A program made the translations under genes and the position numbers. A DNA stretch of 64,000 bases, taken from assembly GCF_014696925.1 (NCBI RefSeq), contig NZ_JACJQY010000004.1:62001-126000 (forward strand), given 5' to 3'. The notes under the pieces are model-generated. The model saw nothing but the letters and a program-made list of their open reading frames with translations. It did not search any database and was not told the DNA's origin. The stretch is from Phormidium tenue FACHB-1050 (lineage in GTDB: Bacteria > Cyanobacteriota > Cyanobacteriia > Pseudanabaenales > Pseudanabaenaceae). Positions 1-64,000 of this stretch are shown one piece after another (the first letter of the stretch is position 1; every line of letters starts with the position of its first letter).

Positions 1-606
1 CTCTCTACTCGACAAGGCGATCGCCTTGTGGCTGTGCCAGATTTCTTGTTACGGAGTATCCACCGATCGCTTTATTCTGAGGCAGGGCAAGCAGGTACTC
101 TAGCACTCTATACCTTTGGCTTTGGCTGGGGCGGCTCTTTTTACGATCACATTCGTAGCGAAATCGAGTCCTATCAAGGCACGACAATTATGGCGACTAA
201 TGCGGTGGAATTTCTCGCTACAATGCGCCAACTCTGGACAGTACATGGCATGGGAACTATAACTATTGACTTTAGCCATCGACAACATGGACTAATTGTC
301 GTAACTACCGAAAATTCTGTGCTAACGACAGGGAGTGAAATTGGCTTACAGTCGGGTAGTAAGTTGCCTTGGCATCAGTTGCAAGCGGGATTTATTGCTG
401 CATGGTTTTCACGCTGGGCAGGTAAGGATATCTGCGCCTGTGCAACGGACTGGTCGTCGCCACCAGAGCCAGAGGTTGATAACTCCTCTAAACAGGAGAG
501 TTACACGCGCTTTCTGATTGGGATAACTAGTAAAGTTCAACCAGTTGAGGGTTTTGTAAAGCAAGGAATGCGAACAGCGGAAATTTTGGAGAAACTTACG
601 GCGTAA
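1..606 (+). CDS. V4R-like domain protein, 3' part only
   Basis: The frame is open from the first base, so the GTG at 28 is probably internal and the real start lies upstream of the window. The 201 visible residues resemble the V4R (vinyl-4-reductase) small-ligand-binding fold: a LALYTFGFGWGG segment that fits the family's Tyr-x-x-Gly-x-x-Trp-Gly region, several hydrophobic strands, then AGFIAAWFSRWAGKDICAC near the position where V4R proteins have Cys-rich strands. The family binds small hydrophobic molecules or metals, often beside a signalling domain, but the partner domain is not visible here. The family call rests on memory of the pattern only. A GC-rich palindrome follows the stop. Confidence 0.45.
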   Translation, partial: LSTRQGDRLVAVPDFLLRSIHRSLYSEAGQAGTLALYTFGFGWGGSFYDHIRSEIESYQGTTIMATNAVEFLATMRQLWTVHGMGTITIDFSHRQHGLIVVTTENSVLTTGSEIGLQSGSKLPWHQLQAGFIAAWFSRWAGKDICACATDWSSPPEPEVDNSSKQESYTRFLIGITSKVQPVEGFVKQGMRTAEILEKLTA

Positions 607-608
607 AT

Positions 609-706
609 AAAAAAGCTGTGCAAAGCGCCGCTTTTTATAGCTATAGCCACCTGCATAAACCCCAAATAGTGTGAGGCGGTGCGAAGCACCGCCTCACACT
701 ATTTGG
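609..706. repeat. two extragenic hairpins after the V4R-like gene
   Basis: The first hairpin (609-636) is imperfect, with A-rich and T-rich outer arms that could act as a terminator. The second (662-706) is a perfect 21-bp stem around a GAA triloop, with outer arms CCAAATAGTGTGAGG. The same outer arm recurs around 22500-22540, so it belongs to the family A palindromes described elsewhere in this annotation. It lies between the convergent ends of the V4R-like gene and the RND permease. Confidence 0.8.
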
Positions 707-721
707 CGACAGTTATATTTA

Positions 722-3700
722 CTAATTTCTTGATGATGCTTTTGCTGGTACTAACTTTCTTACTTTTGCCCAACTCAACTCATGCATCAATACATAGGAG
801 CAAGGAATTAGGAATAAGGTCAGGATTGTGGCTAAAGCCAATCCTGAAAAAGTGACAATACCTAGCGGCTGTAGGAACTCGCCGCCTTCGCCACCGCCCA
901 ACGCTAGGGGAAAAGCTCCAATTACAGTAGTAATTGTGGTCATTAAAATGGGACGTAAACGGATTGGTGCAGCTTGCAAAATAGCCTGAATCCGACTGCA
1001 TTTCTGCTCCTCTCGTAATTGATTGGCGAACTCCACCATGACGATCGCATTGTTTACGACAATACCAACTAGCAAAATTGCCCCAATTACCACGATTACA
1101 TTAATCGAGCTACTGGTCACATATAGACCAAAAATACCACCAGCAAGGGCAAGAGGAATCGTCAGCATAATTACTAATGGATCGAGCAGTGAGTTGTACT
1201 GCACTGCCATCACCACAAATACCAAGAAGGAAGCAAGTAAACCCAACACTAAAAAAGATTTTGAGAGATTATCGTTAGCTGTCTTAGCAGTACTGGGCAG
1301 TACCGTTACTCCATCTGGCAACTTAACCTCAGCGATCGCCTGTTCAGTTTGTTGGAGCGCACCACTGAGACTTGCACCACGCTCCATGCTACCGAGAATT
1401 AGATAAACTTGACGCTGGTTAATGCGTTGAATTTCCCCTGGGGCGCGACCTTCGCGCAGAGTTGCCACATCCGCAAGGCGAACAGGGCGATTATTGCTAA
1501 CAAATAGAGGGACTTGTTGCAATTGCGAAGAGTTTTTGCGTAACTCAGGATCAAGCTGTACCCGCACATCGATCAGGCGATCGCCGCGTTGTAATTGCGT
1601 GGGGACTGAACCTGTAATAGCAGTTTGCAGAGTTGAGCCGATCGCTTGGGTGGATAGTCCTAACGCTTGCAGCCGTTCCCAATCAGGAATAATTTGGACT
1701 TCAGGCTGACGGGCATCGGTGTCGGGGCGGAAGTTCGCGCCTTTAACTGACTTCTCCAAGGCTCCAAGAACTTCTAAACCTGCTTGCGTCAATAGTTCGG
1801 GATTACTACCTTGCAAAACGACATCAATATCGGTTCTGGGTACAGGGGAATTATTGACGATGATCCCGCGTACTTGTCCAGGGTTAACCCGAATTCGGAT
1901 TCCTGCAAGATTTAACTTGGCAATTTCCCGATTCACGCGACTCACAAAACCAGTAAGATCGGCATTTGGCTTGAGCGTAATCGTACTGCCACTGCGTAAG
2001 GGATTAGCAGTAACGTTATTACCAAAGGAACCACCACCAATAGTAGAGAAAGCATAGGCAGTTTCAGGCTGCTTAATCAGAATTTCATCGACGATTTCCA
2101 TCACCCTACGGTTTTCGGCGAGGGTTGTGCCTGCGGGGAATTGAGCATTGACGCTGACATCACCTGTTTTAACTTGAGGAATGATTTCTTGCGGCAGTTG
2201 TCTTGCCATGAAGAAGCCACCACCACCAAGTACAGCAAACAGTCCAATCACTACCAACAGACGATAATGGATAATCTTTGCTAAGAAACCTGCATAGCCC
2301 AAGGTCGCCGCTTCAAATCGTTGCTGAAATCCACGCATAAACCATGTTTCACTTAATCCACTCGACCAAGGGACGGCTAATAAACGTGAGGCTAGCATTG
2401 GTACTACGGTGATGGCGATCGCGATCGCGGCGATATTCCCAAAGCTAATCGTCAGAATCAGTTGATTGAATAATAGCGATAGAAATCCACCCAACAATAA
2501 AAACGGAAAAATTACGACGAGGTTGGTACTGGTGGAAGCAACTAGCGCTGATTCTATTTCGGCACTGCTGGCTTGGGACTGAGCGATCGTATCTTGAACT
2601 CCATTACTCCTTCGCATTTTCTCAACGCCGATCAGGATATTGTCTAACATCACGATTGAGCAGTCTACGACACCGCCCACGCACAGAGCCAGACCACCTA
2701 AGCTAAATATATTAAGCGAAAATCCGAAAATACCCATACAGATAATTGAGGCAAGGGTAGCCAGAGGAATTGCCAGCGTAATAATCAGAGTTTGTCGCAC
2801 TGAGCCAAGAAATAGCAACACCGCACCTCCCGCGAGGAAGGCTCCCATAATGCCAGAGGATGTAACGTTGGCAACGGAAACTCTGATTAGTTTTGACTCG
2901 TCGATGGTCGCCGTTATCTCCGCATCACTGGGAATTAAGCCGTTTTCCTGAAGGTTGGCAATCTTTTCCTTGACGCGATCGACCACCTCAATCGTATTCG
3001 CATCGGGCTGCTTCGTTACTAACAACCGTACTGCTTCCTGTCCATTTAAAGTCGTGAAAACCCGTTGTTCTTCTGTACTATCAATAATTTCGGCAAAGTC
3101 GCGCAGATAAACTTGTCTAGGCGGGGTCGTAGCCGATGGATTGCTGACAACAAAGGATAGATTTTCTAGTTCTTTAGCGTTTTTAAACTTGCCGATCGCC
3201 CGAGTCAGTGGCTCCACCGCACCATTGCGTAACCTACCACCTGAAATATCAACATTGCGATCGCGCAATGCGCTCAAAACCTCATTAACGCTCACGCCTG
3301 CTGATTGTAATCGAGGGAGATCGAGATTAACCTGTACTTCTTCCTTAACACCGCCAACTACATCAACACCTGCAACCCCAGGCACGATCGCTAGTTCACG
3401 TCCCAACTCCTCATCAGCAAATAATCGCAACTCTGGCAAGGATAAGGAAGGTGATGTGAGCGCAAACTCATAGATGGGAAATTGTGACGGATCAAATTTA
3501 AAAATTCTTTCATTCTCGACGACATCAGGCAAACGACTCCGACCACGGTTAAAGCTCGCCACTGCGTCATTCAGAGCCTGATCAACATCACTTCCTGCAT
3601 CAAAAAACAAATCAACTCGCACCTGTCCTTCGCGAGTACGCGAAAAAAGCTGATTCACACCTTCCGTAATTGCTAAAGCTTCTTCTAGCGGTTTAGTGAC

Positions 3701-3925
3701 TTCGGTAATAGCCACCTCTGGAGAAATCCCTGGAACATCAATCTGTACGCCGATGCGGGGATAAACAATTGATGGTAGCAAATCCACTTGTAAGCGAGTT
3801 ATATAAAATGCGCCCATCACAAAAATGGCGATCGTCAGCATCAGCGTACCGATGTGGCGGCGAATTGCTGTAGCGCTGATACTAAATCCTGTCGGCTTGG
3901 GACTGGACGAGTTTTGGTTGCTCAT
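722..3925 (-). CDS. RND-family efflux permease (HAE1/AcrB type)
   Basis: Inner-membrane proton-driven exporter that works with a periplasmic adaptor and an outer-membrane channel to expel hydrophobic compounds or metals. Length 1067 aa is normal for the family. Visible features are the first transmembrane helix near residues 25-45, two large periplasmic loops with the internal duplication, and two clusters of membrane helices. The transmembrane-4 relay segment reads GGVVDCSIVMLDNI, with Asp421 followed by Cys422 where AcrB has two Asp; many HAE1 proteins also have a single Asp. The adaptor gene lies just upstream in the same direction with a 61-bp gap holding a hairpin. Substrate cannot be predicted. 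Confidence 0.93.
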   Translation of the reverse strand: MSNQNSSSPKPTGFSISATAIRRHIGTLMLTIAIFVMGAFYITRLQVDLLPSIVYPRIGVQIDVPGISPEVAITEVTKPLEEALAITEGVNQLFSRTREGQVRVDLFFDAGSDVDQALNDAVASFNRGRSRLPDVVENERIFKFDPSQFPIYEFALTSPSLSLPELRLFADEELGRELAIVPGVAGVDVVGGVKEEVQVNLDLPRLQSAGVSVNEVLSALRDRNVDISGGRLRNGAVEPLTRAIGKFKNAKELENLSFVVSNPSATTPPRQVYLRDFAEIIDSTEEQRVFTTLNGQEAVRLLVTKQPDANTIEVVDRVKEKIANLQENGLIPSDAEITATIDESKLIRVSVANVTSSGIMGAFLAGGAVLLFLGSVRQTLIITLAIPLATLASIICMGIFGFSLNIFSLGGLALCVGGVVDCSIVMLDNILIGVEKMRRSNGVQDTIAQSQASSAEIESALVASTSTNLVVIFPFLLLGGFLSLLFNQLILTISFGNIAAIAIAITVVPMLASRLLAVPWSSGLSETWFMRGFQQRFEAATLGYAGFLAKIIHYRLLVVIGLFAVLGGGGFFMARQLPQEIIPQVKTGDVSVNAQFPAGTTLAENRRVMEIVDEILIKQPETAYAFSTIGGGSFGNNVTANPLRSGSTITLKPNADLTGFVSRVNREIAKLNLAGIRIRVNPGQVRGIIVNNSPVPRTDIDVVLQGSNPELLTQAGLEVLGALEKSVKGANFRPDTDARQPEVQIIPDWERLQALGLSTQAIGSTLQTAITGSVPTQLQRGDRLIDVRVQLDPELRKNSSQLQQVPLFVSNNRPVRLADVATLREGRAPGEIQRINQRQVYLILGSMERGASLSGALQQTEQAIAEVKLPDGVTVLPSTAKTANDNLSKSFLVLGLLASFLVFVVMAVQYNSLLDPLVIMLTIPLALAGGIFGLYVTSSSINVIVVIGAILLVGIVVNNAIVMVEFANQLREEQKCSRIQAILQAAPIRLRPILMTTITTVIGAFPLALGGGEGGEFLQPLGIVTFSGLALATILTLFLIPCSYVLMHELSWAKVRKLVPAKASSRN

Positions 3926-3955
3926 AGTTACCTCTTAAAAATAATTAAAAAAAAT

Positions 3956-3989
3956 AAAAATGTAAGGTGCAAAGCGCCTTACATTTTTA
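3956..3989. repeat. hairpin between adaptor and permease genes
   Basis: Inverted repeat with arms AAAAATGTAAGG and CCTTACATTTTT around GTGCAAAGCG. The right arm overlaps the last codons of the adaptor gene. It has the shape of an intrinsic terminator on either strand, so it could reduce read-through from the adaptor to the permease gene or stabilise the adaptor mRNA. Confidence 0.8.
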
Positions 3990-5327
3990 TTTAGAAGATT
4001 CCGATAACACACTGAGCTTGACGGCATCACCATCCTGTAACTTGCCACCACTCCTGACCACAATGCGATCGCCTTCTTGCAAACCAGAGAGAATCACAAC
4101 TTTGCCATCACGGCGATCGCCAAGAGTAACCTTCCTTGCCGCCACTTTGGGTTCTTTCGGATCACCCGTAATCACAAAAACTGAGCCAGTTTTCGGCTTT
4201 CCTTTTTCAGTAGCATTAGACTTGGTATCTGTTTTCGGCTTTGCTGGTTGATTGGGCTGGGTATTTGTATCTTTAGGTGCTTGAGTCGGTCGTCCTGCTG
4301 CTTCTAGAGCAGTTTCCGCGATCACAATTTGGCGAGCCTGATTACTTGAAAACTGAACTCTCGCTAGCTGACCGCTCCCCAATTTATTGTCACGATTGGG
4401 AACTACAACTTCCACAGGGATGAGACGAGCTACGGGATCCGCCACTGGCGAAATCCGTCTCACTGTTCCTGTAAACTTTTGATTGGGGAAGGTATCAAAT
4501 CGCACATCAACGGATTGATTTAAACGAACTTTGCTAATTTCCAATTCTGAAATCAGTACAATTACTTTAACTTGACTAAAATCACCTAACTTTATAACGT
4601 CATTACCTGCGAATAGAAGATTGCCAGTTTCACTAACGCGCTCTAGCACAACACCACTAATCGGTGCAGTAATCGTAGTGTAGGATTGACGTTCCTGTTC
4701 CCTTAATCTAATCGCTTCTTGAGCTAAAACTCTTTGTGAACTTGCTCCCACCGTCTGTTGCTGAAGACTAACTTGTTGCTCAGCCGATCGCAATGATTGT
4801 TCGGCAGATCGCGCACGAGTGCTCGCAGTCTCCGCAGCTTGAGAAGATACGGCTCCATCTTTAGCCAATTGGGTGAAGCGATTTGCGTCGGCTTGAGCCT
4901 GTTGATATTCCACTCTAGCTCGTTCTACTTGGGCACGGGCATTACCCACGGCTGCGCTTGCTTGAGATACTTCTGCTTCCCTAGCCGCAACTTCTGCTTC
5001 AGCCTGTAGCACAGTTGCAGATAGAACTGCATCATCCAATTGGGCGATTGCTTGTCCTGCGGCAACGCGATCGCCAACATCCACATTCAGATCTAGCAAA
5101 CGCCCTTCCAGTCGGGATTTTACCGATACTTCCCTTATTGGTGCAGTTGTGCCTGTGTACTCTGTCTCAGCTTGGAGAGAATCAAACTTAGCGATCGCTA
5201 CATCTACAGCTATAGCAGGTTTTTGGCTCTGTACTTGAGCTTGAGAGGCATCTTTAGTGCTTTGAGTGCAACTCGCAGTTACGCCCGCTAAGCTAGTAAT
5301 TGTGGCTAATATCCAAAAAGCTTTCAT
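3987..5327 (-). CDS. RND efflux periplasmic adaptor (MexA/HlyD family)
   Basis: Links the inner-membrane RND pump to the outer-membrane channel. From the ATG at 5327 it is 446 aa and begins MKAFWILATITSLAGVTASC, a lipoprotein-like signal with a candidate acylated Cys20, although the residue three before the Cys is Thr rather than the usual Leu. An upstream in-frame start at 5429 would add 34 residues without signal character, so it is not preferred. The rest shows the barrel-sandwich half, a long Ala/Gln-rich coiled-coil hairpin (about 85-205), the second lipoyl half (TITAPISGVVLERVSETGN) and beta-barrel domains. A Lys/Pro/Thr-rich linker near residues 340-370 is unusual in length. Confidence 0.92.
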   Translation of the reverse strand: MKAFWILATITSLAGVTASCTQSTKDASQAQVQSQKPAIAVDVAIAKFDSLQAETEYTGTTAPIREVSVKSRLEGRLLDLNVDVGDRVAAGQAIAQLDDAVLSATVLQAEAEVAAREAEVSQASAAVGNARAQVERARVEYQQAQADANRFTQLAKDGAVSSQAAETASTRARSAEQSLRSAEQQVSLQQQTVGASSQRVLAQEAIRLREQERQSYTTITAPISGVVLERVSETGNLLFAGNDVIKLGDFSQVKVIVLISELEISKVRLNQSVDVRFDTFPNQKFTGTVRRISPVADPVARLIPVEVVVPNRDNKLGSGQLARVQFSSNQARQIVIAETALEAAGRPTQAPKDTNTQPNQPAKPKTDTKSNATEKGKPKTGSVFVITGDPKEPKVAARKVTLGDRRDGKVVILSGLQEGDRIVVRSGGKLQDGDAVKLSVLSESSK

Positions 5328-5470
5328 AGTCGTGAAGAGAGCAAGTATTGAGTTTTCTAAAGTTATTTTAAGTGATACTCTGTGTTTTTGTGGGATATTT
5401 CTACGATAAAACTTTTGATTAACAAACACTTGTCGTCGTCAATACATATGCCAATTATGCCAATATAGAT

Positions 5471-6361
5471 TTGGGAATTGTCAGAATTTCTTGCAATCCT
5501 CTAGTTTTTACTAATTTAACTTCTGTGATTCCTCCTAGTGTTTTAGCAATTATTTTTTCTATTGTGGTTAGTATGATCGCCATAGGGATTTTGTGCTATC
5601 CATTGTTTGTAAAGTGGCAACGCGATCGCCTCATGGCGCAGCAATTTCCTAAGTCATGGTTAAGCATTATCGAAAGTAATCTTTCTATTTATAGGTGTTT
5701 GACTTCTGAACAGCAAAAGGAATTGCTCGGCTATATACAAGTATTTCTGAAAGAGAAGCAATTTATTGGCTGTCTAGGATTGCAAATTACGGAAGAGATT
5801 AAAGTCACGATCGCAGCGATCGCTTGTTTGTTGTTATTTAGCGATCACAAGACCTACTTCCCAAACCTACGCTCCGTTTTTGTATATCCCCATGCTTATA
5901 TTGTAAATGAGCTAACAATGAACAGCTATGTAGTGGAAGAACGCCGTGTCGCTAGATTAGGAGAGTCATGGACAAGAGATCAATTAGTCCTCTCTTGGGA
6001 GCAAATACAGCAAGATGTTCTCAATTGGAAAGATGGACATAATGTGATTTTGCATGAGTTTGCTCATCAGCTTGATCAAGAGGATGGGCAAGCTGAGGGC
6101 GTGCCAATTTTGCCGAGAGTCTTAGATTATGAAGTATGGAAACAGGTAATGTCGGCGGAATATTTGCAACTATGCGATCGCGTCGAGAATGGTCAAAAGA
6201 CTGTCCTTGATAGTTATGGCGCAACTAGTCCTGCGGAGTTTTTTGCAGTGGCAACGGAGACATTTTTCGAGAAGCCAAATCAGTTATATCAAAAGCATCC
6301 ATCTCTTTATGAACTACTACAGAGATACTATCGCCTCGATCCTCAACAATGGCTGAATTAA
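5471..6361 (+). CDS. MtfA-like zinc peptidase (M90 family)
   Basis: MtfA is a cytosolic zinc aminopeptidase that in Escherichia coli interacts with the glucose regulator Mlc; its role in cyanobacteria is not established. The protein has HEFAHQLDQEDG at residue 195, giving His195, Glu196 and His199 of the HExxH zinc site, and a downstream SPAEFFAVATETFFE segment with the third-ligand region. An N-terminal membrane helix (about residues 20-42) precedes the domain, so it is probably membrane-anchored. The start is uncertain: TTG at 5471 or the in-frame GTG at 5525 (residue 19), and neither has a strong ribosome site. It is divergent from the efflux adaptor and convergent with recQ, whose stop is 2 bases away. 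Confidence 0.85.
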   Translation: MGIVRISCNPLVFTNLTSVIPPSVLAIIFSIVVSMIAIGILCYPLFVKWQRDRLMAQQFPKSWLSIIESNLSIYRCLTSEQQKELLGYIQVFLKEKQFIGCLGLQITEEIKVTIAAIACLLLFSDHKTYFPNLRSVFVYPHAYIVNELTMNSYVVEERRVARLGESWTRDQLVLSWEQIQQDVLNWKDGHNVILHEFAHQLDQEDGQAEGVPILPRVLDYEVWKQVMSAEYLQLCDRVENGQKTVLDSYGATSPAEFFAVATETFFEKPNQLYQKHPSLYELLQRYYRLDPQQWLN

Positions 6362-6363
6362 AG

Positions 6364-8589
6364 CTATAAAGGTTCTTTTTCATTTTGCCAAATGGCGCGA
6401 ATGATCTTAATTTCATCGTAGGTATATTCCTCGCGCAGATGATCAAAGAGATTGCGTAAGGAATCCCCACCGATCGCATCTAATGCTTCATAAATTACGG
6501 TTTGACGTTCTGGTGGCACAAGGCGATCGCAGTTAATTGCATAACCAGCTTCAATTAATTGGACGAGATGCGTCCAGACTGTTGCAGGTTTCAGTCCGCG
6601 ATCGCGGGCAATTTCATCAATATCTAAGCCATTCTCATACATGGCTAGGGTTTCGCGCTGTGTACTCGCTTTTGATAGTTTTGATTTTGGTGTAGATTCC
6701 TGTTTAACTCTAGATACAGTTGATTCAGTAGGTTCCGCAGGCGGATATTTGAGATGATGTTCGAGAATAATCGCGATGAAGTCATCAGCATATTGCTCTA
6801 GCTTCTTCGCACCAACCCCTGACAATTTAGCGAAATCTTTGCGATTAGTGGGTTGTTGCTCTGCCATTTGATTAAGCGTCGCATTACTAAAAATCACATA
6901 GGGCGGTACTTCCTGCTCATCGGCAAGATTTTTACGTAGTAATCGCAATCTCTCAAAGAGAATATCAACATCAACGGATCTCTCTTTTACGCTTTCGCGA
7001 TCAGCAACAGAGGCAGGCTCAGTATCCCGTTCTATTGGTAACAATACATTTCGTTGGTTTCGCATTACTTCCCAACTGCGATCGTTGAGCTTGAGAATGC
7101 CATAACCATCAGTGGTTTGAGTTAAGAAACCTTGATGAATTAGCGATCGCCCTAATTGCCGCCATTCATCCAGACTGCGATCTTTACCAATACCATAGGT
7201 TGAGAGGTTCTCATGTCCATGCTGCAATACCTTCTCTTTGCGTGAACCTCGCAATACATCAATAATATGTCCTGCTCCAAATCGCTCTTTTGTCCTTGCC
7301 ACACAGGATAGGAATTTCTGAGATTCCACTGTCCAGTCTTCCATTGGCTTAGGTGTGAGGCAGTTATCACAATTGGCACAATCTCCATGAAAATGTTCGC
7401 CAAAATAGCGCAGGAGAATCGTGCGGCGACAGGCGACACCCTCGGCATAGTCTACTACTTGTCGTAGTTGCTGTTGAGCAATTCTCTGTTCCGCTTCTAA
7501 TGGCTCATTAGTGTGCGGATCGACTTTTTGAGCGATGAGATACTTGATTGTTTCTAGATCTCCATAGCCCAAAAATAAAGTACAGTGAGAATCCTCACCA
7601 TCACGTCCCGCCCGTCCAGATTCTTGATAATAGCCTTCAATATTGCGTGGTAAATCGTAATGAATCACAAACCTTACATCAGGTTTATTAATTCCCATCC
7701 CAAAGGCAACAGTTGCTACCATTACCTGTACATCGTCGCGAATCCATCGTGTTTGGTTCTCTTCCCGTTCTTTATTTCCTAATCCTGCATGATAGGGAAT
7801 TGCTTCGATGCCATCTTCTTGGAGACGGCTAGCTATTTCATCGACGCGCTTACGACTGAGGCAATAAACTATTCCTGAACCCTGTAGGCGTTTGATTTGA
7901 CGTAAGAGATTGACATAGGTTTGCTCATTACCCTGCTTCGGAACAACTTCATAATAGAGATTAGAACGATTGAAACTGGCAACATGAATATAGGGATTTT
8001 TTAGTTCTAACTGCTGGCTAATATCTTCACGTACTCTTTCGGTAGCCGTAGCTGTCAAGCCAATCATCGGTACATCAGGAAATATTTGCCGAATTCGACT
8101 TAGCTGACGATATTCAGGACGAAAATCATGCCCCCATTCTGAGACACAATGCGCCTCATCGATCGCAAATCCTGCAATCCCAATTTTGTTTTTAATAATA
8201 TTTAGAAATTCGAGAAACTGTTCGGCAAATAAGCGTTCGGGGGCAACGTAAACTAATTTAATTGCTCCATTCAAAATAGCTTGCGATCGCTGATTAGTCT
8301 CTCTTCCTGATAAGGTACTATTCAGAAAAGTCGCGCCAATTCCATTCTCTTTGAGCGCTGTCACTTGATCTTGCATTAAAGCAATTAATGGCGAAACGAC
8401 GATGGTTACACCCGTTTTTAGTAACGCAGGTAATTGAAAACAAATCGATTTACCGCCACCCGTAGGCATAATCGCTAGAGTGTCTCGCCCTGCGAGACTT
8501 GCTTCGATAATTTCGCGCTGTCCCGCCCGAAAGGATTCGTACCCAAAATATTGTTTCAGCGCTTGCTGTAGAGAATCGCTATTTGTCAT
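6364..8589 (-). CDS. recQ: ATP-dependent DNA helicase RecQ
   Basis: 3'-5' DNA helicase for recombination and replication-fork repair. The 741 aa contain Walker A TGGGKS at 43-48, the DEAH box in DEAHCVSEWGHDFRPEY near 145, motif VI YYQESGRAGRDG, the zinc-binding Cys cluster (CRRTILL...CDNC) of the RQC domain, an HRDC domain (about 520-600, LAKLSGVGAKKLEQYADDF) and a C-terminal helix-turn-helix domain of the kind found in some RecQ proteins. The gene starts 3 bases after the stop of the Uma2-like gene, so the two are probably co-transcribed. Confidence 0.96.
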   Translation of the reverse strand: MTNSDSLQQALKQYFGYESFRAGQREIIEASLAGRDTLAIMPTGGGKSICFQLPALLKTGVTIVVSPLIALMQDQVTALKENGIGATFLNSTLSGRETNQRSQAILNGAIKLVYVAPERLFAEQFLEFLNIIKNKIGIAGFAIDEAHCVSEWGHDFRPEYRQLSRIRQIFPDVPMIGLTATATERVREDISQQLELKNPYIHVASFNRSNLYYEVVPKQGNEQTYVNLLRQIKRLQGSGIVYCLSRKRVDEIASRLQEDGIEAIPYHAGLGNKEREENQTRWIRDDVQVMVATVAFGMGINKPDVRFVIHYDLPRNIEGYYQESGRAGRDGEDSHCTLFLGYGDLETIKYLIAQKVDPHTNEPLEAEQRIAQQQLRQVVDYAEGVACRRTILLRYFGEHFHGDCANCDNCLTPKPMEDWTVESQKFLSCVARTKERFGAGHIIDVLRGSRKEKVLQHGHENLSTYGIGKDRSLDEWRQLGRSLIHQGFLTQTTDGYGILKLNDRSWEVMRNQRNVLLPIERDTEPASVADRESVKERSVDVDILFERLRLLRKNLADEQEVPPYVIFSNATLNQMAEQQPTNRKDFAKLSGVGAKKLEQYADDFIAIILEHHLKYPPAEPTESTVSRVKQESTPKSKLSKASTQRETLAMYENGLDIDEIARDRGLKPATVWTHLVQLIEAGYAINCDRLVPPERQTVIYEALDAIGGDSLRNLFDHLREEYTYDEIKIIRAIWQNEKEPL

Positions 8590-8592
8590 AAA

Positions 8593-9282
8593 TTATGATT
8601 TTGAGAAAGTCTGTAATAACCATCGGGCGATCGCACCATCATCTTCCTCTTTTTGGCTACGCTTTAAGGCTTCTTCGACTATGTTAATTTCTAATCCTTC
8701 AAGAACTTGTGATTGCGAAATTCTACCACTACGACCATTGGCGATCGCAAAGGCAAATACTTCTGAGGTATTGGCATTCACTGCCCAATATTCTTGAACT
8801 TCTAAACGTTCATAGAGTAGTCTTTTGTAACTCAAATCATCTTGAATGGTGGTTGCAGAAATTTCCACAACTAGGGTTGGCAAATCAAACTCATTTAAAT
8901 CAACTGGAGAATTGTTCCTAGGTGGAATTTTTAATCCATTACCTAGGTAGAAAGCTATATCTGGCTGAAATTCAGCACTATTTTTTTTCCGAAAACTACA
9001 GTTTGTATACTCGTAGATAATGATGTTGGCAAGGGTCGCAAACAATCGAACTGCGTTAGAAACAATCGAGTTCTCATGAGCGTGAATTGGTCCAACGGGT
9101 GACATTTCAATCCTCATTAAATTCTGGTCGTAGTAAAATCGGGCTTTATCTAAGCTTGGCTCTTCAGTAAGAGCTAGAAATTTATCCCAAGATGCTTTTA
9201 ACCAAACATCAGACTCAATTTCTGGCTTGACTTCTACGCTATTTTTTGGATCGTTTGCCTTTGCGCTAACCGTAATAGTCAT
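8593..9282 (-). CDS. Uma2 family (DUF820) putative endonuclease
   Basis: Member of the PD-(D/E)XK-like Uma2 family, which is greatly expanded in cyanobacteria; a nuclease activity is inferred from the fold and biological roles are unknown. The core is visible: EFQPDIAFYLGN (Asp), LPTLVVEISATT (Glu), and the closing YERLEVQEYWAVNANTSEV segment. At 229 aa it has the usual length. Its stop is immediately before the recQ start codon, which suggests a two-gene operon and raises, without proving, a link to DNA repair. Confidence 0.87.
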   Translation of the reverse strand: MTITVSAKANDPKNSVEVKPEIESDVWLKASWDKFLALTEEPSLDKARFYYDQNLMRIEMSPVGPIHAHENSIVSNAVRLFATLANIIIYEYTNCSFRKKNSAEFQPDIAFYLGNGLKIPPRNNSPVDLNEFDLPTLVVEISATTIQDDLSYKRLLYERLEVQEYWAVNANTSEVFAFAIANGRSGRISQSQVLEGLEINIVEEALKRSQKEEDDGAIARWLLQTFSKS

Positions 9283-9320
9283 GATTAACCCAGTTAGGTT
9301 GTATTGATGATGATTTTAAC

Positions 9321-9441
9321 ATAGCGGTTTTCAAGTGAACCACTGCCTTCGGCAGTGGCTCAAACAATTAGGGCTTAGCCGTAAAATAAGAACCAAATTT
9401 TTGATAGCGAGGCGAAGCTGCCCTATCAAAAATTTGGTTCT
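9321..9441. repeat. two palindromes with an ATAGCGGTTTTCAAG end
   Basis: Two inverted repeats fill the gap between the Uma2-like gene and the next minus-strand gene: CCACTGCC-TTC-GGCAGTGG (9340-9358) and a longer imperfect one with arms AGAACCAAATTTTTGATAG (9389-9441). The left boundary ATAGCGGTTTTCAAG resembles the ends of the element at 44831-44922, so they may be one family. The Uma2 gene start is 39 bases to the left. Confidence 0.7.
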
Positions 9442-9490
9442 TTCACCTAAAGATTTGATCGAAAAAAATCGGGAAGCTCCATCTCCGCAT

Positions 9491-10561
9491 TTATTGATCT
9501 TCTTCAATAATTTGTAAACGAATTGTCCGCCCTGAGCGATCATTCCCAATCTGTACCGCGACATTTTGGCTAGCTAAGGAATCAAGAGAGTTAAGCAAAT
9601 CGATTAAATTCGGTGTACTTGCACCCGCTTCCACATATAACTGATCGGCTGATGTCGAGACACGCTTCCATGTGCTGTATAGCTTTGCGATCGCCTGTTC
9701 CAGTTGTGAGGCTTGGCTAACTAAATCCGAGGCAAGTTTGAGACATCCCAATCTGAGGGCTTCTTCGAGGGCAAGATCGATATTAACGGAACGGTTTGCG
9801 ATCGCTTGGACTTGACCAGTATTAGTCAAATATTTAGTTAGCCTTTGAGCATCAGCCGTGACAAGTTTAATATTATCCAAATCAGAACCATCGGCGATCG
9901 CCTGTTTGAGTGGAGTTTGATAGGCTTCAGGCAGTTTATCGATTTCGCGTACTAGGGGCGCAACGTAGCGTGTGGGAATTGTATGGGCGGCAATTTTCTC
10001 TTTTAGCTCATCGGGAAGATGATCAGAACTCATTGATGTCCATTCATCGGAAAGTTGCCGAACTTCGCGACGGGTAATCTTTTCGCCATTTCTTGCCGCA
10101 TCCACAATCAATTGCTGTACTTCCGTAGAAGCTTGGGCAGTTTCCAAAAAAGCTCTCTTACTAAATTGACGGATATCATCCGCATCTAGCTGACCATCCG
10201 CCATTAAGGTATCGGCACTGTTAGCTAGTTGAATCCATGAATAAGCCTGAGACTTGCTAATTTCGCGTTCTTGAAGCCATTTTAAAAATCCTGTACCGCG
10301 CCCTTCTCCATTCGCTTTTTCGCGATCGCGTACAGTCCGTAAAATTCTACCGCGCCAAATATCGGTCTGCAAATCAAAGCGATCGCATACTTGCCAAGCC
10401 TGATCAACTTCAGCTAAAAATTGACCTTCCGCTAAACCTTCATCATTAGGATCTGGCAAGTTAAGCGAAAAATCTGTTAGATCAAGACTGACTAAAGCTT
10501 CATTGGGAATGGAGGCAACGGAAATTGTTTCGAGTACAGATTCGCTCACGGACACAGACAA
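9491..10561 (-). CDS. conserved protein of unknown function with helical DNA-binding-like N-terminus
   Basis: I do not recognise a characterised family. The 356-aa protein is soluble and mostly helical. Residues about 50-115 (QAWQVCDRFDL...GFLKWLQEREISKSQAYSW) recall the DUF3102-type segments found in phage and plasmid proteins with a helix-turn-helix character (EISKSQAYSWIQLAN). The middle holds helical segments starting MSSDHLPDELKEKIAAH and a tract LEEALRLGCLKLASDLVSQASQ, and the C-terminus is acidic. No enzymatic motif is visible. Similar proteins exist in cyanobacteria as far as I recall, so the gene is likely real. It stands alone between repeat-filled gaps. Confidence 0.6.
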   Translation of the reverse strand: MSVSVSESVLETISVASIPNEALVSLDLTDFSLNLPDPNDEGLAEGQFLAEVDQAWQVCDRFDLQTDIWRGRILRTVRDREKANGEGRGTGFLKWLQEREISKSQAYSWIQLANSADTLMADGQLDADDIRQFSKRAFLETAQASTEVQQLIVDAARNGEKITRREVRQLSDEWTSMSSDHLPDELKEKIAAHTIPTRYVAPLVREIDKLPEAYQTPLKQAIADGSDLDNIKLVTADAQRLTKYLTNTGQVQAIANRSVNIDLALEEALRLGCLKLASDLVSQASQLEQAIAKLYSTWKRVSTSADQLYVEAGASTPNLIDLLNSLDSLASQNVAVQIGNDRSGRTIRLQIIEEDQ

Positions 10562-10691
10562 CCTTTGATTTAATAACTTTGCAACACAAGCAACATAAAA
10601 GTTGCCCGTCTCATATAGTAACTCACCTTACGCAGAGAGAAGATTTGTCCTCAGTCCCAATACTTGTCTCTCTATCACACATATTGTGAAT

Positions 10692-10826
10692 GCCCTGCAC
10701 TCAAGTGCAGGGCGTTCGCTATAAAACCCTTTGAAACGGGTTAAACGGGTTGATTTTGTTCAGTCATCTTTAGATGACTTTAGCTTTTAGCCAAGAGCTT
10801 GAGTTCTTGGATTTTCTTTAGCGAAC
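10692..10826. mobile_element. possible IS200/IS605-type remnant or PATE without transposase
   Basis: A chain of short hairpins: GCCCTGCAC-TCAA-GTGCAGGGC at 10692, AGTCATC-TTTA-GATGACT at 10762 and CCAAGAGC-TTGA-GTTCTTGG at 10793, bounded by the inverted pair GTTCGCTA (10714-10721) and TAGCGAAC (10819-10826). Tandem small hairpins of this style occur at the ends of IS200/IS605 elements and their transposase-less relatives. The right boundary reaches into the final codon of the permease gene. Assignment to that IS group is inference from style, not from a match. Confidence 0.4.
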
Positions 10827-11807
10827 CTGAAAATTGATGAATAGGCAGCTTAAAAACGTTAACTGGGCGGTCAGTAAAAATATATAGATGACTGCACGTT
10901 TTTTGAAAATCGTTAAAATCAAGCCGATCGCCTTGAGATCGATAATTGGGCCAAAAACGAGAAATGCAAGCAATGAGCCACCCGTAAAGGTTGCGGCAAA
11001 GGATAGAGCAAAAAATGCATCCACCGTCGAGCAGATCGAAACGATCGCCGCCAAAATCATCATCGCTAAAATCGAACTAACTGGCCCCTGACCTAAACTC
11101 AGAATAATATCGCGCGGAACCCAGACTTGGATAACGGCGGCGATCGCACTACCCATTACCAAAATCGCCCCTAATTCTCTCGTTTCTGCGAGGGTATTGT
11201 CTAATAAGAGATTTAGGCGATCGGGCAAGGATTTAGTTACAACTTGATTGCTAGTTGATACATAACCCGCAAAATCTAAAGGTTGGCTACGATCTTCACC
11301 TAAAAAGAATGTCCCCACAGGCACAGCACCTGCTTTGACTTTGGGTGCTGGTAAAGCGATCGCAATATTGGGTTGCAAAATGGCGCGTAAATCCTTTTGA
11401 GAGCTAAATACCATCGCCACAATGTTGGCAACCATAAATGACAGCACAACTCGTAAAACTGCAATTTCAGGCTGATCGCGAAAGGCTGTCCAAGTTGCCC
11501 AAATCACCACAGGATTGATCGTTGGCGCAGCCATTAAAAAACTTATCGCCACTGAGATTGGCGCACCCTGCGAGATTAGCCGCCTAGCCACAGGCACATT
11601 GCCACATTCGCACACAGGAAACATAAATCCCAGTAGGCTACCCGCTAATGCGCCTAAAAATGGATTTTTGGGTAAAATCGCGATCAGTTTCCGCTCATCT
11701 ACAAAGATTAGTAAAACTCCCGACAGCAAAACCCCCATCAACAAAAATGGTATCGCTTCCACAAGGAGGCTTAAAAACAAAGTAAAGGCGCTAAGAAGTT
11801 GGTTCAT
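10818..11807 (-). CDS. permease, DUF318 / ArsP-type family
   Basis: Polytopic membrane protein of the family that includes ArsP (export of trivalent organoarsenicals) and other poorly defined permeases. The 329 aa carry the family signature MFPVCECGNVPVARRL (Cys-Glu-Cys-Gly-Asn near residue 62) followed by SFLMAAPTINPVVIWATW, and a second half with DAFFALSFAATF. About eight to ten helices are visible. The Cys pair is consistent with thiophilic metalloid binding, but the substrate is not established. An arsS gene lies 30 kb away and is not an operon partner. Confidence 0.85.
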   Translation of the reverse strand: MNQLLSAFTLFLSLLVEAIPFLLMGVLLSGVLLIFVDERKLIAILPKNPFLGALAGSLLGFMFPVCECGNVPVARRLISQGAPISVAISFLMAAPTINPVVIWATWTAFRDQPEIAVLRVVLSFMVANIVAMVFSSQKDLRAILQPNIAIALPAPKVKAGAVPVGTFFLGEDRSQPLDFAGYVSTSNQVVTKSLPDRLNLLLDNTLAETRELGAILVMGSAIAAVIQVWVPRDIILSLGQGPVSSILAMMILAAIVSICSTVDAFFALSFAATFTGGSLLAFLVFGPIIDLKAIGLILTIFKKRAVIYIFLLTAQLTFLSCLFINFQVR

Positions 11808-11881
11808 AGTTGGGGATTACACACTACCAGAGACTAGCTATCTATAAGGATGCAAAGCACCCCCTTTGATTTCTATGCTTT

Positions 11882-12000
11882 AGCTTTAATACCAAAACAT
11901 AAAATGGCATAGCCATTTTATGTTTTACAACCCTTACTGGGTTTGATTTTCAATCCACAAAAGTGCTTATACATTTTTGTGGATTGGGATAAAGCCTGTG
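11882..12000. repeat. family D element, copy 1 (two stem-loops plus linker stem)
   Basis: Hairpin 1 (11894-11926) has arms AAAACATAAAATGGC and GCCATTTTATGTTTT with ATA at the tip. Then comes a mini stem AACCC-TTACT-GGGTT, then hairpin 2 (11951-11986) with arms CAATCCACAAAAGTG and CATTTTTGTGGATTG. The same layout returns at about 13690 and 51670 with different but still pairing arms. It lies in the 465-bp gap between the divergent permease and HEAT-protein genes. The rest of that gap (12001-12272) is AT-rich and probably holds the promoter of the HEAT gene; no other feature was seen. Confidence 0.75.
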
Positions 12001-12272
12001 CTGGATTATTGATTTTAATTTTTAGCTTAACAATTATAGGGGCTTATCCAAAGCTTTATAGAATTACTCGAACCATCGATTGGCTTTGAAAGCTTTGTAA
12101 AAATTGACTTTTATAGATCATCTAAGTCCTCAATCTTCATAAAACACTGTAGGTTTTTAAAATTTTTGGGACTCTTCTCGTAAAATGTAATGTTAAAGCA
12201 GTAAAGCTCAAGTTTGCTGCAATGGGTAACGGGACTAAACCATGCACCAATGCTTAATAGGACACAGCCACT

Positions 12273-13454
12273 ATGACCGCACCAGATCCGCAACTACCCG
12301 CAATCCCTAACAATTCTAAAATCACTCCACCTAAGTTAGAAGATTATCGGATTCCTGTGTCTCCCGGATATGCACTTCCCGAAGATCGTTATGTGATGTC
12401 TGCACCAGATTTGGGGGGCGAGTCAGCAATTTTAGCTGAGTTCGACGCAGCCGTGCGTTCTGACCAATTTTCACTAGCCTTACAAAAACTGATCCGTTGC
12501 CGTGACAATGTCTTACCAGCGTTGCTAGAGCGTCTCGAAAGCGATGAAGTTGCCATATCCAAAAAAGCGGCGATCGCCTTAGGCTATTTGCGATCGCCTG
12601 TAGCGATTCCCCCTTTGATTGCCGCTACTAAAAATCCTCACCGTCAAATTCACTGGCAAGCCGCCGCCGCCCTAAGCTGGATTGGTAGTACAGAGGCAAT
12701 CAGCGCTCTCGTACAGCTATTACATCATCCATCCATTCAAGTTCAAGCAGCCAGCGCCAAAGCTCTGAGTCGAGCAAGTTTACCTGCGGTATCGCCCCTA
12801 GTTGAGGCTTTAAAAAATAGTGATGACATGGTAAAAGTTCATGCTGCTCACTCCCTTGGGCAAATTAGTTCACCCCTAGCGGTTACCACCTTAATCGAAG
12901 CTCTTGAGCATGGTAGTAAATCGGTTCGTTTTGAAGCAGCTTGGGCGTTAGGTCAGATCAAATCCCCTCTATCAGCCAATTCCCTAGCGACTTTACTTAC
13001 TGATAGTGATATTAGTGTTCAGTCTCAAGCTGTGCAAGCACTCAAGAACATTGGTGTTCCCGCAATTTCACCTGTGGCAAAAATGCTCAGCAATCCTTCT
13101 AGCCATACGCGCAGCGTTGCCGCCCGTACCTTAGGGCAGATTGGTATGGAGGAGGTCGTACCACTGCTTGCTCAAGTCCTAAGAGATGATGAATACGCCT
13201 ATGTCCGTTGTGACGCAGCACTAGCCTTGGGGGAAATTGGCACTCATGATGCTGTATTCTATCTTTCTCAATCTCTAAAAGATCGCGATCGCTCAGTTCG
13301 CAGTGCTATTTTAAGAGCCTTAGCGCAGGTAAACTCACCTGAAGCACAAGAAATTTTGCATAGTATCAAGCATACAGTTGCTATACCGAATTATTCCGTC
13401 TCTAATCTCAGGGATTTTGGCGACGAGTCAGACTTTACGACAATTCAGTGTTAA
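12273..13454 (+). CDS. HEAT-repeat protein (PBS-lyase HEAT-like)
   Basis: A 393-aa protein made almost entirely of HEAT-like helical pairs from about residue 65 to 370. Repeating units such as KVHAAHSLGQISSPLAVTTL, RSVAARTLGQIGMEEVVPLL and RCDAALALGEIGTHDAVFYL are plain to see. Proteins of this build in cyanobacteria include CpcE/CpcF-type bilin lyase subunits and many scaffolds; no CpcE-specific motif or phycobilisome gene is nearby, so function is left open. The ATG is preceded by a leader with weak ribosome-site character. It is monocistronic by context and followed by a palindromic element. Confidence 0.85.
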   Translation: MTAPDPQLPAIPNNSKITPPKLEDYRIPVSPGYALPEDRYVMSAPDLGGESAILAEFDAAVRSDQFSLALQKLIRCRDNVLPALLERLESDEVAISKKAAIALGYLRSPVAIPPLIAATKNPHRQIHWQAAAALSWIGSTEAISALVQLLHHPSIQVQAASAKALSRASLPAVSPLVEALKNSDDMVKVHAAHSLGQISSPLAVTTLIEALEHGSKSVRFEAAWALGQIKSPLSANSLATLLTDSDISVQSQAVQALKNIGVPAISPVAKMLSNPSSHTRSVAARTLGQIGMEEVVPLLAQVLRDDEYAYVRCDAALALGEIGTHDAVFYLSQSLKDRDRSVRSAILRALAQVNSPEAQEILHSIKHTVAIPNYSVSNLRDFGDESDFTTIQC

Positions 13455-13465
13455 ACACACTACCT

Positions 13466-13580
13466 ATAGCTGTCGCCAAGTGTATGAGGGCATAAAACCC
13501 AAGAAGAGAATGGCGGCGCTTCGCGCCGCCATTCTCTTCTTGGGTTTTGATTTTGTCCTAACACAATCGACGGTAGCTAT
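13466..13580. repeat. family A palindromic element, full-length copy
   Basis: 115 bp between ATAGCTGTCG and CGGTAGCTAT. Both ends lead inward through similar sequence (about AGGRCA then AAAACCC) to a perfect central palindrome (13496-13548) with GGCGGCGC-TTC-GCGCCGCC at its tip. The layout matches the 114-bp element at 22465-22578. It starts 12 bases after the HEAT-gene stop and could serve as its terminator. Confidence 0.85.
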
Positions 13581-13582
13581 AA

Positions 13583-13627
13583 CCAAAAGAATAAAGGCGG
13601 CGATTTGCGTCGCCTTTATTCTTTTGG
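13583..13627. repeat. second palindrome adjoining the family A element
   Basis: Near-perfect palindrome with arms CCAAAAGAATAAAGGCGGCG and its complement, around ATTTGCG-like tip bases. It abuts the right end of the preceding element, leaving only 2 bases between them. Confidence 0.8.
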
Positions 13628-13653
13628 GCTAAATATTGCCATATCAACTTTTT

Positions 13654-13670
13654 ATGTATACAGTATACAT
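13654..13670. promoter_or_regulatory. GTATAC palindrome, possible operator
   Basis: ATGTATACAGTATACAT is symmetric apart from its central base. Its 15-base core TGTATACAGTATACA is identical to the one in front of the xanthine permease gene. No intact gene lies directly downstream here; a family D element and a 47-codon coding remnant follow. It may be the operator of a lost gene. Confidence 0.45.
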
Positions 13671-13675
13671 AGGCT

Positions 13676-13798
13676 ATCTAGGTAAATTATGCCAAAGCAT
13701 AGAAAGGCTAAGCCATTTTGTGCTTTTAAAAGCCTTTCTGGGTTTGGGTTTTGATTCACGAAAGTATTGCTACACCTTCGTGAATTGGCATTACTACC
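13676..13798. repeat. family D element, copy 2
   Basis: Hairpin 1 at 13694-13726 (imperfect arms AAAGCATAGAAAGGC and GCCATTTTGTGCTTT), linker CCTTTCTGGGTTTG, hairpin 2 at 13754-13785 (arms ATTCACGAAAG and CCTTCGTGAAT). The left flank CTATCTAGGTAAATTATGCC is roughly complementary to the right flank GGCATTACTACC, and also to the right flank of the copy at 51.7 kb, which suggests terminal inverted repeats. Confidence 0.7.
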
Positions 13799-13821
13799 TC
13801 CTAATTAATAATGGGTAGATT

Positions 13822-13965
13822 GAATCAGCTCTTACTATCAGCGCTCTGATTAGACAGATTGGCGACATTTATGATGATTTCCATACCTCAGCCTTTGTAG
13901 ACGATAGTGGCATTATTCTTAGTGTTCTTACTTGGCTATTACTTACTGGCTTAAATATTGTGTAG
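13822..13965 (+). pseudogene. 47-codon coding remnant, family unknown
   Basis: An open frame without a start codon, entered straight after a TAG, reads ESALTISALIRQIG, DIYDDFHTSAFVDDSGIILS and VLTWLLLTGLNIV before TAG. The amphipathic and then hydrophobic make-up looks like the C-terminus of a real protein, possibly membrane-bound, that lost its 5' part. It lies in an otherwise AT-rich gap, after the orphan GTATAC palindrome. Chance cannot be excluded for this length. Confidence 0.3.
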
Positions 13966-14522
13966 CGAATTTTAGCTCGAATATCAAAAGCATCTTGAGA
14001 TGTTGATTCTAATAACTATTGAAAATTGCAATGTAGCACCTTTAAATAATTTGTAAAATTGCAACCATTAGATCTTTAATACAATTTGTATTCATATCTA
14101 TTGCAAAAAATATTCAAGATTAATTAATGTTATTTCAAATCATTGATTAACCAGTAAATTGCTAAGATCTAATCCACATAAAATCAATTTCTAATAAAAA
14201 TCACAAAAAATCAATTAACACTAACTACTTTTAGAGATCCACATGTAAACAAATTTTAAGCCACTAATGCAATTAGTTGATTAAACAAAAAAGTAGTTTA
14301 GAATACCGTTGTTATGTAAATATACTGTTGTAATGAGATCTGTATGGCAAATTAAGTACATTGATTTAATGTCTCTTCTTTGTCATGCAAACAATTTTTC
14401 AATCTATTTTACACTGACATTTTTTCAACAGTATTAATGTTAGTGAATAAGTGGTATAACTACCACCTTTAGATTAAGCTTATTAGTTAGTTTCGGTACT
14501 CAAAAATCAGTGGAGCAAAAGT
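13966..14522. other. AT-rich gene-free stretch before the secreted-protein operon
   Basis: About 550 bases rich in A/T, with no open frame and none of the GC-rich palindromes common elsewhere. It ends in a GGAG ribosome site just ahead of the ATG at 14523. The length suggests a long leader or an extended promoter for the downstream genes, but I could not fix a promoter. Confidence 0.5.
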
Positions 14523-15068
14523 ATGCTTAAGAACAAATTTATGAAGATGTTTAAATCACCTAGTTCTGAACTAATTACTAGATTTAACAGTCTGTGCTTA
14601 TCATTAGTTCTAATGTTGAGTGTATTTTTTGGCAACCCTATTCACGCACAAGCATCCTTAACAAATTCAATTCAATTGACTGAAAATGGTGCTGTTTTTG
14701 TTGGTTTAGTTGCAGATGCAGTTGTAGAACCTGAAGCAACTGCTGAAACCCCTGAAGCAAAAGCTGCTGCCAAACTGGAAGCAAAGAAAGCAAAAGCTGC
14801 TGCCAAACTGGAAGCAAAAAAACTGAAGGAAGCAGCTGATCTAGAAGCAGCAGAAGCTAAAGCTGCGGAAAAAGCCGCTAAGAAAGCTGCTAAATTAGAA
14901 GCCAAGAAAGCTAAAGAAGCCGCTAAGCTAGAAGCCAAGAAAGCTAAAGAAGCAGAAAAAGAAGCGGCTGAAGAAGTTTCTGAAGATAAATTGAAAGAGA
15001 CTGAAGAAACAGTTGTAGAGCCATCAACAGAGTCACCTGTAGAAAGTGAATCCACTGTTACCCCTTAG
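14523..15068 (+). CDS. secreted Ala/Lys/Glu-rich protein with 11-residue repeats
   Basis: The 181-aa protein has an N-terminal signal peptide (hydrophobic LCLSLVLMLSVFFG, likely cleavage after IHAQA near residue 44). From residue 79 to about 155 it is built of 11-residue units such as AKAAAKLEAKK, LKEAADLEAAE and AKEAAKLEAKK, with one 7-residue insert. Two DNA units of 33 bases are almost identical (14756-14788 and 14789-14821). Hendecads of this type form long helices or coiled coils and resemble group 3 LEA repeats; the TolA stem is another comparison. The C-tail is Glu/Thr/Ser-rich. Function is unknown; a periplasmic or surface protective or tether role is inference. It leads a probable four-gene operon. 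Confidence 0.8.
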   Translation: MLKNKFMKMFKSPSSELITRFNSLCLSLVLMLSVFFGNPIHAQASLTNSIQLTENGAVFVGLVADAVVEPEATAETPEAKAAAKLEAKKAKAAAKLEAKKLKEAADLEAAEAKAAEKAAKKAAKLEAKKAKEAAKLEAKKAKEAEKEAAEEVSEDKLKETEETVVEPSTESPVESESTVTP

Positions 15069-15184
15069 TCTTACAACTGAGTTTTTATTTGCTTTCTAAA
15101 TTAAGTGCTAGGGATAGAAGGACTTACCAGCTTCGCCTAGCACTTGATAAATAATCTATTCAGATCTAAATTCAAGGCAAGAAA

Positions 15185-15973
15185 ATGACTTCGGCAATTC
15201 CGCGATCGCAGTCCAAGTTCAACCTTAGTGCTTACTTAATCAGCGACGGGCCAGCAGGATTTCTATTGAGCTGGGTAGCTGGTTTCGTTGACACTTCTGC
15301 ATTTATTATTTTGTTTGGATTGTTCACAGCCCATGTGACTGGCAACATTGCATTAGCTGGTTCTTCGTTTGTTAGTGCTGACACTGAGACAACTATTACT
15401 CGTTTGTTGATGTTGCCGACATTTGTAGTAACTGTCGCTTTAACATCTCTACTAGCTCGTTATTCTCGCAGTCAGCAATGGTGCGTGTTTGGAGTTTTGT
15501 TGACTGCGGAGGCGATCGCTTTAGCGGTTTTTCTCTCTCTGGGCATGACCCTTTCACCTGCCCTTTTACTTGATGTACAAGAAGAATTAATCTTGCCCAT
15601 TGGTATCTCTGGTGTAATTGCCATGGCGATTCAAAATGCCTTGATGAAGGAAGCTAGAGGAGTATTTAAGAGCTACATTCCCACGACAGTTATGACTGGA
15701 AATACTACGCAACTAACCATTGATGTGGTGCAGTTTCTTAGCGCGAAGTTGGCAAAGTCCCAAACAGAAGCAACGGAAACAGAAGCATCGGAATCTTTGG
15801 AAAGAATTAGCCGATTTGTTCCTACGATCGCAGGTTTTGCCTTGGGTGGATTGCTTGCCGCTTGCTTTGTTTTAGTCTCTGAGTCTTGGTGGAGCCTGTC
15901 TCTGCCTTTGATTATCATTACAATTTTAGCGATCGCTGCATTTGTCGATCATAGCCGCCGAACCGCTGTGTAA
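15185..15973 (+). CDS. YoaK family membrane protein (DUF1275)
   Basis: A 262-aa membrane protein with six or seven helices. The family hallmark is near the start: GFLLSWVAGFVDTSAFIILF followed by LFTAHVTGNIALAG, and later KSYIPTTVMTGNTTQLTID. DUF1275 proteins are widespread and are thought to be transporters, but no substrate has been firmly assigned. It lies 116 bases after the 11-mer-repeat protein and 58 bases before the next secreted protein, in the same direction, which fits one transcription unit. Confidence 0.9.
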   Translation: MTSAIPRSQSKFNLSAYLISDGPAGFLLSWVAGFVDTSAFIILFGLFTAHVTGNIALAGSSFVSADTETTITRLLMLPTFVVTVALTSLLARYSRSQQWCVFGVLLTAEAIALAVFLSLGMTLSPALLLDVQEELILPIGISGVIAMAIQNALMKEARGVFKSYIPTTVMTGNTTQLTIDVVQFLSAKLAKSQTEATETEASESLERISRFVPTIAGFALGGLLAACFVLVSESWWSLSLPLIIITILAIAAFVDHSRRTAV

Positions 15974-16031
15974 ATTTCACTCCAACTACAAAACTCATCG
16001 ATCCAACATTTAAAATTTCATAGGAAAAATA

Positions 16032-16655
16032 ATGAAACAACGTCTCCTAGCAATTTGTATCAGTTTGGTAGTTCTTTTAGGACTGTTTGCTGGTAACAGT
16101 GTTCAAGCTGATCCGCTCTCTTCGCATTTAACAACTCTCATCGCTGTAGCAGATGTTTCTGAATCTCCCACAGAGTCTGAAGTATCTGAACCTGTGGCTG
16201 AAGTTAAAGCATCTGAACCTGTGGCTGTATCTGCGCCTAAAGCTGTTGATGAATCAACGAACTTACTTAAGCAATTAGAAACTGAGATTTTGCCTCAAAT
16301 TGAGAGTGTCTTGACCCCAGAGCAACAAGAAGACTTTGCGGCTAAAATTGCCGCAGGAACTAGTTTTCGTAAGGCTTTTAAGGCAATAACTCTCACCCCC
16401 GCCCAAAAAACTAAGCTAAGTACTGTATTTAAGGCTATTCCCAAAAAGGATATCTTCGCTACCCTTACCCCTGCTCAAAAGAAACAACTATTTTTGAAAA
16501 ATAAACAGCTATTTATTCCTAGTTCCGCCGAAATTGGGGCAAAAATAACTGCTGGTATGCAAATGGCAAAGGATAAGTCACCCTTAGCGCCTTCGGCTGA
16601 GTCAATAGTCGAGAAAGTTACCGCAAAAATGAAGGCTATTGAGGAAAAAGAATAA
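16032..16655 (+). CDS. secreted protein of unknown function
   Basis: 207 aa with a clear signal peptide (MKQRLLAICISLVVLLGLFA, cleavage probably after VQA near residue 27). A short Glu/Ser/Pro-Val repeat (SEPVAEVKASEPVAVSAPKA) is followed by a helical domain with two related pieces: LTPEQQEDFAAKIAAGTSF and LTPAQKTKLSTVFKAI, then LTPAQKKQLFLKNKQLF. The LTPxQ motif recalls Spy/CpxP-type periplasmic helical proteins, but no full match is claimed. Its stop is 2 bases before the next start, so translation is likely coupled. Confidence 0.72.
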   Translation: MKQRLLAICISLVVLLGLFAGNSVQADPLSSHLTTLIAVADVSESPTESEVSEPVAEVKASEPVAVSAPKAVDESTNLLKQLETEILPQIESVLTPEQQEDFAAKIAAGTSFRKAFKAITLTPAQKTKLSTVFKAIPKKDIFATLTPAQKKQLFLKNKQLFIPSSAEIGAKITAGMQMAKDKSPLAPSAESIVEKVTAKMKAIEEKE

Positions 16656-16657
16656 GC

Positions 16658-16891
16658 ATGGATAGCTTCATGTCCCATCGTCTCACCGATTGGCTATTTC
16701 TGGTAGCTGCAATAGTTGCCTCAATGGTTATATTTTCTTCGCTAGAGAAAGTTGCGCGATCGCTGTTCGTTCCATTTGTAGTTATTGCGATCGGGCTTAT
16801 TGTAGCCAAAGTTTTTTTTGGACTTACACCTCAGCATCTTTGGCATGAGTCAATTTATCTAATTCGTCGATTAGGCTCAAGTTTTTTTTAG
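16658..16891 (+). CDS. small membrane protein of unknown function
   Basis: 77 aa with two predicted membrane helices (about 10-27, DWLFLVAAIVASMVIF, and 33-52, SLFVPFVVIAIGLIVAKVF) and a basic-polar C-tail. It starts 2 bases after the preceding stop and closes the operon, since a family A palindrome follows. No family recognised. Confidence 0.68.
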   Translation: MDSFMSHRLTDWLFLVAAIVASMVIFSSLEKVARSLFVPFVVIAIGLIVAKVFFGLTPQHLWHESIYLIRRLGSSFF

Positions 16892-16897
16892 GAAACC

Positions 16898-16996
16898 ATA
16901 GCAACATAAGTTTTGCTTGGGACAAATCAAAACCCAAAAGATGAGTGGCGGCGCTTCGCGCCGCCACTCATCTTTTGGGTTTTATGTTCTAGCTAT
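16898..16996. repeat. family A palindromic element (ATAGCAA-ended form)
   Basis: Ends ATAGCAACATAAG and TTCTAGCTAT flank a perfect palindrome (16929-16984). The inner part, including GATGAGTGGCGGCGC and its complement around TTC, is identical to the cores at 25372-25412 and 49767-49808. It probably terminates the upstream operon. Confidence 0.85.
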
Positions 16997-17045
16997 CCCT
17001 TGAATAGCTATACAACAAGGCGTAGCCTTATTGTGGCATTTCTTA

Positions 17046-17096
17046 TAGATATGAACAAAAAAGCGGCGCTTCGCGCCGCTTTTTTGTTCATATCTA
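17046..17096. repeat. palindrome with TAGATATGAAC arms
   Basis: Perfect inverted repeat: outer arms TAGATATGAACAAAAAAGCG, central GGCGC-TTC-GCGCC. A T-run on each strand makes it terminator-like. It lies 45 bases before the putative operator of the permease gene. Confidence 0.85.
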
Positions 17097-17141
17097 ATTT
17101 TCTGATTTTGTAGTTATTCTAGCGGAATAGTTTTGCGAGAG

Positions 17142-17156
17142 TGTATACAGTATACA
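17142..17156. promoter_or_regulatory. TGTATACAGTATACA operator-like palindrome
   Basis: Dyad symmetric apart from the centre, located 33 bases before the ATG of the xanthine-type permease gene, a normal operator position. TGTATAC half-sites are typical of some GntR-family operators; the regulator itself is not in the window. An identical 15-mer is at 13655-13669. Confidence 0.5.
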
Positions 17157-17189
17157 AGCATATATTCCAAGCAATCTAAGCAAGAAATT

Positions 17190-18632
17190 ATGGATGCAGA
17201 TAAAGAACTGAACCCAGAAGAACAACTAGGTGAAGATATTGCTGAGCCACCCGTGGTAACTAAATCAGGATTAATCTATGGTTTAAATGATAAACCACCA
17301 GTTGTTGAAGCTATTTTTGTAGCTTTTCAGCATGTTCTTGCTGCTTTTGTGGGGATTATTACGCCTCCAATTATTATTTGTAGTAGTTTGGGATTAGATG
17401 CAGCAAATACTAGTTATTTGATCAGCATGTCGCTCTTTGCTTCAGGGATTTGTACTTATATTCAATGTAAAAGAATTGGACCAATTGGCTCAGGTTTACT
17501 GAGTCTCCAAGGAACTAGCTTTGCATTTCTCGGTCCCATTTTAGGCGTAGGAACCGTTGCCTTACAAAAAGGAAGTTCACCAGAACAAGCTCTAGCATTA
17601 ATTTTTGGAGTTTGTTTGTTTGGTTCTTTTGTAGCAATTATTTTGAGCCAATTTTTACATCTCTTTGACAAAATTATTACTCCAGTTGTTTCAGGAACGG
17701 TAGTGATGATCATTGGCTTAGGGCTAATTAAAACTGGGATGATCAGCCTAGCTGGTGGGGCTGTGGCTTTAGCTCAAAAGGATGGTTCTTTTGGCAGTTT
17801 GCAAAATCTAGCCCTTGGCGGAACTGTTTTATTGATTGTGCTTTTTTTAACTCTTTCGAGTAATCGATTTTTAAGAATGGGCGCGATCGCGATCGGGCTA
17901 GTAGTTGGTTTTATTATCTCTCTATTCCTTGGTATCATTGACTTTAGCTCTCTTAGTCAACTTCCTTTCTTTAGGCTTCCTGTTCCTTTCCGTTATGGGA
18001 TCAGTTTTGACTTTGGAGCTTTTTTACCTTTCATTTTGATTTACGTTTTGACTGCAATTGAAACCGTCGGTGATTTGACTGCTACTTCGTCTATATCTGG
18101 AGAACCTGTTAAGGGTGGTGTATATATTCGTCGTATTAAAGGTGGCGTATTAGGAGATGGCGTTAATTCATTGATTGCGGCAGTGCTAAATACATTTCCT
18201 AATACAACCTTTAGTCAAAATAATGGTGTTATCCAAATGACAGGTGTAGGAAGCCGTTATGTTGGTTTCTTTGTTGCTGGAATCTTTGTCATCTTAGGAT
18301 TGTTACCTGTTATTGGTGGTGTATTTCAAGCAATTCCTCAACCCGTTTTGGGCGGCGCAACTCTCGTTATGTTTGGCTCGATCGCTGTAGCTGGGTTGAA
18401 TATTGTGGTATCCGCAGGACTGGATCGTCGTTCGATGATTATTGTTGCTGTTTCCTTAGGTTTAGGCTTAGGAGTGGTATTTGCTCCTGAGATTTTTGTT
18501 GATAAGCCTGCAATTTTTAGCAATCTCTTTGGATCTGCTATCTCAACAGGTGGCTTAACAGCAATTCTGCTCAGTTGGTTGCTACCGAGATCTAAGGAAG
18601 AAGTTCTTGTATCTCAAGAAAATCCTGCTTAA
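17190..18632 (+). CDS. xanthine-type NCS2 permease (XanP/XanQ-like)
   Basis: Proton-coupled uptake of xanthine or a related purine through the cytoplasmic membrane. The NAT/NCS2 signature SQNNGVIQMTGVGSRYVG matches the XanQ form closely, and AIETVGDLTATS matches the segment with the substrate-binding Glu. GLLSLQGTSFAFLGP is another family motif. The ATG at 17190 (480 aa) is preferred to an in-frame start at 17133, because the extension would run through the GTATAC operator. Purine scavenging as a nitrogen source is the likely role; regulation by a GntR-like repressor is inferred from the operator. Confidence 0.9.
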   Translation: MDADKELNPEEQLGEDIAEPPVVTKSGLIYGLNDKPPVVEAIFVAFQHVLAAFVGIITPPIIICSSLGLDAANTSYLISMSLFASGICTYIQCKRIGPIGSGLLSLQGTSFAFLGPILGVGTVALQKGSSPEQALALIFGVCLFGSFVAIILSQFLHLFDKIITPVVSGTVVMIIGLGLIKTGMISLAGGAVALAQKDGSFGSLQNLALGGTVLLIVLFLTLSSNRFLRMGAIAIGLVVGFIISLFLGIIDFSSLSQLPFFRLPVPFRYGISFDFGAFLPFILIYVLTAIETVGDLTATSSISGEPVKGGVYIRRIKGGVLGDGVNSLIAAVLNTFPNTTFSQNNGVIQMTGVGSRYVGFFVAGIFVILGLLPVIGGVFQAIPQPVLGGATLVMFGSIAVAGLNIVVSAGLDRRSMIIVAVSLGLGLGVVFAPEIFVDKPAIFSNLFGSAISTGGLTAILLSWLLPRSKEEVLVSQENPA

Positions 18633-18642
18633 TGCCTGTACA

Positions 18643-18779
18643 AATTGAGGGGTGGCGTGAAGCGCCACCCCTCAATTCTTGGGTTTTACGTCCTAACTCC
18701 TATGTCTACCACAAAGAAAAGGCGATACTTCGTACCGCCTTTTCTTTATGGGTTTTAAAAGCCTCGCTATGCGAGGCTT
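18643..18779. repeat. three consecutive hairpins between convergent genes
   Basis: AATTGAGGGGTGGCG and complement around TGAAG (18643-18677); AAAGAAAAGGCG and complement (18713-18747); AAGCCTCGC-TAT-GCGAGGCTT (18758-18779). The sequence between them (TTGGGTTTTACGTCCTAAC) matches the right flank of family A elements. Together they can act as a bidirectional terminator. Confidence 0.8.
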
Positions 18780-18781
18780 GA

Positions 18782-19474
18782 TTATTGCTTAACCAATCCC
18801 AAGATTCCAGTAAATACAAGTACCATCAATCCTAAACTCGTAAATACAATGACTGTGCCGATTAAATTAGTCTTGCGTGATATCGGTAGATAGGCGGGTT
18901 GTAACCAAAATTTCAAACGTTGCGATACGAAAGGCATCACAAATAGACTCAAGATCACCGAAGTAATTAAATTATTGATGATCATTGAGCTAGCCAATGA
19001 CCAAGATTGCATAATTCTCAGCACTGAAAAGAGAATAGCTTGAACCATAACGACAGGATAAAGCCCTAATACCACTGATAAAATCTGTTTCCATCGCGGC
19101 GGACCTAAACCTTGATTTTCTGAAGAACCTGACTGCATTGAGAACCAGCCTTCTAAACCCGTAGTAAAAGACTTAAATCGATAAGCCGAAAATATTTCTT
19201 GTCCTGATTCTAATAACTGCTTGCGATCGCTTGACTCCATCCATTGATCAAGATGCTCAGGCGAATCAAAATGGATAATGTAATACCACTTTACAACTGG
19301 ATCTTTGCACCTGAGTGGCGGACATAGATCGCAGCGCAGAAAGCCATCATAGTGTTTGGTAATTTCCACTAGGCGAGTATGCCATCTCCTAAAAGCGAAG
19401 TCACGACCTTTAGGCACAATATGTTCAGTAACTAGACTAGAGTAAAAAAGTTGTTCTAAAGGTGGTTTTGGCAT
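18782..19474 (-). CDS. antibiotic biosynthesis monooxygenase (ABM) domain membrane protein
   Basis: From ATG 19474 the protein is 230 aa; an upstream TTG at 19489 is possible but adds only MTLEN. Residues about 15-110 form an ABM-type ferredoxin-like domain (FRRWHTRLVEITKHYDGFLR, WYYIIHFDSPEHLDQWMESS), followed by three membrane helices (PRWKQILSVVLGLYPVVMVQ, the region of MIINNLITSVILSLFVMPF, and a final C-terminal one). This two-part build is common in cyanobacteria and other bacteria; the reaction is unknown and many ABM-fold proteins are not monooxygenases. It stands alone. Confidence 0.82.
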   Translation of the reverse strand: MPKPPLEQLFYSSLVTEHIVPKGRDFAFRRWHTRLVEITKHYDGFLRCDLCPPLRCKDPVVKWYYIIHFDSPEHLDQWMESSDRKQLLESGQEIFSAYRFKSFTTGLEGWFSMQSGSSENQGLGPPRWKQILSVVLGLYPVVMVQAILFSVLRIMQSWSLASSMIINNLITSVILSLFVMPFVSQRLKFWLQPAYLPISRKTNLIGTVIVFTSLGLMVLVFTGILGLVKQ

Positions 19475-19489
19475 ATTTTCTAAAGTCAA

Positions 19490-19676
19490 AATCTCAATTT
19501 GTCGTGATTATTCCATAGCCCTTAGTAAAATTTGGGCAACGACAAAGCCAAGAGATACTGAAAGCTTGGAAAAGTATAGATTGGGGCAGAGTGAGTGGTG
19601 CGTTACCGCCCCGATCTATGGGTTTTATCCTTCTAGTATAGCAATGTCATTTATTTGGCTAAGCAGGAGTGACTTG
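19490..19676. other. gap with one degenerate family A-like inverted repeat
   Basis: Holds ATAGATTGGGGCA at 19577 facing GCCCCGATCTAT before GGGTTTTATCC, an imperfect relative of family A. Nothing else recognised apart from the likely promoter of the ABM-domain gene at the left. Confidence 0.5.
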
Positions 19677-19788
19677 AAAGCCGTATTTCATCGTAGAGGC
19701 AATTCATGAATTGCCTCTACGATGAAATACGGCTTTCTCATTAAGAGGTGTTTCCAGCGCCTTCGGCGCTGGAAACACCTCTTAATGA
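19677..19788. repeat. family C double palindrome, copy 1
   Basis: Two perfect palindromes back to back. The first (19677-19738, 62 bp) has a central 28-bp palindrome at 19693-19720 beginning GTAGAGGCAATTC that also occurs at 32357-32384. The second (19739-19788) has GGTGTTTCCAGCGCC and complement around TTC, the same stem as in the 131-bp element at 29475. It ends in TAATGAGAATTACT, close to that element's terminal repeat. It lies about 95 bases before purK. Confidence 0.85.
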
Positions 19789-19883
19789 GAATTACTTGTT
19801 CACGCCGAAAGTATCTCAGTGTGAACAGTAAAGCTATAATGAGAAGCTATTTGTCATACGAATATTGATTTAGGGATTTTGTA

Positions 19884-21044
19884 GTGGGTACTCGACAAAA
19901 AATCGGGGTGATTGGTGGTGGACAACTGGCATGGATGATGGCGATCGCTGCCAAGCATCTTAACATTGAGCTAACTGTACAAGCATCAAGTCCTGATGAC
20001 TCAGCCGTAACTGTTGCCGATCGCGTGATTTACGGTAAGGTTGATGACGCTAGTGCTACCGCCAAGCTTGCCGAGCATTGCCAAGTGATTACCTTTGAGA
20101 ATGAATTTGTCGATCTGGTTGCTTTACAAAAACTGATTGATGGTACAGGCGAGCGCCGCTTATTGTTTTTACCAAAATTAGCAACCTTGGCGATCTCCGT
20201 CGATAAGCTAAATCAACGTCAACATTTTCGCAAACATCATATTCCCACACCCGAATTTTATAGCGTGGAGACAGAATTAGAACTGTTAGCGGCGGCTGAA
20301 AAATTAAGTTATCCCTTAGTCCTCAAAGCTAGAAGACATGGCTATGACGGCAAAGGTACTTGGGTAATCGCTGATGAAATTGAATTGCGATCGGCTTGGG
20401 AAAGTATGCATCAAGCCCCTGCGATCGCTGAAGCCTTCATTCCCTTTGAGCGAGAGCTTGCTGTGATTGCGGCGCGATCAGAATCAGGTGAAATCGCCAT
20501 TTATCCTGTTGTCGAAACGCTACAAACCAATCAAGTTTGTCGTCGCACGATCGCCCCTGCAAGGGTTGACCCCACTATTAGTAAAAAAGTGGAAACCATA
20601 GCCAAACAAATTTTGACTACCCTAAAGGCGATCGGAATATTTGGAATCGAATTCTTTTTAACCGCAGAAGGCGAAGTCAGCGTTAATGAGATTGCGCCAC
20701 GTACACACAACTCAGGACATTACACCATCGAAGGATGTCAAACTTCGCAATTTGACCAGTTATTGCGGGTTGTTAGTGGGATGCAATTAGGTAGCGTCTC
20801 GATGGTTGCTCCTGTAGCTGTGATGGTCAATTTGCTGGGTTTTGAGAAGACATTGGGTATAGATGCTGATTATTTAGAAAAACGCAAGGTGATTGCTAGT
20901 TTCCCTAATACTCATATTCATTGGTACGGTAAGAAGAGTTCTTCAGTCGGACGCAAACTTGGTCACGTTACAATTTTGTCTGAGACTCATGATAGGGCTA
21001 TAGATATTAGCGATCGCATCGAAAGCATTTGGTACAGCAATTAG
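19884..21044 (+). CDS. purK: N5-carboxyaminoimidazole ribonucleotide synthase PurK
   Basis: ATP-grasp enzyme that carboxylates AIR with bicarbonate in purine synthesis; PurE, encoded at 44.1-44.6 kb, acts next. The GTG start follows TAGGGAT. N-terminal IGVIGGGQLAWMMAIAA is the PurK nucleotide-fold motif; the ATP-grasp part shows LVLKARRHGYDGKGTWVI, and VNEIAPRTHNSGHYTIEGC is the family's metal and substrate loop. At 386 aa the length is normal. purK and purE are unlinked here. A short palindrome at 21056 follows the stop. Confidence 0.96.
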   Translation: MGTRQKIGVIGGGQLAWMMAIAAKHLNIELTVQASSPDDSAVTVADRVIYGKVDDASATAKLAEHCQVITFENEFVDLVALQKLIDGTGERRLLFLPKLATLAISVDKLNQRQHFRKHHIPTPEFYSVETELELLAAAEKLSYPLVLKARRHGYDGKGTWVIADEIELRSAWESMHQAPAIAEAFIPFERELAVIAARSESGEIAIYPVVETLQTNQVCRRTIAPARVDPTISKKVETIAKQILTTLKAIGIFGIEFFLTAEGEVSVNEIAPRTHNSGHYTIEGCQTSQFDQLLRVVSGMQLGSVSMVAPVAVMVNLLGFEKTLGIDADYLEKRKVIASFPNTHIHWYGKKSSSVGRKLGHVTILSETHDRAIDISDRIESIWYSN

Positions 21045-21055
21045 AAATCACTAGG

Positions 21056-21083
21056 TAACAAGGGGCTTAAGCCCCTTGGTTCT
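21056..21083. repeat. palindrome AAGGGGCTTAAGCCCCTT after purK
   Basis: The 18-bp palindrome is identical to the core of the one at 29420-29447, which also directly follows a plus-strand gene. Both likely act as terminators or mRNA 3' stabilisers. The following 21084-21273 shows no gene. Confidence 0.75.
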
Positions 21084-21291
21084 TAATACAGTATTAAAAA
21101 TTTCTGAATCAAGCCAAAATGCTTATATAGAAAGCATTTCAAATAAGCGCTTTAGCTGATGAAAACCCTTTTCGCTTCGTGGGAAGTTATACATGCGTCT
21201 CAATTGTTTCATTGAACAAGAGTTAGCGGGAAGTGGATTTACTGACGTTGCCATGACCCGCTATTTTTTTGCGATAAAAATGCTCCCGTAG

Positions 21292-21422
21292 CAGCAATTC
21301 TAATTATAAAAATCGGTTTTTTGAAAGTCCGCCGTTGGCGGGCTTTCAAAAAACCGATTTTGGTGTTTCCACCGCCGAAGGCGGTGGAAACACCAAAATC
21401 GGTTTCATAAGGAGAATTGCTG
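21292..21422. mobile_element. 131-bp palindromic MITE (family B), copy 1, inside the lipA terminator
   Basis: Ends CAGCAATTC and GAATTGCTG. Both sides carry the 9-bp direct repeat CTCCCGTAG (21283-21291 and 21423-21431), an exact target duplication. Inside are hairpin 1 (AAAATCGGTTTTTTGAAAG... and complement) and hairpin 2 (GGTGTTTCCACCGCC-GAA-GGCGGTGGAAACACC), then a third arm copy ACCAAAATCGGTTTCAT. No open frame; it must have been moved by a transposase encoded elsewhere. Confidence 0.88.
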
Positions 21423-21444
21423 CTCCCGTAGGGAGCGTTTTTAT
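21423..21444 (-). terminator. lipA terminator stem, separated from its T-run
   Basis: On the minus strand the stem GCTCCC-TAC-GGGAGC follows the lipA stop codon directly. In the ancestral site the stem was followed by five T; these now lie at 21276-21280, beyond the 131-bp element. The stem itself survives because the target duplication copied its second arm. Terminator strength is therefore probably reduced. Confidence 0.65.
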
Positions 21445-22301
21445 AAGGTTTGGCTGGCATGATAGGAACTGCGTACCAAAGCTCCCGATCGCACATGGGC
21501 AAACCCAATCTGCTTAGCGATCGCCCCTAGCTCATCAAACTCCTCAGGAGTCCAATATTTCTGTACAGGCAAATGCTCAAGGGATGGACGTAAATATTGT
21601 CCAATCGTTAGCGAACTACAACCGATCGCATACAAGTCTTGCATTGTCACCGTCAGCTCTTCCACCGTTTCGCCATGCCCCACCATTAACCCTGATTTGG
21701 TAATAATGCGTGAATCAATCTCTTTTACCATCGCTAAAACCGACAGCGATCGCTCGTATTTCGCCCCACGTCGTACTTTACCCTGTAGACGTTTTACTGT
21801 CTCGATATTGTGGTTGTAGCACACAGGCGCAGCCAAAGCTACCGTCTCAATGCAACGGCGATCGCCGCGAAAATCGGGAGTTAGTACTTCGATTTTGACA
21901 TTAGGACGCGATCGGCGAATCTCTTGCATCGTATCCACAAAACAGCTAGCCCCCTGATCCGCCAAATCATCCCGCGCCACCGAAGTCAACACCACATAAT
22001 CCAACCCCAATAAATTTACAGCTTCGGCTACTTTCTTCGGCTCCTCAGGATCAAGTTGCATGGGCTTATGCCCCTTATCAACTTGGCAAAATCCACAAGC
22101 ACGAGTACAAGTTGGCCCCATTAATAAAAAAGTTGCCGTCTTTTGGGCATAACATTCCGCACGATTGGGACAGCGCCCCTCCTCACAAATAGTATGAATT
22201 CCTCGCTGCTTAATAATTTGCTGAACTTCAGAGATTTCATCAGCTTTGCCGATTTGTGGGCGCAACCAACTGGGTAAACGTAACTCTTCTTTAGCGGACA
22301 T
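21441..22301 (-). CDS. lipA: lipoyl synthase
   Basis: Radical-SAM enzyme that inserts two sulfurs into octanoyl-lipoyl domains of dehydrogenase complexes and the glycine cleavage system. Both iron-sulfur sites are visible: the auxiliary-cluster Cys pattern [12 protein letters not shown] and the radical-SAM CTRACGFC. The C-terminal Arg-Ser-Ser-Tyr-Ala/His ending (LVRSSYHA) carries the conserved Ser that binds the auxiliary cluster. 286 aa is normal. It is convergent with purK. Confidence 0.96.
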
Positions 22302-22397
22302 ATTGTTGATATCAAAAATAAAAGAGACACGAAGTGCCTATCTTATTAAAACCTATAAATTTAGCGCCATAAGTAGCTAGGCATAATTAATCACAAA

Positions 22398-22449
22398 TTA
22401 AAACCCGTAAAGTTACGCCCCACAGGGGCGTAACTTTACGGGTTTTAAT
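22398..22449. repeat. palindrome ATTAAAACCCG
   Basis: Perfect inverted repeat with arms ATTAAAACCCGTAAAGTTAC and complement, tip GCCCC-ACA-GGGGC. It carries the AAAACCC arm of family A but lacks the longer ends. Confidence 0.8.
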
Positions 22450-22464
22450 TCATTTTGCACAGTT

Positions 22465-22578
22465 ATAGCTGTCGTCATTCTTAGTAGGACATAAAACCCA
22501 AATAGTGTGAGGCGGCGCTTCGCGCCGCCTCACACTATTTGGGTTTTGATTTGTCCTGATACAGGCGGCTATAGCTAT
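22465..22578. repeat. family A palindromic element, full-length copy (114 bp)
   Basis: Ends ATAGCTGTCG and GGCTATAGCTAT lead through TAGGACATAAAACCC (left) and GGGTTTTGATTTGTCCT (right) into a perfect palindrome with AATAGTGTGAGGCGGCGC and complement around TTC. Same design and size as 13466-13580 but with different central arms. Confidence 0.85.
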
Positions 22579-22729
22579 ACATAGCAAAGTACTAAGTCTA
22601 AATTTATACATTTGCCAGAAAAAGTCTGATAAAACCTGACTAAAACCCTTTACAGATGTAACCCTATTGACTAGCATATTGCACTGACACATTTTAATAG
22701 CCGTCATGATGCATGGGACACAAGCAGAA

Positions 22730-22772
22730 AACAAGAGAGAATAAGGCGCTTTGCACCTTATTCTCTCTTGTT
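22730..22772. repeat. palindrome just upstream of the YdcF-like gene
   Basis: Arms AACAAGAGAGAATAAGG and complement around a CGCTTTGCA tip. It contains an in-frame TTG (22768) that could be mistaken for the start of the next gene. The stretch 22579-22729 shows no feature. Confidence 0.8.
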
Positions 22773-22812
22773 TTTTACTTCACAAGCAATAGTAAAGAAT
22801 TTTGGAGGGGTA

Positions 22813-24132
22813 GTGTTTGATCTATTAACCAATATTCTGATTTGGATTATTGCAATCCCAATTTTCGTAATTCTGTTTAGAGCTATTCCCAAAGACTGGT
22901 TTCGTCTTTTTGGGTTAGTCATATTTACGGCGTTAATCGCAATTATTTTTGCGAACTTCAGATTTGTTGAAGAACCGATCCCCAGAATTATTGTTGATTT
23001 CCTCACGTTCCCCTTTACGCTAGTGGGAATTATCCTACTTTTGCTGTTCTTTAACTTCTGGTTAAGGCTCAAGGATCTAAAAATTAAAAGTGGTGATAAG
23101 GTTGATAATAAAGGCGCTTCGGAGAAAGTTGCCACAGTTACCAAGGAAATATTAATAGTTTTACTGATCTTTGCGATCGCCACAAACAACGCCACCTCAG
23201 AACTATTTACCTGCTATTTAGAACAGCAAGGAGCCAATGCGATCGAGCAATCTTACCGTCGCCCAGTTCGCAATTTGTCAGATCAAGAACTGCTGGATTT
23301 TAAACGCGGAGTCTACGATCTCATTGTTGTCCTTGCGGAAAATCATCCCTATGAACCACGGCTCCAAGAAGCGATCAGATTATGGAATGAAGCTGATATG
23401 CAGAAAAAACCATACATCATCTTAAGTGGCGGTAGACGTACATCTTATCCATCCACTAAAGGATATCCATGCTTGACATCACCACCCTCTCCTCCAACGC
23501 GCACTAAAGAAAATGTCAGAGATCAGATTGCCACTCGTGCAGGTCTACCCAACGTTGGATTGCGCTATGACCCACGCTATGAAGGCTTCTTTACCAATCC
23601 CGCCAGTCCTAGCGAAGGTATTCCTGAAGTAGATCTCACCGAAGCTGATCAAATGTGTAGTGCATTGACTAGTTTTCCAAATATTTCTTTCATTCGCCCT
23701 TTTGTGATTATTGAGCCATCAGGTATGACTATCCGCAGTAGTGGCGAGGAAATTAGTAAGCTAATTAAATCTCTAGAAACAAATAAGCTAATCGCCGAGG
23801 ATACCCGTAATAGTCGCAGAATTTTATTAATTACTTCTCCTACTGAAGCAACTCGTGCTTTTTTGTCTTTTAGAAACCAAGACCTTAATGCCTCTCTGAC
23901 AACAGCTAGTTATCCCTCTGAGAGCCATAGTAATCTCGCAGAGCAATGTCCTTGGCCGATTGGTAAACAGTTTAGACTCAAGCCACAATATTTTCTATTT
24001 AATGCCGAAGCTTTTGTTAAGTCTGAACGAGTATGGACAGAAATCAAAGAATTAGTCTTTTACACACTTAGATTTTGGTTGCGTCCTCCCTTAACAGACG
24101 AACGCCCTTACTATCCTAAACAGCCTATCTAG
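22813..24132 (+). CDS. YdcF/DUF218-like membrane protein
   Basis: 439 aa from a GTG that follows GGAGGGG closely; the in-frame TTG at 22768 lies within a palindrome and is not preferred. The N-terminus has four membrane helices; the C-terminal domain begins at DLIVVLAENHPYEPRLQEA and contains KKPYIILSGGRR, the pattern of YdcF/SanA/ElyC proteins linked to cell-envelope synthesis. It differs from the short YdcF form by a long insert rich in Pro and Thr (LTSPPSPPTRTKENV) and a distant C-terminal half, with RRILLITSPTEATRAFLSF matching the family's second conserved strand. The exact reaction is unknown. Confidence 0.75.
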   Translation: MFDLLTNILIWIIAIPIFVILFRAIPKDWFRLFGLVIFTALIAIIFANFRFVEEPIPRIIVDFLTFPFTLVGIILLLLFFNFWLRLKDLKIKSGDKVDNKGASEKVATVTKEILIVLLIFAIATNNATSELFTCYLEQQGANAIEQSYRRPVRNLSDQELLDFKRGVYDLIVVLAENHPYEPRLQEAIRLWNEADMQKKPYIILSGGRRTSYPSTKGYPCLTSPPSPPTRTKENVRDQIATRAGLPNVGLRYDPRYEGFFTNPASPSEGIPEVDLTEADQMCSALTSFPNISFIRPFVIIEPSGMTIRSSGEEISKLIKSLETNKLIAEDTRNSRRILLITSPTEATRAFLSFRNQDLNASLTTASYPSESHSNLAEQCPWPIGKQFRLKPQYFLFNAEAFVKSERVWTEIKELVFYTLRFWLRPPLTDERPYYPKQPI

Positions 24133-24136
24133 TTTC

Positions 24137-24177
24137 AAAAAAAGAGAGTCGGCGCTTTGCGCCGACTCTCTTTTTTT
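24137..24177. terminator. bidirectional intrinsic terminator
   Basis: Perfect stem AGAGAGTCGGCGC and complement around a TTT tip, with A-run left and T-run right. It serves the YdcF-like gene on the plus strand and the RNA-binding protein gene on the minus strand, which converge here. Confidence 0.88.
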
Positions 24178-24207
24178 AGCATCGTTTAGCGATGCTTTTT
24201 ATGGTGC

Positions 24208-24726
24208 TTACTTAGCTGCACCCTGAGCTTCTAGAAGTTGCTGCTTCAAACGCTCTAGGTCTGAAGCCCAACGGGGATCGGGTTGATGCGCTTCGGAAGA
24301 ACTACTGGAGCTAGATGTGCTGCCAGTGGTCTTCTTGTTGTTGTTATTACGTTTTTTGCGTTTCGCTGCTGCTTTAATTGGAGCATCAACTGTACTTGTT
24401 ACCGAAGACTCGCTCTTTGACTCAGATGAGTCATCAGCACCTTCTTCTAAATCAGAACCATCTTCGGCTTTGCCTTTAGTGCGAGGCAAAGCTTTTTCTA
24501 GCTTCAATACAGCACCATTGAAGTCATAACCATTAAATTTCTCAATGACGATGTCAGCAACTTCATCAGAGCCGACAGTCACAAAACCAAAACCACGGCA
24601 TTTGCCTGTTTTGCGATCGGTTATAACTTTCAAAGATACTGAATCACCTGATTCATTGAAAATTTTTTCTAGAGCTTGGCGATCTAATTCTGCTGGCAAG
24701 TTGCCAACATAAAGGCGAATGGACAT
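24208..24726 (-). CDS. RRM-domain RNA-binding protein
   Basis: Single RNA-recognition motif at residues 1-80: RNP2 is IRLYVGNLP and RNP1 is KCRGFGFVTV. Cyanobacterial Rbp proteins of this type bind mRNA, and several are cold-induced or target mRNAs to thylakoids. The 172-aa protein has an unusual tail: an acidic Ser-rich stretch, a basic KRKKRNNNNKK tract, a Ser run and a final helix (WASDLERLKQQLLEAQGAA). A long leader upstream (24727 onwards) is in line with the leaders of cold-regulated rbp genes, but I cannot identify its elements. Confidence 0.92.
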   Translation of the reverse strand: MSIRLYVGNLPAELDRQALEKIFNESGDSVSLKVITDRKTGKCRGFGFVTVGSDEVADIVIEKFNGYDFNGAVLKLEKALPRTKGKAEDGSDLEEGADDSSESKSESSVTSTVDAPIKAAAKRKKRNNNNKKTTGSTSSSSSSSEAHQPDPRWASDLERLKQQLLEAQGAAK

Positions 24727-25162
24727 GATAATAGAAAACCTCTACGCTATAAAATCTTCAGCAGGTGACTAGAGCAGCCGCTACAAAAAACTTGTTTAAA
24801 AAACTTGTTTGCTACTTGTTAGCTTAAATTGGAGCTATTGATTACGTGCTACCTGCGATTAATCAAATTGATATGACACTCTTGTGCCATGTAACAACAT
24901 AACATACAAAATGCTTGTCGTTAAAATAAAATGTAATGAAAGTATCAAAATTCAATCAATCCCCAAAGCTAAATATATCGCGATCGCTAGATTGATGAAG
25001 CCCTGAAAGCTATACAGTTAAATCTTTTGCTTGGCAGTAGCCCTAGCTTTAAGTTGTTTTTGATTGCTAAATGTTAAGTTCTAATGTTTTTATAGCTAAT
25101 TACTTGACTAATAAAATTGCCCTACTGTACTATCCATTTCCATAAATTTACATGGAATTTAC
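24727..25162. other. gene-free stretch, leader of the RRM gene and promoter region
   Basis: AT-rich, with no palindromes and no open frame of note. It presumably holds the divergent promoters for the RRM gene (minus) and the 52-residue small protein (plus). Confidence 0.45.
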
Positions 25163-25321
25163 ATGGAATTTTTTGGCGCTATAATCGTTGGTTACTGTTT
25201 GTGGATTAGTCAGGCTCTCAATGATGCCCAAAAGAAGCAAGAACAGGAAATTGAAAAACGTATCAAAGAAAAGATGAAAAACGATCAATACGTAAATATC
25301 CGAATTATTGAGAAGCCTTAA
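25163..25321 (+). CDS. 52-residue single-pass membrane protein
   Basis: Short open frame: MEFFGAIIVGYCLWISQAL forms a membrane helix, then a charged helix QKKQEQEIEKRIKEKMKN and the tail YVNIRIIEKP. The sharp division between hydrophobic N-terminus and Lys/Glu-rich C-terminus, and the clean ATG and TAA, suggest a true small protein. No ribosome site is obvious and the family is unknown. A family A element follows 12 bases later. Confidence 0.55.
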   Translation: MEFFGAIIVGYCLWISQALNDAQKKQEQEIEKRIKEKMKNDQYVNIRIIEKP

Positions 25322-25333
25322 GTTTATGGATTT

Positions 25334-25436
25334 ATATCAATCTAAGTTTTGCTTAGGACATAAAACCCAAAAGATGAGTGGCGGCGCTTCGCGCCGCCAC
25401 TCATCTTTTGGGTAAGCAAAACTTAGATTGCTATAT
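25334..25436. repeat. family A palindromic element (ATAGCAAT-ended form)
   Basis: Ends ATATCAATCTAAGTTTTGC and its near complement. The left side has TTAGGACATAAAACCC while the right arm lacks the AAAA-TGTCC part, so one arm has lost about nine bases. The core is identical to the elements at 16929 and 49767. Confidence 0.82.
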
Positions 25437-25544
25437 GCCATTCGGGGAATGCGTTGGACTATAGCCGTAAAGCATCTTAAGCTAGGATTGCTATGATTTA
25501 GACTGTGTAAAGATGCAATCAACTTATGATTCGGTGTAAAAATC

Positions 25545-26129
25545 ATGAAGCTAAATCTGCAAGCTATTGGTGGTGAGCTAAAAACTCAAGTTAAAATCTT
25601 GGCAGCTTCGGTAGCGACTTTTTGGATTGTTTTTATCTTAAATGAAGTAATTTTTGGGGGCAGACTTAATGCTCTGGGAATTTTACCGCATAGATTTATC
25701 GGGTTGCGCGGGATCTTATTCGCACCATTTCTCCATGGAAATCTTTATCATATTGCAGCAAATACTGTCCCGTTTGTGATTTTGGGCTGGATGGTGATGT
25801 TGAGAAACACCAAGGACTTTTATTTTGTATCTTTCATGTCGGCATTGGTGGGCGGTCTGGGGACTTGGTTAATTGGTAGACCTAATTCTGTGCATATTGG
25901 GGCAAGTGGGGTAATTTTTGGCTATTTTGGCTATCTACTATTTCGCGGCTATTTTGAAAGAAGCTTTGTGGCGATCGCTATTTCGATTGCGATCGCAATT
26001 GGCTATGGAGGCATGATTTGGGGAGTATTGCCAACAAGATCATATATCTCATGGGAGGGGCATTTGTTTGGTTTTATTGGTGGCATCCTTGCTGCAAAGT
26101 TATTAGCCCCCCGTAAAACCGCCCAATAA
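25545..26129 (+). CDS. rhomboid-family intramembrane serine protease
   Basis: Cleaves membrane helices of unknown substrates. Six membrane helices in 194 aa form the minimal bacterial rhomboid. Catalytic Ser121 lies in GASGVIFGYFGYL and His173 in SWEGHLFGFIGGI. The helix-2 motif HGNLYHIAANT has the conserved His and Asn. The catalytic dyad is complete, so it should be active. It converges with the response-regulator gene over a shared terminator. Confidence 0.94.
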   Translation: MKLNLQAIGGELKTQVKILAASVATFWIVFILNEVIFGGRLNALGILPHRFIGLRGILFAPFLHGNLYHIAANTVPFVILGWMVMLRNTKDFYFVSFMSALVGGLGTWLIGRPNSVHIGASGVIFGYFGYLLFRGYFERSFVAIAISIAIAIGYGGMIWGVLPTRSYISWEGHLFGFIGGILAAKLLAPRKTAQ

Positions 26130-26167
26130 AAAAGAGTCGGTGCAAAAGCGCCGACTCTTTTTTATTG
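26127..26167. terminator. bidirectional intrinsic terminator
   Basis: Arms AATAAAAAAGAGTCGG and complement around TGCAAAAGCG. The left arm includes the rhomboid stop codon TAA, and it serves the convergent response-regulator gene as well. The GAGTCGGCGC stem is shared with the terminator at 24137. Confidence 0.88.
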
Positions 26168-26171
26168 GTAT

Positions 26172-26549
26172 TTAAGCCACACTTTTGATTGCTTCTAGCA
26201 AACTACGAGTACAAGCGCCTTTGTCACAAAAAGCATCAATATTTGCGCCATTGGAAAGAGCCTGAGCTTTGCCACCATCAGCGGCTGAGTAAGCGACAAT
26301 TTTAATATGAGGATATTTGGTTTTAATGGCGTTGGAAGCAGTCCAACCATCCATTATAGGCATGTGTAAATCCATGACCACAACATCAGGTTCATTGTTT
26401 TGTACTTTAGTGATCGCTTCTTTGCCGTTAGTTGCAACTTCAACAACATCAATACAAGATTGTAGTGAAAGTGCTAGCTGTAAAGTACACCGTGTCAGTT
26501 CGTGGTCATCCACCACCAAAACGCGCAAAGTTTTTGTAGAAGATGTCAT
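26172..26549 (-). CDS. single-domain response regulator (receiver only)
   Basis: 125 aa, one REC domain without output. Acidic pocket Asp14 and neighbour in VVDDHE, phospho-acceptor Asp60 in VVVMDLHMP, Ser88 and Lys110 complete the active site. Receiver-only proteins of this length act in phosphorelays or by protein contact. The Hpt protein at 42.1 kb is a conceivable relay partner but is unlinked. No histidine kinase gene is in the window. Confidence 0.92.
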   Translation of the reverse strand: MTSSTKTLRVLVVDDHELTRCTLQLALSLQSCIDVVEVATNGKEAITKVQNNEPDVVVMDLHMPIMDGWTASNAIKTKYPHIKIVAYSAADGGKAQALSNGANIDAFCDKGACTRSLLEAIKSVA

Positions 26550-26639
26550 GGTAGGTTCGGTAAGAAGGGCTTGACAATTACTTTGTTATGTAATTAAAGA
26601 TACCTCTTTTCTGAATTTAAAGCTTCTACCGCAGGGACT

Positions 26640-26680
26640 AAACCCAAAAGGAAAGTAGCGGTGCTACTTTCCTTTTGGGT
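26640..26680. repeat. family A-like palindrome ahead of the regulator gene
   Basis: Arms AAACCCAAAAGGAAAGTAGC and complement around a GGT tip. It lies between sqdB (ends 26706) and the regulator, both on the minus strand, and may terminate sqdB. Confidence 0.78.
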
Positions 26681-26705
26681 AATTGACGACAGCTACATTA
26701 GGCAA

Positions 26706-27869
<1,164 letters not shown>

Positions 27870-28002
27870 TTACAAAAATTTTGAGTTACAGTTTCCAAAT
27901 TAACCCTATCAGGATTTATCTCCTTTGTGATGCACAAGACCGAAATTTATTAAGTTGTATGTGTCGAGAAATACATAGAGTGTTTAGAGTCTGATGATTA
28001 TT

Positions 28003-28190
28003 GTCAAAAAGTCGAGCGGAGTGCAAAGTGCCCCACTCGACTTCAGCCATTCTCATTATAAAAATCGGTTTTTTGAAAGTCCGCCGTTGGCGGGCTTTCA
28101 AAAAACCGATTTTGGTATTTCCCGCGCCTTCGGCGCTGGAAATGCCAAAATCGGTTTCATACTGAGAATTGCTGACTCGACTTTTTGAGA
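28003..28190. mobile_element. family B MITE, copy 2, nested in an older palindrome
   Basis: The 131-bp element (28044-28174) has ends CAGCCATTC and GAATTGCTG and exact 9-bp flanking repeats ACTCGACTT (28035-28043 and 28175-28183). It interrupts the right arm of an older palindrome whose arms are CAAAAAGTCGAG and CTCGACTTTTTG. Hairpins 1 and 2 are present; in hairpin 2 the arms read GGTATTTCCCGCGCC and GGCGCTGGAAATGCC, so some pairs are lost. The gap between sqdB and the next gene holds nothing else recognised. Confidence 0.88.
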
Positions 28191-28343
28191 ATAATCTATA
28201 TAATGAATATTTGATACAATCACGCAATTTAGCCGATCGCAGCTTTCAATTGGCAAGTGTAATGTATTGAAATTAAGATAGCCAAGAATAGCCAAAAGTA
28301 GTTATACAGCTATTCACTATTAGCCTAGGACGATTAGTCAAGT

Positions 28344-29411
28344 ATGCTTTCGATTGCCGAACTTGCCCATAAACGAGATCCCAAGGCGATCGCCGAAATT
28401 ATTTGTCAGGAATTACAGCCCCTTGACATGGAGAAACTTGATGTGGCTGTGGAAATTGTCGATAGTAGCCTTGAGCTACAAATTCGGACAGATTCTGCCA
28501 TTGACAAAGAAAAATTGCTGACATTAGTCCATAGCAAACTTCAAAATTTGCATGTAAAATCAGTAGCTAAATTTAAAATTCACTGTTGGCGCAATGATCA
28601 AGAAATGCATGAGCATCGCCTACTATGGACGGAGCAATTTATGCTAGATTTGCCTAAATCATCACCCAGCAACATTTCTGACCTAGAGCCAGAGGTGGCT
28701 AGTACGCGATCGCCAGAAACAAGAGCGCCAGAGCCAAAACTTTCTAAACATTCTGTCTTGCAACAAGCGATTTCAAAAATTGCACCAACCCATAATCAAG
28801 CTCAAAATCATTTACCAAATTCTGATCTAGAGCCTGCTCCATCTAAGAGAGTAAGCAGTTCATCCCTTGTGCGTACCAATCATCATCAGCAAAAAACTCA
28901 GTCAATTGGTAATTATTGGCAGTTGGTATTGGTGGGACTATCGATTGTCTTGTTAGGTTTAGGGATTGGCGCTTCTGTTAGAGCCATCACCTCTAGGGTG
29001 GTAGTTGAGGCAAGTTCTGCTACATCAGTTTCGGACTCATCTACGGAAAACAAGGTGGTAACAAATCCAACAGCTACAACTAAACCCACCTCTACTCAGA
29101 CGATTGAACCATCCGTCCTCACTACCCCATCTACTAAAGTCGATCCTTCGCTATCAGTTGAGGCGATCGCTCCGACTTTAAGTGTGCAAGAACCAGAATT
29201 GGTGAATTTAGAAAAGTTTAATCGCATCAAAAAAGGAATGACCATTGAGCAGGTGGAAAAGATTCTTGGTAAATCTGGTCAGGTTATTGCCGAGAATAAT
29301 TCCAACAATAGTATTGGAAAGGTTTATTCGTGGAAAAATCCTCAGGGTAGTAATGCCATCATTGAGTTTAAAGATGGTCAAGTAGTGGCTAAAGCCCAAG
29401 CTGGTTTATAG
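28344..29411 (+). CDS. membrane protein of unknown function with BamE/SmpA-like C-terminus
   Basis: 355 aa. The N-terminal 100 residues (AELAHKRDPKAIAEIICQEL...) form a small alpha/beta domain seen in other cyanobacterial proteins of unknown role. A Pro/Ser-rich linker leads to one membrane helix near 193-213 (LVLVGLSIVLLGLGIGASVR), then a Thr/Ser-rich spacer. The end, FNRIKKGMTIEQVEKILG...GKVYSWKNPQGSNAIIEFKDGQV, has the two-strand pattern of BamE/DUF3862 domains. The C-terminal domain is thus probably periplasmic. No neighbour explains its job. A 28-bp palindrome follows the stop. Confidence 0.72.
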   Translation: MLSIAELAHKRDPKAIAEIICQELQPLDMEKLDVAVEIVDSSLELQIRTDSAIDKEKLLTLVHSKLQNLHVKSVAKFKIHCWRNDQEMHEHRLLWTEQFMLDLPKSSPSNISDLEPEVASTRSPETRAPEPKLSKHSVLQQAISKIAPTHNQAQNHLPNSDLEPAPSKRVSSSSLVRTNHHQQKTQSIGNYWQLVLVGLSIVLLGLGIGASVRAITSRVVVEASSATSVSDSSTENKVVTNPTATTKPTSTQTIEPSVLTTPSTKVDPSLSVEAIAPTLSVQEPELVNLEKFNRIKKGMTIEQVEKILGKSGQVIAENNSNNSIGKVYSWKNPQGSNAIIEFKDGQVVAKAQAGL

Positions 29412-29419
29412 ATTTCTTT

Positions 29420-29447
29420 GAGACAAGGGGCTTAAGCCCCTTGTCTC
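29420..29447. repeat. palindrome after the BamE-like gene
   Basis: Perfect 28-bp inverted repeat with centre AAGGGGCTTAAGCCCCTT, identical to the centre of the one after purK. Confidence 0.78.
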
Positions 29448-29450
29448 AAT

Positions 29451-29640
29451 AGCACAAAAAAAAGAGGACTCAGACAGCAATTCTTATTTATAAAAATCGG
29501 TTTTTTGAAAGCCTTCCGTTGGCAGGCTTTCAAAAAACCGATTTTGGTGTTTCCAGCGCCTAAGGTGCTGGAAACACCAAAATCGGTTTCATAATGAGAA
29601 TTGCTAGGACGTGCTGCGTCCTCTCTTTTTTTTGGTGCTA
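29451..29640. mobile_element. family B MITE, copy 3, nested in an A/T-armed palindrome
   Basis: The element (about 29475-29606, 132 bp) has CAGCAATTC at the left and GAATTGCTA at the right; a one-base insertion in the left end explains the extra length. Host arms AGCACAAAAAAAAGAGGAC (29451-29469) and GTCCTCTCTTTTTTTTGG (29618 onwards) pair around it. Only GGAC is repeated at both junctions, so the target duplication has decayed or the ends have been altered. Confidence 0.82.
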
Positions 29641-29731
29641 TTGCTATAAAATTACATGTTGGGTAGCTAACTAATTTCTTGATTTAAACAGCTAGTAAAA
29701 CCCAGTCAAAGCCTCGTGGGAGAAAAAATTT

Positions 29732-30370
29732 TTGGGTATCGATTTACGCAGCTACGTTTATTTAGACAACTTACAGAAACAACATGCTGCTTACTTAGGA
29801 ACGATCGCACAAGGATTTTTGCCATTACCAGGTGACACCTCCCTCTGGATCGAGATTTCCCCAGGTATTGAAATTAATCGCATTACCGATGTGGCGCTGA
29901 AATCCACGTCCGTCCGCCCAGGTGTGCAAATTGTTGAGCGCTTGTACGGATTACTAGAAATTCATTCGGCAAGTCAAGGCGAAACCCAAGCCGCAGGTCG
30001 TGCCATTTTGGAGATGTTGGGCGTAACTGAAGAGGATCGGATTAAGCCAAGATTGTTATCTAGTCAAATTATTCGTAATGTAGACGCGCATCAAACCCAG
30101 CTAATTAATCGCTTTCGGCGTGGTCAAATGTTGTTGTCGGGGCAAACTCTGTACATTATGGAAGTGGAGCCTGCCGCCTATGCGGCTCTTGCGGCTAATG
30201 AAGCCGAAAAAGCTGCCTCCATTAATATTCTCGAAATTGTTGCGGTAGGTAGCTTTGGGCGTTTATATCTCGGTGGTGAGGAACGCGATATTATGGCGGC
30301 GGCAGCGGCGGTATTGACTACCATTGCTAACGTTAAAGGTCGTGATATCTGGAGCGATCGCAAGGAGTAA
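29732..30370 (+). CDS. ccmP: carboxysome shell protein CcmP (tandem BMC domains)
   Basis: Pseudohexameric shell protein with two BMC domains that stacks into double layers with a gated pore, thought to pass metabolites through the beta-carboxysome shell. The 212 aa closely follow CcmP as I recall it: [20 protein letters not shown] at the start, [20 protein letters not shown], then the second domain with [20 protein letters not shown] and [17 protein letters not shown]. The TTG start is supported by GGGAG 9 bases upstream and by the conserved N-terminus. No other ccm or rbc gene is in the window, which is usual for ccmP. Confidence 0.93.
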
Positions 30371-30395
30371 TCAAAATTTGCAACGCAAATACTAA

Positions 30396-30686
30396 CTACA
30401 AATCATCTTCCCAGCCACAGCATTTGCAACGCCATTGCTCAGGTGGTATCCGCATTCGTGAAAAAGGAGTGCGGCATTCTGGACATTTTCCTGTAAAGAT
30501 GGGATGCCAGCCACATTCTGATTCCATGTCAGGATCATAGCTGTGGGGATCATCAGGTTCCCATAATTCTGCTGAGGCAAAATCAGAGCAAATCCCCCAC
30601 TCTGGCCCGTAAGGATGTACTGCACAAACCAAAAATTGGCTGTGAGAGTAAAAATTACAGCGATCGCACAAAGATATTTTTGCCAT
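30396..30686 (-). CDS. small zinc-ribbon-like protein of unknown function
   Basis: 96 aa with four Cys pairs or near pairs: LCDRCN, VCAVHP...GICSDF, GKCPECRTP and WRCKCCGWEDDL. The last two pairs make a typical zinc ribbon. Similar short Cys-rich proteins occur in cyanobacteria. It converges with ccmP with a 25-base gap. Partner and function unknown. Confidence 0.7.
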   Translation of the reverse strand: MAKISLCDRCNFYSHSQFLVCAVHPYGPEWGICSDFASAELWEPDDPHSYDPDMESECGWHPIFTGKCPECRTPFSRMRIPPEQWRCKCCGWEDDL

Positions 30687-30742
30687 AGGTATATTTTATA
30701 GTTTTCGCCTAACAGCGCAAGAGATACAGCAAAGCAAGTTTT

Positions 30743-30932
30743 GCTCAGGACATAAAACCCCAGAATCGAGTGGCGGCGCGAAGCGCCGCCACTCGATTCT
30801 GGGGTTTTGGTTTGTACTAGCTAACTCTTTTTTTGCTGTAGCAATAAAAGATAAGTGGGGGCGCGAAGCGCCGCCACTTATTGAAGTCCAGAAAGCTTAA
30901 GGTAGTGCTTCGCGCCACCTTAAGCTTTCTGG
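30743..30932. repeat. three consecutive palindromes
   Basis: Family A copy with ends CTCAGGACATAAAACCCC and GGGGTTTTGGTTTGTACT (core 30754-30808, GAA tip); a smaller one at 30851-30881 (GATAAGTGGG and CCACTTATT, imperfect); and CCAGAAAGCTTAAGG and complement at 30888-30932. The third ends 3 bases after the DUF3084 gene's stop and probably is its terminator. Confidence 0.8.
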
Positions 30933-30935
30933 GCT

Positions 30936-32300
30936 TTAACTAAATCGCCCAATTTCAACACCATTTTGACGAATTACTAGCTCTAAAATCAGAGAACTCG
31001 CGGGAAAAATGGCTTCCTTGGCTACAGCCTTAATTTCATAGGGAGTCTTCAGCTCACTCACTACTTTAAAAAGCTCAGTCAGAGCCTCAGGAGGAAAATT
31101 ACCAACTTTCCCTGTAAGTGGATTAGCTAGCACCCCCTCACGGCGAGCGCGAAAACTGACTAACAAAAATAGTTGCTCAATTCTTGATGCAAGAGCCTGT
31201 GGTGATAGGTCAGGGGTAAATTGTAAGGAAGCAATTTCAGCTCCAGGGGCAAATATTTGGCGGTTTAGGGTGACATCGGCAGCGATCGCAATTCTGGTCT
31301 CGCGTTTGAGGAAGTTACCCGCAGATAGAATGCGGATCACATAGCTTTGTCCGTCTTTAATCCGATCTAGCAACCCTTCGATTTGTGCTTCCGTAATTTT
31401 GATGACTGGTTCTTTGGGAGCTTGATCGGGGAGAAAATCTAACAGTTCACGGGCATTGCGCTCGGCTTGTTGCAATAGTTGGGTGCTGGCTTGACGTAAC
31501 TCAGATTGGCTCAGATTTGGGCGCACAACTCCGATCGATAAAATTTGATCCGCGAAAATAGCCACGTTACCTTTGCGTAGAGCCTCAAGGCTAATGAGCA
31601 ATTGCTCACGAGCCGATTCGAGGGAAGCAACTTCTGCTCCAAGGGCTACCCGTTGTTTTTCAATTTCTACCAAGCGTTGTTCGGATTCATCAACCCTTTG
31701 TTTGAGAGTTTCGCGATCGCGGGAAATACTGGCTAACTCAGTAGAAATTCGATCTTTTTCATCCCGCAGTTGGTTACTTTCGGCTTGGAGACTTTCTTGC
31801 TCAGCACTTAAACTTTGGATGCGATCGCGCAGATCGGCTTCCTGCTGTGAGGCTTTTTGCAGTTGTTCGTTAGCTTGTTCAAATTTGCTCTCTACTGACT
31901 GCAACAGTGCTTGTGTCTCTGACTGTTTTCGCAAAGCTTGGACTAAGGATTGATTAATTTGCCCTAGACGTTGTTGTGCTTTTTCCTGTTCAGTTTTCGC
32001 AGCATTTAGCTCAGTTTCGACTTTTTGCTTCTGTTCTTGGCTGCTAGCTAGTTCTGAGCGAATACTTTCAAGACGAAATAATCCATCCCTTAGCTGACCA
32101 CTTAGCAATAATAAAATCCCTAAGGTGGATGCAGAGATCATTCCCCCTGTGGCGATCGTCACGACTGTAGCAGTATCTCGCGGTCTCAATTTGAATATGC
32201 TAAGCCGCGCTTTTCCAACCTTAGTGCCGATGCGATCGCCTAGCGTCGCGATTATGCCTCCTAAGATCAAAATCGCTAAAATCAGCGTATATCCAGCCAT
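30936..32300 (-). CDS. DUF3084 membrane-anchored coiled-coil protein
   Basis: 454 aa. Two N-terminal membrane helices (MAGYTLILAILILGGIIATL and VVTIATGGMISASTLGILLL) flank a basic loop, then a coiled coil of about 190 residues rich in Glu, Gln and Ser, then the DUF3084 domain (from about residue 250 to the end; GDIxxL-type conserved strands such as AILSAGNFLKRET are visible). The family is common in cyanobacteria and function is not known; the build suggests an envelope organiser. It is divergent from the MoxR gene. Confidence 0.88.
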   Translation of the reverse strand: MAGYTLILAILILGGIIATLGDRIGTKVGKARLSIFKLRPRDTATVVTIATGGMISASTLGILLLLSGQLRDGLFRLESIRSELASSQEQKQKVETELNAAKTEQEKAQQRLGQINQSLVQALRKQSETQALLQSVESKFEQANEQLQKASQQEADLRDRIQSLSAEQESLQAESNQLRDEKDRISTELASISRDRETLKQRVDESEQRLVEIEKQRVALGAEVASLESAREQLLISLEALRKGNVAIFADQILSIGVVRPNLSQSELRQASTQLLQQAERNARELLDFLPDQAPKEPVIKITEAQIEGLLDRIKDGQSYVIRILSAGNFLKRETRIAIAADVTLNRQIFAPGAEIASLQFTPDLSPQALASRIEQLFLLVSFRARREGVLANPLTGKVGNFPPEALTELFKVVSELKTPYEIKAVAKEAIFPASSLILELVIRQNGVEIGRFS

Positions 32301-32341
32301 GTAACTCCTGAGTCCTCACGCTGTTGATTTTAGCAGATCTC

Positions 32342-32427
32342 AACCCATGAAAGGCAGTAGAGGCAATTCATGAATTGCCTCTACTGCCTTTCATGGGTTG
32401 TGCTGCGCCGAAGGCGCAGCACAACCC
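32342..32427. repeat. family C double palindrome, copy 2
   Basis: First palindrome 32342-32399, centred on the same 28-bp sequence as 19693-19720 but with different outer arms (AACCCATGAAAGGCA and complement). The second, 32395-32427, is TGTGCTGCGCC-GAA-GGCGCAGCACA within AACCC arms. A third arm-like stretch GCTGCTTTCATGGGT follows at 32441. It lies between the divergent DUF3084 and MoxR genes, in their promoter region. Confidence 0.82.
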
Positions 32428-32524
32428 TAAATTTTGTCTCTGCTGCTTTCATGGGTAAGCGAACCGCGATAAGTTAGTATGAAAAGTATTGCAAAACTCG
32501 ATCTTCACAAGCTTGATGGGGAAA

Positions 32525-33463
32525 ATGGAAAAGCAACTTAAAGTACAACAGTTAGTTGACAATCTGGCGCAGGCGATCGTTGGCAAAGATGAAGCCATTC
32601 AACTGGTCTTAGTAGCACTATTTTCAGGAGGTCACGCCCTACTCGAAGATGTGCCTGGGGTAGGCAAGACTTTACTCGCCAAATCCCTAGCTGCTTCTAT
32701 TTCTGGTAAATTTCAGCGCGTACAATGTACGCCTGATCTACTACCCACCGACATTACGGGTACAAATATTTGGAATCCTCAAAAAGGTGAATTTCAGTTT
32801 TTGCCAGGGCCAGTATTTGCAAATGTGTTGCTAGCTGATGAGATCAATCGGGCAACACCAAGAACTCAGTCAGCATTGCTCGAAGTAATGGAAGAGAGTC
32901 AAGTCACCGTTGATGGCATATCTCGGAAAGTTCCCTCACCGTTTTTTGCGATCGCCACTCAAAACCCCATTGAATATCAAGGGACATTCCCCTTACCAGA
33001 GGCGCAACTCGATCGCTTTGCATTGTCCTTTAGTATTGGCTATCCCAGTGAAGCGGAAGAGCTAGAAATGCTGAAGCGGATGCAAGTTGGGAAAATTGGT
33101 TCGGCTCAATTAGAAGCATGTATCACTCCTGAAGAAGTACTAGAGATTCGACAACTCTGCACTCAAGTGCCTGTCAGTGACGCAACTAGCGAATACATTG
33201 TGAATATTGTCCGCGCGACTCGTAACGATGAAGAAATTACCCTTGGCGTGAGTCCTAGAGGTACAAGCGCTTTATTGCGATCAGTTCAGAGCTATGCCTT
33301 TATTCAACAAATGCTTGATCCTAATCGCAAGTCTGATTATGTTCTGCCTGATGATGTGAAGTTCCTTGCCCCATTTGTTTTAGGGCATCGGATTATGACC
33401 GCAGGAAGGCGATCGCCAAAGAAGATCATTCAGCGCTTACTAGATGTTGTGCCTGTTCCTTAA
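32525..33463 (+). CDS. MoxR-family AAA ATPase
   Basis: AAA+ chaperone of the MoxR type, usually acting with a VWA-domain protein in maturation of metalloenzymes or envelope complexes. Walker A is EDVPGVGKTLLAKSLA, Walker B LLADEINRATPRTQSALLEV, sensor ATQNPIEYQGTFPLPEAQLD. The ATG at 32525 gives 312 aa; earlier in-frame starts at 32516 and 32489 exist. The usual partner (DUF58 or VWA protein) is not next to it. The stop codon is within the 7-bp target repeat of the family F element that follows. Confidence 0.93.
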   Translation: MEKQLKVQQLVDNLAQAIVGKDEAIQLVLVALFSGGHALLEDVPGVGKTLLAKSLAASISGKFQRVQCTPDLLPTDITGTNIWNPQKGEFQFLPGPVFANVLLADEINRATPRTQSALLEVMEESQVTVDGISRKVPSPFFAIATQNPIEYQGTFPLPEAQLDRFALSFSIGYPSEAEELEMLKRMQVGKIGSAQLEACITPEEVLEIRQLCTQVPVSDATSEYIVNIVRATRNDEEITLGVSPRGTSALLRSVQSYAFIQQMLDPNRKSDYVLPDDVKFLAPFVLGHRIMTAGRRSPKKIIQRLLDVVPVP

Positions 33464-33466
33464 TTA

Positions 33467-33632
33467 CTGATGTTACGTGGAAGGAATTCCTGCCATAGCA
33501 TAGGTCTAGGGCTGGTACGGGGGCACAGCCCCTACGATAACCCTTAAATTTTGGGGTAGGGGCAATCCCCCCGTGGTTGCCCTGCTATGCTTGCAGTAAG
33601 AGATTAATTATCTGTGTTCCACGCAACATCAG
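33467..33632. mobile_element. family F element, copy 1 (166 bp, MITE-like)
   Basis: Ends CTGATGTTACGTGGAA and TTCCACGCAACATCAG form a 16-bp inverted repeat with one mismatch. The flanks carry the direct repeat TTAATTA (33460-33466 and 33633-33639). Inside are stretches such as GGCTGGTACGGGGGC and GGGGCAATCCCCCCGTGGTT shared with the copy at 43905-44076, which is in the opposite orientation. No open frame. Confidence 0.82.
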
Positions 33633-33740
33633 TTAATTATAGATTTGAGGTTTGATTGCGATCGCATTTCACTAGATCTACGGTGCGATCGCCACCAAAT
33701 CATTTCTCTAGAAATCACTTGGGTGAGATGGTCATAAAAG

Positions 33741-33929
33741 CTAATGCAGTATTAATGAGTTACTTTTTTCTATTCTTCCAATATCCAACTTCTCGGCTAC
33801 AGTACATTTTATTTGAGCTAGGGCATCATCTCCTGAAATAGTCTGCACAGAGTCATCTCGCACTGCGTCACGTCTAGTTTTAGCTTCATTTGTCCAAGCT
33901 GACTGAATGGTTGGATCGATTGATTTCAT
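33741..33929 (-). CDS. addiction-module component-like protein, without toxin
   Basis: 62 aa from the ATG at 33929. SAWTNEAKTRRDAVRDDSVQ followed by TISGDDALAQIK matches the C-terminal half of the TIGR02574 addiction-module component family (pattern AW..E...R......G.V..I...E.L..). The N-terminal part usual for the family is missing, so this is either a short form or a truncated gene. It lies 53 bases downstream of hsdS in the same direction. No RelE/ParE-like toxin frame is readable in the following 100 bases. Confidence 0.5.
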   Translation of the reverse strand: MKSIDPTIQSAWTNEAKTRRDAVRDDSVQTISGDDALAQIKCTVAEKLDIGRIEKSNSLILH

Positions 33930-33982
33930 AGGAATATGATTAGGCTTTGTTGTGTAGTCTAGCAAAATTTTTAGGTTTTGAG

Positions 33983-35713
33983 CTAAACCTTGGTCATCAC
34001 GGAGTTGAGTAGGTTGGTCTTTTTGCTATTGGCGATATCTATCTGCTTTTCTAGCTCGTCGCAAAGGGTCATGAGTTGGTCGATTTTGGCAACAATGCGA
34101 TGTTGTTCTGCAAGTGGAGGGAGAGGAAATCGTAAAGACTTCACAGCATCTTTTGTAATAGTTGGTGTTGCTGTTCCGCTAGAAAAAGATACAACGTAAT
34201 CATAATTTCCAGCGAGATAAAAATATACAAACTTACTCAGCATGTTTTTGGGATTGAATTTCAATAGAAATAAGTTCATTGCCAAAGACATTGGTTTACC
34301 TCTATCGTCTACATAAAATGTGGCTCCAGGATCGGCAATTTTATTCATAATTATGTCTCCTGCAAAAACCTTGGATTTTTCTAGATATTCGTATGCTTCT
34401 TTTGTTATATATTTGTATTTCTCTCTAGACTTTTCGCTGAAATTAGTAGTTCTGAGCATTATTGCAAAATCGGGTTCGTCTAATAATTCAACATGCTTTT
34501 TTAAAATTTCATATGATCCATTTGCATGGTAGTCCGTAAGCCTTTCCATGACCAATCCCAGTCTAGTCCATTGCCAACTTTTAGGCACATTGAAAGGGAT
34601 TTCTTTTTCTAGAAGAAGAGGGATTTTACTTTCTCTTTTAATTTTTCCTTCCTTAACTAATCTATTTTTCTCTACCTCGATCGCATTCAACAACTCACTA
34701 GCTGGCTGGTCATTAGGATTTTGTGGTACTAGCTTGCCCATGACAGCGAGTTGGAGGATAGCTTTGCGTAGTTCTGCTACATTTGCTTTAACAGAATAAA
34801 GTTCGCCGAAATGTTGGGAGATGAAATGCCATGAGGTTTTGAAGTCGTTGTGATCTTTGGCTGTCAGTAATTGATTCAGCGCTGCATTATGGACGGTGAT
34901 TTGTTTTTGAGCATGGACTTGGCGCAGTTTTTCCAGTTCATCACATCTCGCCATTAGTTCATCAATTTTGGCAACAATACGGCGTTGTTCTGCAAGTGGT
35001 GGAAGTGGGAAAATCAATCTAGGAATATCACCTAAATTAAGTTTGTTCGTATGGCTCCCACCCGCTTTTATTTGATCATACTGTCGAATCAAGAAAGGAG
35101 AGCTTAGGGTTCTATGGGTAAATATTGGGATAATGAGATGCTGAGGAAACTTCAATAATCCAACACTAACAAACAAACTAAAGCATCTATCAGTGTCAAC
35201 TATAGTTGCGCGTCCTAATGTTCCAATACGACAAATCAATATATCTCCTCTTTCAGGATTACAGCGTAAATTTATTTGTTGATGTTCTTCTTGAGAAATG
35301 TATTTGCAATCATTAAATGAAACTGTTTTGCCATTTATATCTTTGATAGAGATAAATGGGATTCCAGTATCGAGATATTTTGGTGTTTGATGAACTCCAT
35401 CTGTAATTTGAGTAGCAATTTCTCCTAATCTCACCCACTCCCAACTTTTCGGCAAATCATAAGGAACTTCATCAGGCTTAATCTCAGGCAAAGGCTTAGA
35501 AGCCTTAATCTTCCCATCCTTCACCAATCTACTTTTCTCCGCCTCAATCTCCTTCAACAACTCCCTAGCAGACTGATCGCTTGGATCTTGTGGAACTAAC
35601 TTCCCCTGCATCGCTAGCGACAAAATCAACTCACGCAGGTTCTTCACCCCATCAGGTGCAGCAAAAGCCACATCAAAATATTTTTCTAAAAGCAAGATTG
35701 TTTCGTTATTCAT
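33983..35713 (-). CDS. hsdS: type I restriction-modification specificity subunit HsdS
   Basis: Recognises the bipartite DNA target for the HsdM/HsdR complex. 576 aa from ATG 35713, which lies 8 bases inside the end of the preceding gene. Two target-recognition domains are bracketed by matching conserved pieces: LREL-ILSLAMQGKLVPQDP and LRKAILQLAVMGKLVPQNP, LPKSWEWVRLG and VPKSWQWTRLG, and the coiled-coil spacers LPPLAEQRRIVAKIDELMAR and LPPLAEQHRIVAKIDQLMTL. Both halves are full length, so the subunit should be functional. The two variable domains differ, which implies an asymmetric target that cannot be read from sequence. Confidence 0.95.
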   Translation of the reverse strand: MNNETILLLEKYFDVAFAAPDGVKNLRELILSLAMQGKLVPQDPSDQSARELLKEIEAEKSRLVKDGKIKASKPLPEIKPDEVPYDLPKSWEWVRLGEIATQITDGVHQTPKYLDTGIPFISIKDINGKTVSFNDCKYISQEEHQQINLRCNPERGDILICRIGTLGRATIVDTDRCFSLFVSVGLLKFPQHLIIPIFTHRTLSSPFLIRQYDQIKAGGSHTNKLNLGDIPRLIFPLPPLAEQRRIVAKIDELMARCDELEKLRQVHAQKQITVHNAALNQLLTAKDHNDFKTSWHFISQHFGELYSVKANVAELRKAILQLAVMGKLVPQNPNDQPASELLNAIEVEKNRLVKEGKIKRESKIPLLLEKEIPFNVPKSWQWTRLGLVMERLTDYHANGSYEILKKHVELLDEPDFAIMLRTTNFSEKSREKYKYITKEAYEYLEKSKVFAGDIIMNKIADPGATFYVDDRGKPMSLAMNLFLLKFNPKNMLSKFVYFYLAGNYDYVVSFSSGTATPTITKDAVKSLRFPLPPLAEQHRIVAKIDQLMTLCDELEKQIDIANSKKTNLLNSVMTKV

Positions 35714-37106
35714 GGCGATTTTTTTCCTTTGCAAGCAAGGCTTGCCCCGTTGGAGTCAAGCGATATTTTTGTAAACGGCTATTAGGCTTATCAGGAATAG
35801 TCATTTCAATTAGATTGAGTGAGAGTAAACGTTTGATCTGCTTATTCAGTTCTCCAGAAATTGTCTTATGACCTAACATTCTCGACATACCAGCCTTGTT
35901 GTCAGCATCCTGTGCCAGATGCAAAAACACCTTTGTTGCTAGCCTCGACTCTAGCCTCGACTCTAGCCTCGACTCTAGCCGCAAGTCAGCTTGCCCCTCA
36001 GACTGTATTGATGCTCCCCTTTCTAGCTCTAGAGCCTCTAGCGAAATCGGAAACACAGTCCTAATAAAATTAGCCGTAAAAATAAAAGACTCCTTTGGAT
36101 AGGCTCTCAAGATACGAGGCATCCCAGAACCCAGATATTCCACAATATCGAGATCTTTGAAAACCCGCATCAAAATCTTATTGCGTGGAATCGAATAACC
36201 AGCAAAAAACTCCTCACGCGCCACCCCTTCAGGAATCGACCCCGCAGACGTAATTTCAAGGCGATCGTCAAAAATCTCAAACTTAGGCACAGCCTCATTA
36301 GTGTAATCATTGTGAATAATTGCATTGATCACCGCCTCGCGCAGCGCCACTACATTCCACAACCGCCGCTCGATTCTCTCTTTGCCTGTAATTTTTGTAG
36401 CCGTGCGATTTTCTACATCTAAGCGATCGAGCACCTGCTTACAAGTCTTAATCAACGAGCAATACCCATACTCATTAGTATCAATCAAATCATAGCGATC
36501 CAAACCTCGATATTTTGCCACCTGCACCGAATTACCATTGCGATCGCTTAGCAAATAGGCTGCATAGTTATACGCACCATCCTCAGTCAGCAATTCCAAA
36601 TTCGCCGCAAAGCGATCGCCTAACGAAAACCCCGCCTCCTCATAATAAATTCTAAGCTGCTCAAAATTGAGACTTTGCTGAAGCGATCGCATCCGCCCCA
36701 AAGAGTTACGAGTCCGCTTAGCAAAAAGCTCCTCAATCATCCGCCCCGACATCGGCTCAGATGCACTGCCAATCCTCATAAAACAGCCCTTCTCAGACAT
36801 CCCATACTTTCGCAAGTAATAGGGCTTTTCTGAACCACTGGCTAGAGTGACTTTGATAATGTCCTGAGACTCGCGGACTTGATGAATCACATCAAAAAGA
36901 CCTAAACAGGACGGCAAAATATTATTTTTTAACCGATCTTTAATCGCCAGTTGCACCGCATCACAGTCAGCAACACCCACCACCGCACCATCTCGCTCAA
37001 TACCGATATAGATCACCCCACCATCTCGATAGTTGAGAAAAGCGATCGCCTCTCGCTCGAAACCATCGGTCAATTCCCTTTTATACTCAACCCGATTAGA
37101 CTCCAT
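35706..37106 (-). CDS. AlbA_2/Schlafen-type DNA-binding protein with HATPase-like C-terminal part
   Basis: 466 aa. The N-terminus SNRVEYKRELTDGFEREAIA and GGVIYIGIERDGAVVGV is the AlbA_2 (Schlafen-type) fold; residues about 250-350 (ALREAVINAIIHNDYTN, LGSGMPRILRAY) match the ATP-binding region C-terminal domain often fused to it, followed by a winged-helix end. Just before the latter is a tandem LESR repeat encoded by three perfect 12-base units at 35941-35976. It is placed between hsdM and hsdS with overlapping reading frames, so it is part of the operon. A regulatory or defence function is inferred only from position. Confidence 0.85.
   Translation of the reverse strand: MESNRVEYKRELTDGFEREAIAFLNYRDGGVIYIGIERDGAVVGVADCDAVQLAIKDRLKNNILPSCLGLFDVIHQVRESQDIIKVTLASGSEKPYYLRKYGMSEKGCFMRIGSASEPMSGRMIEELFAKRTRNSLGRMRSLQQSLNFEQLRIYYEEAGFSLGDRFAANLELLTEDGAYNYAAYLLSDRNGNSVQVAKYRGLDRYDLIDTNEYGYCSLIKTCKQVLDRLDVENRTATKITGKERIERRLWNVVALREAVINAIIHNDYTNEAVPKFEIFDDRLEITSAGSIPEGVAREEFFAGYSIPRNKILMRVFKDLDIVEYLGSGMPRILRAYPKESFIFTANFIRTVFPISLEALELERGASIQSEGQADLRLESRLESRLESRLATKVFLHLAQDADNKAGMSRMLGHKTISGELNKQIKRLLSLNLIEMTIPDKPNSRLQKYRLTPTGQALLAKEKNRHE
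35941..35976. repeat. 12-bp tandem repeat, three perfect units, in coding sequence
   Basis: Unit AGCCTCGACTCT on the plus strand, encoding Leu-Glu-Ser-Arg on the minus strand. Changes in copy number would add or remove four residues without a frameshift, lengthening a linker between the ATPase-like part and the winged helix. Confidence 0.92.
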
Positions 37107-38581
37107 TAAATGCCACCACTTGTTTGTTGCAAAGCATTGATCAACTCCTGCTTCAAAGCATTTTGCGCCTTCTCCATCTCATGGGCAATCTCCAAATATT
37201 CCAACATCAAATCCTCAGGATCGCCATGATTGACCATCACCTCATGGGGATTTTTACAATCAAGATTATAATTCCGAGCCGCAATCTCCGCCGCTGATAC
37301 CTTCCAAGCATATTCATTCACCTTGCGCCCCTTTCTGGTCGCCCCGCCCCACCACTTTTTCTCGCGATCGAACTCCGCGATCGTCAGCGGCTTAGAACGC
37401 GAATAGGACTTGTAGCCCTCAGGATATGGATGGGCAAAAAACCAGACATCCTTAGTCGGCTCACCCTTCTCAAAAAAGAGAATATTCGTATTAATGCCCG
37501 TATAGGGACTAAACACACCCTTTGGCAAACGTACGATTGTATGCAGATTAAATTCTTCCAGAAGTTCCCGCTTCAGATTAGTTTTCGTTCCCTCACCAAA
37601 TAAGAAGCCATCGGGCAACACCACCGCAGCGCGTCCAGTATCAGGCTTGAGCAAATGCATAATCAACGCCATAAATAGATCGGCAGTCTCGCGAGTCTGG
37701 TACTTCTTCGGGAAATTGCTCTCAATACCATCCTCCTCCATGCCCCCAAAAGGTGGATTTGTGATCACAATATCCACCCGATCCTTCGGGCTGTAATCCC
37801 TAAGCGGACGGCTCAAGGTATTGTCATGGAGAATATTGCTAGGCACATCGATCCCATGCAACATCATATTCGTCATCGCCAACATATGCGGCAGTGGCTT
37901 TTTCTCCACTCCGTGAATCGTCGCCTCCCGCAAAGTGCGATCGCTAGGATTTTTGATCTGCGGATTCAGATGCTCGATTGTACAGGTCAAAAAGCCACCA
38001 GTACCACAGGCAGGATCAAGTACCTTTTCACCCAGCTTAGGATTGATAATATCCACCATAAACTGAGTCACAGCGCGAGGTGTGTAATATTCCCCCGCAT
38101 TCCCCGCCGATTGCAGATCCGCCAAAATCTTTTCGTAGATGTCATTAAACAAATGGCGATCGCTAGACGAATTAAAATCCACATCGCTTTCGATGCTATT
38201 AATCACCTGACGCAATAAAGTCCCCGACTTCATGTAGTTATAGGCATCCTCAAACACCGCCCCTACGACCTTACCTAGTGGCGACACCCCAGCCGCAGTA
38301 GCAAGTTTTTTCAGCGAAGGAAAGAGATCATTGTTCACAAAGTCGATCAGCTCTTCACCCGTTATCCCCTCTGGATTCTTTGCCCAATTTGTCCAACGAA
38401 AACGGCTCTGCAACGGAGATTTATAGTCCGAAATCGTAAACTCCCACTCCTGTTCCTTATCATCAAAAATCTTCAGAAAAAGCAACCAGACAATCTGGCT
38501 AATGCGCTGAGCGTCACCATCAACGCCCACATCCTTCCGCATGATGTCCTGAATACTTTTGATGAGTGTGCCAATTGCCAT
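37106..38581 (-). CDS. hsdM: type I restriction-modification methyltransferase HsdM
   Basis: N6-adenine methyltransferase subunit. The SAM motif DPACGTGGFL and catalytic NPPFGG are present, preceded by the helical N-terminal domain (IGTLIKSIQDIMRKDVGVDG). 491 aa is usual. Its TAA overlaps the ATG of the next gene (TAATG), which implies coupled translation. A 148-bp gap with a short G-run repeat separates it from hsdR upstream. Confidence 0.96.
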   Translation of the reverse strand: MAIGTLIKSIQDIMRKDVGVDGDAQRISQIVWLLFLKIFDDKEQEWEFTISDYKSPLQSRFRWTNWAKNPEGITGEELIDFVNNDLFPSLKKLATAAGVSPLGKVVGAVFEDAYNYMKSGTLLRQVINSIESDVDFNSSSDRHLFNDIYEKILADLQSAGNAGEYYTPRAVTQFMVDIINPKLGEKVLDPACGTGGFLTCTIEHLNPQIKNPSDRTLREATIHGVEKKPLPHMLAMTNMMLHGIDVPSNILHDNTLSRPLRDYSPKDRVDIVITNPPFGGMEEDGIESNFPKKYQTRETADLFMALIMHLLKPDTGRAAVVLPDGFLFGEGTKTNLKRELLEEFNLHTIVRLPKGVFSPYTGINTNILFFEKGEPTKDVWFFAHPYPEGYKSYSRSKPLTIAEFDREKKWWGGATRKGRKVNEYAWKVSAAEIAARNYNLDCKNPHEVMVNHGDPEDLMLEYLEIAHEMEKAQNALKQELINALQQTSGGI

Positions 38582-38670
38582 GAGCGTCCTTTAAAATTGC
38601 ATCGTAATTATAGAGTTTTCGCCCCTAGCCCCAATTCTAGGGAACAAGAAAATAATAGTCTTTCAAAGTC

Positions 38671-38703
38671 CCCCAGAATAGGGGGATTTAGGGGGCTTGA
38701 TTA
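38671..38703. repeat. CCCCC/GGGGG short repeat between hsdR and hsdM
   Basis: TCCCCCAGAATAGGGGGATT followed by TAGGGGGCTTGATT, a style of short interspersed repeat common in cyanobacteria and also seen after rpiA at 48949-49008. Confidence 0.6.
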
Positions 38704-38729
38704 ATCGAAACGTAGACAGAAAGAGTGTT

Positions 38730-41096
38730 TTACGCACTATAAAGCGAGCGCTTCAACTCGTGCAAAGCTGAGCGGTAGGCATCCAGCCCACCAAAAGCGC
38801 GGACAATCTCCATCGGTGTGCCAAATTGCGGGAAAGGCGAAACCGTGAGAATTTGTGTTTCCTCAATCGGAGCTACCCCCTCATCAGCATACTTTTGTAG
38901 TAGTGCTTCTAGCACCCGTCTAGCTTGCTCTCCATACTTAGTAAAGTAATTGCGCTTTTTTACCTGATCGGCGCGTTCCTTGCGGGTCAGCGGTGGCATA
39001 TCCCAAGCAACATGACAAAGCAGATCGAAGGGGTCGCAATCTTTCCCGATCTCTTGGGCTAAAGCCTCAAAGAATACACCCTCAGTAGCTAGTTCATCAA
39101 CGATCGCCTGTTTCTTATCAGCATCGCTCCAACGTCTGAGAAAGTCATCCAGTGAGGCAAATTCCTTAGTCACCGCCTTGCGCGTATAGTCTTTGAGCGA
39201 TTCAGTAATCAGTTTGCCGTTAGCATCGAAATACTGAACTCGTTCAGACGCAACCTTCACCTCAACATTTGCCACCACATAGCGCCTAACTCCAGTCTCA
39301 TATTCAGAACCATCGGGTTCAGCAGTCCATCCCAAGCCTTTGTCTGGTTCTGGATAGCGGCTGGCGAGTTCATCCTCCTCTGGCAGTTCTGGCGGCACTG
39401 GCGATTCATCCGATTTTGGCTCATAGATCTGCACTGGATCGCCGTCAAAATCAGGATCGGCAAACAGCTCCGTCGCTTTTTTGAAATCAATGATCGTGAA
39501 ATAGAACTTGTCATAGTCCTCATTAATGCGAGTACCGCGCCCAATAATCTGCTTAAACTCAGTCATCGACTGAATCCTTTGATCCAACACAATCAATTTA
39601 CAAGTTTGAGCATCAACCCCAGTAGTCATGAGCTTCGATGTCGTCGCAATTACAGGATATTTTGATTCTGGAAAAATAAAATTATCAAGCTCTGCTTTGC
39701 CCTCTTCGTTATCACCTGTAATCCGCATCACATAGCGAGAATCAGCAGCAAGATCGGCATTTTCATTCACCAATGCCTGACGCATTCGCTCCGCATGATC
39801 GATATTTTCACAAAACACAATTGTCTTATCAAAGCGGTTAGTAGCTTTCAGAAACTCGCTCACCTTCTTAGCAACTAACTTCGTGCGCTGTTCCAATACC
39901 AAATTTTTATCAAAATCCTTCTGGTTATATATGCGATCCTCAATCTCATAGCCAAATTTATCGACCATGCCGCGATCGGGTCGCCAACCCGCCAGATCTT
40001 TATCTAAATCAATCCGCACCACTTTATAGGGCGCAAGAAACCCATCATCAATCCCCTGACGCAGAGAGTAGGTATAGATCGGTTCCCCAAAATAATCAAT
40101 ATTAGAAACTTCCTTAGTTTCCTTTGGCGTTGCTGTCAGCCCGATTTGTGTCGCCGAAGAAAAATATTCTAAAATCTGCCGCCATGCCGAATCCTCAGCC
40201 GCACTCCCCCGATGACACTCATCGATCACGATCAAATCGAAAAAATCACGACTGAACTGTTTATAAATATTCTGCGCCTCTTCGTTGCCCGTTACAGCCT
40301 GATATAGCGACAGATAAATTTCATAGGACTTATCCGCTTGCCGCTTCTGAATTTTAGTCATCGCCGAGCCGAATGGCTTGAAATCATTCGTCATGGTCTG
40401 ATCGACCAAGATATTGCGATCGGCTAAAAACAGAATTCGCTTTCTTTTCTTGGACTTCCACAGCCGCCAGATAATCTGAAAAGCCGTAAATGTCTTGCCA
40501 GTCCCCGTTGCCATCACCAGCAACAAGCGATTTTGTCCCTTAGCGATCGCCTCGATCGTCTTGTTAATCGCCAATAGTTGATAGTAGCGCGGAGTCTTAT
40601 TTGACCCATCGCTATAGTAATCCTGCGTCACGAGGCTCTCTTGATTTTCCGTTAGTCCTCGATGAGCAGACCACCATAGCCAGAGCAAATTGGGAGAAGG
40701 AAATTCTTCTAGACTGATTTCTCGCTCAATAATGCCATCAAGGGCAATCTTGTTATGAAATAAAAAGCCATCACCATTGGAGCTAAATATAAAGGGAACC
40801 TCAAGCATTTCCCCATAACCAAGCCCTTGCTGCATTCCATCACCCAAAGAATGATTGTTATCCTTGGCTTCGATTACTGCGATCGGGATATTGGGCTTAT
40901 AAAACAATACATAATCAGCACGCTTGTTTTTAGCACGGGTATGTAACTGCCCACGCACAAGGACACGCCCATTAGTCAAACCAAATTCTTCGCGAATCTG
41001 CGTAGCGATATCCCAGCCAGCCCTTTCTAAGGCAGGAGTAATGTATTTGGTACAAATATCCCGTTCGGAGAACTGCTTTTTGGGAAAGATAGTCAT
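38730..41096 (-). CDS. hsdR: type I restriction endonuclease subunit HsdR (EcoAI-like)
   Basis: Motor and nuclease subunit. 788 aa from ATG 41096. N-terminal nuclease motif: [20 protein letters not shown] (Asp...Glu-x-Lys). Helicase motifs follow: [14 protein letters not shown] (Walker A), IDECHRGSA (DECH), GLTATP, and [11 protein letters not shown] (motif VI). The C-terminal third matches the EcoEI-type R-protein end. The ATG overlaps the arsS stop in ATGA, an unusual partner for a restriction gene. Start at 41114 is possible but would only extend into arsS. Confidence 0.95.
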
Positions 41097-42085
41097 AACA
41101 ACGCACCACCGCAACTAGAGCCACTTCCTGCCGTGCAACCATAGCAATAGTCATCGGTTTGAATTTTTTGGATGATATCTAATGAACCTAGCTCTAAAAT
41201 TTTTGCTACGGTCAGTGCCTCACCATTAGGCGATCGCGCTGGCAAATTCTCCATTTGATTAAAATCACAATCATAGATATTGCCTTGATAATCAATTGAA
41301 AGCTGATTTCGACACATTAAGCGATCGAGAGTGTCAGGATTAAAATGAGATTCTAAAAACTGCGAATATTCTTCTTCTAACTTGCGATGGCTCAGATGGA
41401 ACTTACTTCTGCCAATGGGAAGATTGGTAATTGTAAATAGGTTGTTAAACACAAGCCCAAAATGCTCTTGCAGATGGGTTTTATAAGCTATTTCTAAACC
41501 TTGTTGATTAGGAGCAAGGGAAAATTTATTGGAATTGGGAAGAGGTGGGTTGTATACCAAATCTAAAATCAAATCAGGATTAGAACCATAGCCAAGCCTA
41601 TTTAGCCATTGTAAAGCTTGAATTGATTTATCAAATACACCTTTGCCACGCATCTTATCCACATTGTCTTCAAGATAGCAAGGCATAGACGCAACAACTC
41701 GCACTTGGTTTTGAGCAAAGAATTCGGGTATATCGGTATATCCCTTTTCAAAATAAATCGTCAAATTAGAACGAACGATCGCTTCTTTTCCAAGTTCTCG
41801 CGCCGCCTTAACTAATGCATGAAATCCATACAGCATCTCTGGCGCACCCCCAGTCAGATCTACTGTTTGAATTTCGGGAAACCGACGAATGATTTCGATT
41901 AACTGTTGGCAAATTTCTGGAGTTAATTCTTCGGTACGAGTTGGACTAGCTTCGACATGACAGTGAGTACAAGCGAGATTACAAATTTTACCCAAATTGA
42001 TCTGCAATATGGAGATCTGATGTTTTAGAAACGGAGCTTTTAGTTTTTGAGAAAATGGTGTGGTAGCGATCGCAGGAACTTGCAT
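41093..42085 (-). CDS. arsS: arsenosugar biosynthesis radical-SAM protein ArsS-like
   Basis: Radical-SAM enzyme that in cyanobacteria takes part in making oxo-arsenosugars from dimethylarsenite and SAM; many homologues are annotated only as radical SAM/Cys-rich proteins. The cluster motif is [12 protein letters not shown], followed by [11 protein letters not shown]. The C-terminal Cys-rich tail [18 protein letters not shown] is diagnostic of the family. 330 aa. An arsM methyltransferase gene is not adjacent. The stop overlaps the hsdR start. Confidence 0.9.
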
Positions 42086-42112
42086 AGATTAGCAATAAGC
42101 GTGAATGTGTGA

Positions 42113-42544
42113 TTATTGTGACATAAACTCAAGGATACAGACTTTAATCGCCTTAATTACCTCATTATATTCGTTATCAAGGATGGTTAAAAACTCAGAA
42201 GAAATCGTGATTTCCCCTGACTTGCCAATTTTCTCTAGATACTTGGAGAGTTGAGAGAGTCTAGTTGCACCAATGCTAGCACTAGTAGATTTTAGAGAAT
42301 GCGAAGCCAGTGCAAATTTACTCGCATCTTGATCAGTAAAAGCAGCCTGAATCGACATCATTAAATTCTCGGCGGAATTAAGATAAATCGTAACTAAATC
42401 TGAAAAAATTATATCGTCGCCAATTGTCTCCCGCAATTCTTGAAATGTAGAAATATCCAGAGTTGGTAAATCCCTAAACTCTGGATAATCATGAATTAGC
42501 TGGGATACTTTCGCGATCGCTTTATCTTCTATATTTTCAAACAT
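42113..42544 (-). CDS. Hpt-domain phosphotransfer protein
   Basis: 143 aa. The four-helix Hpt domain has the phospho-His in ASHSLKSTSASIGATRLSQL (His-x-Leu-Lys-Ser). The ATG at 42544 is chosen because GGGAG lies 9-13 bases upstream; another ATG six codons earlier (42562) would place this GGGAG inside the gene. As a free-standing Hpt it would shuttle phosphate between hybrid kinases and receivers. No kinase gene is adjacent. 27 bases separate it from arsS. Confidence 0.9.
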   Translation of the reverse strand: MFENIEDKAIAKVSQLIHDYPEFRDLPTLDISTFQELRETIGDDIIFSDLVTIYLNSAENLMMSIQAAFTDQDASKFALASHSLKSTSASIGATRLSQLSKYLEKIGKSGEITISSEFLTILDNEYNEVIKAIKVCILEFMSQ

Positions 42545-42648
42545 AGCCTTACTCCCGACCATCGAGATTAAATAAAATCTAGCAAAACTGATCTAGAAAT
42601 TCTTGCCTAATCTAGAAATAAAGCTAAATATCGATGAGTCTTGATAGC

Positions 42649-43806
42649 CTATAGTTTGAGTTTACTCAAATTTTTGACCGCTGCTTCAATTGTGCTATCT
42701 TTCTTAGCAAAACAGAATCTTAAGCCATTTACCTTGTCGCGATCAGGATGACTAAAGCAACTACCAGGGACAGCAGCAACTAAGGCTTCTTTGGCTAAGC
42801 GAAAGGCTGCACTGTCAGCATCTGGGGCGATCGCGGAGCTATCAGTCCAGATGTAATATGCGCCTCTCGGTAGTACAGGGGACAAACCTAGCTCCACCAA
42901 AGCAGGATAAAGCATATCGCGCTTGCGTTTGTAATCTAACGCTAACTTGGTAAAATATTCGCGCCCAAACTGCATCGCAGTTAATGCGGCATGTTGCAAA
43001 GGTGCAGGAGCGCAAATCGTAATAAAGTCATGAATCCGCCGCATTGCGGCTGTTAGTTCAGGACTTGCCACAGTATATCCTAACCGCCAGCCCGTGATGC
43101 AAAAGGTTTTTGAGAAACCATTCACGACGATGGTGCGATCGCGCATTCCTTCAATACTCATCAGGCTAATATGTTCGCCTTCATAGATAATGTATTCGTA
43201 AATCTCGTCGGTAATCGCATAGACATCATACTGCTGGCAGAGTTTGGCGATGAGTTCTAGTTCTGTCCTCGTCCACACTTTACCCGTAGGATTAGCAGGG
43301 CTATTGATGATTACTGCCTTAATTCCTTTTTTAAAAGCAGGCTCAAGGATTTCTTGAGTGATTTCCCATTGTGGTGGTTGCAGGGTAATAAATTCAGGAA
43401 TCCCGCCTACAGTCGCTAGATTCGGAATGTAATTCTCGTAAAATGGTTCAAAAATTAAAACGCGATCGCCTTGATTGATTAAGGTCATCAGGGCAATATT
43501 TAGCCCTTCGGTCGCGCCGCAGCAGACCGTTACTTCTGTATCAGGAGCAACAGTAATTTGGTTGTCTCGCTGCATTTTTTCAGCGATCGCCACCCGCAAC
43601 TTGTCCCAACCCCAACTATCTGCATATTGATTGAAATCTGAAGCGATCGCGGCTCTTGCGGATTCTTTGATCGCTTCTGGTGCAGGAAAGTCGGGTAAAC
43701 CTTGAGCAAGATTAATTGCGCCAAACTTTTCGCAGTAACGGGAGGCTTCGCGAATTTGGGATTCTTTAATTTGAATAGCGCGATGTGATAGCGAAACAGT
43801 AGTCAA
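42649..43806 (-). CDS. PLP-dependent class I/II aminotransferase
   Basis: Fold-type I aminotransferase related to methionine/kynurenine and aspartate aminotransferases. Motifs: INLAQGLPDFPAP, INSPANPTGKVW, AITDEIYEY and the PLP-lysine site VNGFSKTFCITGWRLGY. The TTG at 43806 gives 385 aa beginning LTTVSLSHRAIQIKESQIRE; earlier starts up to 43863 would be encoded by a palindrome (43826-43860) and are not preferred. Substrate unassigned; a methionine or glutamine transaminase role is plausible. Confidence 0.9.
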   Translation of the reverse strand: MTTVSLSHRAIQIKESQIREASRYCEKFGAINLAQGLPDFPAPEAIKESARAAIASDFNQYADSWGWDKLRVAIAEKMQRDNQITVAPDTEVTVCCGATEGLNIALMTLINQGDRVLIFEPFYENYIPNLATVGGIPEFITLQPPQWEITQEILEPAFKKGIKAVIINSPANPTGKVWTRTELELIAKLCQQYDVYAITDEIYEYIIYEGEHISLMSIEGMRDRTIVVNGFSKTFCITGWRLGYTVASPELTAAMRRIHDFITICAPAPLQHAALTAMQFGREYFTKLALDYKRKRDMLYPALVELGLSPVLPRGAYYIWTDSSAIAPDADSAAFRLAKEALVAAVPGSCFSHPDRDKVNGLRFCFAKKDSTIEAAVKNLSKLKL

Positions 43807-43825
43807 TGTAATATCTCTAAGCTTC

Positions 43826-43862
43826 AAAAAGTAAAAGCGACGCATTGCGCCGCCTTTACTCA
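43826..43862. repeat. palindrome in the leader of the aminotransferase gene
   Basis: Imperfect inverted repeat with arms AAGTAAAAGCGACGC and GCGCCGCCTTTACT. Located 20 bases before the preferred start, so it could fold in the mRNA leader. Confidence 0.65.
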
Positions 43863-43904
43863 ATCCTAAGCGAAATCGCCATAACTGGTCAAGACTTACA
43901 TCAT

Positions 43905-44076
43905 TGATGTTTACGCAGAACGCAGACGATGAATCTCTTGCTGATAGCGAAGCAGGGCAACCACGGGGGGATTGCCCCTACCTGAATAATTCCTGTTCCG
44001 TAGGCGCTGCGCCCCCGTGCCAGCCCCAAACCTCTGCTATCGCAGGAATTCTATCTGCGAAAGGTGCGTTACATCA
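43905..44076. mobile_element. family F element, copy 2
   Basis: Bounded by TGATGTTTACGC and GCGTTACATCA; internal sequence matches the copy at 33467-33632 in reverse orientation, e.g. GGGCAACCACGGGGGGATTG. The right end is 2 bases from the purE stop codon. No clear target duplication. Confidence 0.78.
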
Positions 44077-44078
44077 CA

Positions 44079-44600
44079 CTACATTTGCTGCAAATATTTT
44101 TCACTTCCTAGTTCATCTAGCTTATCTTGCTTTTCCATCACCATATCTTTTAGCGATTGACGATAAGCAATTACTTTTTCGAGAAGTTGAGAGTCATGGC
44201 TAGCGAGAATCTGTACTGCTAGCAGCCCTGCATTATCAGCATTACCGATCGCCACAGTTGCGACAGGAATTCCCTTGGGCATTTGCACAATCGAATAGAG
44301 AGAATCAACACCGCTAAGCTGTCTAGTCGAGACTGGCACACCAATCACAGGCAAAGGCGAAAGCGCCGCTACCATTCCTGGTAAGTGAGCAGCCCCGCCT
44401 GCCCCTGCAATAATTACTTTAATTCCTCGCATATGGGCATTCTTCGCAAATTCCACCATTCTCTCAGGGGTTCGATGAGCAGAGATAATCGCGACTTCGT
44501 GGGGAATATTGAACTGCTGACAAATTGCGATCGCGCCTTGCATGGTTGGTAGGTCAGAATCACTACCCATAATGATGCTGACTAGTGGTTGATTTAGCAT
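44079..44600 (-). CDS. purE: N5-carboxyaminoimidazole ribonucleotide mutase PurE
   Basis: Converts N5-CAIR from PurK to CAIR in purine synthesis. N-terminal [17 protein letters not shown], active-site [13 protein letters not shown] and [20 protein letters not shown] are all present. 173 aa is normal. Convergent or adjacent genes have no purine role. Confidence 0.97.
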
Positions 44601-44636
44601 ATTCTCGGCTTTTATATAAATGGAATATAGTAGGGG

Positions 44637-44922
44637 CTTAGCATTTGCGCCACAATTTTAAAACTCATCACAGAAATATAGATCCGCAAATGCAAAGCCC
44701 TCTGTGCTTTTACAGACAATCTATCCCTGAGTTGCGAGGTTTTGGGCAGAGCATTCCCAAAGGAAGGTTATCTAAAAATTTATAGATTGTGACGGGAATG
44801 ATTTGCCCCTACATTTCTATTCTATATAGTTATAGCGTTTATCAGTCTAGTGACGTATGGTTTGCTTCCCCGCCTTCGGCGGGGAAGCAAACCTATGTAC
44901 CTCGCTTGCTTGAAAAGCGCTA
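44637..44922. repeat. set of three inverted repeats between purE and the kinase gene
   Basis: GGGGCTTAGCATTTGCG faces CGCAAATGCAAAGCCC about 60 bases apart (44637-44702). GGGCAGAGCATTCCC (44744-44758) faces GGGAATGATTTGCCC (44794-44808). An ATAGCG-ended element (44831-44922) holds the perfect hairpin GGTTTGCTTCCCCGCC-TTC-GGCGGGG... at 44859-44893; its last bases touch the kinase gene's end. No coding sequence in these 330 bases. Confidence 0.72.
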
Positions 44923-44932
44923 TATACGCGGA

Positions 44933-46738
44933 TTACTGTCTCTGTGTTTCACTGATTTGCCATTGTTTAGCAGACTCATTCCAAACTAGAGACATACGAA
45001 GAGTCTCAGGAAAAGTAGCTTTATCTTTTCGGTAGGTGAGATCAATATCAATGATCGCTGAATTCTCTTTAGTTTCAACAAGACGTGCTCCATTAACTGA
45101 GACTTGATCAACAGTGCCCCACCAGTCAGTAAAAGTGTTAAAGCCACCAGCTCGATCGCGTTGAAACTTGGGTGTCAGACTTTGCCATGCATTTTGGAAT
45201 TGGCGATCGTTAATTAGACTGTAATAGTCTCTGATTGCTTGTTCTGGAGAGGGTCTAGTTGGTGTAGGAGTTGGCGTTGGCGTTTTTGATGGAGTTGCTG
45301 TTGGCGTAGGTGTAGGCGAAGCTGTAGGTTGTGGCAAATCGCTTTTAGAAATTCTCTGAACTGGATCTTTGGCATTAGGACTAGCAAAAGCGCAATAGGC
45401 ATCATCTACAAATTTGAGATGTTCATTGAGTTTGGTCTTGCAGCTTTCAAGATCTTGAAACCGTCCTGTATAGACTTGCTGAAATTTATTGCTTCCTAAA
45501 TTAGGATAGTCAGGTATCCAGAACAAGCCTGCATCTGTATATCCTAAAGACTTTAATTTTTCTACTCTGAGATTGGCTTTGTCTTTTTCCTCAAAAGCAG
45601 AATCGGCAAGAAAATAAAACGGTGTTTTGGCAACAGACTGATTAGCAGGAAAGATTTTATTCCATAATGCGACTATGCCACCATTTTGCGAAACAACCAC
45701 ACCAAAAGCGATCGCTGCTCCAACTGTGCCACCAACAATCATGGTTGCTAATAACTGACCAAAGATCTTTTTCTTGGGATTTTGTTGAGGTTGATAGACA
45801 TAAACAGATTGATCAGGAACTGTAGGTGGTATATAGCCTCTAGGCGTTACGGCAACAGTCTGCATATTTGACAGAGCTGGAGATTTGGGAACTTGTTTAG
45901 GAGGAGATTGATTGAGTATTTGAGTTGGGCGCAATGCTTCTAGCATCTCTCTTGCCGAGCTATAGCGATCTCGTGGATCAAACTGCAATACCTTCGCAAA
46001 TATGGCTTTTAAATCTGTACTAATTCCCTGTACAAGCGGCTGCCAGAGAACTTCTCCTGTTTGCGGATCAGTTCCGAGTTCTTGAGGATATTTCCCCGTC
46101 AGCGCGAAAATAGCAGTTAAGGCAAGGCTATAGAGATCGCTAGCAAAAAATGGTCGGCCAGCCGCTTGTTCGGAAGCCATGAATCCTGGTGTACCGATCA
46201 CAATCGAATGTGCTTGCTGCGCCGAACTACGAATTGTGCTGACATTGAGAGTTTCTTTAACTGCGCCAAAGTCAATTAGAACTGGTTCACCAGAACGTAA
46301 AATAATATTATCGGGCTTGATATCTCGATGAATAATGCCGCGATCATGCACATAGATTAGCGTTTGCAGAATGCTAATCAGTAATTGTCTGACCGCATCT
46401 TCATTCCATTTGCCACTACGTTCAATAGTTTCGGTTAGAGTTAGTCCATCAATCCATTCTTGAACTAAATAGAATAATCCGTTTTCCGTAAAGTTTGCAT
46501 AGAGTTTGGGAATATAGCGACTTTCTTCTCCCAACGTTTCGAGGACGGCTGCCTCGCGATGAAACCTTTGTTGCAGTAATTCATACATTTGGGGATTGTC
46601 AGCAACGGGTTTAAGTTGCTTAATTACGCATCGACGGTTGGAGGGTACTTTGGTGTCTTCAGCCAAATAGGTTTCCCCAAAGCCGCCACTGCCTAGGACG
46701 CTAGTGACGCGATAGCGGTTATCTAAAAGGTTTGACAT
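44933..46738 (-). CDS. membrane-anchored Ser/Thr protein kinase
   Basis: 601 aa from ATG 46738. Kinase domain at about 8-280: VLGSGGFGETYLAED (P-loop), CVIKQLKP (Lys), IIHRDIKPDNIIL (catalytic Asp) and VLIDFGAVKE (DFG). A membrane helix follows near 340-360 (LATMIVGGTVGAAIAFGVVV), then a SPOR-like stretch, a Pro/Thr linker (PTPTPTATPSKTPTPTPT) and a C-terminal NTF2-like domain (AIRDYYSLINDRQFQNAWQS). The C-terminal sensor part should be outside the cytoplasm. It follows the photoactivated cyclase gene in the same direction after a 147-bp gap with two hairpins. Confidence 0.94.
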   Translation of the reverse strand: MSNLLDNRYRVTSVLGSGGFGETYLAEDTKVPSNRRCVIKQLKPVADNPQMYELLQQRFHREAAVLETLGEESRYIPKLYANFTENGLFYLVQEWIDGLTLTETIERSGKWNEDAVRQLLISILQTLIYVHDRGIIHRDIKPDNIILRSGEPVLIDFGAVKETLNVSTIRSSAQQAHSIVIGTPGFMASEQAAGRPFFASDLYSLALTAIFALTGKYPQELGTDPQTGEVLWQPLVQGISTDLKAIFAKVLQFDPRDRYSSAREMLEALRPTQILNQSPPKQVPKSPALSNMQTVAVTPRGYIPPTVPDQSVYVYQPQQNPKKKIFGQLLATMIVGGTVGAAIAFGVVVSQNGGIVALWNKIFPANQSVAKTPFYFLADSAFEEKDKANLRVEKLKSLGYTDAGLFWIPDYPNLGSNKFQQVYTGRFQDLESCKTKLNEHLKFVDDAYCAFASPNAKDPVQRISKSDLPQPTASPTPTPTATPSKTPTPTPTPTRPSPEQAIRDYYSLINDRQFQNAWQSLTPKFQRDRAGGFNTFTDWWGTVDQVSVNGARLVETKENSAIIDIDLTYRKDKATFPETLRMSLVWNESAKQWQISETQRQ

Positions 46739-46811
46739 CATGAGGTTATATTCATCGCTATTAGCGATCGTACAGCATACAGCGCTTTGCGCTGTAGTAA
46801 AACACAATATA

Positions 46812-46886
46812 TTTTTTGAAAGCGTTGTCAAGCAACGCTTTCAAAAAATGTAAATGCAGGTGGCGCTTCGCGCCACCTGCATTTAC
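46812..46886. terminator. two hairpins after the BLUF-cyclase gene
   Basis: GTAAATGCAGGTGGCGC and complement around TTC begins at the cyclase stop codon (46850-46886). Next to it is TTTTTTGAAAGCGTTG-TCA-CAAC-type inverted repeat (46812-46848) with T/A runs. Together they likely limit read-through into the kinase gene. Confidence 0.75.
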
Positions 46887-47962
46887 TACACTAACTCTGG
46901 GGTTTGACTGCCAATTAGTTCAAGATGTTGCTTAATTTCTTGTTTTAGCTTCTGAAAGTCTGACTTTTGGAAAGTTAACACATCATCAATCGAATACACC
47001 TCGACGATCGCCTCTTTTCCTTTTGCTTTAAAATCCCCTAGCCTTACCGCTCGCCAGCGATCGCTTAGTCCCTCCCGTACAGATGCCGAAAACACCAAAA
47101 ATCGATTTAGCTGTCTAGTCAGAGCTTCAATCCTTGAAGCAACATTCACCGCATCACCAATGACTGTATATTCTTTTTTAGTTTGAGAACCAATATTTCC
47201 TTCCAAAACTGTTCCTTTCGAGAGCCCGATGCCAATATAGAGAACTCGTAAAGGACTATGAGCGGGTGCTTGATTGCGTAAAATTTCTAGTTCGGCAAGA
47301 ATATCTAAACTTGCTTGCATTGCTTCATCGGCGCGATCGCCATCAAAATACGCCATTACACAATCGCCAATAAATTTCGTAACTTCGCCACCTCTAGCTG
47401 CGATCGCTTTAGTACAGATTGTAAAAAATTGATTGAGTAAATCCACAACTTCAGTTACTTCTAGCTTTTCGGTAATGCTGGTAAAGCTAATGATATCGGC
47501 AAAAAAAATGATTTTTTCGGCGTAACGGGGTGTAAGGGTGAGTGGATTAATTCCTTTCTCTATTGCTTGCAAAACTCCTGATTGCGTATAACTCGCTAAA
47601 ATTGTTTGTGATTCGCCCAAGGTTTGCAGCAAAATCTTGATGGGCTGTAGCAAAATATCGTTGTTTTCATCTAAAGCAATTACTTCCATCGACCAATCTG
47701 GAAAGCGTCGCTGTGAGACATTTTGCTCTGATTTGAGACAAAGAATCTGATTATGACGATCATCTTCTAAGATTCTTGTGTAAAGGCTATCAATTCTATC
47801 TTCTTCACCTTCTAAGATTTGAAAAAATATGCCACTGCAAGATAGCAATACTCCCGTAATACCATCCCTAGAGTTATTTGTTTGGGAAACACTGCCAATA
47901 CTTTCAATTTCTTTTGTAGTTAGCGATCGCGCGAACTTACTAATATAGGTCAGCCTTTTCAT
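46886..47962 (-). CDS. BLUF-domain photoactivated adenylate cyclase
   Basis: Blue-light sensor fused to a class III cyclase, 358 aa, very close in build to OaPAC of Oscillatoria. BLUF residues 1-100: Tyr6 (RLTYISKFAR), Asn30, Gln48 (FFQILEGEEDRI) and Trp90/Met92 (FPDWSMEV), the full flavin photoswitch set. Cyclase domain from about 148: metal Asp156 (FFADIISFTS) and Asp200, substrate-specifying Lys196 (VTKFIGDCVMAYF) and Thr266 (KEYTVIGDAVNVASRIE), which is the adenylate rather than guanylate pattern. It should make cAMP in blue light, feeding CRP-type regulators or motility. It is divergent from rpiA. Confidence 0.95.
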   Translation of the reverse strand: MKRLTYISKFARSLTTKEIESIGSVSQTNNSRDGITGVLLSCSGIFFQILEGEEDRIDSLYTRILEDDRHNQILCLKSEQNVSQRRFPDWSMEVIALDENNDILLQPIKILLQTLGESQTILASYTQSGVLQAIEKGINPLTLTPRYAEKIIFFADIISFTSITEKLEVTEVVDLLNQFFTICTKAIAARGGEVTKFIGDCVMAYFDGDRADEAMQASLDILAELEILRNQAPAHSPLRVLYIGIGLSKGTVLEGNIGSQTKKEYTVIGDAVNVASRIEALTRQLNRFLVFSASVREGLSDRWRAVRLGDFKAKGKEAIVEVYSIDDVLTFQKSDFQKLKQEIKQHLELIGSQTPELV

Positions 47963-48223
47963 AAAATTGCGATATTTTAAATAACAAAAGAATTCAATCT
48001 CTGTGAAATTAGATAAAAAGTTAATCTTTAAGCCCGCCCACTTTACTTGTAACTTAAATAATGACAGCAGTGTAATCAGCCATACAGCGTAACTGTTTTT
48101 GGATCAGCACGCCATATAAATGTATCATACAGTACATTTTGTTTAAGCGGATTCTCAGTTGCTGCTCACAGGTTGCGATAGGATTAAAATTACTGCTTTT
48201 AAGTTTATAAATAAGTATTTCCC

Positions 48224-48937
48224 ATGAGTATTTCTGCTGAAGATATTAAAAAGTTAAAACAAGAAGTTGGCATTGCGGCGGCGCAGCGCGTCAAGTCGGG
48301 CATGGTAGTTGGTTTAGGTACTGGTTCGACAACTGCTTTTGCGATCGAGGAGTTAGGTCGGCGCATTTCGACAGGTGAGTTAACCGATATTGTCGGTATC
48401 CCCACTTCTTTCCAAGCTTCAGTCTTGGGCAAAAAATATGGTATTCCCATCCGCAGTCTTGATGATGTCGATCGCGTGGATGTAGCGATCGATGGTGCGG
48501 ATGAAGTTGACCCCAATAAAACTTTAATTAAGGGTGGCGGCGCTGCTCATACCCGTGAGAAAGTTGTCGATTCACTCGCGGCTTTATTCATTGTCGTAGT
48601 CGATGAATCTAAACTAGTCGATAAGCTTGGCTCCACTTTCGCCGTACCGATCGAAGTTTTGCCGATGGCAGTTGCTCCAGTAACTAGGGCTGTCGAAAAA
48701 TTGGGTGGTAAGCCTGACCTGCGGATGGGTGTCAAAAAAGATGGTCCCGTCATTACCGATCAAGGCAACATGGTTTTAGATGTCACCTTTGATGCGATCG
48801 CGGATGCTGCCGAACTGGAGAAGACCTTGAACAACATCCCTGGTGTAGTCGAGAATGGTCTATTTGTTGGCGTTACCGATCTCATTTTAGTTGGTGAATT
48901 TAAGGACGGAAAACCTCAAATTCGCGAAATTTCCTAA
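48224..48937 (+). CDS. rpiA: ribose-5-phosphate isomerase A
   Basis: Interconverts ribose-5-phosphate and ribulose-5-phosphate in the Calvin and pentose-phosphate cycles. Motifs: [37 protein letters not shown] and [12 protein letters not shown] with the catalytic Glu. 237 aa is normal. The 260 bases before it, shared with the cyclase gene, carry no palindromic element and must hold both promoters. Confidence 0.97.
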
Positions 48938-48948
48938 CCCCTCCCTAA

Positions 48949-49008
48949 CCCTCCCCTTGCAAAGGGGAGGGAACGCAATTTCTAGTTTTCCCCCTTTGCA
49001 AGGGGGAA
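48949..49008. repeat. two G/C-run hairpins between convergent rpiA and cbiT
   Basis: CCCTCCCCTTGCAAAGGGGAG plus GG (48949-48971) and TTCCCCCTTTGCAAGGGGG plus AA (48988-49008), both perfect around a central TTGCAA or TTTGCAA. A widespread cyanobacterial repeat style, here serving as shared terminator. Confidence 0.8.
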
Positions 49009-49019
49009 TTAGAGGGGGA

Positions 49020-49619
49020 TTACAGTTTTTCGCCGCTAATAATAAACATAGGGCTAACAGCTGCAAAAACTTGACGATTGCCGCGAGTTTCTAAACGGTT
49101 CACTGAGGACTGCACTACTTCTACATTTCGCGCTTGGAGTTTGGCAAAACTTTCAGAAATAGCATACAAACCTTCCAGACTATTAGTAGTAGCGATCGCC
49201 CTGCCATCAATTTGCAAACGCTCCCAACAATATTCCAGAATTTCCGATACCGATCGCCCACCTTCAATACAAATGCGATCGGGATTAGTCGTCAGACTAG
49301 TAAGACATTCTGGCGCACTACCAATTTTAATTTCGACATTATTCACCGCAAATTTCTGGCAATTCTTAGCAATCAATCCCGCCACATCTTCATCACGCTC
49401 GATCGCCACAATTTTGCCCTGAGGACATAGCAAGCCTGTCTCAATGGGGATTGTCCCTGTACCTGCGCCAATATCCCATAGTACTGAGTCAGCCTTAAGC
49501 CGCAATTGTCCAACAATTAACAGCCTTGTTTCACATTTGCTCATTGGTATTCCTGGTAAGCGATCGAATAATTCGTCAGGAATGCCAGGAGTGACATAGG
49601 ACCAGATAGGTTCAGACAT
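49020..49619 (-). CDS. cbiT: cobalt-precorrin-6B C15-methyltransferase (decarboxylating) CbiT
   Basis: SAM-dependent enzyme of cobalamin (pseudocobalamin) synthesis that methylates C15 and removes the acetate carboxyl at C12. Rossmann motif LWDIGAGTGTIPIETGLL, then IVAIERDEDVAGLIAKN and CIEGGRSVSEILEYC. 199 aa, as expected for free-standing CbiT rather than the CobL fusion. The N-terminus PGIPDELFDRLPGIPMSKCE is the CbiT entry motif. No other cob gene is linked. Confidence 0.94.
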   Translation of the reverse strand: MSEPIWSYVTPGIPDELFDRLPGIPMSKCETRLLIVGQLRLKADSVLWDIGAGTGTIPIETGLLCPQGKIVAIERDEDVAGLIAKNCQKFAVNNVEIKIGSAPECLTSLTTNPDRICIEGGRSVSEILEYCWERLQIDGRAIATTNSLEGLYAISESFAKLQARNVEVVQSSVNRLETRGNRQVFAAVSPMFIISGEKL

Positions 49620-49702
49620 GAGCTTCGCGCACAGGATGATTAAACATGATCAATATAGCGTTTTTCTAACCTAAAAATGAAGATGGTTTGGTACTCCCTT
49701 CC

Positions 49703-49832
49703 TCCCCCAGAAATTAGTGGTACTTCACGAAGCGCCAATAATTCTGGGGATTTGATATCTATAGCAATAAGATGAGTGGCGGCGCTTCGCGCCGCCACTC
49801 ATCTTTTGGGTTGCAAAACTTACATTGCTATA
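49703..49832. repeat. degenerate palindrome and truncated family A element
   Basis: CCCCAGAATTA-like arms face AATAATTCTGGGG at 49703-49738. From 49761 (ATAGCAATAAG) to 49832 (CATTGCTATA) is a family A copy whose left arm lost about 30 bases while the right arm is complete; its core is identical to those at 16929 and 25372. Confidence 0.78.
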
Positions 49833-49866
49833 TTTTTAGACTGGGCAAGGATTATCAACAGGTAGA

Positions 49867-50361
49867 TTAAACTTTTTGATTAGGGCGATCGCTATTATCG
49901 TTAACGGCAATGTCAAAATGAAGCACATCTTCACGCACGCCAAGCTTTGTATAAAGTGCGATCGCAGGGTCATCGCCTAAGTCAGCCTGTACAAAAATAA
50001 CGTAGGCTGCTCTCGCTACAGCAACCTTCTTTAATTCCTGAATTAATGCAGTGGCTATTCCTTCCCGTCGATGCGCTGCTGCAACAGCCAGATCGTAAAT
50101 ATAAATTTCACTACGCTCTTGCTCAAACTTCTGGAGTTCGTAAGCAGTAAGCCCTCCAACTACTGCTCCATTTTTTAATGCGGCAAGTGCAATGAAATAA
50201 TCACTGCTTAGCAAGCGCTTGAGATAAACATCACTCGGACGAGATGAGCTATAGGTATCAACTTCGTCAAAAGCTTCCCCAAAGACAGTCAATAATTCTT
50301 CCATTAATGCTAGGTCTTTTACGGAAAGCTGATGAATATTGATTGGTTCAGAAGATGACAT
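49867..50361 (-). CDS. AAC(3)-I-like GNAT acetyltransferase
   Basis: 164 aa, strongly similar to aminoglycoside 3-N-acetyltransferases of the AAC(3)-I type: SSDYFIALAALKNGAVVGGL, ERSEIYIYDLAVAAAHRREG (acetyl-CoA pyrophosphate loop RREGIAT) and YVIFVQADLGDDPAIALYTK, then LGVREDVLHFDI. Clinical AAC(3)-I enzymes share these blocks almost residue by residue, as I recall them. Whether this protein acetylates gentamicin-type drugs or another amine is not known. No integron or transposase is near; it seems a resident chromosomal gene. Confidence 0.9.
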   Translation of the reverse strand: MSSSEPINIHQLSVKDLALMEELLTVFGEAFDEVDTYSSSRPSDVYLKRLLSSDYFIALAALKNGAVVGGLTAYELQKFEQERSEIYIYDLAVAAAHRREGIATALIQELKKVAVARAAYVIFVQADLGDDPAIALYTKLGVREDVLHFDIAVNDNSDRPNQKV

Positions 50362-50430
50362 TTTTTACTCCCTATGCTGTCGTCATAGTGATCGAGTTAA
50401 CAATCTATCCTCTAGAAGTGATCGCTAATA

Positions 50431-50480
50431 TTATGAGTCGTGATTGATCGGACAATCGTCCCATCAATCACGACTCATAA
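50431..50480. repeat. palindrome TTATGAGTCGTGATTGAT
   Basis: Near-perfect 18-bp arms around CGGACAATCGTCCC. The right end touches the last codons region of the DUF39 gene (stop at 50482). It probably ends that minus-strand gene. Confidence 0.8.
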
Positions 50481-50481
50481 C

Positions 50482-51648
50482 CTAAAACCCACGCACATCT
50501 TGCGGTAAAAACGCGCGATCGCTTGGCAACATCGCAACAGGTTCAGTCAGTGTAAATTCTCCCTTTATAATCCAATCTTTGAGGGTTTTAGCAGCTTCTT
50601 CTGATAAATGTAGACTTGCTAGAGGGGCGGTGCGAACTGTGGAACCAGCGATCGTGATTTTGCCAGACTTGAGTTGAGCATAGGAAACAGAACCAAAAAT
50701 CGGGCGTACTCGGCGCGGAATTGAGAAGTCAATCACAGGTGCAACTAGTTCTTCATCTAGTACAGCGGCTCTTGCAACAACTTCTTCGTTAATTACAGGT
50801 AATGGTACAGCTACACCCATCATCAAAGATGCACCATAATTACGAAAATAGCAGCCACGCACCCATTCAGAAGTCATTTGCTTAGCATCACCAATCAGAG
50901 CAAGTGTCGCCGCAGGTCCAATCGGTGTGCGATTTTCCAAACGCTTTTGTAATGGAAAATGTTGTGTTCCTTCCCAAGCCACATAGCCAATCCCTCCACC
51001 CATAAAAATGCGTGTACCAATCCCAATTAATTGCAAATCGGGATCATTCCATAATGGTGAGATTGCCCCAGGGTTGGAGTAAACAGCATTACCTAAACGG
51101 GGTTGCAGGGGACCGAGATAAGTATAGAGAGTTTCTTCCCCACCATTGACACCGACAATAAAATTTTGATAGAGATTACGGGGATTAAATAGATAGAATT
51201 GGTTAATGGATTCTTTGGTAATCGTTGTTTCAAAATTGGCGCGAGGATAGCAATCATTAGGATGCCCGATCGCCTTAAAGCTCACCATCTTCCCTGCGAT
51301 CAAATCCGCAATTACATGCCCACCACCACGATATTGGGGTGCTTCATCGGTAGGATCAGCTTCTTGGGTTGCACCTAAATAAATATCAACAGCCCCAAAT
51401 CCTGCATAGGCTGGTACACCATCAATCCAACAAGTGCGAATTTTGATCGGTGGATCGGTATGCCCTAAATTCAGAATTGCCCCCGATGATTCCATCGGCT
51501 CAAATGTGCCTGTCACAATCACATCAACTTGTTTGGCAGCTTGGGTGACACCGATATCAGCGACAAGGGCTTTAAGTTCGGTAGCCGTGAGGACTTTAGC
51601 CTTACCAGCTTTGATTTTGGCATTAATATCAGCGATCGTTTGAGGCAT
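50482..51648 (-). CDS. homocysteine biosynthesis protein (DUF39)
   Basis: 388 aa of the DUF39 family, which in methanogens converts aspartate semialdehyde to homocysteine using a sulfur carrier ferredoxin (NIL/4Fe-4S). Conserved blocks: VDVIVTGTFEPMESSGAILN, IRTCWIDGVPAYAGFGAVD (with the candidate catalytic Cys), YRGGGHVIADLIAGK and FMGGGIGYVAWEGTQH. Cyanobacteria carry such genes, and a contribution to methionine synthesis is inferred. The SAM synthetase gene metK is 1 kb away on the other strand, a sensible metabolic neighbour. Confidence 0.88.
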   Translation of the reverse strand: MPQTIADINAKIKAGKAKVLTATELKALVADIGVTQAAKQVDVIVTGTFEPMESSGAILNLGHTDPPIKIRTCWIDGVPAYAGFGAVDIYLGATQEADPTDEAPQYRGGGHVIADLIAGKMVSFKAIGHPNDCYPRANFETTITKESINQFYLFNPRNLYQNFIVGVNGGEETLYTYLGPLQPRLGNAVYSNPGAISPLWNDPDLQLIGIGTRIFMGGGIGYVAWEGTQHFPLQKRLENRTPIGPAATLALIGDAKQMTSEWVRGCYFRNYGASLMMGVAVPLPVINEEVVARAAVLDEELVAPVIDFSIPRRVRPIFGSVSYAQLKSGKITIAGSTVRTAPLASLHLSEEAAKTLKDWIIKGEFTLTEPVAMLPSDRAFLPQDVRGF

Positions 51649-51649
51649 A

Positions 51650-51790
51650 GGACTTTGCTAAATGGCAGTTACATCAAGTTAGAAAATGGCGTAGCCATTT
51701 CTTAACTTGAAAACCCTCACTGGGTTTGTTTTTTAATTCACGAAAGTGTGACAACACTTTCGTGAATTGATATTACCTAGAATATAGCGG
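51650..51790. repeat. family D element, copy 3
   Basis: Hairpin 1 at 51674-51710 (TCAAGTTAGAAAATGGC and near complement), mini stem AACCC-TCACT-GGGTT, hairpin 2 at 51735-51768 (AATTCACGAAAGTGT and perfect complement). The right flank TATTACCTAGAATATAGC mirrors the left flank of copy 2. It is just upstream of the DUF39 start, so it may be in that gene's leader or promoter. Confidence 0.78.
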
Positions 51791-51805
51791 TTTGCGCTCT
51801 CATAG

Positions 51806-51840
51806 AAAACAAAGGGGACGCTAAGCATCCCCTCTGTTTT
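51806..51840 (-). terminator. terminator of the YbjN-like gene
   Basis: AAACAAAGGGGACGC and near complement around TAA; T-run on the minus-strand product. It overlaps the stop region. Confidence 0.75.
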
Positions 51841-52331
51841 TATAATGACCAACCATTACTGGATAATGTACCTGCATGAATGCGATCTAAGGCTCGTTTA
51901 CCACCCCAGCGATCGACAATTTTGTCATCATATTCGTCAGCAATTTCCATCACGGCTCTCACTGAAGACTCTAACTCTTTCATGTCACAAGTCGAGCCAA
52001 CAATTGAGTGCTCAAAAAGAATTTCACTATCAGGCGATATCCCAAAGGCTCCAAAAATCATTTTGGCATTTTCTTCGAGTAAATATCGCATTAAGTCTGG
52101 CTTTAATTCGGCTCCAACTACTACATAAGAGCGTGTATTAATAATTGCATCATCTTCGTCCCAAGGAAAAATTAGCACTTCTACTAATGCTGAACCCATA
52201 AATACGCCTAATCCTGGGATATCTTGGCGAGCGCAAGGACATTTGCCAAATATCTCTTGCATCCACGTTACTACTTTTTCATAACAGGCTTCTTGAGCAG
52301 TAGTTTGAAATTTCAAGTTATTAGCCTCCAT
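51840..52331 (-). CDS. YbjN-domain / secretion-chaperone-like protein
   Basis: 163 aa from ATG 52331; a longer frame to 52379 would run into the upstream palindrome and is not chosen. The alpha/beta pattern (ALVEVLIFPWDEDDAIINTR, YVVVGAELKPDLMRYLLEEN, FEHSIVGSTCDMKELESSVR) fits the YbjN/type III chaperone-like fold, which binds proteins. CPCARQDIPGLGVFMGSA adds a short Cys pair. Function unknown, cyanobacterial homologues likely. Confidence 0.75.
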   Translation of the reverse strand: MEANNLKFQTTAQEACYEKVVTWMQEIFGKCPCARQDIPGLGVFMGSALVEVLIFPWDEDDAIINTRSYVVVGAELKPDLMRYLLEENAKMIFGAFGISPDSEILFEHSIVGSTCDMKELESSVRAVMEIADEYDDKIVDRWGGKRALDRIHAGTLSSNGWSL

Positions 52332-52370
52332 GAGTTGAAAACACTTTGTGATAGTGGCAGAATAAAAGCT

Positions 52371-52425
52371 AAAACCCAAAAAGCTGTGGCGCTCGCTGCG
52401 CGAGCGCCACAGCTTTTTGGGTTTT
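52371..52425. repeat. family A palindrome in the leader of the YbjN-like gene
   Basis: Perfect: AAAACCCAAAAAGCTGTGGC and complement, tip GCTCGCTGCGCGAGC. It is 39 bases upstream of the start, an unusual place for this family, which is mostly 3' of genes. Confidence 0.82.
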
Positions 52426-52523
52426 ATATTTAATTAGATTAATCAGACTATACCTATACACAGCCACATTTTCAAATGAAAACTCAAAAAGGGTTAGTCC
52501 TAAAAAGGAAAGAATTTATTATG

Positions 52524-52559
52524 TTAAGGATGGGCGGCGCAAAGCGCTACCCATCCTTA
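52524..52559. repeat. palindrome upstream of metK
   Basis: TAAGGATGGGCGGCGC facing GCGCTACCCATCCTTA with one mismatch. It lies about 100 bases before the metK start and precedes its candidate promoter. Confidence 0.72.
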
Positions 52560-52564
52560 CCTAT

Positions 52565-52592
52565 TTAGCACTAACACGCCTTGTACTATGAT
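52565..52592 (+). promoter_or_regulatory. candidate metK promoter
   Basis: TTAGCA and TATGAT separated by 16 bases fit a weak -35 and good -10 box, 65 bases before the start codon. Inference from consensus only. Confidence 0.35.
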
Positions 52593-52656
52593 GGATAAAT
52601 CTTAAGAGATACAAAAATTTTGCCTTATCACTTCTTACGTTTAGGAGGAAACATAG

Positions 52657-53895
52657 TTGGCTAGTCGCTTCTTATTTACATCTGAATCAGTTACGGAAGG
52701 TCACCCTGATAAAATTTGTGATCAAATTTCCGATACGATTCTCGATACCTTATTGGCTCAAGATCCGCGATCGCGTGTCGCAGCCGAAGTTGTAGTTAAC
52801 ACGGGTCTAGTCTTGATCACAGGGGAAATCACAACTAAAGCGCATGTCAACTACGTCGATATTGCTCGTAAAAAAATTGCGGAAATTGGTTATACCGACG
52901 CGGATAATGGCTTTTCCGCAAATAGCTGTGCAGTAATGGTCGCGCTTGATGAGCAGTCTCCAGACATTGCACAAGGCGTGAATGTAGCACTTGAAGCCCG
53001 CACTGGTGCAGAAGAAGATGCAGCCCTCGAAGCAGTTGGTGCTGGTGACCAAGGGATTATGTTTGGGTTTGCTTGCGACGAAACGCCTGAGTTTATGCCC
53101 ATGCCGATCGCGATCGCTCACCGCTTAGCGCGTCAGTTATCAGTGGTTCGTAAAAATGGCACTTTGGCTTATTTACGTCCCGATGGTAAAACTCAAGTCA
53201 CCGTGGTTTATGAAGGTGACAAGCCTGTGGCGATCGATACGATCCTGATCTCGACTCAACATGATGCGGCGATCGATGGCATTAGCGATGAAGCCAAAGT
53301 CCAAGAACGGATCAAAGCTGATCTCTGGACACATGTAGTTTTGCCTAGTTTTGCTGATACATCGATCAAACCTAATAACCAAACCCGCTACCTAGTTAAC
53401 CCCACAGGTAAATTTGTAATTGGTGGACCACAAGGTGACTCGGGGCTGACGGGACGCAAAATTATCGTTGATACCTATGGCGGCTATGCACGTCATGGTG
53501 GCGGTGCGTTCTCAGGCAAAGATCCCACAAAAGTCGATCGCAGTGCCGCTTATGCAGCTCGTCATGCTGCTAAAAATATTGTGGCAGCTGGGCTTGCCAG
53601 TAAGTGCGAGTTACAAATCAGCTATGCGATCGGTGTGGCGCGTCCTACCAGTATGCACATCGAAACATTCGGCACTGGCAAGGTTGATGAGGAAACTCTA
53701 CTACGCTTAGTCAAGGACAATTTTGATTTGCGCCCTGCGGCAATTATCAAGAATTTTGATTTGCAAAATTTGCCAAGCGATCGCAAGGGGCGTTTCTATC
53801 AAGATGTGGCAGCCTATGGTCACATGGGACGCAATGATCTAGACCTGCCTTGGGAACGTCTGGATAAAGTAGAAATCCTGAAAAAGAACGCTTAA
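52657..53895 (+). CDS. metK: S-adenosylmethionine synthetase
   Basis: Makes SAM from methionine and ATP. The TTG start is decided by a strong ribosome site AGGAGG 8 bases upstream and by the conserved start [16 protein letters not shown]. Other motifs: [18 protein letters not shown] and [20 protein letters not shown]. 412 aa is normal. SAM links this gene to the radical-SAM and methyltransferase genes in the window and to the DUF39 homocysteine protein nearby. Confidence 0.98.
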
Positions 53896-53901
53896 TTTTA
53901 T

Positions 53902-53937
53902 AAAGAAGAAAGGCTCGTTAACGAGCCTTTCTTCTTT
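53902..53937 (+). terminator. metK terminator
   Basis: Perfect 18-bp arms AAAGAAGAAAGGCTCGTT without loop bases beyond the centre, 6 bases after the stop. T-rich on the right. Confidence 0.85.
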
Positions 53938-53979
53938 AAGCGATGGTATTGTTATGTTTGTGGTATACATGCACTCAAC

Positions 53980-55032
53980 ATGGAATATAGAAGACTAGGT
54001 ACAAGTGAACTCTTGGTGTCCGAAATTTGTCTAGGAACAATGACCTATGGACAACAAAACACGATCGCCGAAGCCCATGAACAACTAGACTATGCGATCT
54101 CCCAAGGGATCAATTTCATTGATACTGCCGAGATGTATCCAGTACCGCCGAACGCCGAAACCCAAGGTCTAACCGAGAAATATATTGGCGAATGGCTATC
54201 ACAACCACACATTAAGCAACAGCGCGATAAATTAATTATTGCTACCAAAATTATTGGTTCGGGACGTAATTACAAATGGCTGCGAGATGATGCGATCGCA
54301 GCACTCAGTCGAAAAAATATTTTGCAAGCCGTTGATGATAGCCTCAAGCGCTTACAAACAGACTACATCGATCTCTATCAAATTCACTGGCCTGATCGTA
54401 ATGTACCAATGTTTGGACAGGTGGGCTTTGATCCTCAGCAAGAGCGAGAGATGGTCAGTATTGTAGAGCAACTAGAAACCTTTGCTGAATTAATTCAGGC
54501 GGGTAAAATTCGCTGCTTAGGGGTCAGTAATGAAACTGCATGGGGCATCTGTGAATTTAGTCATGCAGCGAAAAGATTCGGTTTACCAAGAATTGTATCG
54601 ATTCAAAATGCCTATAGTTTGCTTAACCGCACTTTTGATAGCCACCTTGCGGAAGCCTGTTATCGAGAGGAGGTAAGTTTGCTAGCCTATAGTCCACTTG
54701 CCTTTGGACATTTGTCTGGTAAGTATGTTCAAGGTACAGCAGAAAATACACGTATATCTCTATTCCCGACCTTTGGACAGCGCTATCAAAAAGTTAATGT
54801 CAATGAAGCCACAGAAAAGTATGTGGCGATCGCTCAAAAATATAATCTGTCATCGACGCAATTAGCTTTAGCTTTTGTGAGAAGCCGTTGGTTTGTGGGA
54901 AGTACAATTATTGGTGCGACGAAGATGACCCAGCTTAAGGAAAATATTGACAGTGCTAATATTCAATTAGATGCGGAGATTTTGGTGGAAATTGACGACG
55001 TTCACTCTCGCTACTTTAATCCCGTATCTTAG
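53980..55032 (+). CDS. aldo/keto reductase, Tas-like
   Basis: NADP(H)-dependent aldo-keto reductase close to Escherichia coli Tas: GTMTYGQQNTIAEAHEQLDY, FIDTAEMYPVPPNAETQGLT and YIDLYQIHWPDRN. Catalytic Asp and Tyr are in the DTAEMY segment, Lys in LIIATKIIG and His in IHWPD. 350 aa is normal. Physiological substrate unknown; a detoxifying carbonyl reductase role is typical. Confidence 0.92.
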   Translation: MEYRRLGTSELLVSEICLGTMTYGQQNTIAEAHEQLDYAISQGINFIDTAEMYPVPPNAETQGLTEKYIGEWLSQPHIKQQRDKLIIATKIIGSGRNYKWLRDDAIAALSRKNILQAVDDSLKRLQTDYIDLYQIHWPDRNVPMFGQVGFDPQQEREMVSIVEQLETFAELIQAGKIRCLGVSNETAWGICEFSHAAKRFGLPRIVSIQNAYSLLNRTFDSHLAEACYREEVSLLAYSPLAFGHLSGKYVQGTAENTRISLFPTFGQRYQKVNVNEATEKYVAIAQKYNLSSTQLALAFVRSRWFVGSTIIGATKMTQLKENIDSANIQLDAEILVEIDDVHSRYFNPVS

Positions 55033-55041
55033 GTTATCTCT

Positions 55042-55318
55042 GAATAATGTTTAGACACTTTACGTACTTGTGCAAAATAAATTACCAAACCTATAAAGTT
55101 GCGCTCTTGCGGAGCGCAACTTTATAGGTTTTGCTTTGTCATTAATTATGTCTAGCTACAGAAATTCTCATTATGAAACCGATTTTGTTGTTTTCAGCGC
55201 CGAAGGTGCTGAAAACAACAAAATCGGTTTTTTGAAAGCCCGCCGTTGACGGGCTTTCAAAAAACCGATTTTTATAATGAGAATTGCTGGTATAGCTATT
55301 TATGTCTAAACATTATTC
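55042..55318. mobile_element. family B MITE, copy 4, nested in a larger inverted-repeat element
   Basis: The inner 131-bp element (55159-55289) runs in the opposite orientation and is flanked by GTCTAGCTA and GTATAGCTA (8 of 9 match). The outer element has perfect 16-bp ends GAATAATGTTTAGACA (55042-55057) and its complement (55303-55318) and its own hairpin at 55087-55131 (AAACCTATAAAGTTGCGCTC and complement). This fills the whole gap between the reductase and glycosidase genes. Confidence 0.88.
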
Positions 55319-55342
55319 AAACTATAGTTCCTGTTTAGCCTC

Positions 55343-57154
55343 ATGAAAATGACATACCGTAAAACCCTAATTTCCTTTCTTGCTGCCGTTAGCTGTCAAA
55401 TCCTGATAGCTGACAGCGCACCTTCAGCAACCATACCTGATAGTGGAAATGTAATTCAATTAAATGGACAGCCTTGGTCAGGACGTTGGATTAAAAGAGT
55501 GGAGCAAGGGCAACAAAGCTTCTATGTGCAGGAAGATTGGCTAACAGGTGGCTTAGGTGTACAGATGCTGGATTCGGACAAAGCCGATCGCCAAAGATTG
55601 CGATGGTTTTCGAGTCCTACATTTTCGCGAGTTGCCTTTGATAGTACAGGACGATTTCGCTATCTCGATCTTGCACCCTTCGCTGAGCAATGGCGAACAG
55701 AAATAGCAGGAAATGCCCTGAATATTTACACCCCTAATGTGACCATGCAAGCTGTGCGGCGCAGTAAACAGCCTTGGGGAGATCGCCTTGTGATCGATCT
55801 AAATCGGCGGACTCCTTGGCGCGTTAATCAGCAGGGCAATGTGATTACGGTAATTGTATCGGCTGAGGTAGCTGCGGATTTACCCATTGGCCCAAATGCG
55901 ATCGCAGGTAATTTAGTCAAGTCGGTTAATGTGCAGCCACAGGGCAAATTAACCCAGATTCAGATTCAAACGAATGCGCCGATTAATCCTGCGATCGAGA
56001 TGCTCAGTAGTCCAACCCCTAAGATTGTGATCGATTTACGCCGTGATTATGTACCACCAAGTTTAACTGTGCAATGGGCGGAGGGATTGCGAAGAATTGA
56101 ACGAGTGGTGGAAATTCCCAATAGACCAAAGACTGATAAAGATCCGAAAACAATTAAGTTTGCGGTGACGGCTCTAGAAGTTGACTTGAAATCTCCACAA
56201 TTAAAATTACGCGCTATCTGGAGTAATCCCGATGGCTCCCCTAACGGAATCTTAGGTTTGATGCCTCTGCCGCAAATGGTGCAACAGGCGCAAGCGGTAG
56301 GGGCGATTAATGGCGGATTTTTTAATCGGATTCGGAAGTTACCCGTTGGCGCAATTCGTGAAGGAAATCGTTGGCTAGCAGGAACAGCACTAGTTAGAGG
56401 GGCGATCGCTTGGAATGAGAAGGGTGAAACGCTAATTGATCGGCTAAATTTCAAAGAAGAAATCAGTACCGCCAGTCAAATCACGATTGCACTGACTAAT
56501 CTCAATAGTGGCTATGTCCAAAGAGGCATAGCTCGCTATACTCCTAATTGGGGCAGTGTATATTCACCACTTACCGAAAATGAACTTTTAATTGTAGTTC
56601 GTGGCGATCGCGTCGTGGCTCAATATCAAGGCGGTGCAGTGGGCGTGGGGCAAATCACCATTCCTAACGACGGCTATGTTTTAGTGGCTAGACAAACTCC
56701 TGAAGCGGCTAAACAATTACCTATTGGCATGACTGTCCGTGGTCGTCAGGCTTTCATTCCTGATAAGTTTGCGAATTTCCCTAACTTAATTGGCGCAGGT
56801 CCACTACTACTTAAAAATGGAACTCTTTCCTTAGATGGAAAATTAGAACAATTTCAGGCAGGATTTGATACTCAAGCGGCTAATCGTAGTGCGATCGCTA
56901 CTACGAAAGAGAAAGGCAAACTAATCCTTGCTACTGTTCAAGCTGCACCTGAAGGCGTTGCTCCTAATCTCTTGCAAACTGCGGAAGTTCTCAAAAAGAT
57001 GGGAGCAGTTGATGCGCTTAATCTTGATGGTGGTAGTTCTTCGAGCTTGTTTTTAGGTGGTGAAATTCTCAATCGTCCTATAACAGAAATTGCTCCTGTA
57101 CATAATGCGATCGCTATTTTCATTACTCCACCACCCGCTAAACCACAGTTCTAG
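55343..57154 (+). CDS. secreted phosphodiester glycosidase family protein
   Basis: 603 aa with an N-terminal signal (LISFLAAVSCQILIADSAPS). The middle (about 130-235) is AMIN-like, rich in short strands (IVIDLRRDYVPPSL), a peptidoglycan or polysaccharide-targeting domain. The C-terminal NAGPA/DUF2233 domain starts near 290: VGAINGGFFNRIRKLPVGAI, LIGAGPLLLKNG, and the closing ALNLDGGSSSSLFLGGEILN. Such proteins cleave phosphodiester-linked sugars in the envelope. 603 aa is longer than the minimal domain because of the AMIN part. Confidence 0.9.
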   Translation: MKMTYRKTLISFLAAVSCQILIADSAPSATIPDSGNVIQLNGQPWSGRWIKRVEQGQQSFYVQEDWLTGGLGVQMLDSDKADRQRLRWFSSPTFSRVAFDSTGRFRYLDLAPFAEQWRTEIAGNALNIYTPNVTMQAVRRSKQPWGDRLVIDLNRRTPWRVNQQGNVITVIVSAEVAADLPIGPNAIAGNLVKSVNVQPQGKLTQIQIQTNAPINPAIEMLSSPTPKIVIDLRRDYVPPSLTVQWAEGLRRIERVVEIPNRPKTDKDPKTIKFAVTALEVDLKSPQLKLRAIWSNPDGSPNGILGLMPLPQMVQQAQAVGAINGGFFNRIRKLPVGAIREGNRWLAGTALVRGAIAWNEKGETLIDRLNFKEEISTASQITIALTNLNSGYVQRGIARYTPNWGSVYSPLTENELLIVVRGDRVVAQYQGGAVGVGQITIPNDGYVLVARQTPEAAKQLPIGMTVRGRQAFIPDKFANFPNLIGAGPLLLKNGTLSLDGKLEQFQAGFDTQAANRSAIATTKEKGKLILATVQAAPEGVAPNLLQTAEVLKKMGAVDALNLDGGSSSSLFLGGEILNRPITEIAPVHNAIAIFITPPPAKPQF

Positions 57155-57331
57155 CAAAAATTCATCCCATCTCAAACTGCGATAGCAACTCAAAATGTCG
57201 ATGACTTCATAGGCTGTCAAATTACGAAAACACTGAAGACAGCTATGCCAAAATTTTGGGCATCTGTTCTGAAGATGGATTTTTCTATATCCATTTCTCA
57301 TTTAATCCCACAGCCACCAAAACCCATCTAG
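57155..57331 (+). other. open frame continuing in frame after the glycosidase stop
   Basis: The same frame stays open for 58 codons beyond the TAG, with protein-like text such as VDDFIGCQITKTLKTAMPK and FWASVLKMDFSISIS. A shift of frame near 57330 would add THLEITCQALIG. It may be the remnant of another gene, or chance; no ribosome site or start was found. Confidence 0.25.
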
Positions 57332-57341
57332 AGATTACTTG

Positions 57342-59189
57342 TCAAGCGTTGATAGGATAGAGTATTTTATCTAAAATTTCAGATATTTCTATTAAAGATT
57401 CAGGATGATTTGTAATCAGCCATTCTGTGAGTTTTAGAGAATCTCTAGTTTTTAAAAATGTTACCCTACTGTTCGATAGCTTCGGAAATATATCTTTTAG
57501 GACATTTGCCCCATCAATTAAGCTGACATCTGCGATTCCTTTTGGAAAGTGAGCTTTTTTACTTTCCAATAGAATTACCTCAACATCTGAAGACTCAACT
57601 ACTTTCTCTTGGTTTGTGTCTAAATCATTCAGGACGCTTGCTATAGCTTCTGGGTGTAGTAAATAATTTTCATACATCCGTCGAGATAAAAACTCAACTG
57701 GGTTTAAGCTTCGCTTTCGCAAATCCTTCATTTGCTGTTCTGTTCGTTCTTCTTTGTCAAACAAAAAACCTACGGCTGGAGGAAATAAATTTTGGCTTCC
57801 ACTTAATTTATCGTAAATATCAAAAATAATGTGTGCCCGTTTTCCCTCAAGATCACCTGTATTCTTGACTGCAAGGATCTGAACCCCTCTAAGAGGTTTC
57901 TTGAGAATATTGGTAATGATTAATGGGTAACATTTTTCTTCTGTCGGTCCTTCGACCCAAAGTATTTTATCCATGCCGAATACATCAGAAAGGCTAACTC
58001 CAACCTCATCCAAAAGAGTTCTTAATTCCCCTGCCTTTTCCGAATTCATTGTAGAAACCAATGTTTCGCAACTTTCTGCATATCTGAGCATTGTGATAGT
58101 TGCAGGTTCAGCAGCAGCGATTATCGTGGGTGAATGTGTAGAAATAATATATTGATGTTCTGGAAATCTACTATTTTTACCTAGCTCCTTGAAAATTTCT
58201 ATAAGCTTTTTTGCTGCTCCAGGATGCAAGAAAGATTGAGGCTCATCGATAATGATGACTCTCGGAAATTTGGCAGTAAGTATGACGAACAAAATGGATA
58301 AGACTTGACCAACTCCTGTACCACAAGCAGACAGAGAGAAAGATAGATCATCTCTAAAGGTGGAAGGGGAAATATGCCAAACTTTAATTTCAATTTGAGC
58401 GCCCTGCAAAATAGAAATTCGTTTGATTTGAGGAAATATTATTGAGACGTATTCATTAAAAAGCTCGAATAGTTCTGGATTTTTGCCTTGCAATATGCCA
58501 AGCGCCTCTGGCAGATTAGATGTATTAGGTAAAAGTTCATGGTTATAAGTTCTTCCGCAGCTTCCAACATTAAGTCTCTCAGCAAGAAAACGATAAATTC
58601 GTTGCTGAGAAATACCAAGAAAAGTAGTAAATGAATTTCCCGCTAATACTTGATTTGCAGTTCCTTCATTGACTAAATCCCCAGTTGCATCACGCTGGGT
58701 TTGTATGTGTTGACATGCATCATTATAATTTAACGGAATATTTGCCTCGTACAAACCAAAGGCTGATTTTTTGTCAAATATCTCCCAAAAGATAGCTGAA
58801 TCACCAAATGTAGACGCACTCAACATTGCATCTTCTGGCTTATCCAACCATATTTGAAATAGTTGCAACGCCTCATTTGAACTTATCGCTGATGGAGTAG
58901 GTATTAAATACGGAAGTGGGATTTGCGCTAGTATGCTCTGACGTTCATTCTTTGTAAAGCTCAGGGAAAAATTTGTCTGAGATTGCGCTTTTGGAAGAGA
59001 AAATGGAGTAGGTAAGATACTAATACTTCTATGAGGGACGTTTTGGAAATTCAGTGCCAAAGCTTCGAGTAGAGCAGTCTTACCTGCGCTATTTTGACCT
59101 GTAATAATGTTTATTCCTGATCGAAACTCTATCCATCCAGAATCACGAAAAGATTTGTAGTTTAATACCTGAACTTTTGAAATCAGCAT
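57342..59189 (-). CDS. OLD-family ATPase/nuclease
   Basis: 615 aa. N-terminal ABC-type ATPase: Walker A GQNSAGKTALLEAL near 33, signature-like SLSACGTGVGQVLSILF, Walker B RVIIIDEPQSFLHPGA, then STHSPTIIAAAE. The C-terminal Toprim domain begins ILWVEGPTEEKCYPLI, with later Asp residues (LFDKEERTEQQ). This is the class 1 OLD layout, nucleases that include phage-exclusion proteins and the GajA subunit of Gabija. No UvrD-like GajB gene adjoins, so a stand-alone OLD is the better name. It is near two restriction systems, which fits a defence role. Confidence 0.88.
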   Translation of the reverse strand: MLISKVQVLNYKSFRDSGWIEFRSGINIITGQNSAGKTALLEALALNFQNVPHRSISILPTPFSLPKAQSQTNFSLSFTKNERQSILAQIPLPYLIPTPSAISSNEALQLFQIWLDKPEDAMLSASTFGDSAIFWEIFDKKSAFGLYEANIPLNYNDACQHIQTQRDATGDLVNEGTANQVLAGNSFTTFLGISQQRIYRFLAERLNVGSCGRTYNHELLPNTSNLPEALGILQGKNPELFELFNEYVSIIFPQIKRISILQGAQIEIKVWHISPSTFRDDLSFSLSACGTGVGQVLSILFVILTAKFPRVIIIDEPQSFLHPGAAKKLIEIFKELGKNSRFPEHQYIISTHSPTIIAAAEPATITMLRYAESCETLVSTMNSEKAGELRTLLDEVGVSLSDVFGMDKILWVEGPTEEKCYPLIITNILKKPLRGVQILAVKNTGDLEGKRAHIIFDIYDKLSGSQNLFPPAVGFLFDKEERTEQQMKDLRKRSLNPVEFLSRRMYENYLLHPEAIASVLNDLDTNQEKVVESSDVEVILLESKKAHFPKGIADVSLIDGANVLKDIFPKLSNSRVTFLKTRDSLKLTEWLITNHPESLIEISEILDKILYPINA

Positions 59190-59281
59190 ACAAGCATTTA
59201 TCTAACGAATAATAACCAAGGACTAACTAATTACCAAGGACTAAGGGGCTTGCGAGAAAATAAGTTACTAATCCAGACCTC

Positions 59282-59319
59282 CCAAAATCAGTTGGGCGGC
59301 GTAGCTCCACTGATTTTGG
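59282..59319. repeat. imperfect palindrome CCAAAATCAGT
   Basis: Arms CCAAAATCAGT and ACTGATTTTGG around a GC-rich centre TGGGCGGCGTAGCTCC. Followed by GGTTTTATATTTGGGAC, like the right flank of family A. In the gap before the OLD gene. Confidence 0.65.
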
Positions 59320-59633
59320 TTTTATATTTGGGACTTTATTAAATCGCAAATCCCTAATCTTCTAGCCCTCTCAAGTTCAATATTCTGGACTCGCGATCAA
59401 TTTGGATGTAAATACGTGTAAGCGCAATGGCTTGCCTGCTTTTTTTCTTTATCCTCTCATTTTACTTGTTTTGCGATCGCAAATTAGATTACTACTATAA
59501 AAACAACTCTAACTTGGGCTGTCACTGATTCTAGAGACATTTATTGAGGTAGGTTGCCGTAGGTAGCGATCTCGATATTGTTTCAGCATTGCCTCCATTA
59601 CAGTAACTTGTTGATGAGAGCGAAAAATTCTAT
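59320..59633. other. gene-free stretch upstream of the OLD gene
   Basis: About 310 bases without a recognisable gene. A 29-codon minus-strand frame at 59509-59598 was considered and not accepted. HIP1 site at 59474. The OLD promoter probably lies in its left part. Confidence 0.45.
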
Positions 59634-59667
59634 AAAAGAAAAAGCACCCAAAGGGTGCTTCTTCTTC
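59634..59667 (-). terminator. terminator of the aminopeptidase gene
   Basis: Stem AGCACCC-AAA-GGGTGCT with A/T-rich flanks, next to the stop codon. Confidence 0.8.
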
Positions 59668-62307
59668 TCACGGTTTGGCTTTTGCCTCGATCGCCTCCAA
59701 ACGACTCTTGAGATCTTGATTGTCCTTACGCAGTTGATCCAGTTCTTCGCGCAATTGTTTTAGTCCTGCATCCTTACCGATCGCCCTCTGCACTCGTTGA
59801 ATTGCTTCATCAGCAACACGACGCACTCGACCATCGGGGGTAGAATCAGACAGCGATCGCAATACGCCGATTGCTGCTGCACTATCCACTTGACCAAGAG
59901 CGCCGACAACTGCCATCTGTGTTAAGAAGAAGGTTTCTTGAGCAATTACTTTTAAGCGATTGAGAATCTGCTCAGTCTTCGGTTTTGATTGGGATTTACC
60001 CATTGCACCTAAAGCTCGGATTGAGGCTAAACGCAATGGTTGTGGGACATCAGGCTCCGTATATTTGAGAACCGTTTCCAGAGCCTCGTCGGAATCTTTG
60101 AGCTTAGCTAAACCTGCGATCGCGCCCGATCTCACCACTTCATTCCAGCCAGCCCTCTCTTTGAGAACTGTTTGTAAGAGCTTCACTACTTTAGAAGGTT
60201 CTCGCTCTGAACTTAAAGCTGCTGCCAAGTCACCCGTTAACCTTGCGGCGGTTGCTTCTACGTTGTAGCTAGGATCGCCTTTTTTGATGAAGGGTTTGAT
60301 CAGATCTAAACTCTTCTGTACCTTGTTTTGGGCTAAACCATTAATTACCGCCATTCTTACCTTCGCATCTGGATCTTCCAATCCCTTAGCCAAAGCTTCA
60401 AAAGCTTGATCGAGTTTAATCGCCGCAAGATTTTCAGAAATCTCCACGCGCACACCCCAGAATTTCTCATCGATAAGGGCTTGTCCGAGCGCTTTTACCG
60501 CTTCCAAGCCACCCTTTTTCGCCAAGGCTTCGGCACATTGAATTCTGGCGATCGGATCGGGATCGGACTGCAAGCCAGCTTTTAGTTCAGCAATACCATA
60601 TTCCAGACTGACTTGCTTGAGATAGTTATTACCACGATCAAAACTGATGTATTTAGGCTTCTGTTTCAATGGGAAGTAAAAAGCTTGATCTTTCTCAAAT
60701 ACGCGCACTGTGAAAGTTTGATTCGAGGCTACTTCTTCAAAGCCAAAGCCAATGGGAATCTTCAAATCAAATAATTCATCTTGAGTTTGCGTAACTGTGA
60801 CCTTCGCCAAGTTATTATCCCCATCCCAACTGTAGCCAATTTTATATTCGGGATGTCCACCACGAAATACATATTGATCGAAAAGGAACATACAGTTTTT
60901 GCCAGTTGCTTCCTCGATCGCTCGCAGCAGATCAATCGTCTCTACGGTCTTATGGGCATTAGTCTGCACAAAGTGATGGATTGCTTTCCAGAACAAATCA
61001 TCGCCTAACTCGGTGCGAAGCATGTGATACACACAGCCGCCCTTCTCATAGATATGGCGATCGTATAGTTCGATCGCTTCCCGATACACATGAGTTACCA
61101 TCGGACGACGATAGCGCTCTTTATCTTCAGAAATATAGCGACGCGCTTCACCTAGTAAGTAATAAGCTGCTTCTTCGGCTCCATATTCATGATCTGTCCA
61201 TAGCACTTCGGCGTAGGTCGCTGCGCCTTCTTTAACCCATGCATGAGACCAATGCTTAATCACTAATAGATCGCCAAACCATTGGTGGGCAAGCTCATGA
61301 GCTACTAAGCTTTCACTAGAGCGATTATCGATCGCTGCTCTCTGATCCAATACGCAGCGATCGGTTAGTAGCGTAGTGGAAGTATTTTCCATGCCACCAA
61401 AAATGAAGTCAGCAACACAGACCTGTGCATATTTAGGGAACGCATAGTCATAGCCATACTTCTCACTAAAAAATTCGATCATCTGGGGCGTTTTGCCCAT
61501 CGTCAGGATCGCTTCCTCGGCAGTGCGAGACTTATCAACATAGTAAGTGACTGGCTTACCATTCCATTCATCTTTTACTTCGATAAAATCACCGATCGCT
61601 AAAGTCATCAAATAGCTAGGATGAACTTCCTTTTGTGACCAGTGATAAATCTTCTCTTTTTTGAGATCCTTAACTTCGATCAACTCTCCATTAGAAATTA
61701 CCATTAATTCCTTAGGAACTTTAATCCGAATCTCGGAAGTCGCCAGTTGCCCAGGGTAATCAAAACAAGGGAACCAATAGCGCGAGTCTTCATCTTCGCC
61801 CTGTGTCCAAACTTGCGTGGGTTTATCGGGCTGATGCTCTGTCGGTTGGACAAAATAAATCCCGCGTTGAGGTTGCTCAGCAGCGTAGGCGATCGCAATT
61901 TCGATTGGTACACCTGCCTTCGTCGGCTGATTCAGATAAATCCTCAGAAATTCGCCATCATAATCAAATTTGCATTTAGTCTTGTCTGGATCGGGCTTTG
62001 CTTCTATTTGATCGGTAATTGCGACATGATCAATCCGCAAACTAACTGCATCCAAAGTTAAATCAGTGATGCCATCGCGCACAGGTCGCAGACGAATCTT
62101 GCAAGTACCTGCGATCGCTTGTTGTGGAATATCAAGCACCAAATCTAGGGCTATATGCTCGACCTGTCCTGGGCGATCGGGGTTGTAATGTGGCTTTGCT
62201 CCTGGTAGGTGAAAAGACTTATGTTTTTTCGATTTGTCACTATCGCCATCCCAAAATCCTAATTCTGAGGCTAATTCTAAATAGCTATCCCAAGATTTGC
62301 GGGTCAT
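59668..62307 (-). CDS. M1-family zinc aminopeptidase with C-terminal HEAT repeats
   Basis: 879 aa. The zinc site is HELAHQWFGDLL (His337, Glu338, His341) with the third ligand Glu in WVKEGAATYAE; substrate motif GGMENTSTT lies upstream. The C-terminal 300 residues carry HEAT repeats (RIQCAEALAKKGGLEAVKAL, KVRMAVINGLAQNKVQKSL and others) instead of the usual ERAP-like domain, and end in a coiled coil (LKQLREELDQLRKDNQDLK). A related build is known from cyanobacteria and other bacteria. Start ATG 62307; the first 30 residues are polar with no signal, so it is cytoplasmic. Confidence 0.94.
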   Translation of the reverse strand: MTRKSWDSYLELASELGFWDGDSDKSKKHKSFHLPGAKPHYNPDRPGQVEHIALDLVLDIPQQAIAGTCKIRLRPVRDGITDLTLDAVSLRIDHVAITDQIEAKPDPDKTKCKFDYDGEFLRIYLNQPTKAGVPIEIAIAYAAEQPQRGIYFVQPTEHQPDKPTQVWTQGEDEDSRYWFPCFDYPGQLATSEIRIKVPKELMVISNGELIEVKDLKKEKIYHWSQKEVHPSYLMTLAIGDFIEVKDEWNGKPVTYYVDKSRTAEEAILTMGKTPQMIEFFSEKYGYDYAFPKYAQVCVADFIFGGMENTSTTLLTDRCVLDQRAAIDNRSSESLVAHELAHQWFGDLLVIKHWSHAWVKEGAATYAEVLWTDHEYGAEEAAYYLLGEARRYISEDKERYRRPMVTHVYREAIELYDRHIYEKGGCVYHMLRTELGDDLFWKAIHHFVQTNAHKTVETIDLLRAIEEATGKNCMFLFDQYVFRGGHPEYKIGYSWDGDNNLAKVTVTQTQDELFDLKIPIGFGFEEVASNQTFTVRVFEKDQAFYFPLKQKPKYISFDRGNNYLKQVSLEYGIAELKAGLQSDPDPIARIQCAEALAKKGGLEAVKALGQALIDEKFWGVRVEISENLAAIKLDQAFEALAKGLEDPDAKVRMAVINGLAQNKVQKSLDLIKPFIKKGDPSYNVEATAARLTGDLAAALSSEREPSKVVKLLQTVLKERAGWNEVVRSGAIAGLAKLKDSDEALETVLKYTEPDVPQPLRLASIRALGAMGKSQSKPKTEQILNRLKVIAQETFFLTQMAVVGALGQVDSAAAIGVLRSLSDSTPDGRVRRVADEAIQRVQRAIGKDAGLKQLREELDQLRKDNQDLKSRLEAIEAKAKP

Positions 62308-62380
62308 AAAACTCGATCTCTAATACGTACCTTGATTTCACCATAGTATAGCAATCTCAAAAGAGTTGGGAAAATATAGC

Positions 62381-63355
62381 TTAATGGTAGATGGCTATAT
62401 TGCTAAAATTGTCTGCATTAGTCTTAATACAATCATTTAAGTCATATAAATCAATTTCTTCTTTGAAATATTTTAAAATGTTAGAGCCTACAAAATAAGC
62501 TAAATTCACAGGTACAGAATTACCGATCATTTGTTCTAGATTTGTTTTAGTTCCAAAAAACTTAAATGACTCTGGGAATGTTTGAATATAGCTTCTTTCT
62601 ATAGTTGTTAAAGGTCTAACTGTAGCGATATCAATATCCTGAGGATCGCCACTATGCAATTTATAATTTGCAGGGATTGGACGATTAACGCCTCTGATGG
62701 TTGGACTTGGCTCATCAATTGAGAAAATCCCTCTACGTGCATAACTTCTAGGATGTCGATAATAATATTGTAGATTTAATCGATCTCCAAGATAGTCTCT
62801 AACTGTCATCGGTTTATTAGCCAAATTAATCTTAAATAAATCTACTAAAGTATTTTGTTTTCTGCCAAGTTCACCAATCATGAAAAAACGTGATCTTGCC
62901 TGTGGCACATGACAGAGAGAAGCATCTAAAATAACACTTGACAAACCATAACCGCATCTTATGAAATGCTCCGATACTTGCTGAAGAATCGGGCTTTTAG
63001 TAATTCTCTGCACATTTTCCATCACAAACCATTTTGGCTTAATCTCACAGATAATATTTGCAAAATTGTAAGTTAGATTAGCACGATCTCCATTTAAATC
63101 ACGTTTTCCAGCACTTGAAAAGTCTTGACATGGAGATCCCCCAATGATCATTTCTGGTGCAAATTTACGAATTATTCTAATTGAGGTATTTTCATCAGAT
63201 AAATCTTGTTGAATAGCTGGATGATTAAAGTTTTCTCGATAAATATCTAGCGCAATATCCCAGTTATCAATAGCTGCTAAAATCTCAATTCCTGCTTGCT
63301 GAAAACCAAGAGATAAACCACCACAACCACTAAATAAATCAACAGCAGTAATCAT
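62381..63355 (-). CDS. DNA cytosine-5 methyltransferase of a type II system
   Basis: 324 aa. Motif I DLFSGCGGLSLGFQQAG, catalytic GGSPCQDFSSAG (Cys76), ENV motif (WFVMENVQRI), the late motifs RPLTTIERSYIQTFPESF and EQMIGNSVPVNLAYFVGSNI. The target-recognition region between motifs VIII and IX includes SPTIRGVNRPIP. The ATG overlaps the stop of the upstream endonuclease gene (ATGA), the classic type II arrangement. Confidence 0.95.
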   Translation of the reverse strand: MITAVDLFSGCGGLSLGFQQAGIEILAAIDNWDIALDIYRENFNHPAIQQDLSDENTSIRIIRKFAPEMIIGGSPCQDFSSAGKRDLNGDRANLTYNFANIICEIKPKWFVMENVQRITKSPILQQVSEHFIRCGYGLSSVILDASLCHVPQARSRFFMIGELGRKQNTLVDLFKINLANKPMTVRDYLGDRLNLQYYYRHPRSYARRGIFSIDEPSPTIRGVNRPIPANYKLHSGDPQDIDIATVRPLTTIERSYIQTFPESFKFFGTKTNLEQMIGNSVPVNLAYFVGSNILKYFKEEIDLYDLNDCIKTNADNFSNIAIYH

Positions 63356-64000
63356 GAGAATAGCTCTGGTGAATTGAAAATAATTGCGTCAAATCTACGT
63401 TCTGGACTTAGCAGATTTTGTCCACCGCCCAAAATAATATTTTTGATTTCGTCTTTTGTAATTCTGGGAGATGTCAAATTTGTGCATGACATATATGGGT
63501 TTGTTACATTCCCTGCGGAAGCAAAAGCTTTATCATTTTTAGTGTTGTAAGAAAGTTTATCAATGATGTCTTTATAGTCACATCTGCCATGTGTACAGAT
63601 ATCCAGAAGCATTTTATATAGCCAAATACTTGTTCTAGTTTGGCGTGTTATTTGAGTTGCTGCATTATCATTTTTAGATATTTGTGAGATAAACCAAGCA
63701 AAGGCAGCATCACTCCAAACAAAAACATCAAGACAACTCTCTGCTAGTTTTGGTGATTTCCCAACAGTCTTCCAAATTGGATGTAAAAGAAATGGAGATT
63801 GATTTTTCTCAATATCAATACTAATATCAGAAATACAGTTAATAATTTTTGTAATACTGTTAATTACTTCTCTTGCATCTGACCAATTCTCAATAAGTAC
63901 AGCAGTACTTTCAATATGTTGCCTAACTATCTCAATATTTGTGCTGACTATACTTGCTGCTAAATATACTATCGTGTCAGGTCTGACCACAATTTCAGAA
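63352..64000 (-). CDS. HindVP-like type II restriction endonuclease, 5' part cut by window edge
   Basis: The frame is open to the last base, so the GTG at 63990 is probably internal and the gene continues beyond the window. The visible 215 residues include SPFLLHPIWKTVGKSPKLAE, CLDVFVWSDAAFAWFIS and RTSIWLYKMLLDICTHGRC, which I recall as resembling the HindVP family (target GRCGYC). Pairing with a C5 methyltransferase by ATGA overlap supports the endonuclease call. The exact family and specificity are not certain. Confidence 0.62.
   Translation of the reverse strand, partial: SEIVVRPDTIVYLAASIVSTNIEIVRQHIESTAVLIENWSDAREVINSITKIINCISDISIDIEKNQSPFLLHPIWKTVGKSPKLAESCLDVFVWSDAAFAWFISQISKNDNAATQITRQTRTSIWLYKMLLDICTHGRCDYKDIIDKLSYNTKNDKAFASAGNVTNPYMSCTNLTSPRITKDEIKNIILGGGQNLLSPERRFDAIIFNSPELFS

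Follow-up and report, generated by a model that had tools for sequence, protein, structure and literature searches.

A gene for a predicted blue-light-activated adenylyl cyclase in Phormidium tenue FACHB-1050, and its paralogues in Pseudanabaena

In the 64,000-nucleotide stretch of Phormidium tenue FACHB-1050 DNA analyzed here (the window), an open reading frame for a protein of 358 amino acids lies on the minus strand at 46886..47962, beginning with ATG and ending with TAG. The protein carries a BLUF photoreceptor domain (residues 1-93; 47684..47962, minus strand; Pfam PF04940, E 7.7e-29) and, on the same chain, a class III adenylyl cyclase domain (residues 148-319; 47006..47521, minus strand; Guanylate_cyc, PF00211, E 1.1e-19); NCBIfam had no model for it. 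Its best match among solved structures was OaPAC of Oscillatoria acuminata (PDB 4yus, 5x4u), which has the same domain order and a length within 8 residues, and which aligned with residues 1-356 without a gap (E 1e-134; 205 of 356 residues identical, 58%). The second-best match was bPAC (E 1.7e-115). A sequence-only reading of this DNA had proposed a BLUF-type photoactivated adenylate cyclase (PAC) close to OaPAC at exactly this position, and both the coordinates and the relationship were borne out. Upstream of the PAC gene, in divergent orientation, lies rpiA (ribose-5-phosphate isomerase A; 48224..48937, plus strand), and the next gene downstream encodes a Ser/Thr (Hanks-type) kinase of 602 amino acids, counted from the ATG at 46741 (44933..46741, minus strand).

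Elsewhere in the window, Pfam identified the type I restriction-modification genes hsdR, hsdM and hsdS (33983-41114, minus strand), with a Schlafen/AlbA_2 - Fic-like-C protein located between hsdM and hsdS. An AAA_15/AAA_21 ATPase (OLD/Abi-like; 57342-59189) and a C5-cytosine DNA methylase (62381-63355) are about 3 kb apart. The sequence GCGATCGC, which we take to be HIP1, occurs 101 times in the 64-kb window, against approximately one copy expected at equal base frequencies. Rfam and ARAGORN gave no match within the window.

The closest named relatives are from Pseudanabaena (sp. SR411, 98%; lw0831, 91%; UWO311, 90%), and the host is accordingly regarded as a member of that genus. Within the host genus a PAC match was detected in 23 of 26 genomes (E <= 1e-40). 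An even draw over the phylum gave PACs in 5 of 386 genomes, belonging to 2 of 142 genera (E <= 1e-45, among the matches listed, with at most five candidates scored per genome). PACs are rare in the sampled cyanobacteria and common in Pseudanabaena. No PAC was found in the remaining three genomes searched in the genus (G014, G020 and G024); rpiA was likewise not found in G014 and G024, so in these two the sequence may be missing and the PAC not truly absent. Among the papers listed in the open-licence PMC literature, none dealt with a PAC from Pseudanabaena; the single paper connecting this genus with BLUF concerned orange carotenoid protein.

A maximum-likelihood tree of 66 rows, in which the positions of the long branches L062 and L067 are unsure, placed the 30 Pseudanabaena sequences in one clade beside the PACs of Oscillatoriales, and nothing calls for a lateral origin of the gene. 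Eleven of the 30 sequences, here called PAC-B, form a single clade (support 100/99). The remaining 19, PAC-A, include the PAC of the window. The PAC-A rows are unresolved around PAC-B, with G002, G009, G013 and G003 branching first at weak support. Constraining PAC-A to one clade was neither rejected nor proven (p-AU 0.284), and the tree does not show A and B as two sister clades. Since PAC-A is not resolved as a clade, the A-B pair may postdate the genus.

Twelve genomes, including that of the window, have PAC-A only, four have PAC-B only (G001, G006, G007, G008), and seven have both, always in tandem. In the tandems PAC-A comes first in G012, G021 and G023, and PAC-B in G015, G017, G022 and G025; the two proteins of one genome are 72-76% identical. 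Some PAC-B copies are damaged, the frame being broken in G006 and the first 103 residues missing in G017, and the PAC-B of G023 runs off the end of its contig. PAC-B resembles PAC-A in its domains, its switch and metal residues and its locus, but differs from the PAC-A of the window by a 22-residue C-terminal tail ending TLF(M/K/I)LYD(R/P/Q), and by Met158 and His127. Seven positions that separate A from B passed the filter (57, 127, 158, 231, 267, 306 and 346). Because none of them is a switch or metal residue, the tail is the sole A/B difference with a known published effect.

A PAC-B gene is absent from the genome of the window, but a possible trace of one lies in front of the kinase. The sequence TATGCTGTACGATCGCTA (46762..46779, minus strand) matches the terminal codons of PAC-B (...MLYDR stop), and occurs only once in the 5.6-Mb host genome, ahead of the kinase. 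In G001, G008 and G012, PAC-B itself ends in ...MLYDR (or DP) and a stop codon 22-23 bp before the kinase, and the leader of the window kinase agrees with the PAC-B end and spacer of G012 at 49 of 55 aligned letters. The window locus appears to be the surviving A of a former tandem A-B pair, from which B was deleted in the lineage. It is also conceivable, although we consider it somewhat unlikely, that TATGCTGTACGATCGCTA is no relic at all and serves the kinase as a conserved promoter or leader, onto which the last codons of PAC-B were later superimposed. The element, or most of it, precedes the kinase in many genomes regardless of PAC-B, for example in G015, G022 and G025, where B is the first gene of the tandem; moreover, the window matches exactly over just 18 bases, and the 49/55 likeness to G012 needs gaps, crosses a palindrome and includes the spacer after the stop codon. 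Speaking against a leader element, the PAC-A-only genome G018 agrees with the PAC-B 3' end of G012 at 49 of 57 aligned letters, in an alignment that extends into the coding part. In addition G020, in which no PAC was found, retains PAC-B codons 330-370 (90% identity) between its rpiA and kinase genes, a direct instance of B being deleted from this locus.

The gene order was compared over 23 PAC loci (the window and 22 others). The rpiA gene adjoins PAC in 17 of these and the kinase lies 3' of PAC in 20, the 19 kinases outside the window being 65-99% identical to that of the window. The three loci without a following kinase either stop at a contig edge (L133, L145) or have the kinase on another contig (L144, from G013). 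Outside the genus, among twelve cyanobacterial and Omnitrophota loci (L054-L064, L083), rpiA was beside PAC in none and a kinase was absent from the vicinity in eleven; the twelfth (L083, Argonema) showed a kinase-domain match of 37% over residues 6-315. The rpiA/kinase surroundings of the window PAC were not matched in the six OaPAC-clade loci with an 18-residue tail (L054-L058, L063).

Immediately downstream of PAC, two perfect 17-bp hairpins adjoin each other. The first (46850..46886, minus strand; 3-nt loop) starts within the PAC stop codon, at its last base, and precedes a T run; the second (46811..46849, minus strand; 5-nt loop) comes directly after the first. Folded together, the two reach -53 kcal/mol (z -9.86). 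The first hairpin is called intrinsic-terminator-like on the basis of stem length and folding, the number of terminator-like pattern matches around the gene (2) being close to the shuffle mean (1.7). Given these two hairpins and the T run at the stop codon, transcription of PAC probably ends at 46811-46886.

These elements also bear on whether PAC and the downstream kinase are one light-signalling unit, either co-transcribed or sharing a target. Such a unit would fit the recurrence of the kinase behind PAC (19 of 22 loci besides the window), even in G002 and G003, which lack an adjacent rpiA, and the gap of only 22-23 bp between PAC-B and the kinase in G001, G008 and G012. In the window, however, the hairpin and T run lie in a gap of 144 bp, in G013 the two genes are on different contigs, and beyond the genus the association is missing from eleven of the twelve loci, the twelfth showing the distant match in Argonema. 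A common unit of PAC and kinase is therefore regarded as doubtful.

Long perfect hairpins of differing sequence were observed at the same PAC-kinase intergenic place in the window (46811-46886), in L137, L138 and L140 and in others, as if this site repeatedly gained palindromic inserts; the hairpin core of the window, GGTGGCGCTTCGCGCCACC, has three copies in the host genome. Around the gene, promoter-like matches were fewer (2) than the shuffle mean (4.0) and no promoter is claimed. A CRP-like TGTGA-N6-TCACA site was found in none of 15 PAC upstream regions. The 261-bp rpiA-PAC intergenic region contains two GTA-N8-TAC sites (48122-48135 and 48072-48085), which we take to be NtcA-like; the whole window has 8 such sites, with 7.0 expected. 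At 48122-48135 the GT-N10-AC part is kept in 14 of 15 aligned upstream regions of the genus (judged by eye), and this site may be a -10 box since it has TATGAT inside.

Alignment with OaPAC showed that the protein has the complete photoswitch set Tyr6, Asn30, Gln48, Trp90 and Met92, together with Ser8 and Asp67 of the BLUF part and Asp156, Asp200, Asp270, Asn273 and Arg277 of the cyclase part. As in class III cyclases, Asp156 and Asp200 are presumably metal-binding, and Asn273 and Arg277 presumably belong to the catalytic site. The adenine-selecting pair Lys196/Thr266 is also kept. The sequence-only reading had listed Tyr6, Asn30, Gln48, Trp90, Lys196 and Thr266, all of which are in place in OaPAC numbering, and its description of a BLUF-type PAC with photoswitch and cyclase sites holds for every residue checked, OaPAC and bPAC being the top structural matches. 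The whole-gene dN/dS between the window PAC and six orthologues of the genus (0.039-0.063) indicates purifying selection. We regard the gene as intact and, with high confidence, its predicted product as a soluble PAC of the OaPAC/bPAC type, and the enzyme very probably synthesizes cAMP when driven by blue light. This type of enzyme is already well known, and the window protein, taken singly, is one more ordinary member.

That the BLUF domain is vestigial or coupled only weakly to the cyclase, so that cAMP is made and light has little effect, could be suspected from the dN/dS values, which are higher for BLUF than for the cyclase in four of six comparisons (0.042/0.027, 0.075/0.043, 0.089/0.060 and 0.113/0.062). 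In the other two the order is reversed (0.062/0.068 and 0.063/0.075), the BLUF value never exceeds 0.113, and Y6, N30, Q48, D67, W90 and M92 are invariant in 24 of 24 aligned sequences spanning phyla as well as in the 29 of 29 genus sequences that have letters at the photoswitch positions. A weakly coupled light sensor is therefore considered very improbable.

The specificity positions are less uniform within the genus. All 30 sequences have Lys196, but Thr266 is not strictly kept, being Ala in 7 of the 29 PACs that can be read at this position (the A-type PACs of G005, G012 and G018 and the B-type PACs of G015, G017, G022 and G025), including the G005 orthologue that is 94% identical to the window PAC. 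One specificity position is changed in the window PAC itself, which has Glu264 where OaPAC has Asp264 (Asp265 of bPAC). In the text available from the bPAC study, the equivalents of Lys196/Thr266 are K197/T267, and a guanylyl cyclase was engineered from bPAC as K197E/D265K/T267G (PMC4569695). A text search of PMC10837130, as far as its text was available, returned no mention of the specificity residues. That the product would be cGMP, or both cyclic nucleotides instead of cAMP alone, as the variable Thr266 and the Glu at the bPAC D265 position might suggest, is hardly credible for an enzyme that itself retains Lys196 and Thr266, the former without exception in its genus.

Past the position of OaPAC Glu348, the window PAC ends in a tail of 10 residues (349-358, LIGSQTPELV; 46889..46918, minus strand), equal to the OaPAC tail shortened by eight. 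According to the accessible part of the one study on which the tail argument is based, the 18-residue segment beyond Glu348 keeps the OaPAC cyclase restrained, and shortening the tail raised cAMP with no further gain once nine residues had been removed; no restraint was seen in bPAC supplied with 15 residues of the OaPAC tail (PMC6937261). Tails of 4-14 residues were found in 18 of the 19 PAC-A sequences, the exception being G003 with 22, and tails of 22 residues in 9 of the 11 PAC-B sequences, namely those with an intact end. Elsewhere, six OaPAC-clade loci have 18 residues and five other cyanobacterial loci 4-16. As its tail is shorter than the inhibitory tail of OaPAC, the window enzyme may be less restrained and more active than OaPAC. 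With tails of 10 and 18 residues to compare, the sequence-only reading was reasonable in suggesting that a new variant may have a different dark activity or lifetime.

The relation to bPAC/BlaC of Beggiatoa (PDB 5m27) is more distant than that to OaPAC, with 50-51% identity in structural alignments, although domain order, fold, the K/T specificity pair and a short tail are shared; in the text available from PMC6937261, the bPAC tail is given as 3 residues. An AlphaFold monomer model of the window PAC, built from 24 aligned sequences, had a mean pLDDT of 88 and a pTM of 0.68, and its top Foldseek matches were OaPAC and bPAC entries. The full-length TM was 0.63-0.66 for the first matches, and about 0.6-0.7 over the OaPAC and bPAC entries with an rmsd of 7-9 A, modest values that we ascribe to domain orientation in the monomer model, which is not settled; against the cyclase-only bPAC entry 5mbg, the TM was 0.94 by target length. 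The domains, residues and fold of a PAC are thus present in the window protein.

Flavin chemistry, dimerization and light dependence are carried over from OaPAC and bPAC. By analogy, FAD in the N-terminal BLUF domain would take up blue light, and electron and proton exchange with Tyr6, together with rearrangement of Gln48, would alter the hydrogen bonds of the flavin. The signal would then pass along the helix after BLUF, which connects it to the cyclase (residues 103-125 in the model), to active sites at the homodimer interface. There Asp156 and Asp200 would bind the metal ions, Lys196/Thr266 would select adenine, and ATP would be converted to cAMP. For OaPAC, light stimulation of up to 20-fold and recovery in 3.6 s are given in the accessible part of PMC10448171.

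More distant BLUF-cyclase relatives were observed in methanotrophs and nitrifiers, from Methylococcaceae, Nitrosomonadaceae and other proteobacteria. In 17 loci (L070-L082, L084-L087) the BLUF-cyclase forms the C-terminal end of a large protein of about 1210 amino acids (e.g. L074:3358-7011, L080:3358-6987, L072:3343-6990), with 882-941 codons before the BLUF part in the 14 loci not cut by a contig edge. Pfam detected DoxX, Pyr_redox_2, cNMP_binding and BLUF in three of these fusions; Guanylate_cyc was barely above the cut-off in one, below it in another and not matched in the third. All 17 proteins retain the BLUF switch residues, and all 17 have lost both Asp156 and Asp200. From their sequences these proteins look like light-sensing, nucleotide-binding oxidoreductases in which a dead cyclase serves as transmitter, and possibly act as a blue-light-controlled respiratory oxidoreductase. 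Searches of the open-licence PMC literature found no paper on a BLUF domain with a cyclic nucleotide-binding domain and an oxidoreductase, nor on BLUF with adenylate cyclase and methanotroph; BLUF and DoxX came together in one paper, where DoxX is, in the text available, a neighboring gene. Two stand-alone BLUF-cyclases (L068, L069) keep Asp156 and have Ser for Asp200, a half-degenerate metal site.

In addition to this PAC, the host genome has 16 further matches to the cyclase domain and encodes one protein with BLUF alone; the PAC may therefore not be the main source of cAMP. There were 13 cNMP-binding matches, 11 of them over the cut-off; the proteins presumably carry an HTH, as in the CRP family. 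Two of these proteins (L117, L118) are CRP-like and have a GE...PRS cassette, which we take to mark a CRP-type receptor. Another blue-light-driven enzyme, the LOV-type PAC of Microcoleus chthonoplastes PCC 7420 (presumably the one with the short name cPAC), has a LOV sensor where the window PAC has BLUF. Like the window PAC, it is a cyanobacterial adenylyl cyclase, as stated in the accessible part of PMC4284465, which also gives, for Synechocystis, an increase of cAMP and motility in blue light via Cya1 and a requirement of SYCRP1 for motility and pili. By analogy, cAMP from the window PAC would act on CRP-type receptors, perhaps on motility as in Synechocystis. The most likely host role would be to pass blue light, in the form of cAMP, straight to CRP-type regulators, and we infer, as the sequence-only reading had proposed, that the host would gain direct blue-light control of cAMP.

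A more speculative reading, which we consider improbable, is that a lineage of Pseudanabaena once had a two-enzyme module between rpiA and the kinase, consisting of an unrestrained, short-tailed A and a restrained, long-tailed B that together would translate a wider range of light into cAMP. Species such as that of the window would then have discarded B, with the terminator isolating a high-gain A from the kinase. Within such a module A and B possibly formed a heterodimer.

The genus, in which 23 of 26 genomes have a PAC, offers paralogues with long and with short tails as well as naturally occurring T266A variants, a ready panel for finding the determinants of dark activity and light gain. 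The Pseudanabaena PACs are a tractable way into the native host role of these optogenetic enzymes.
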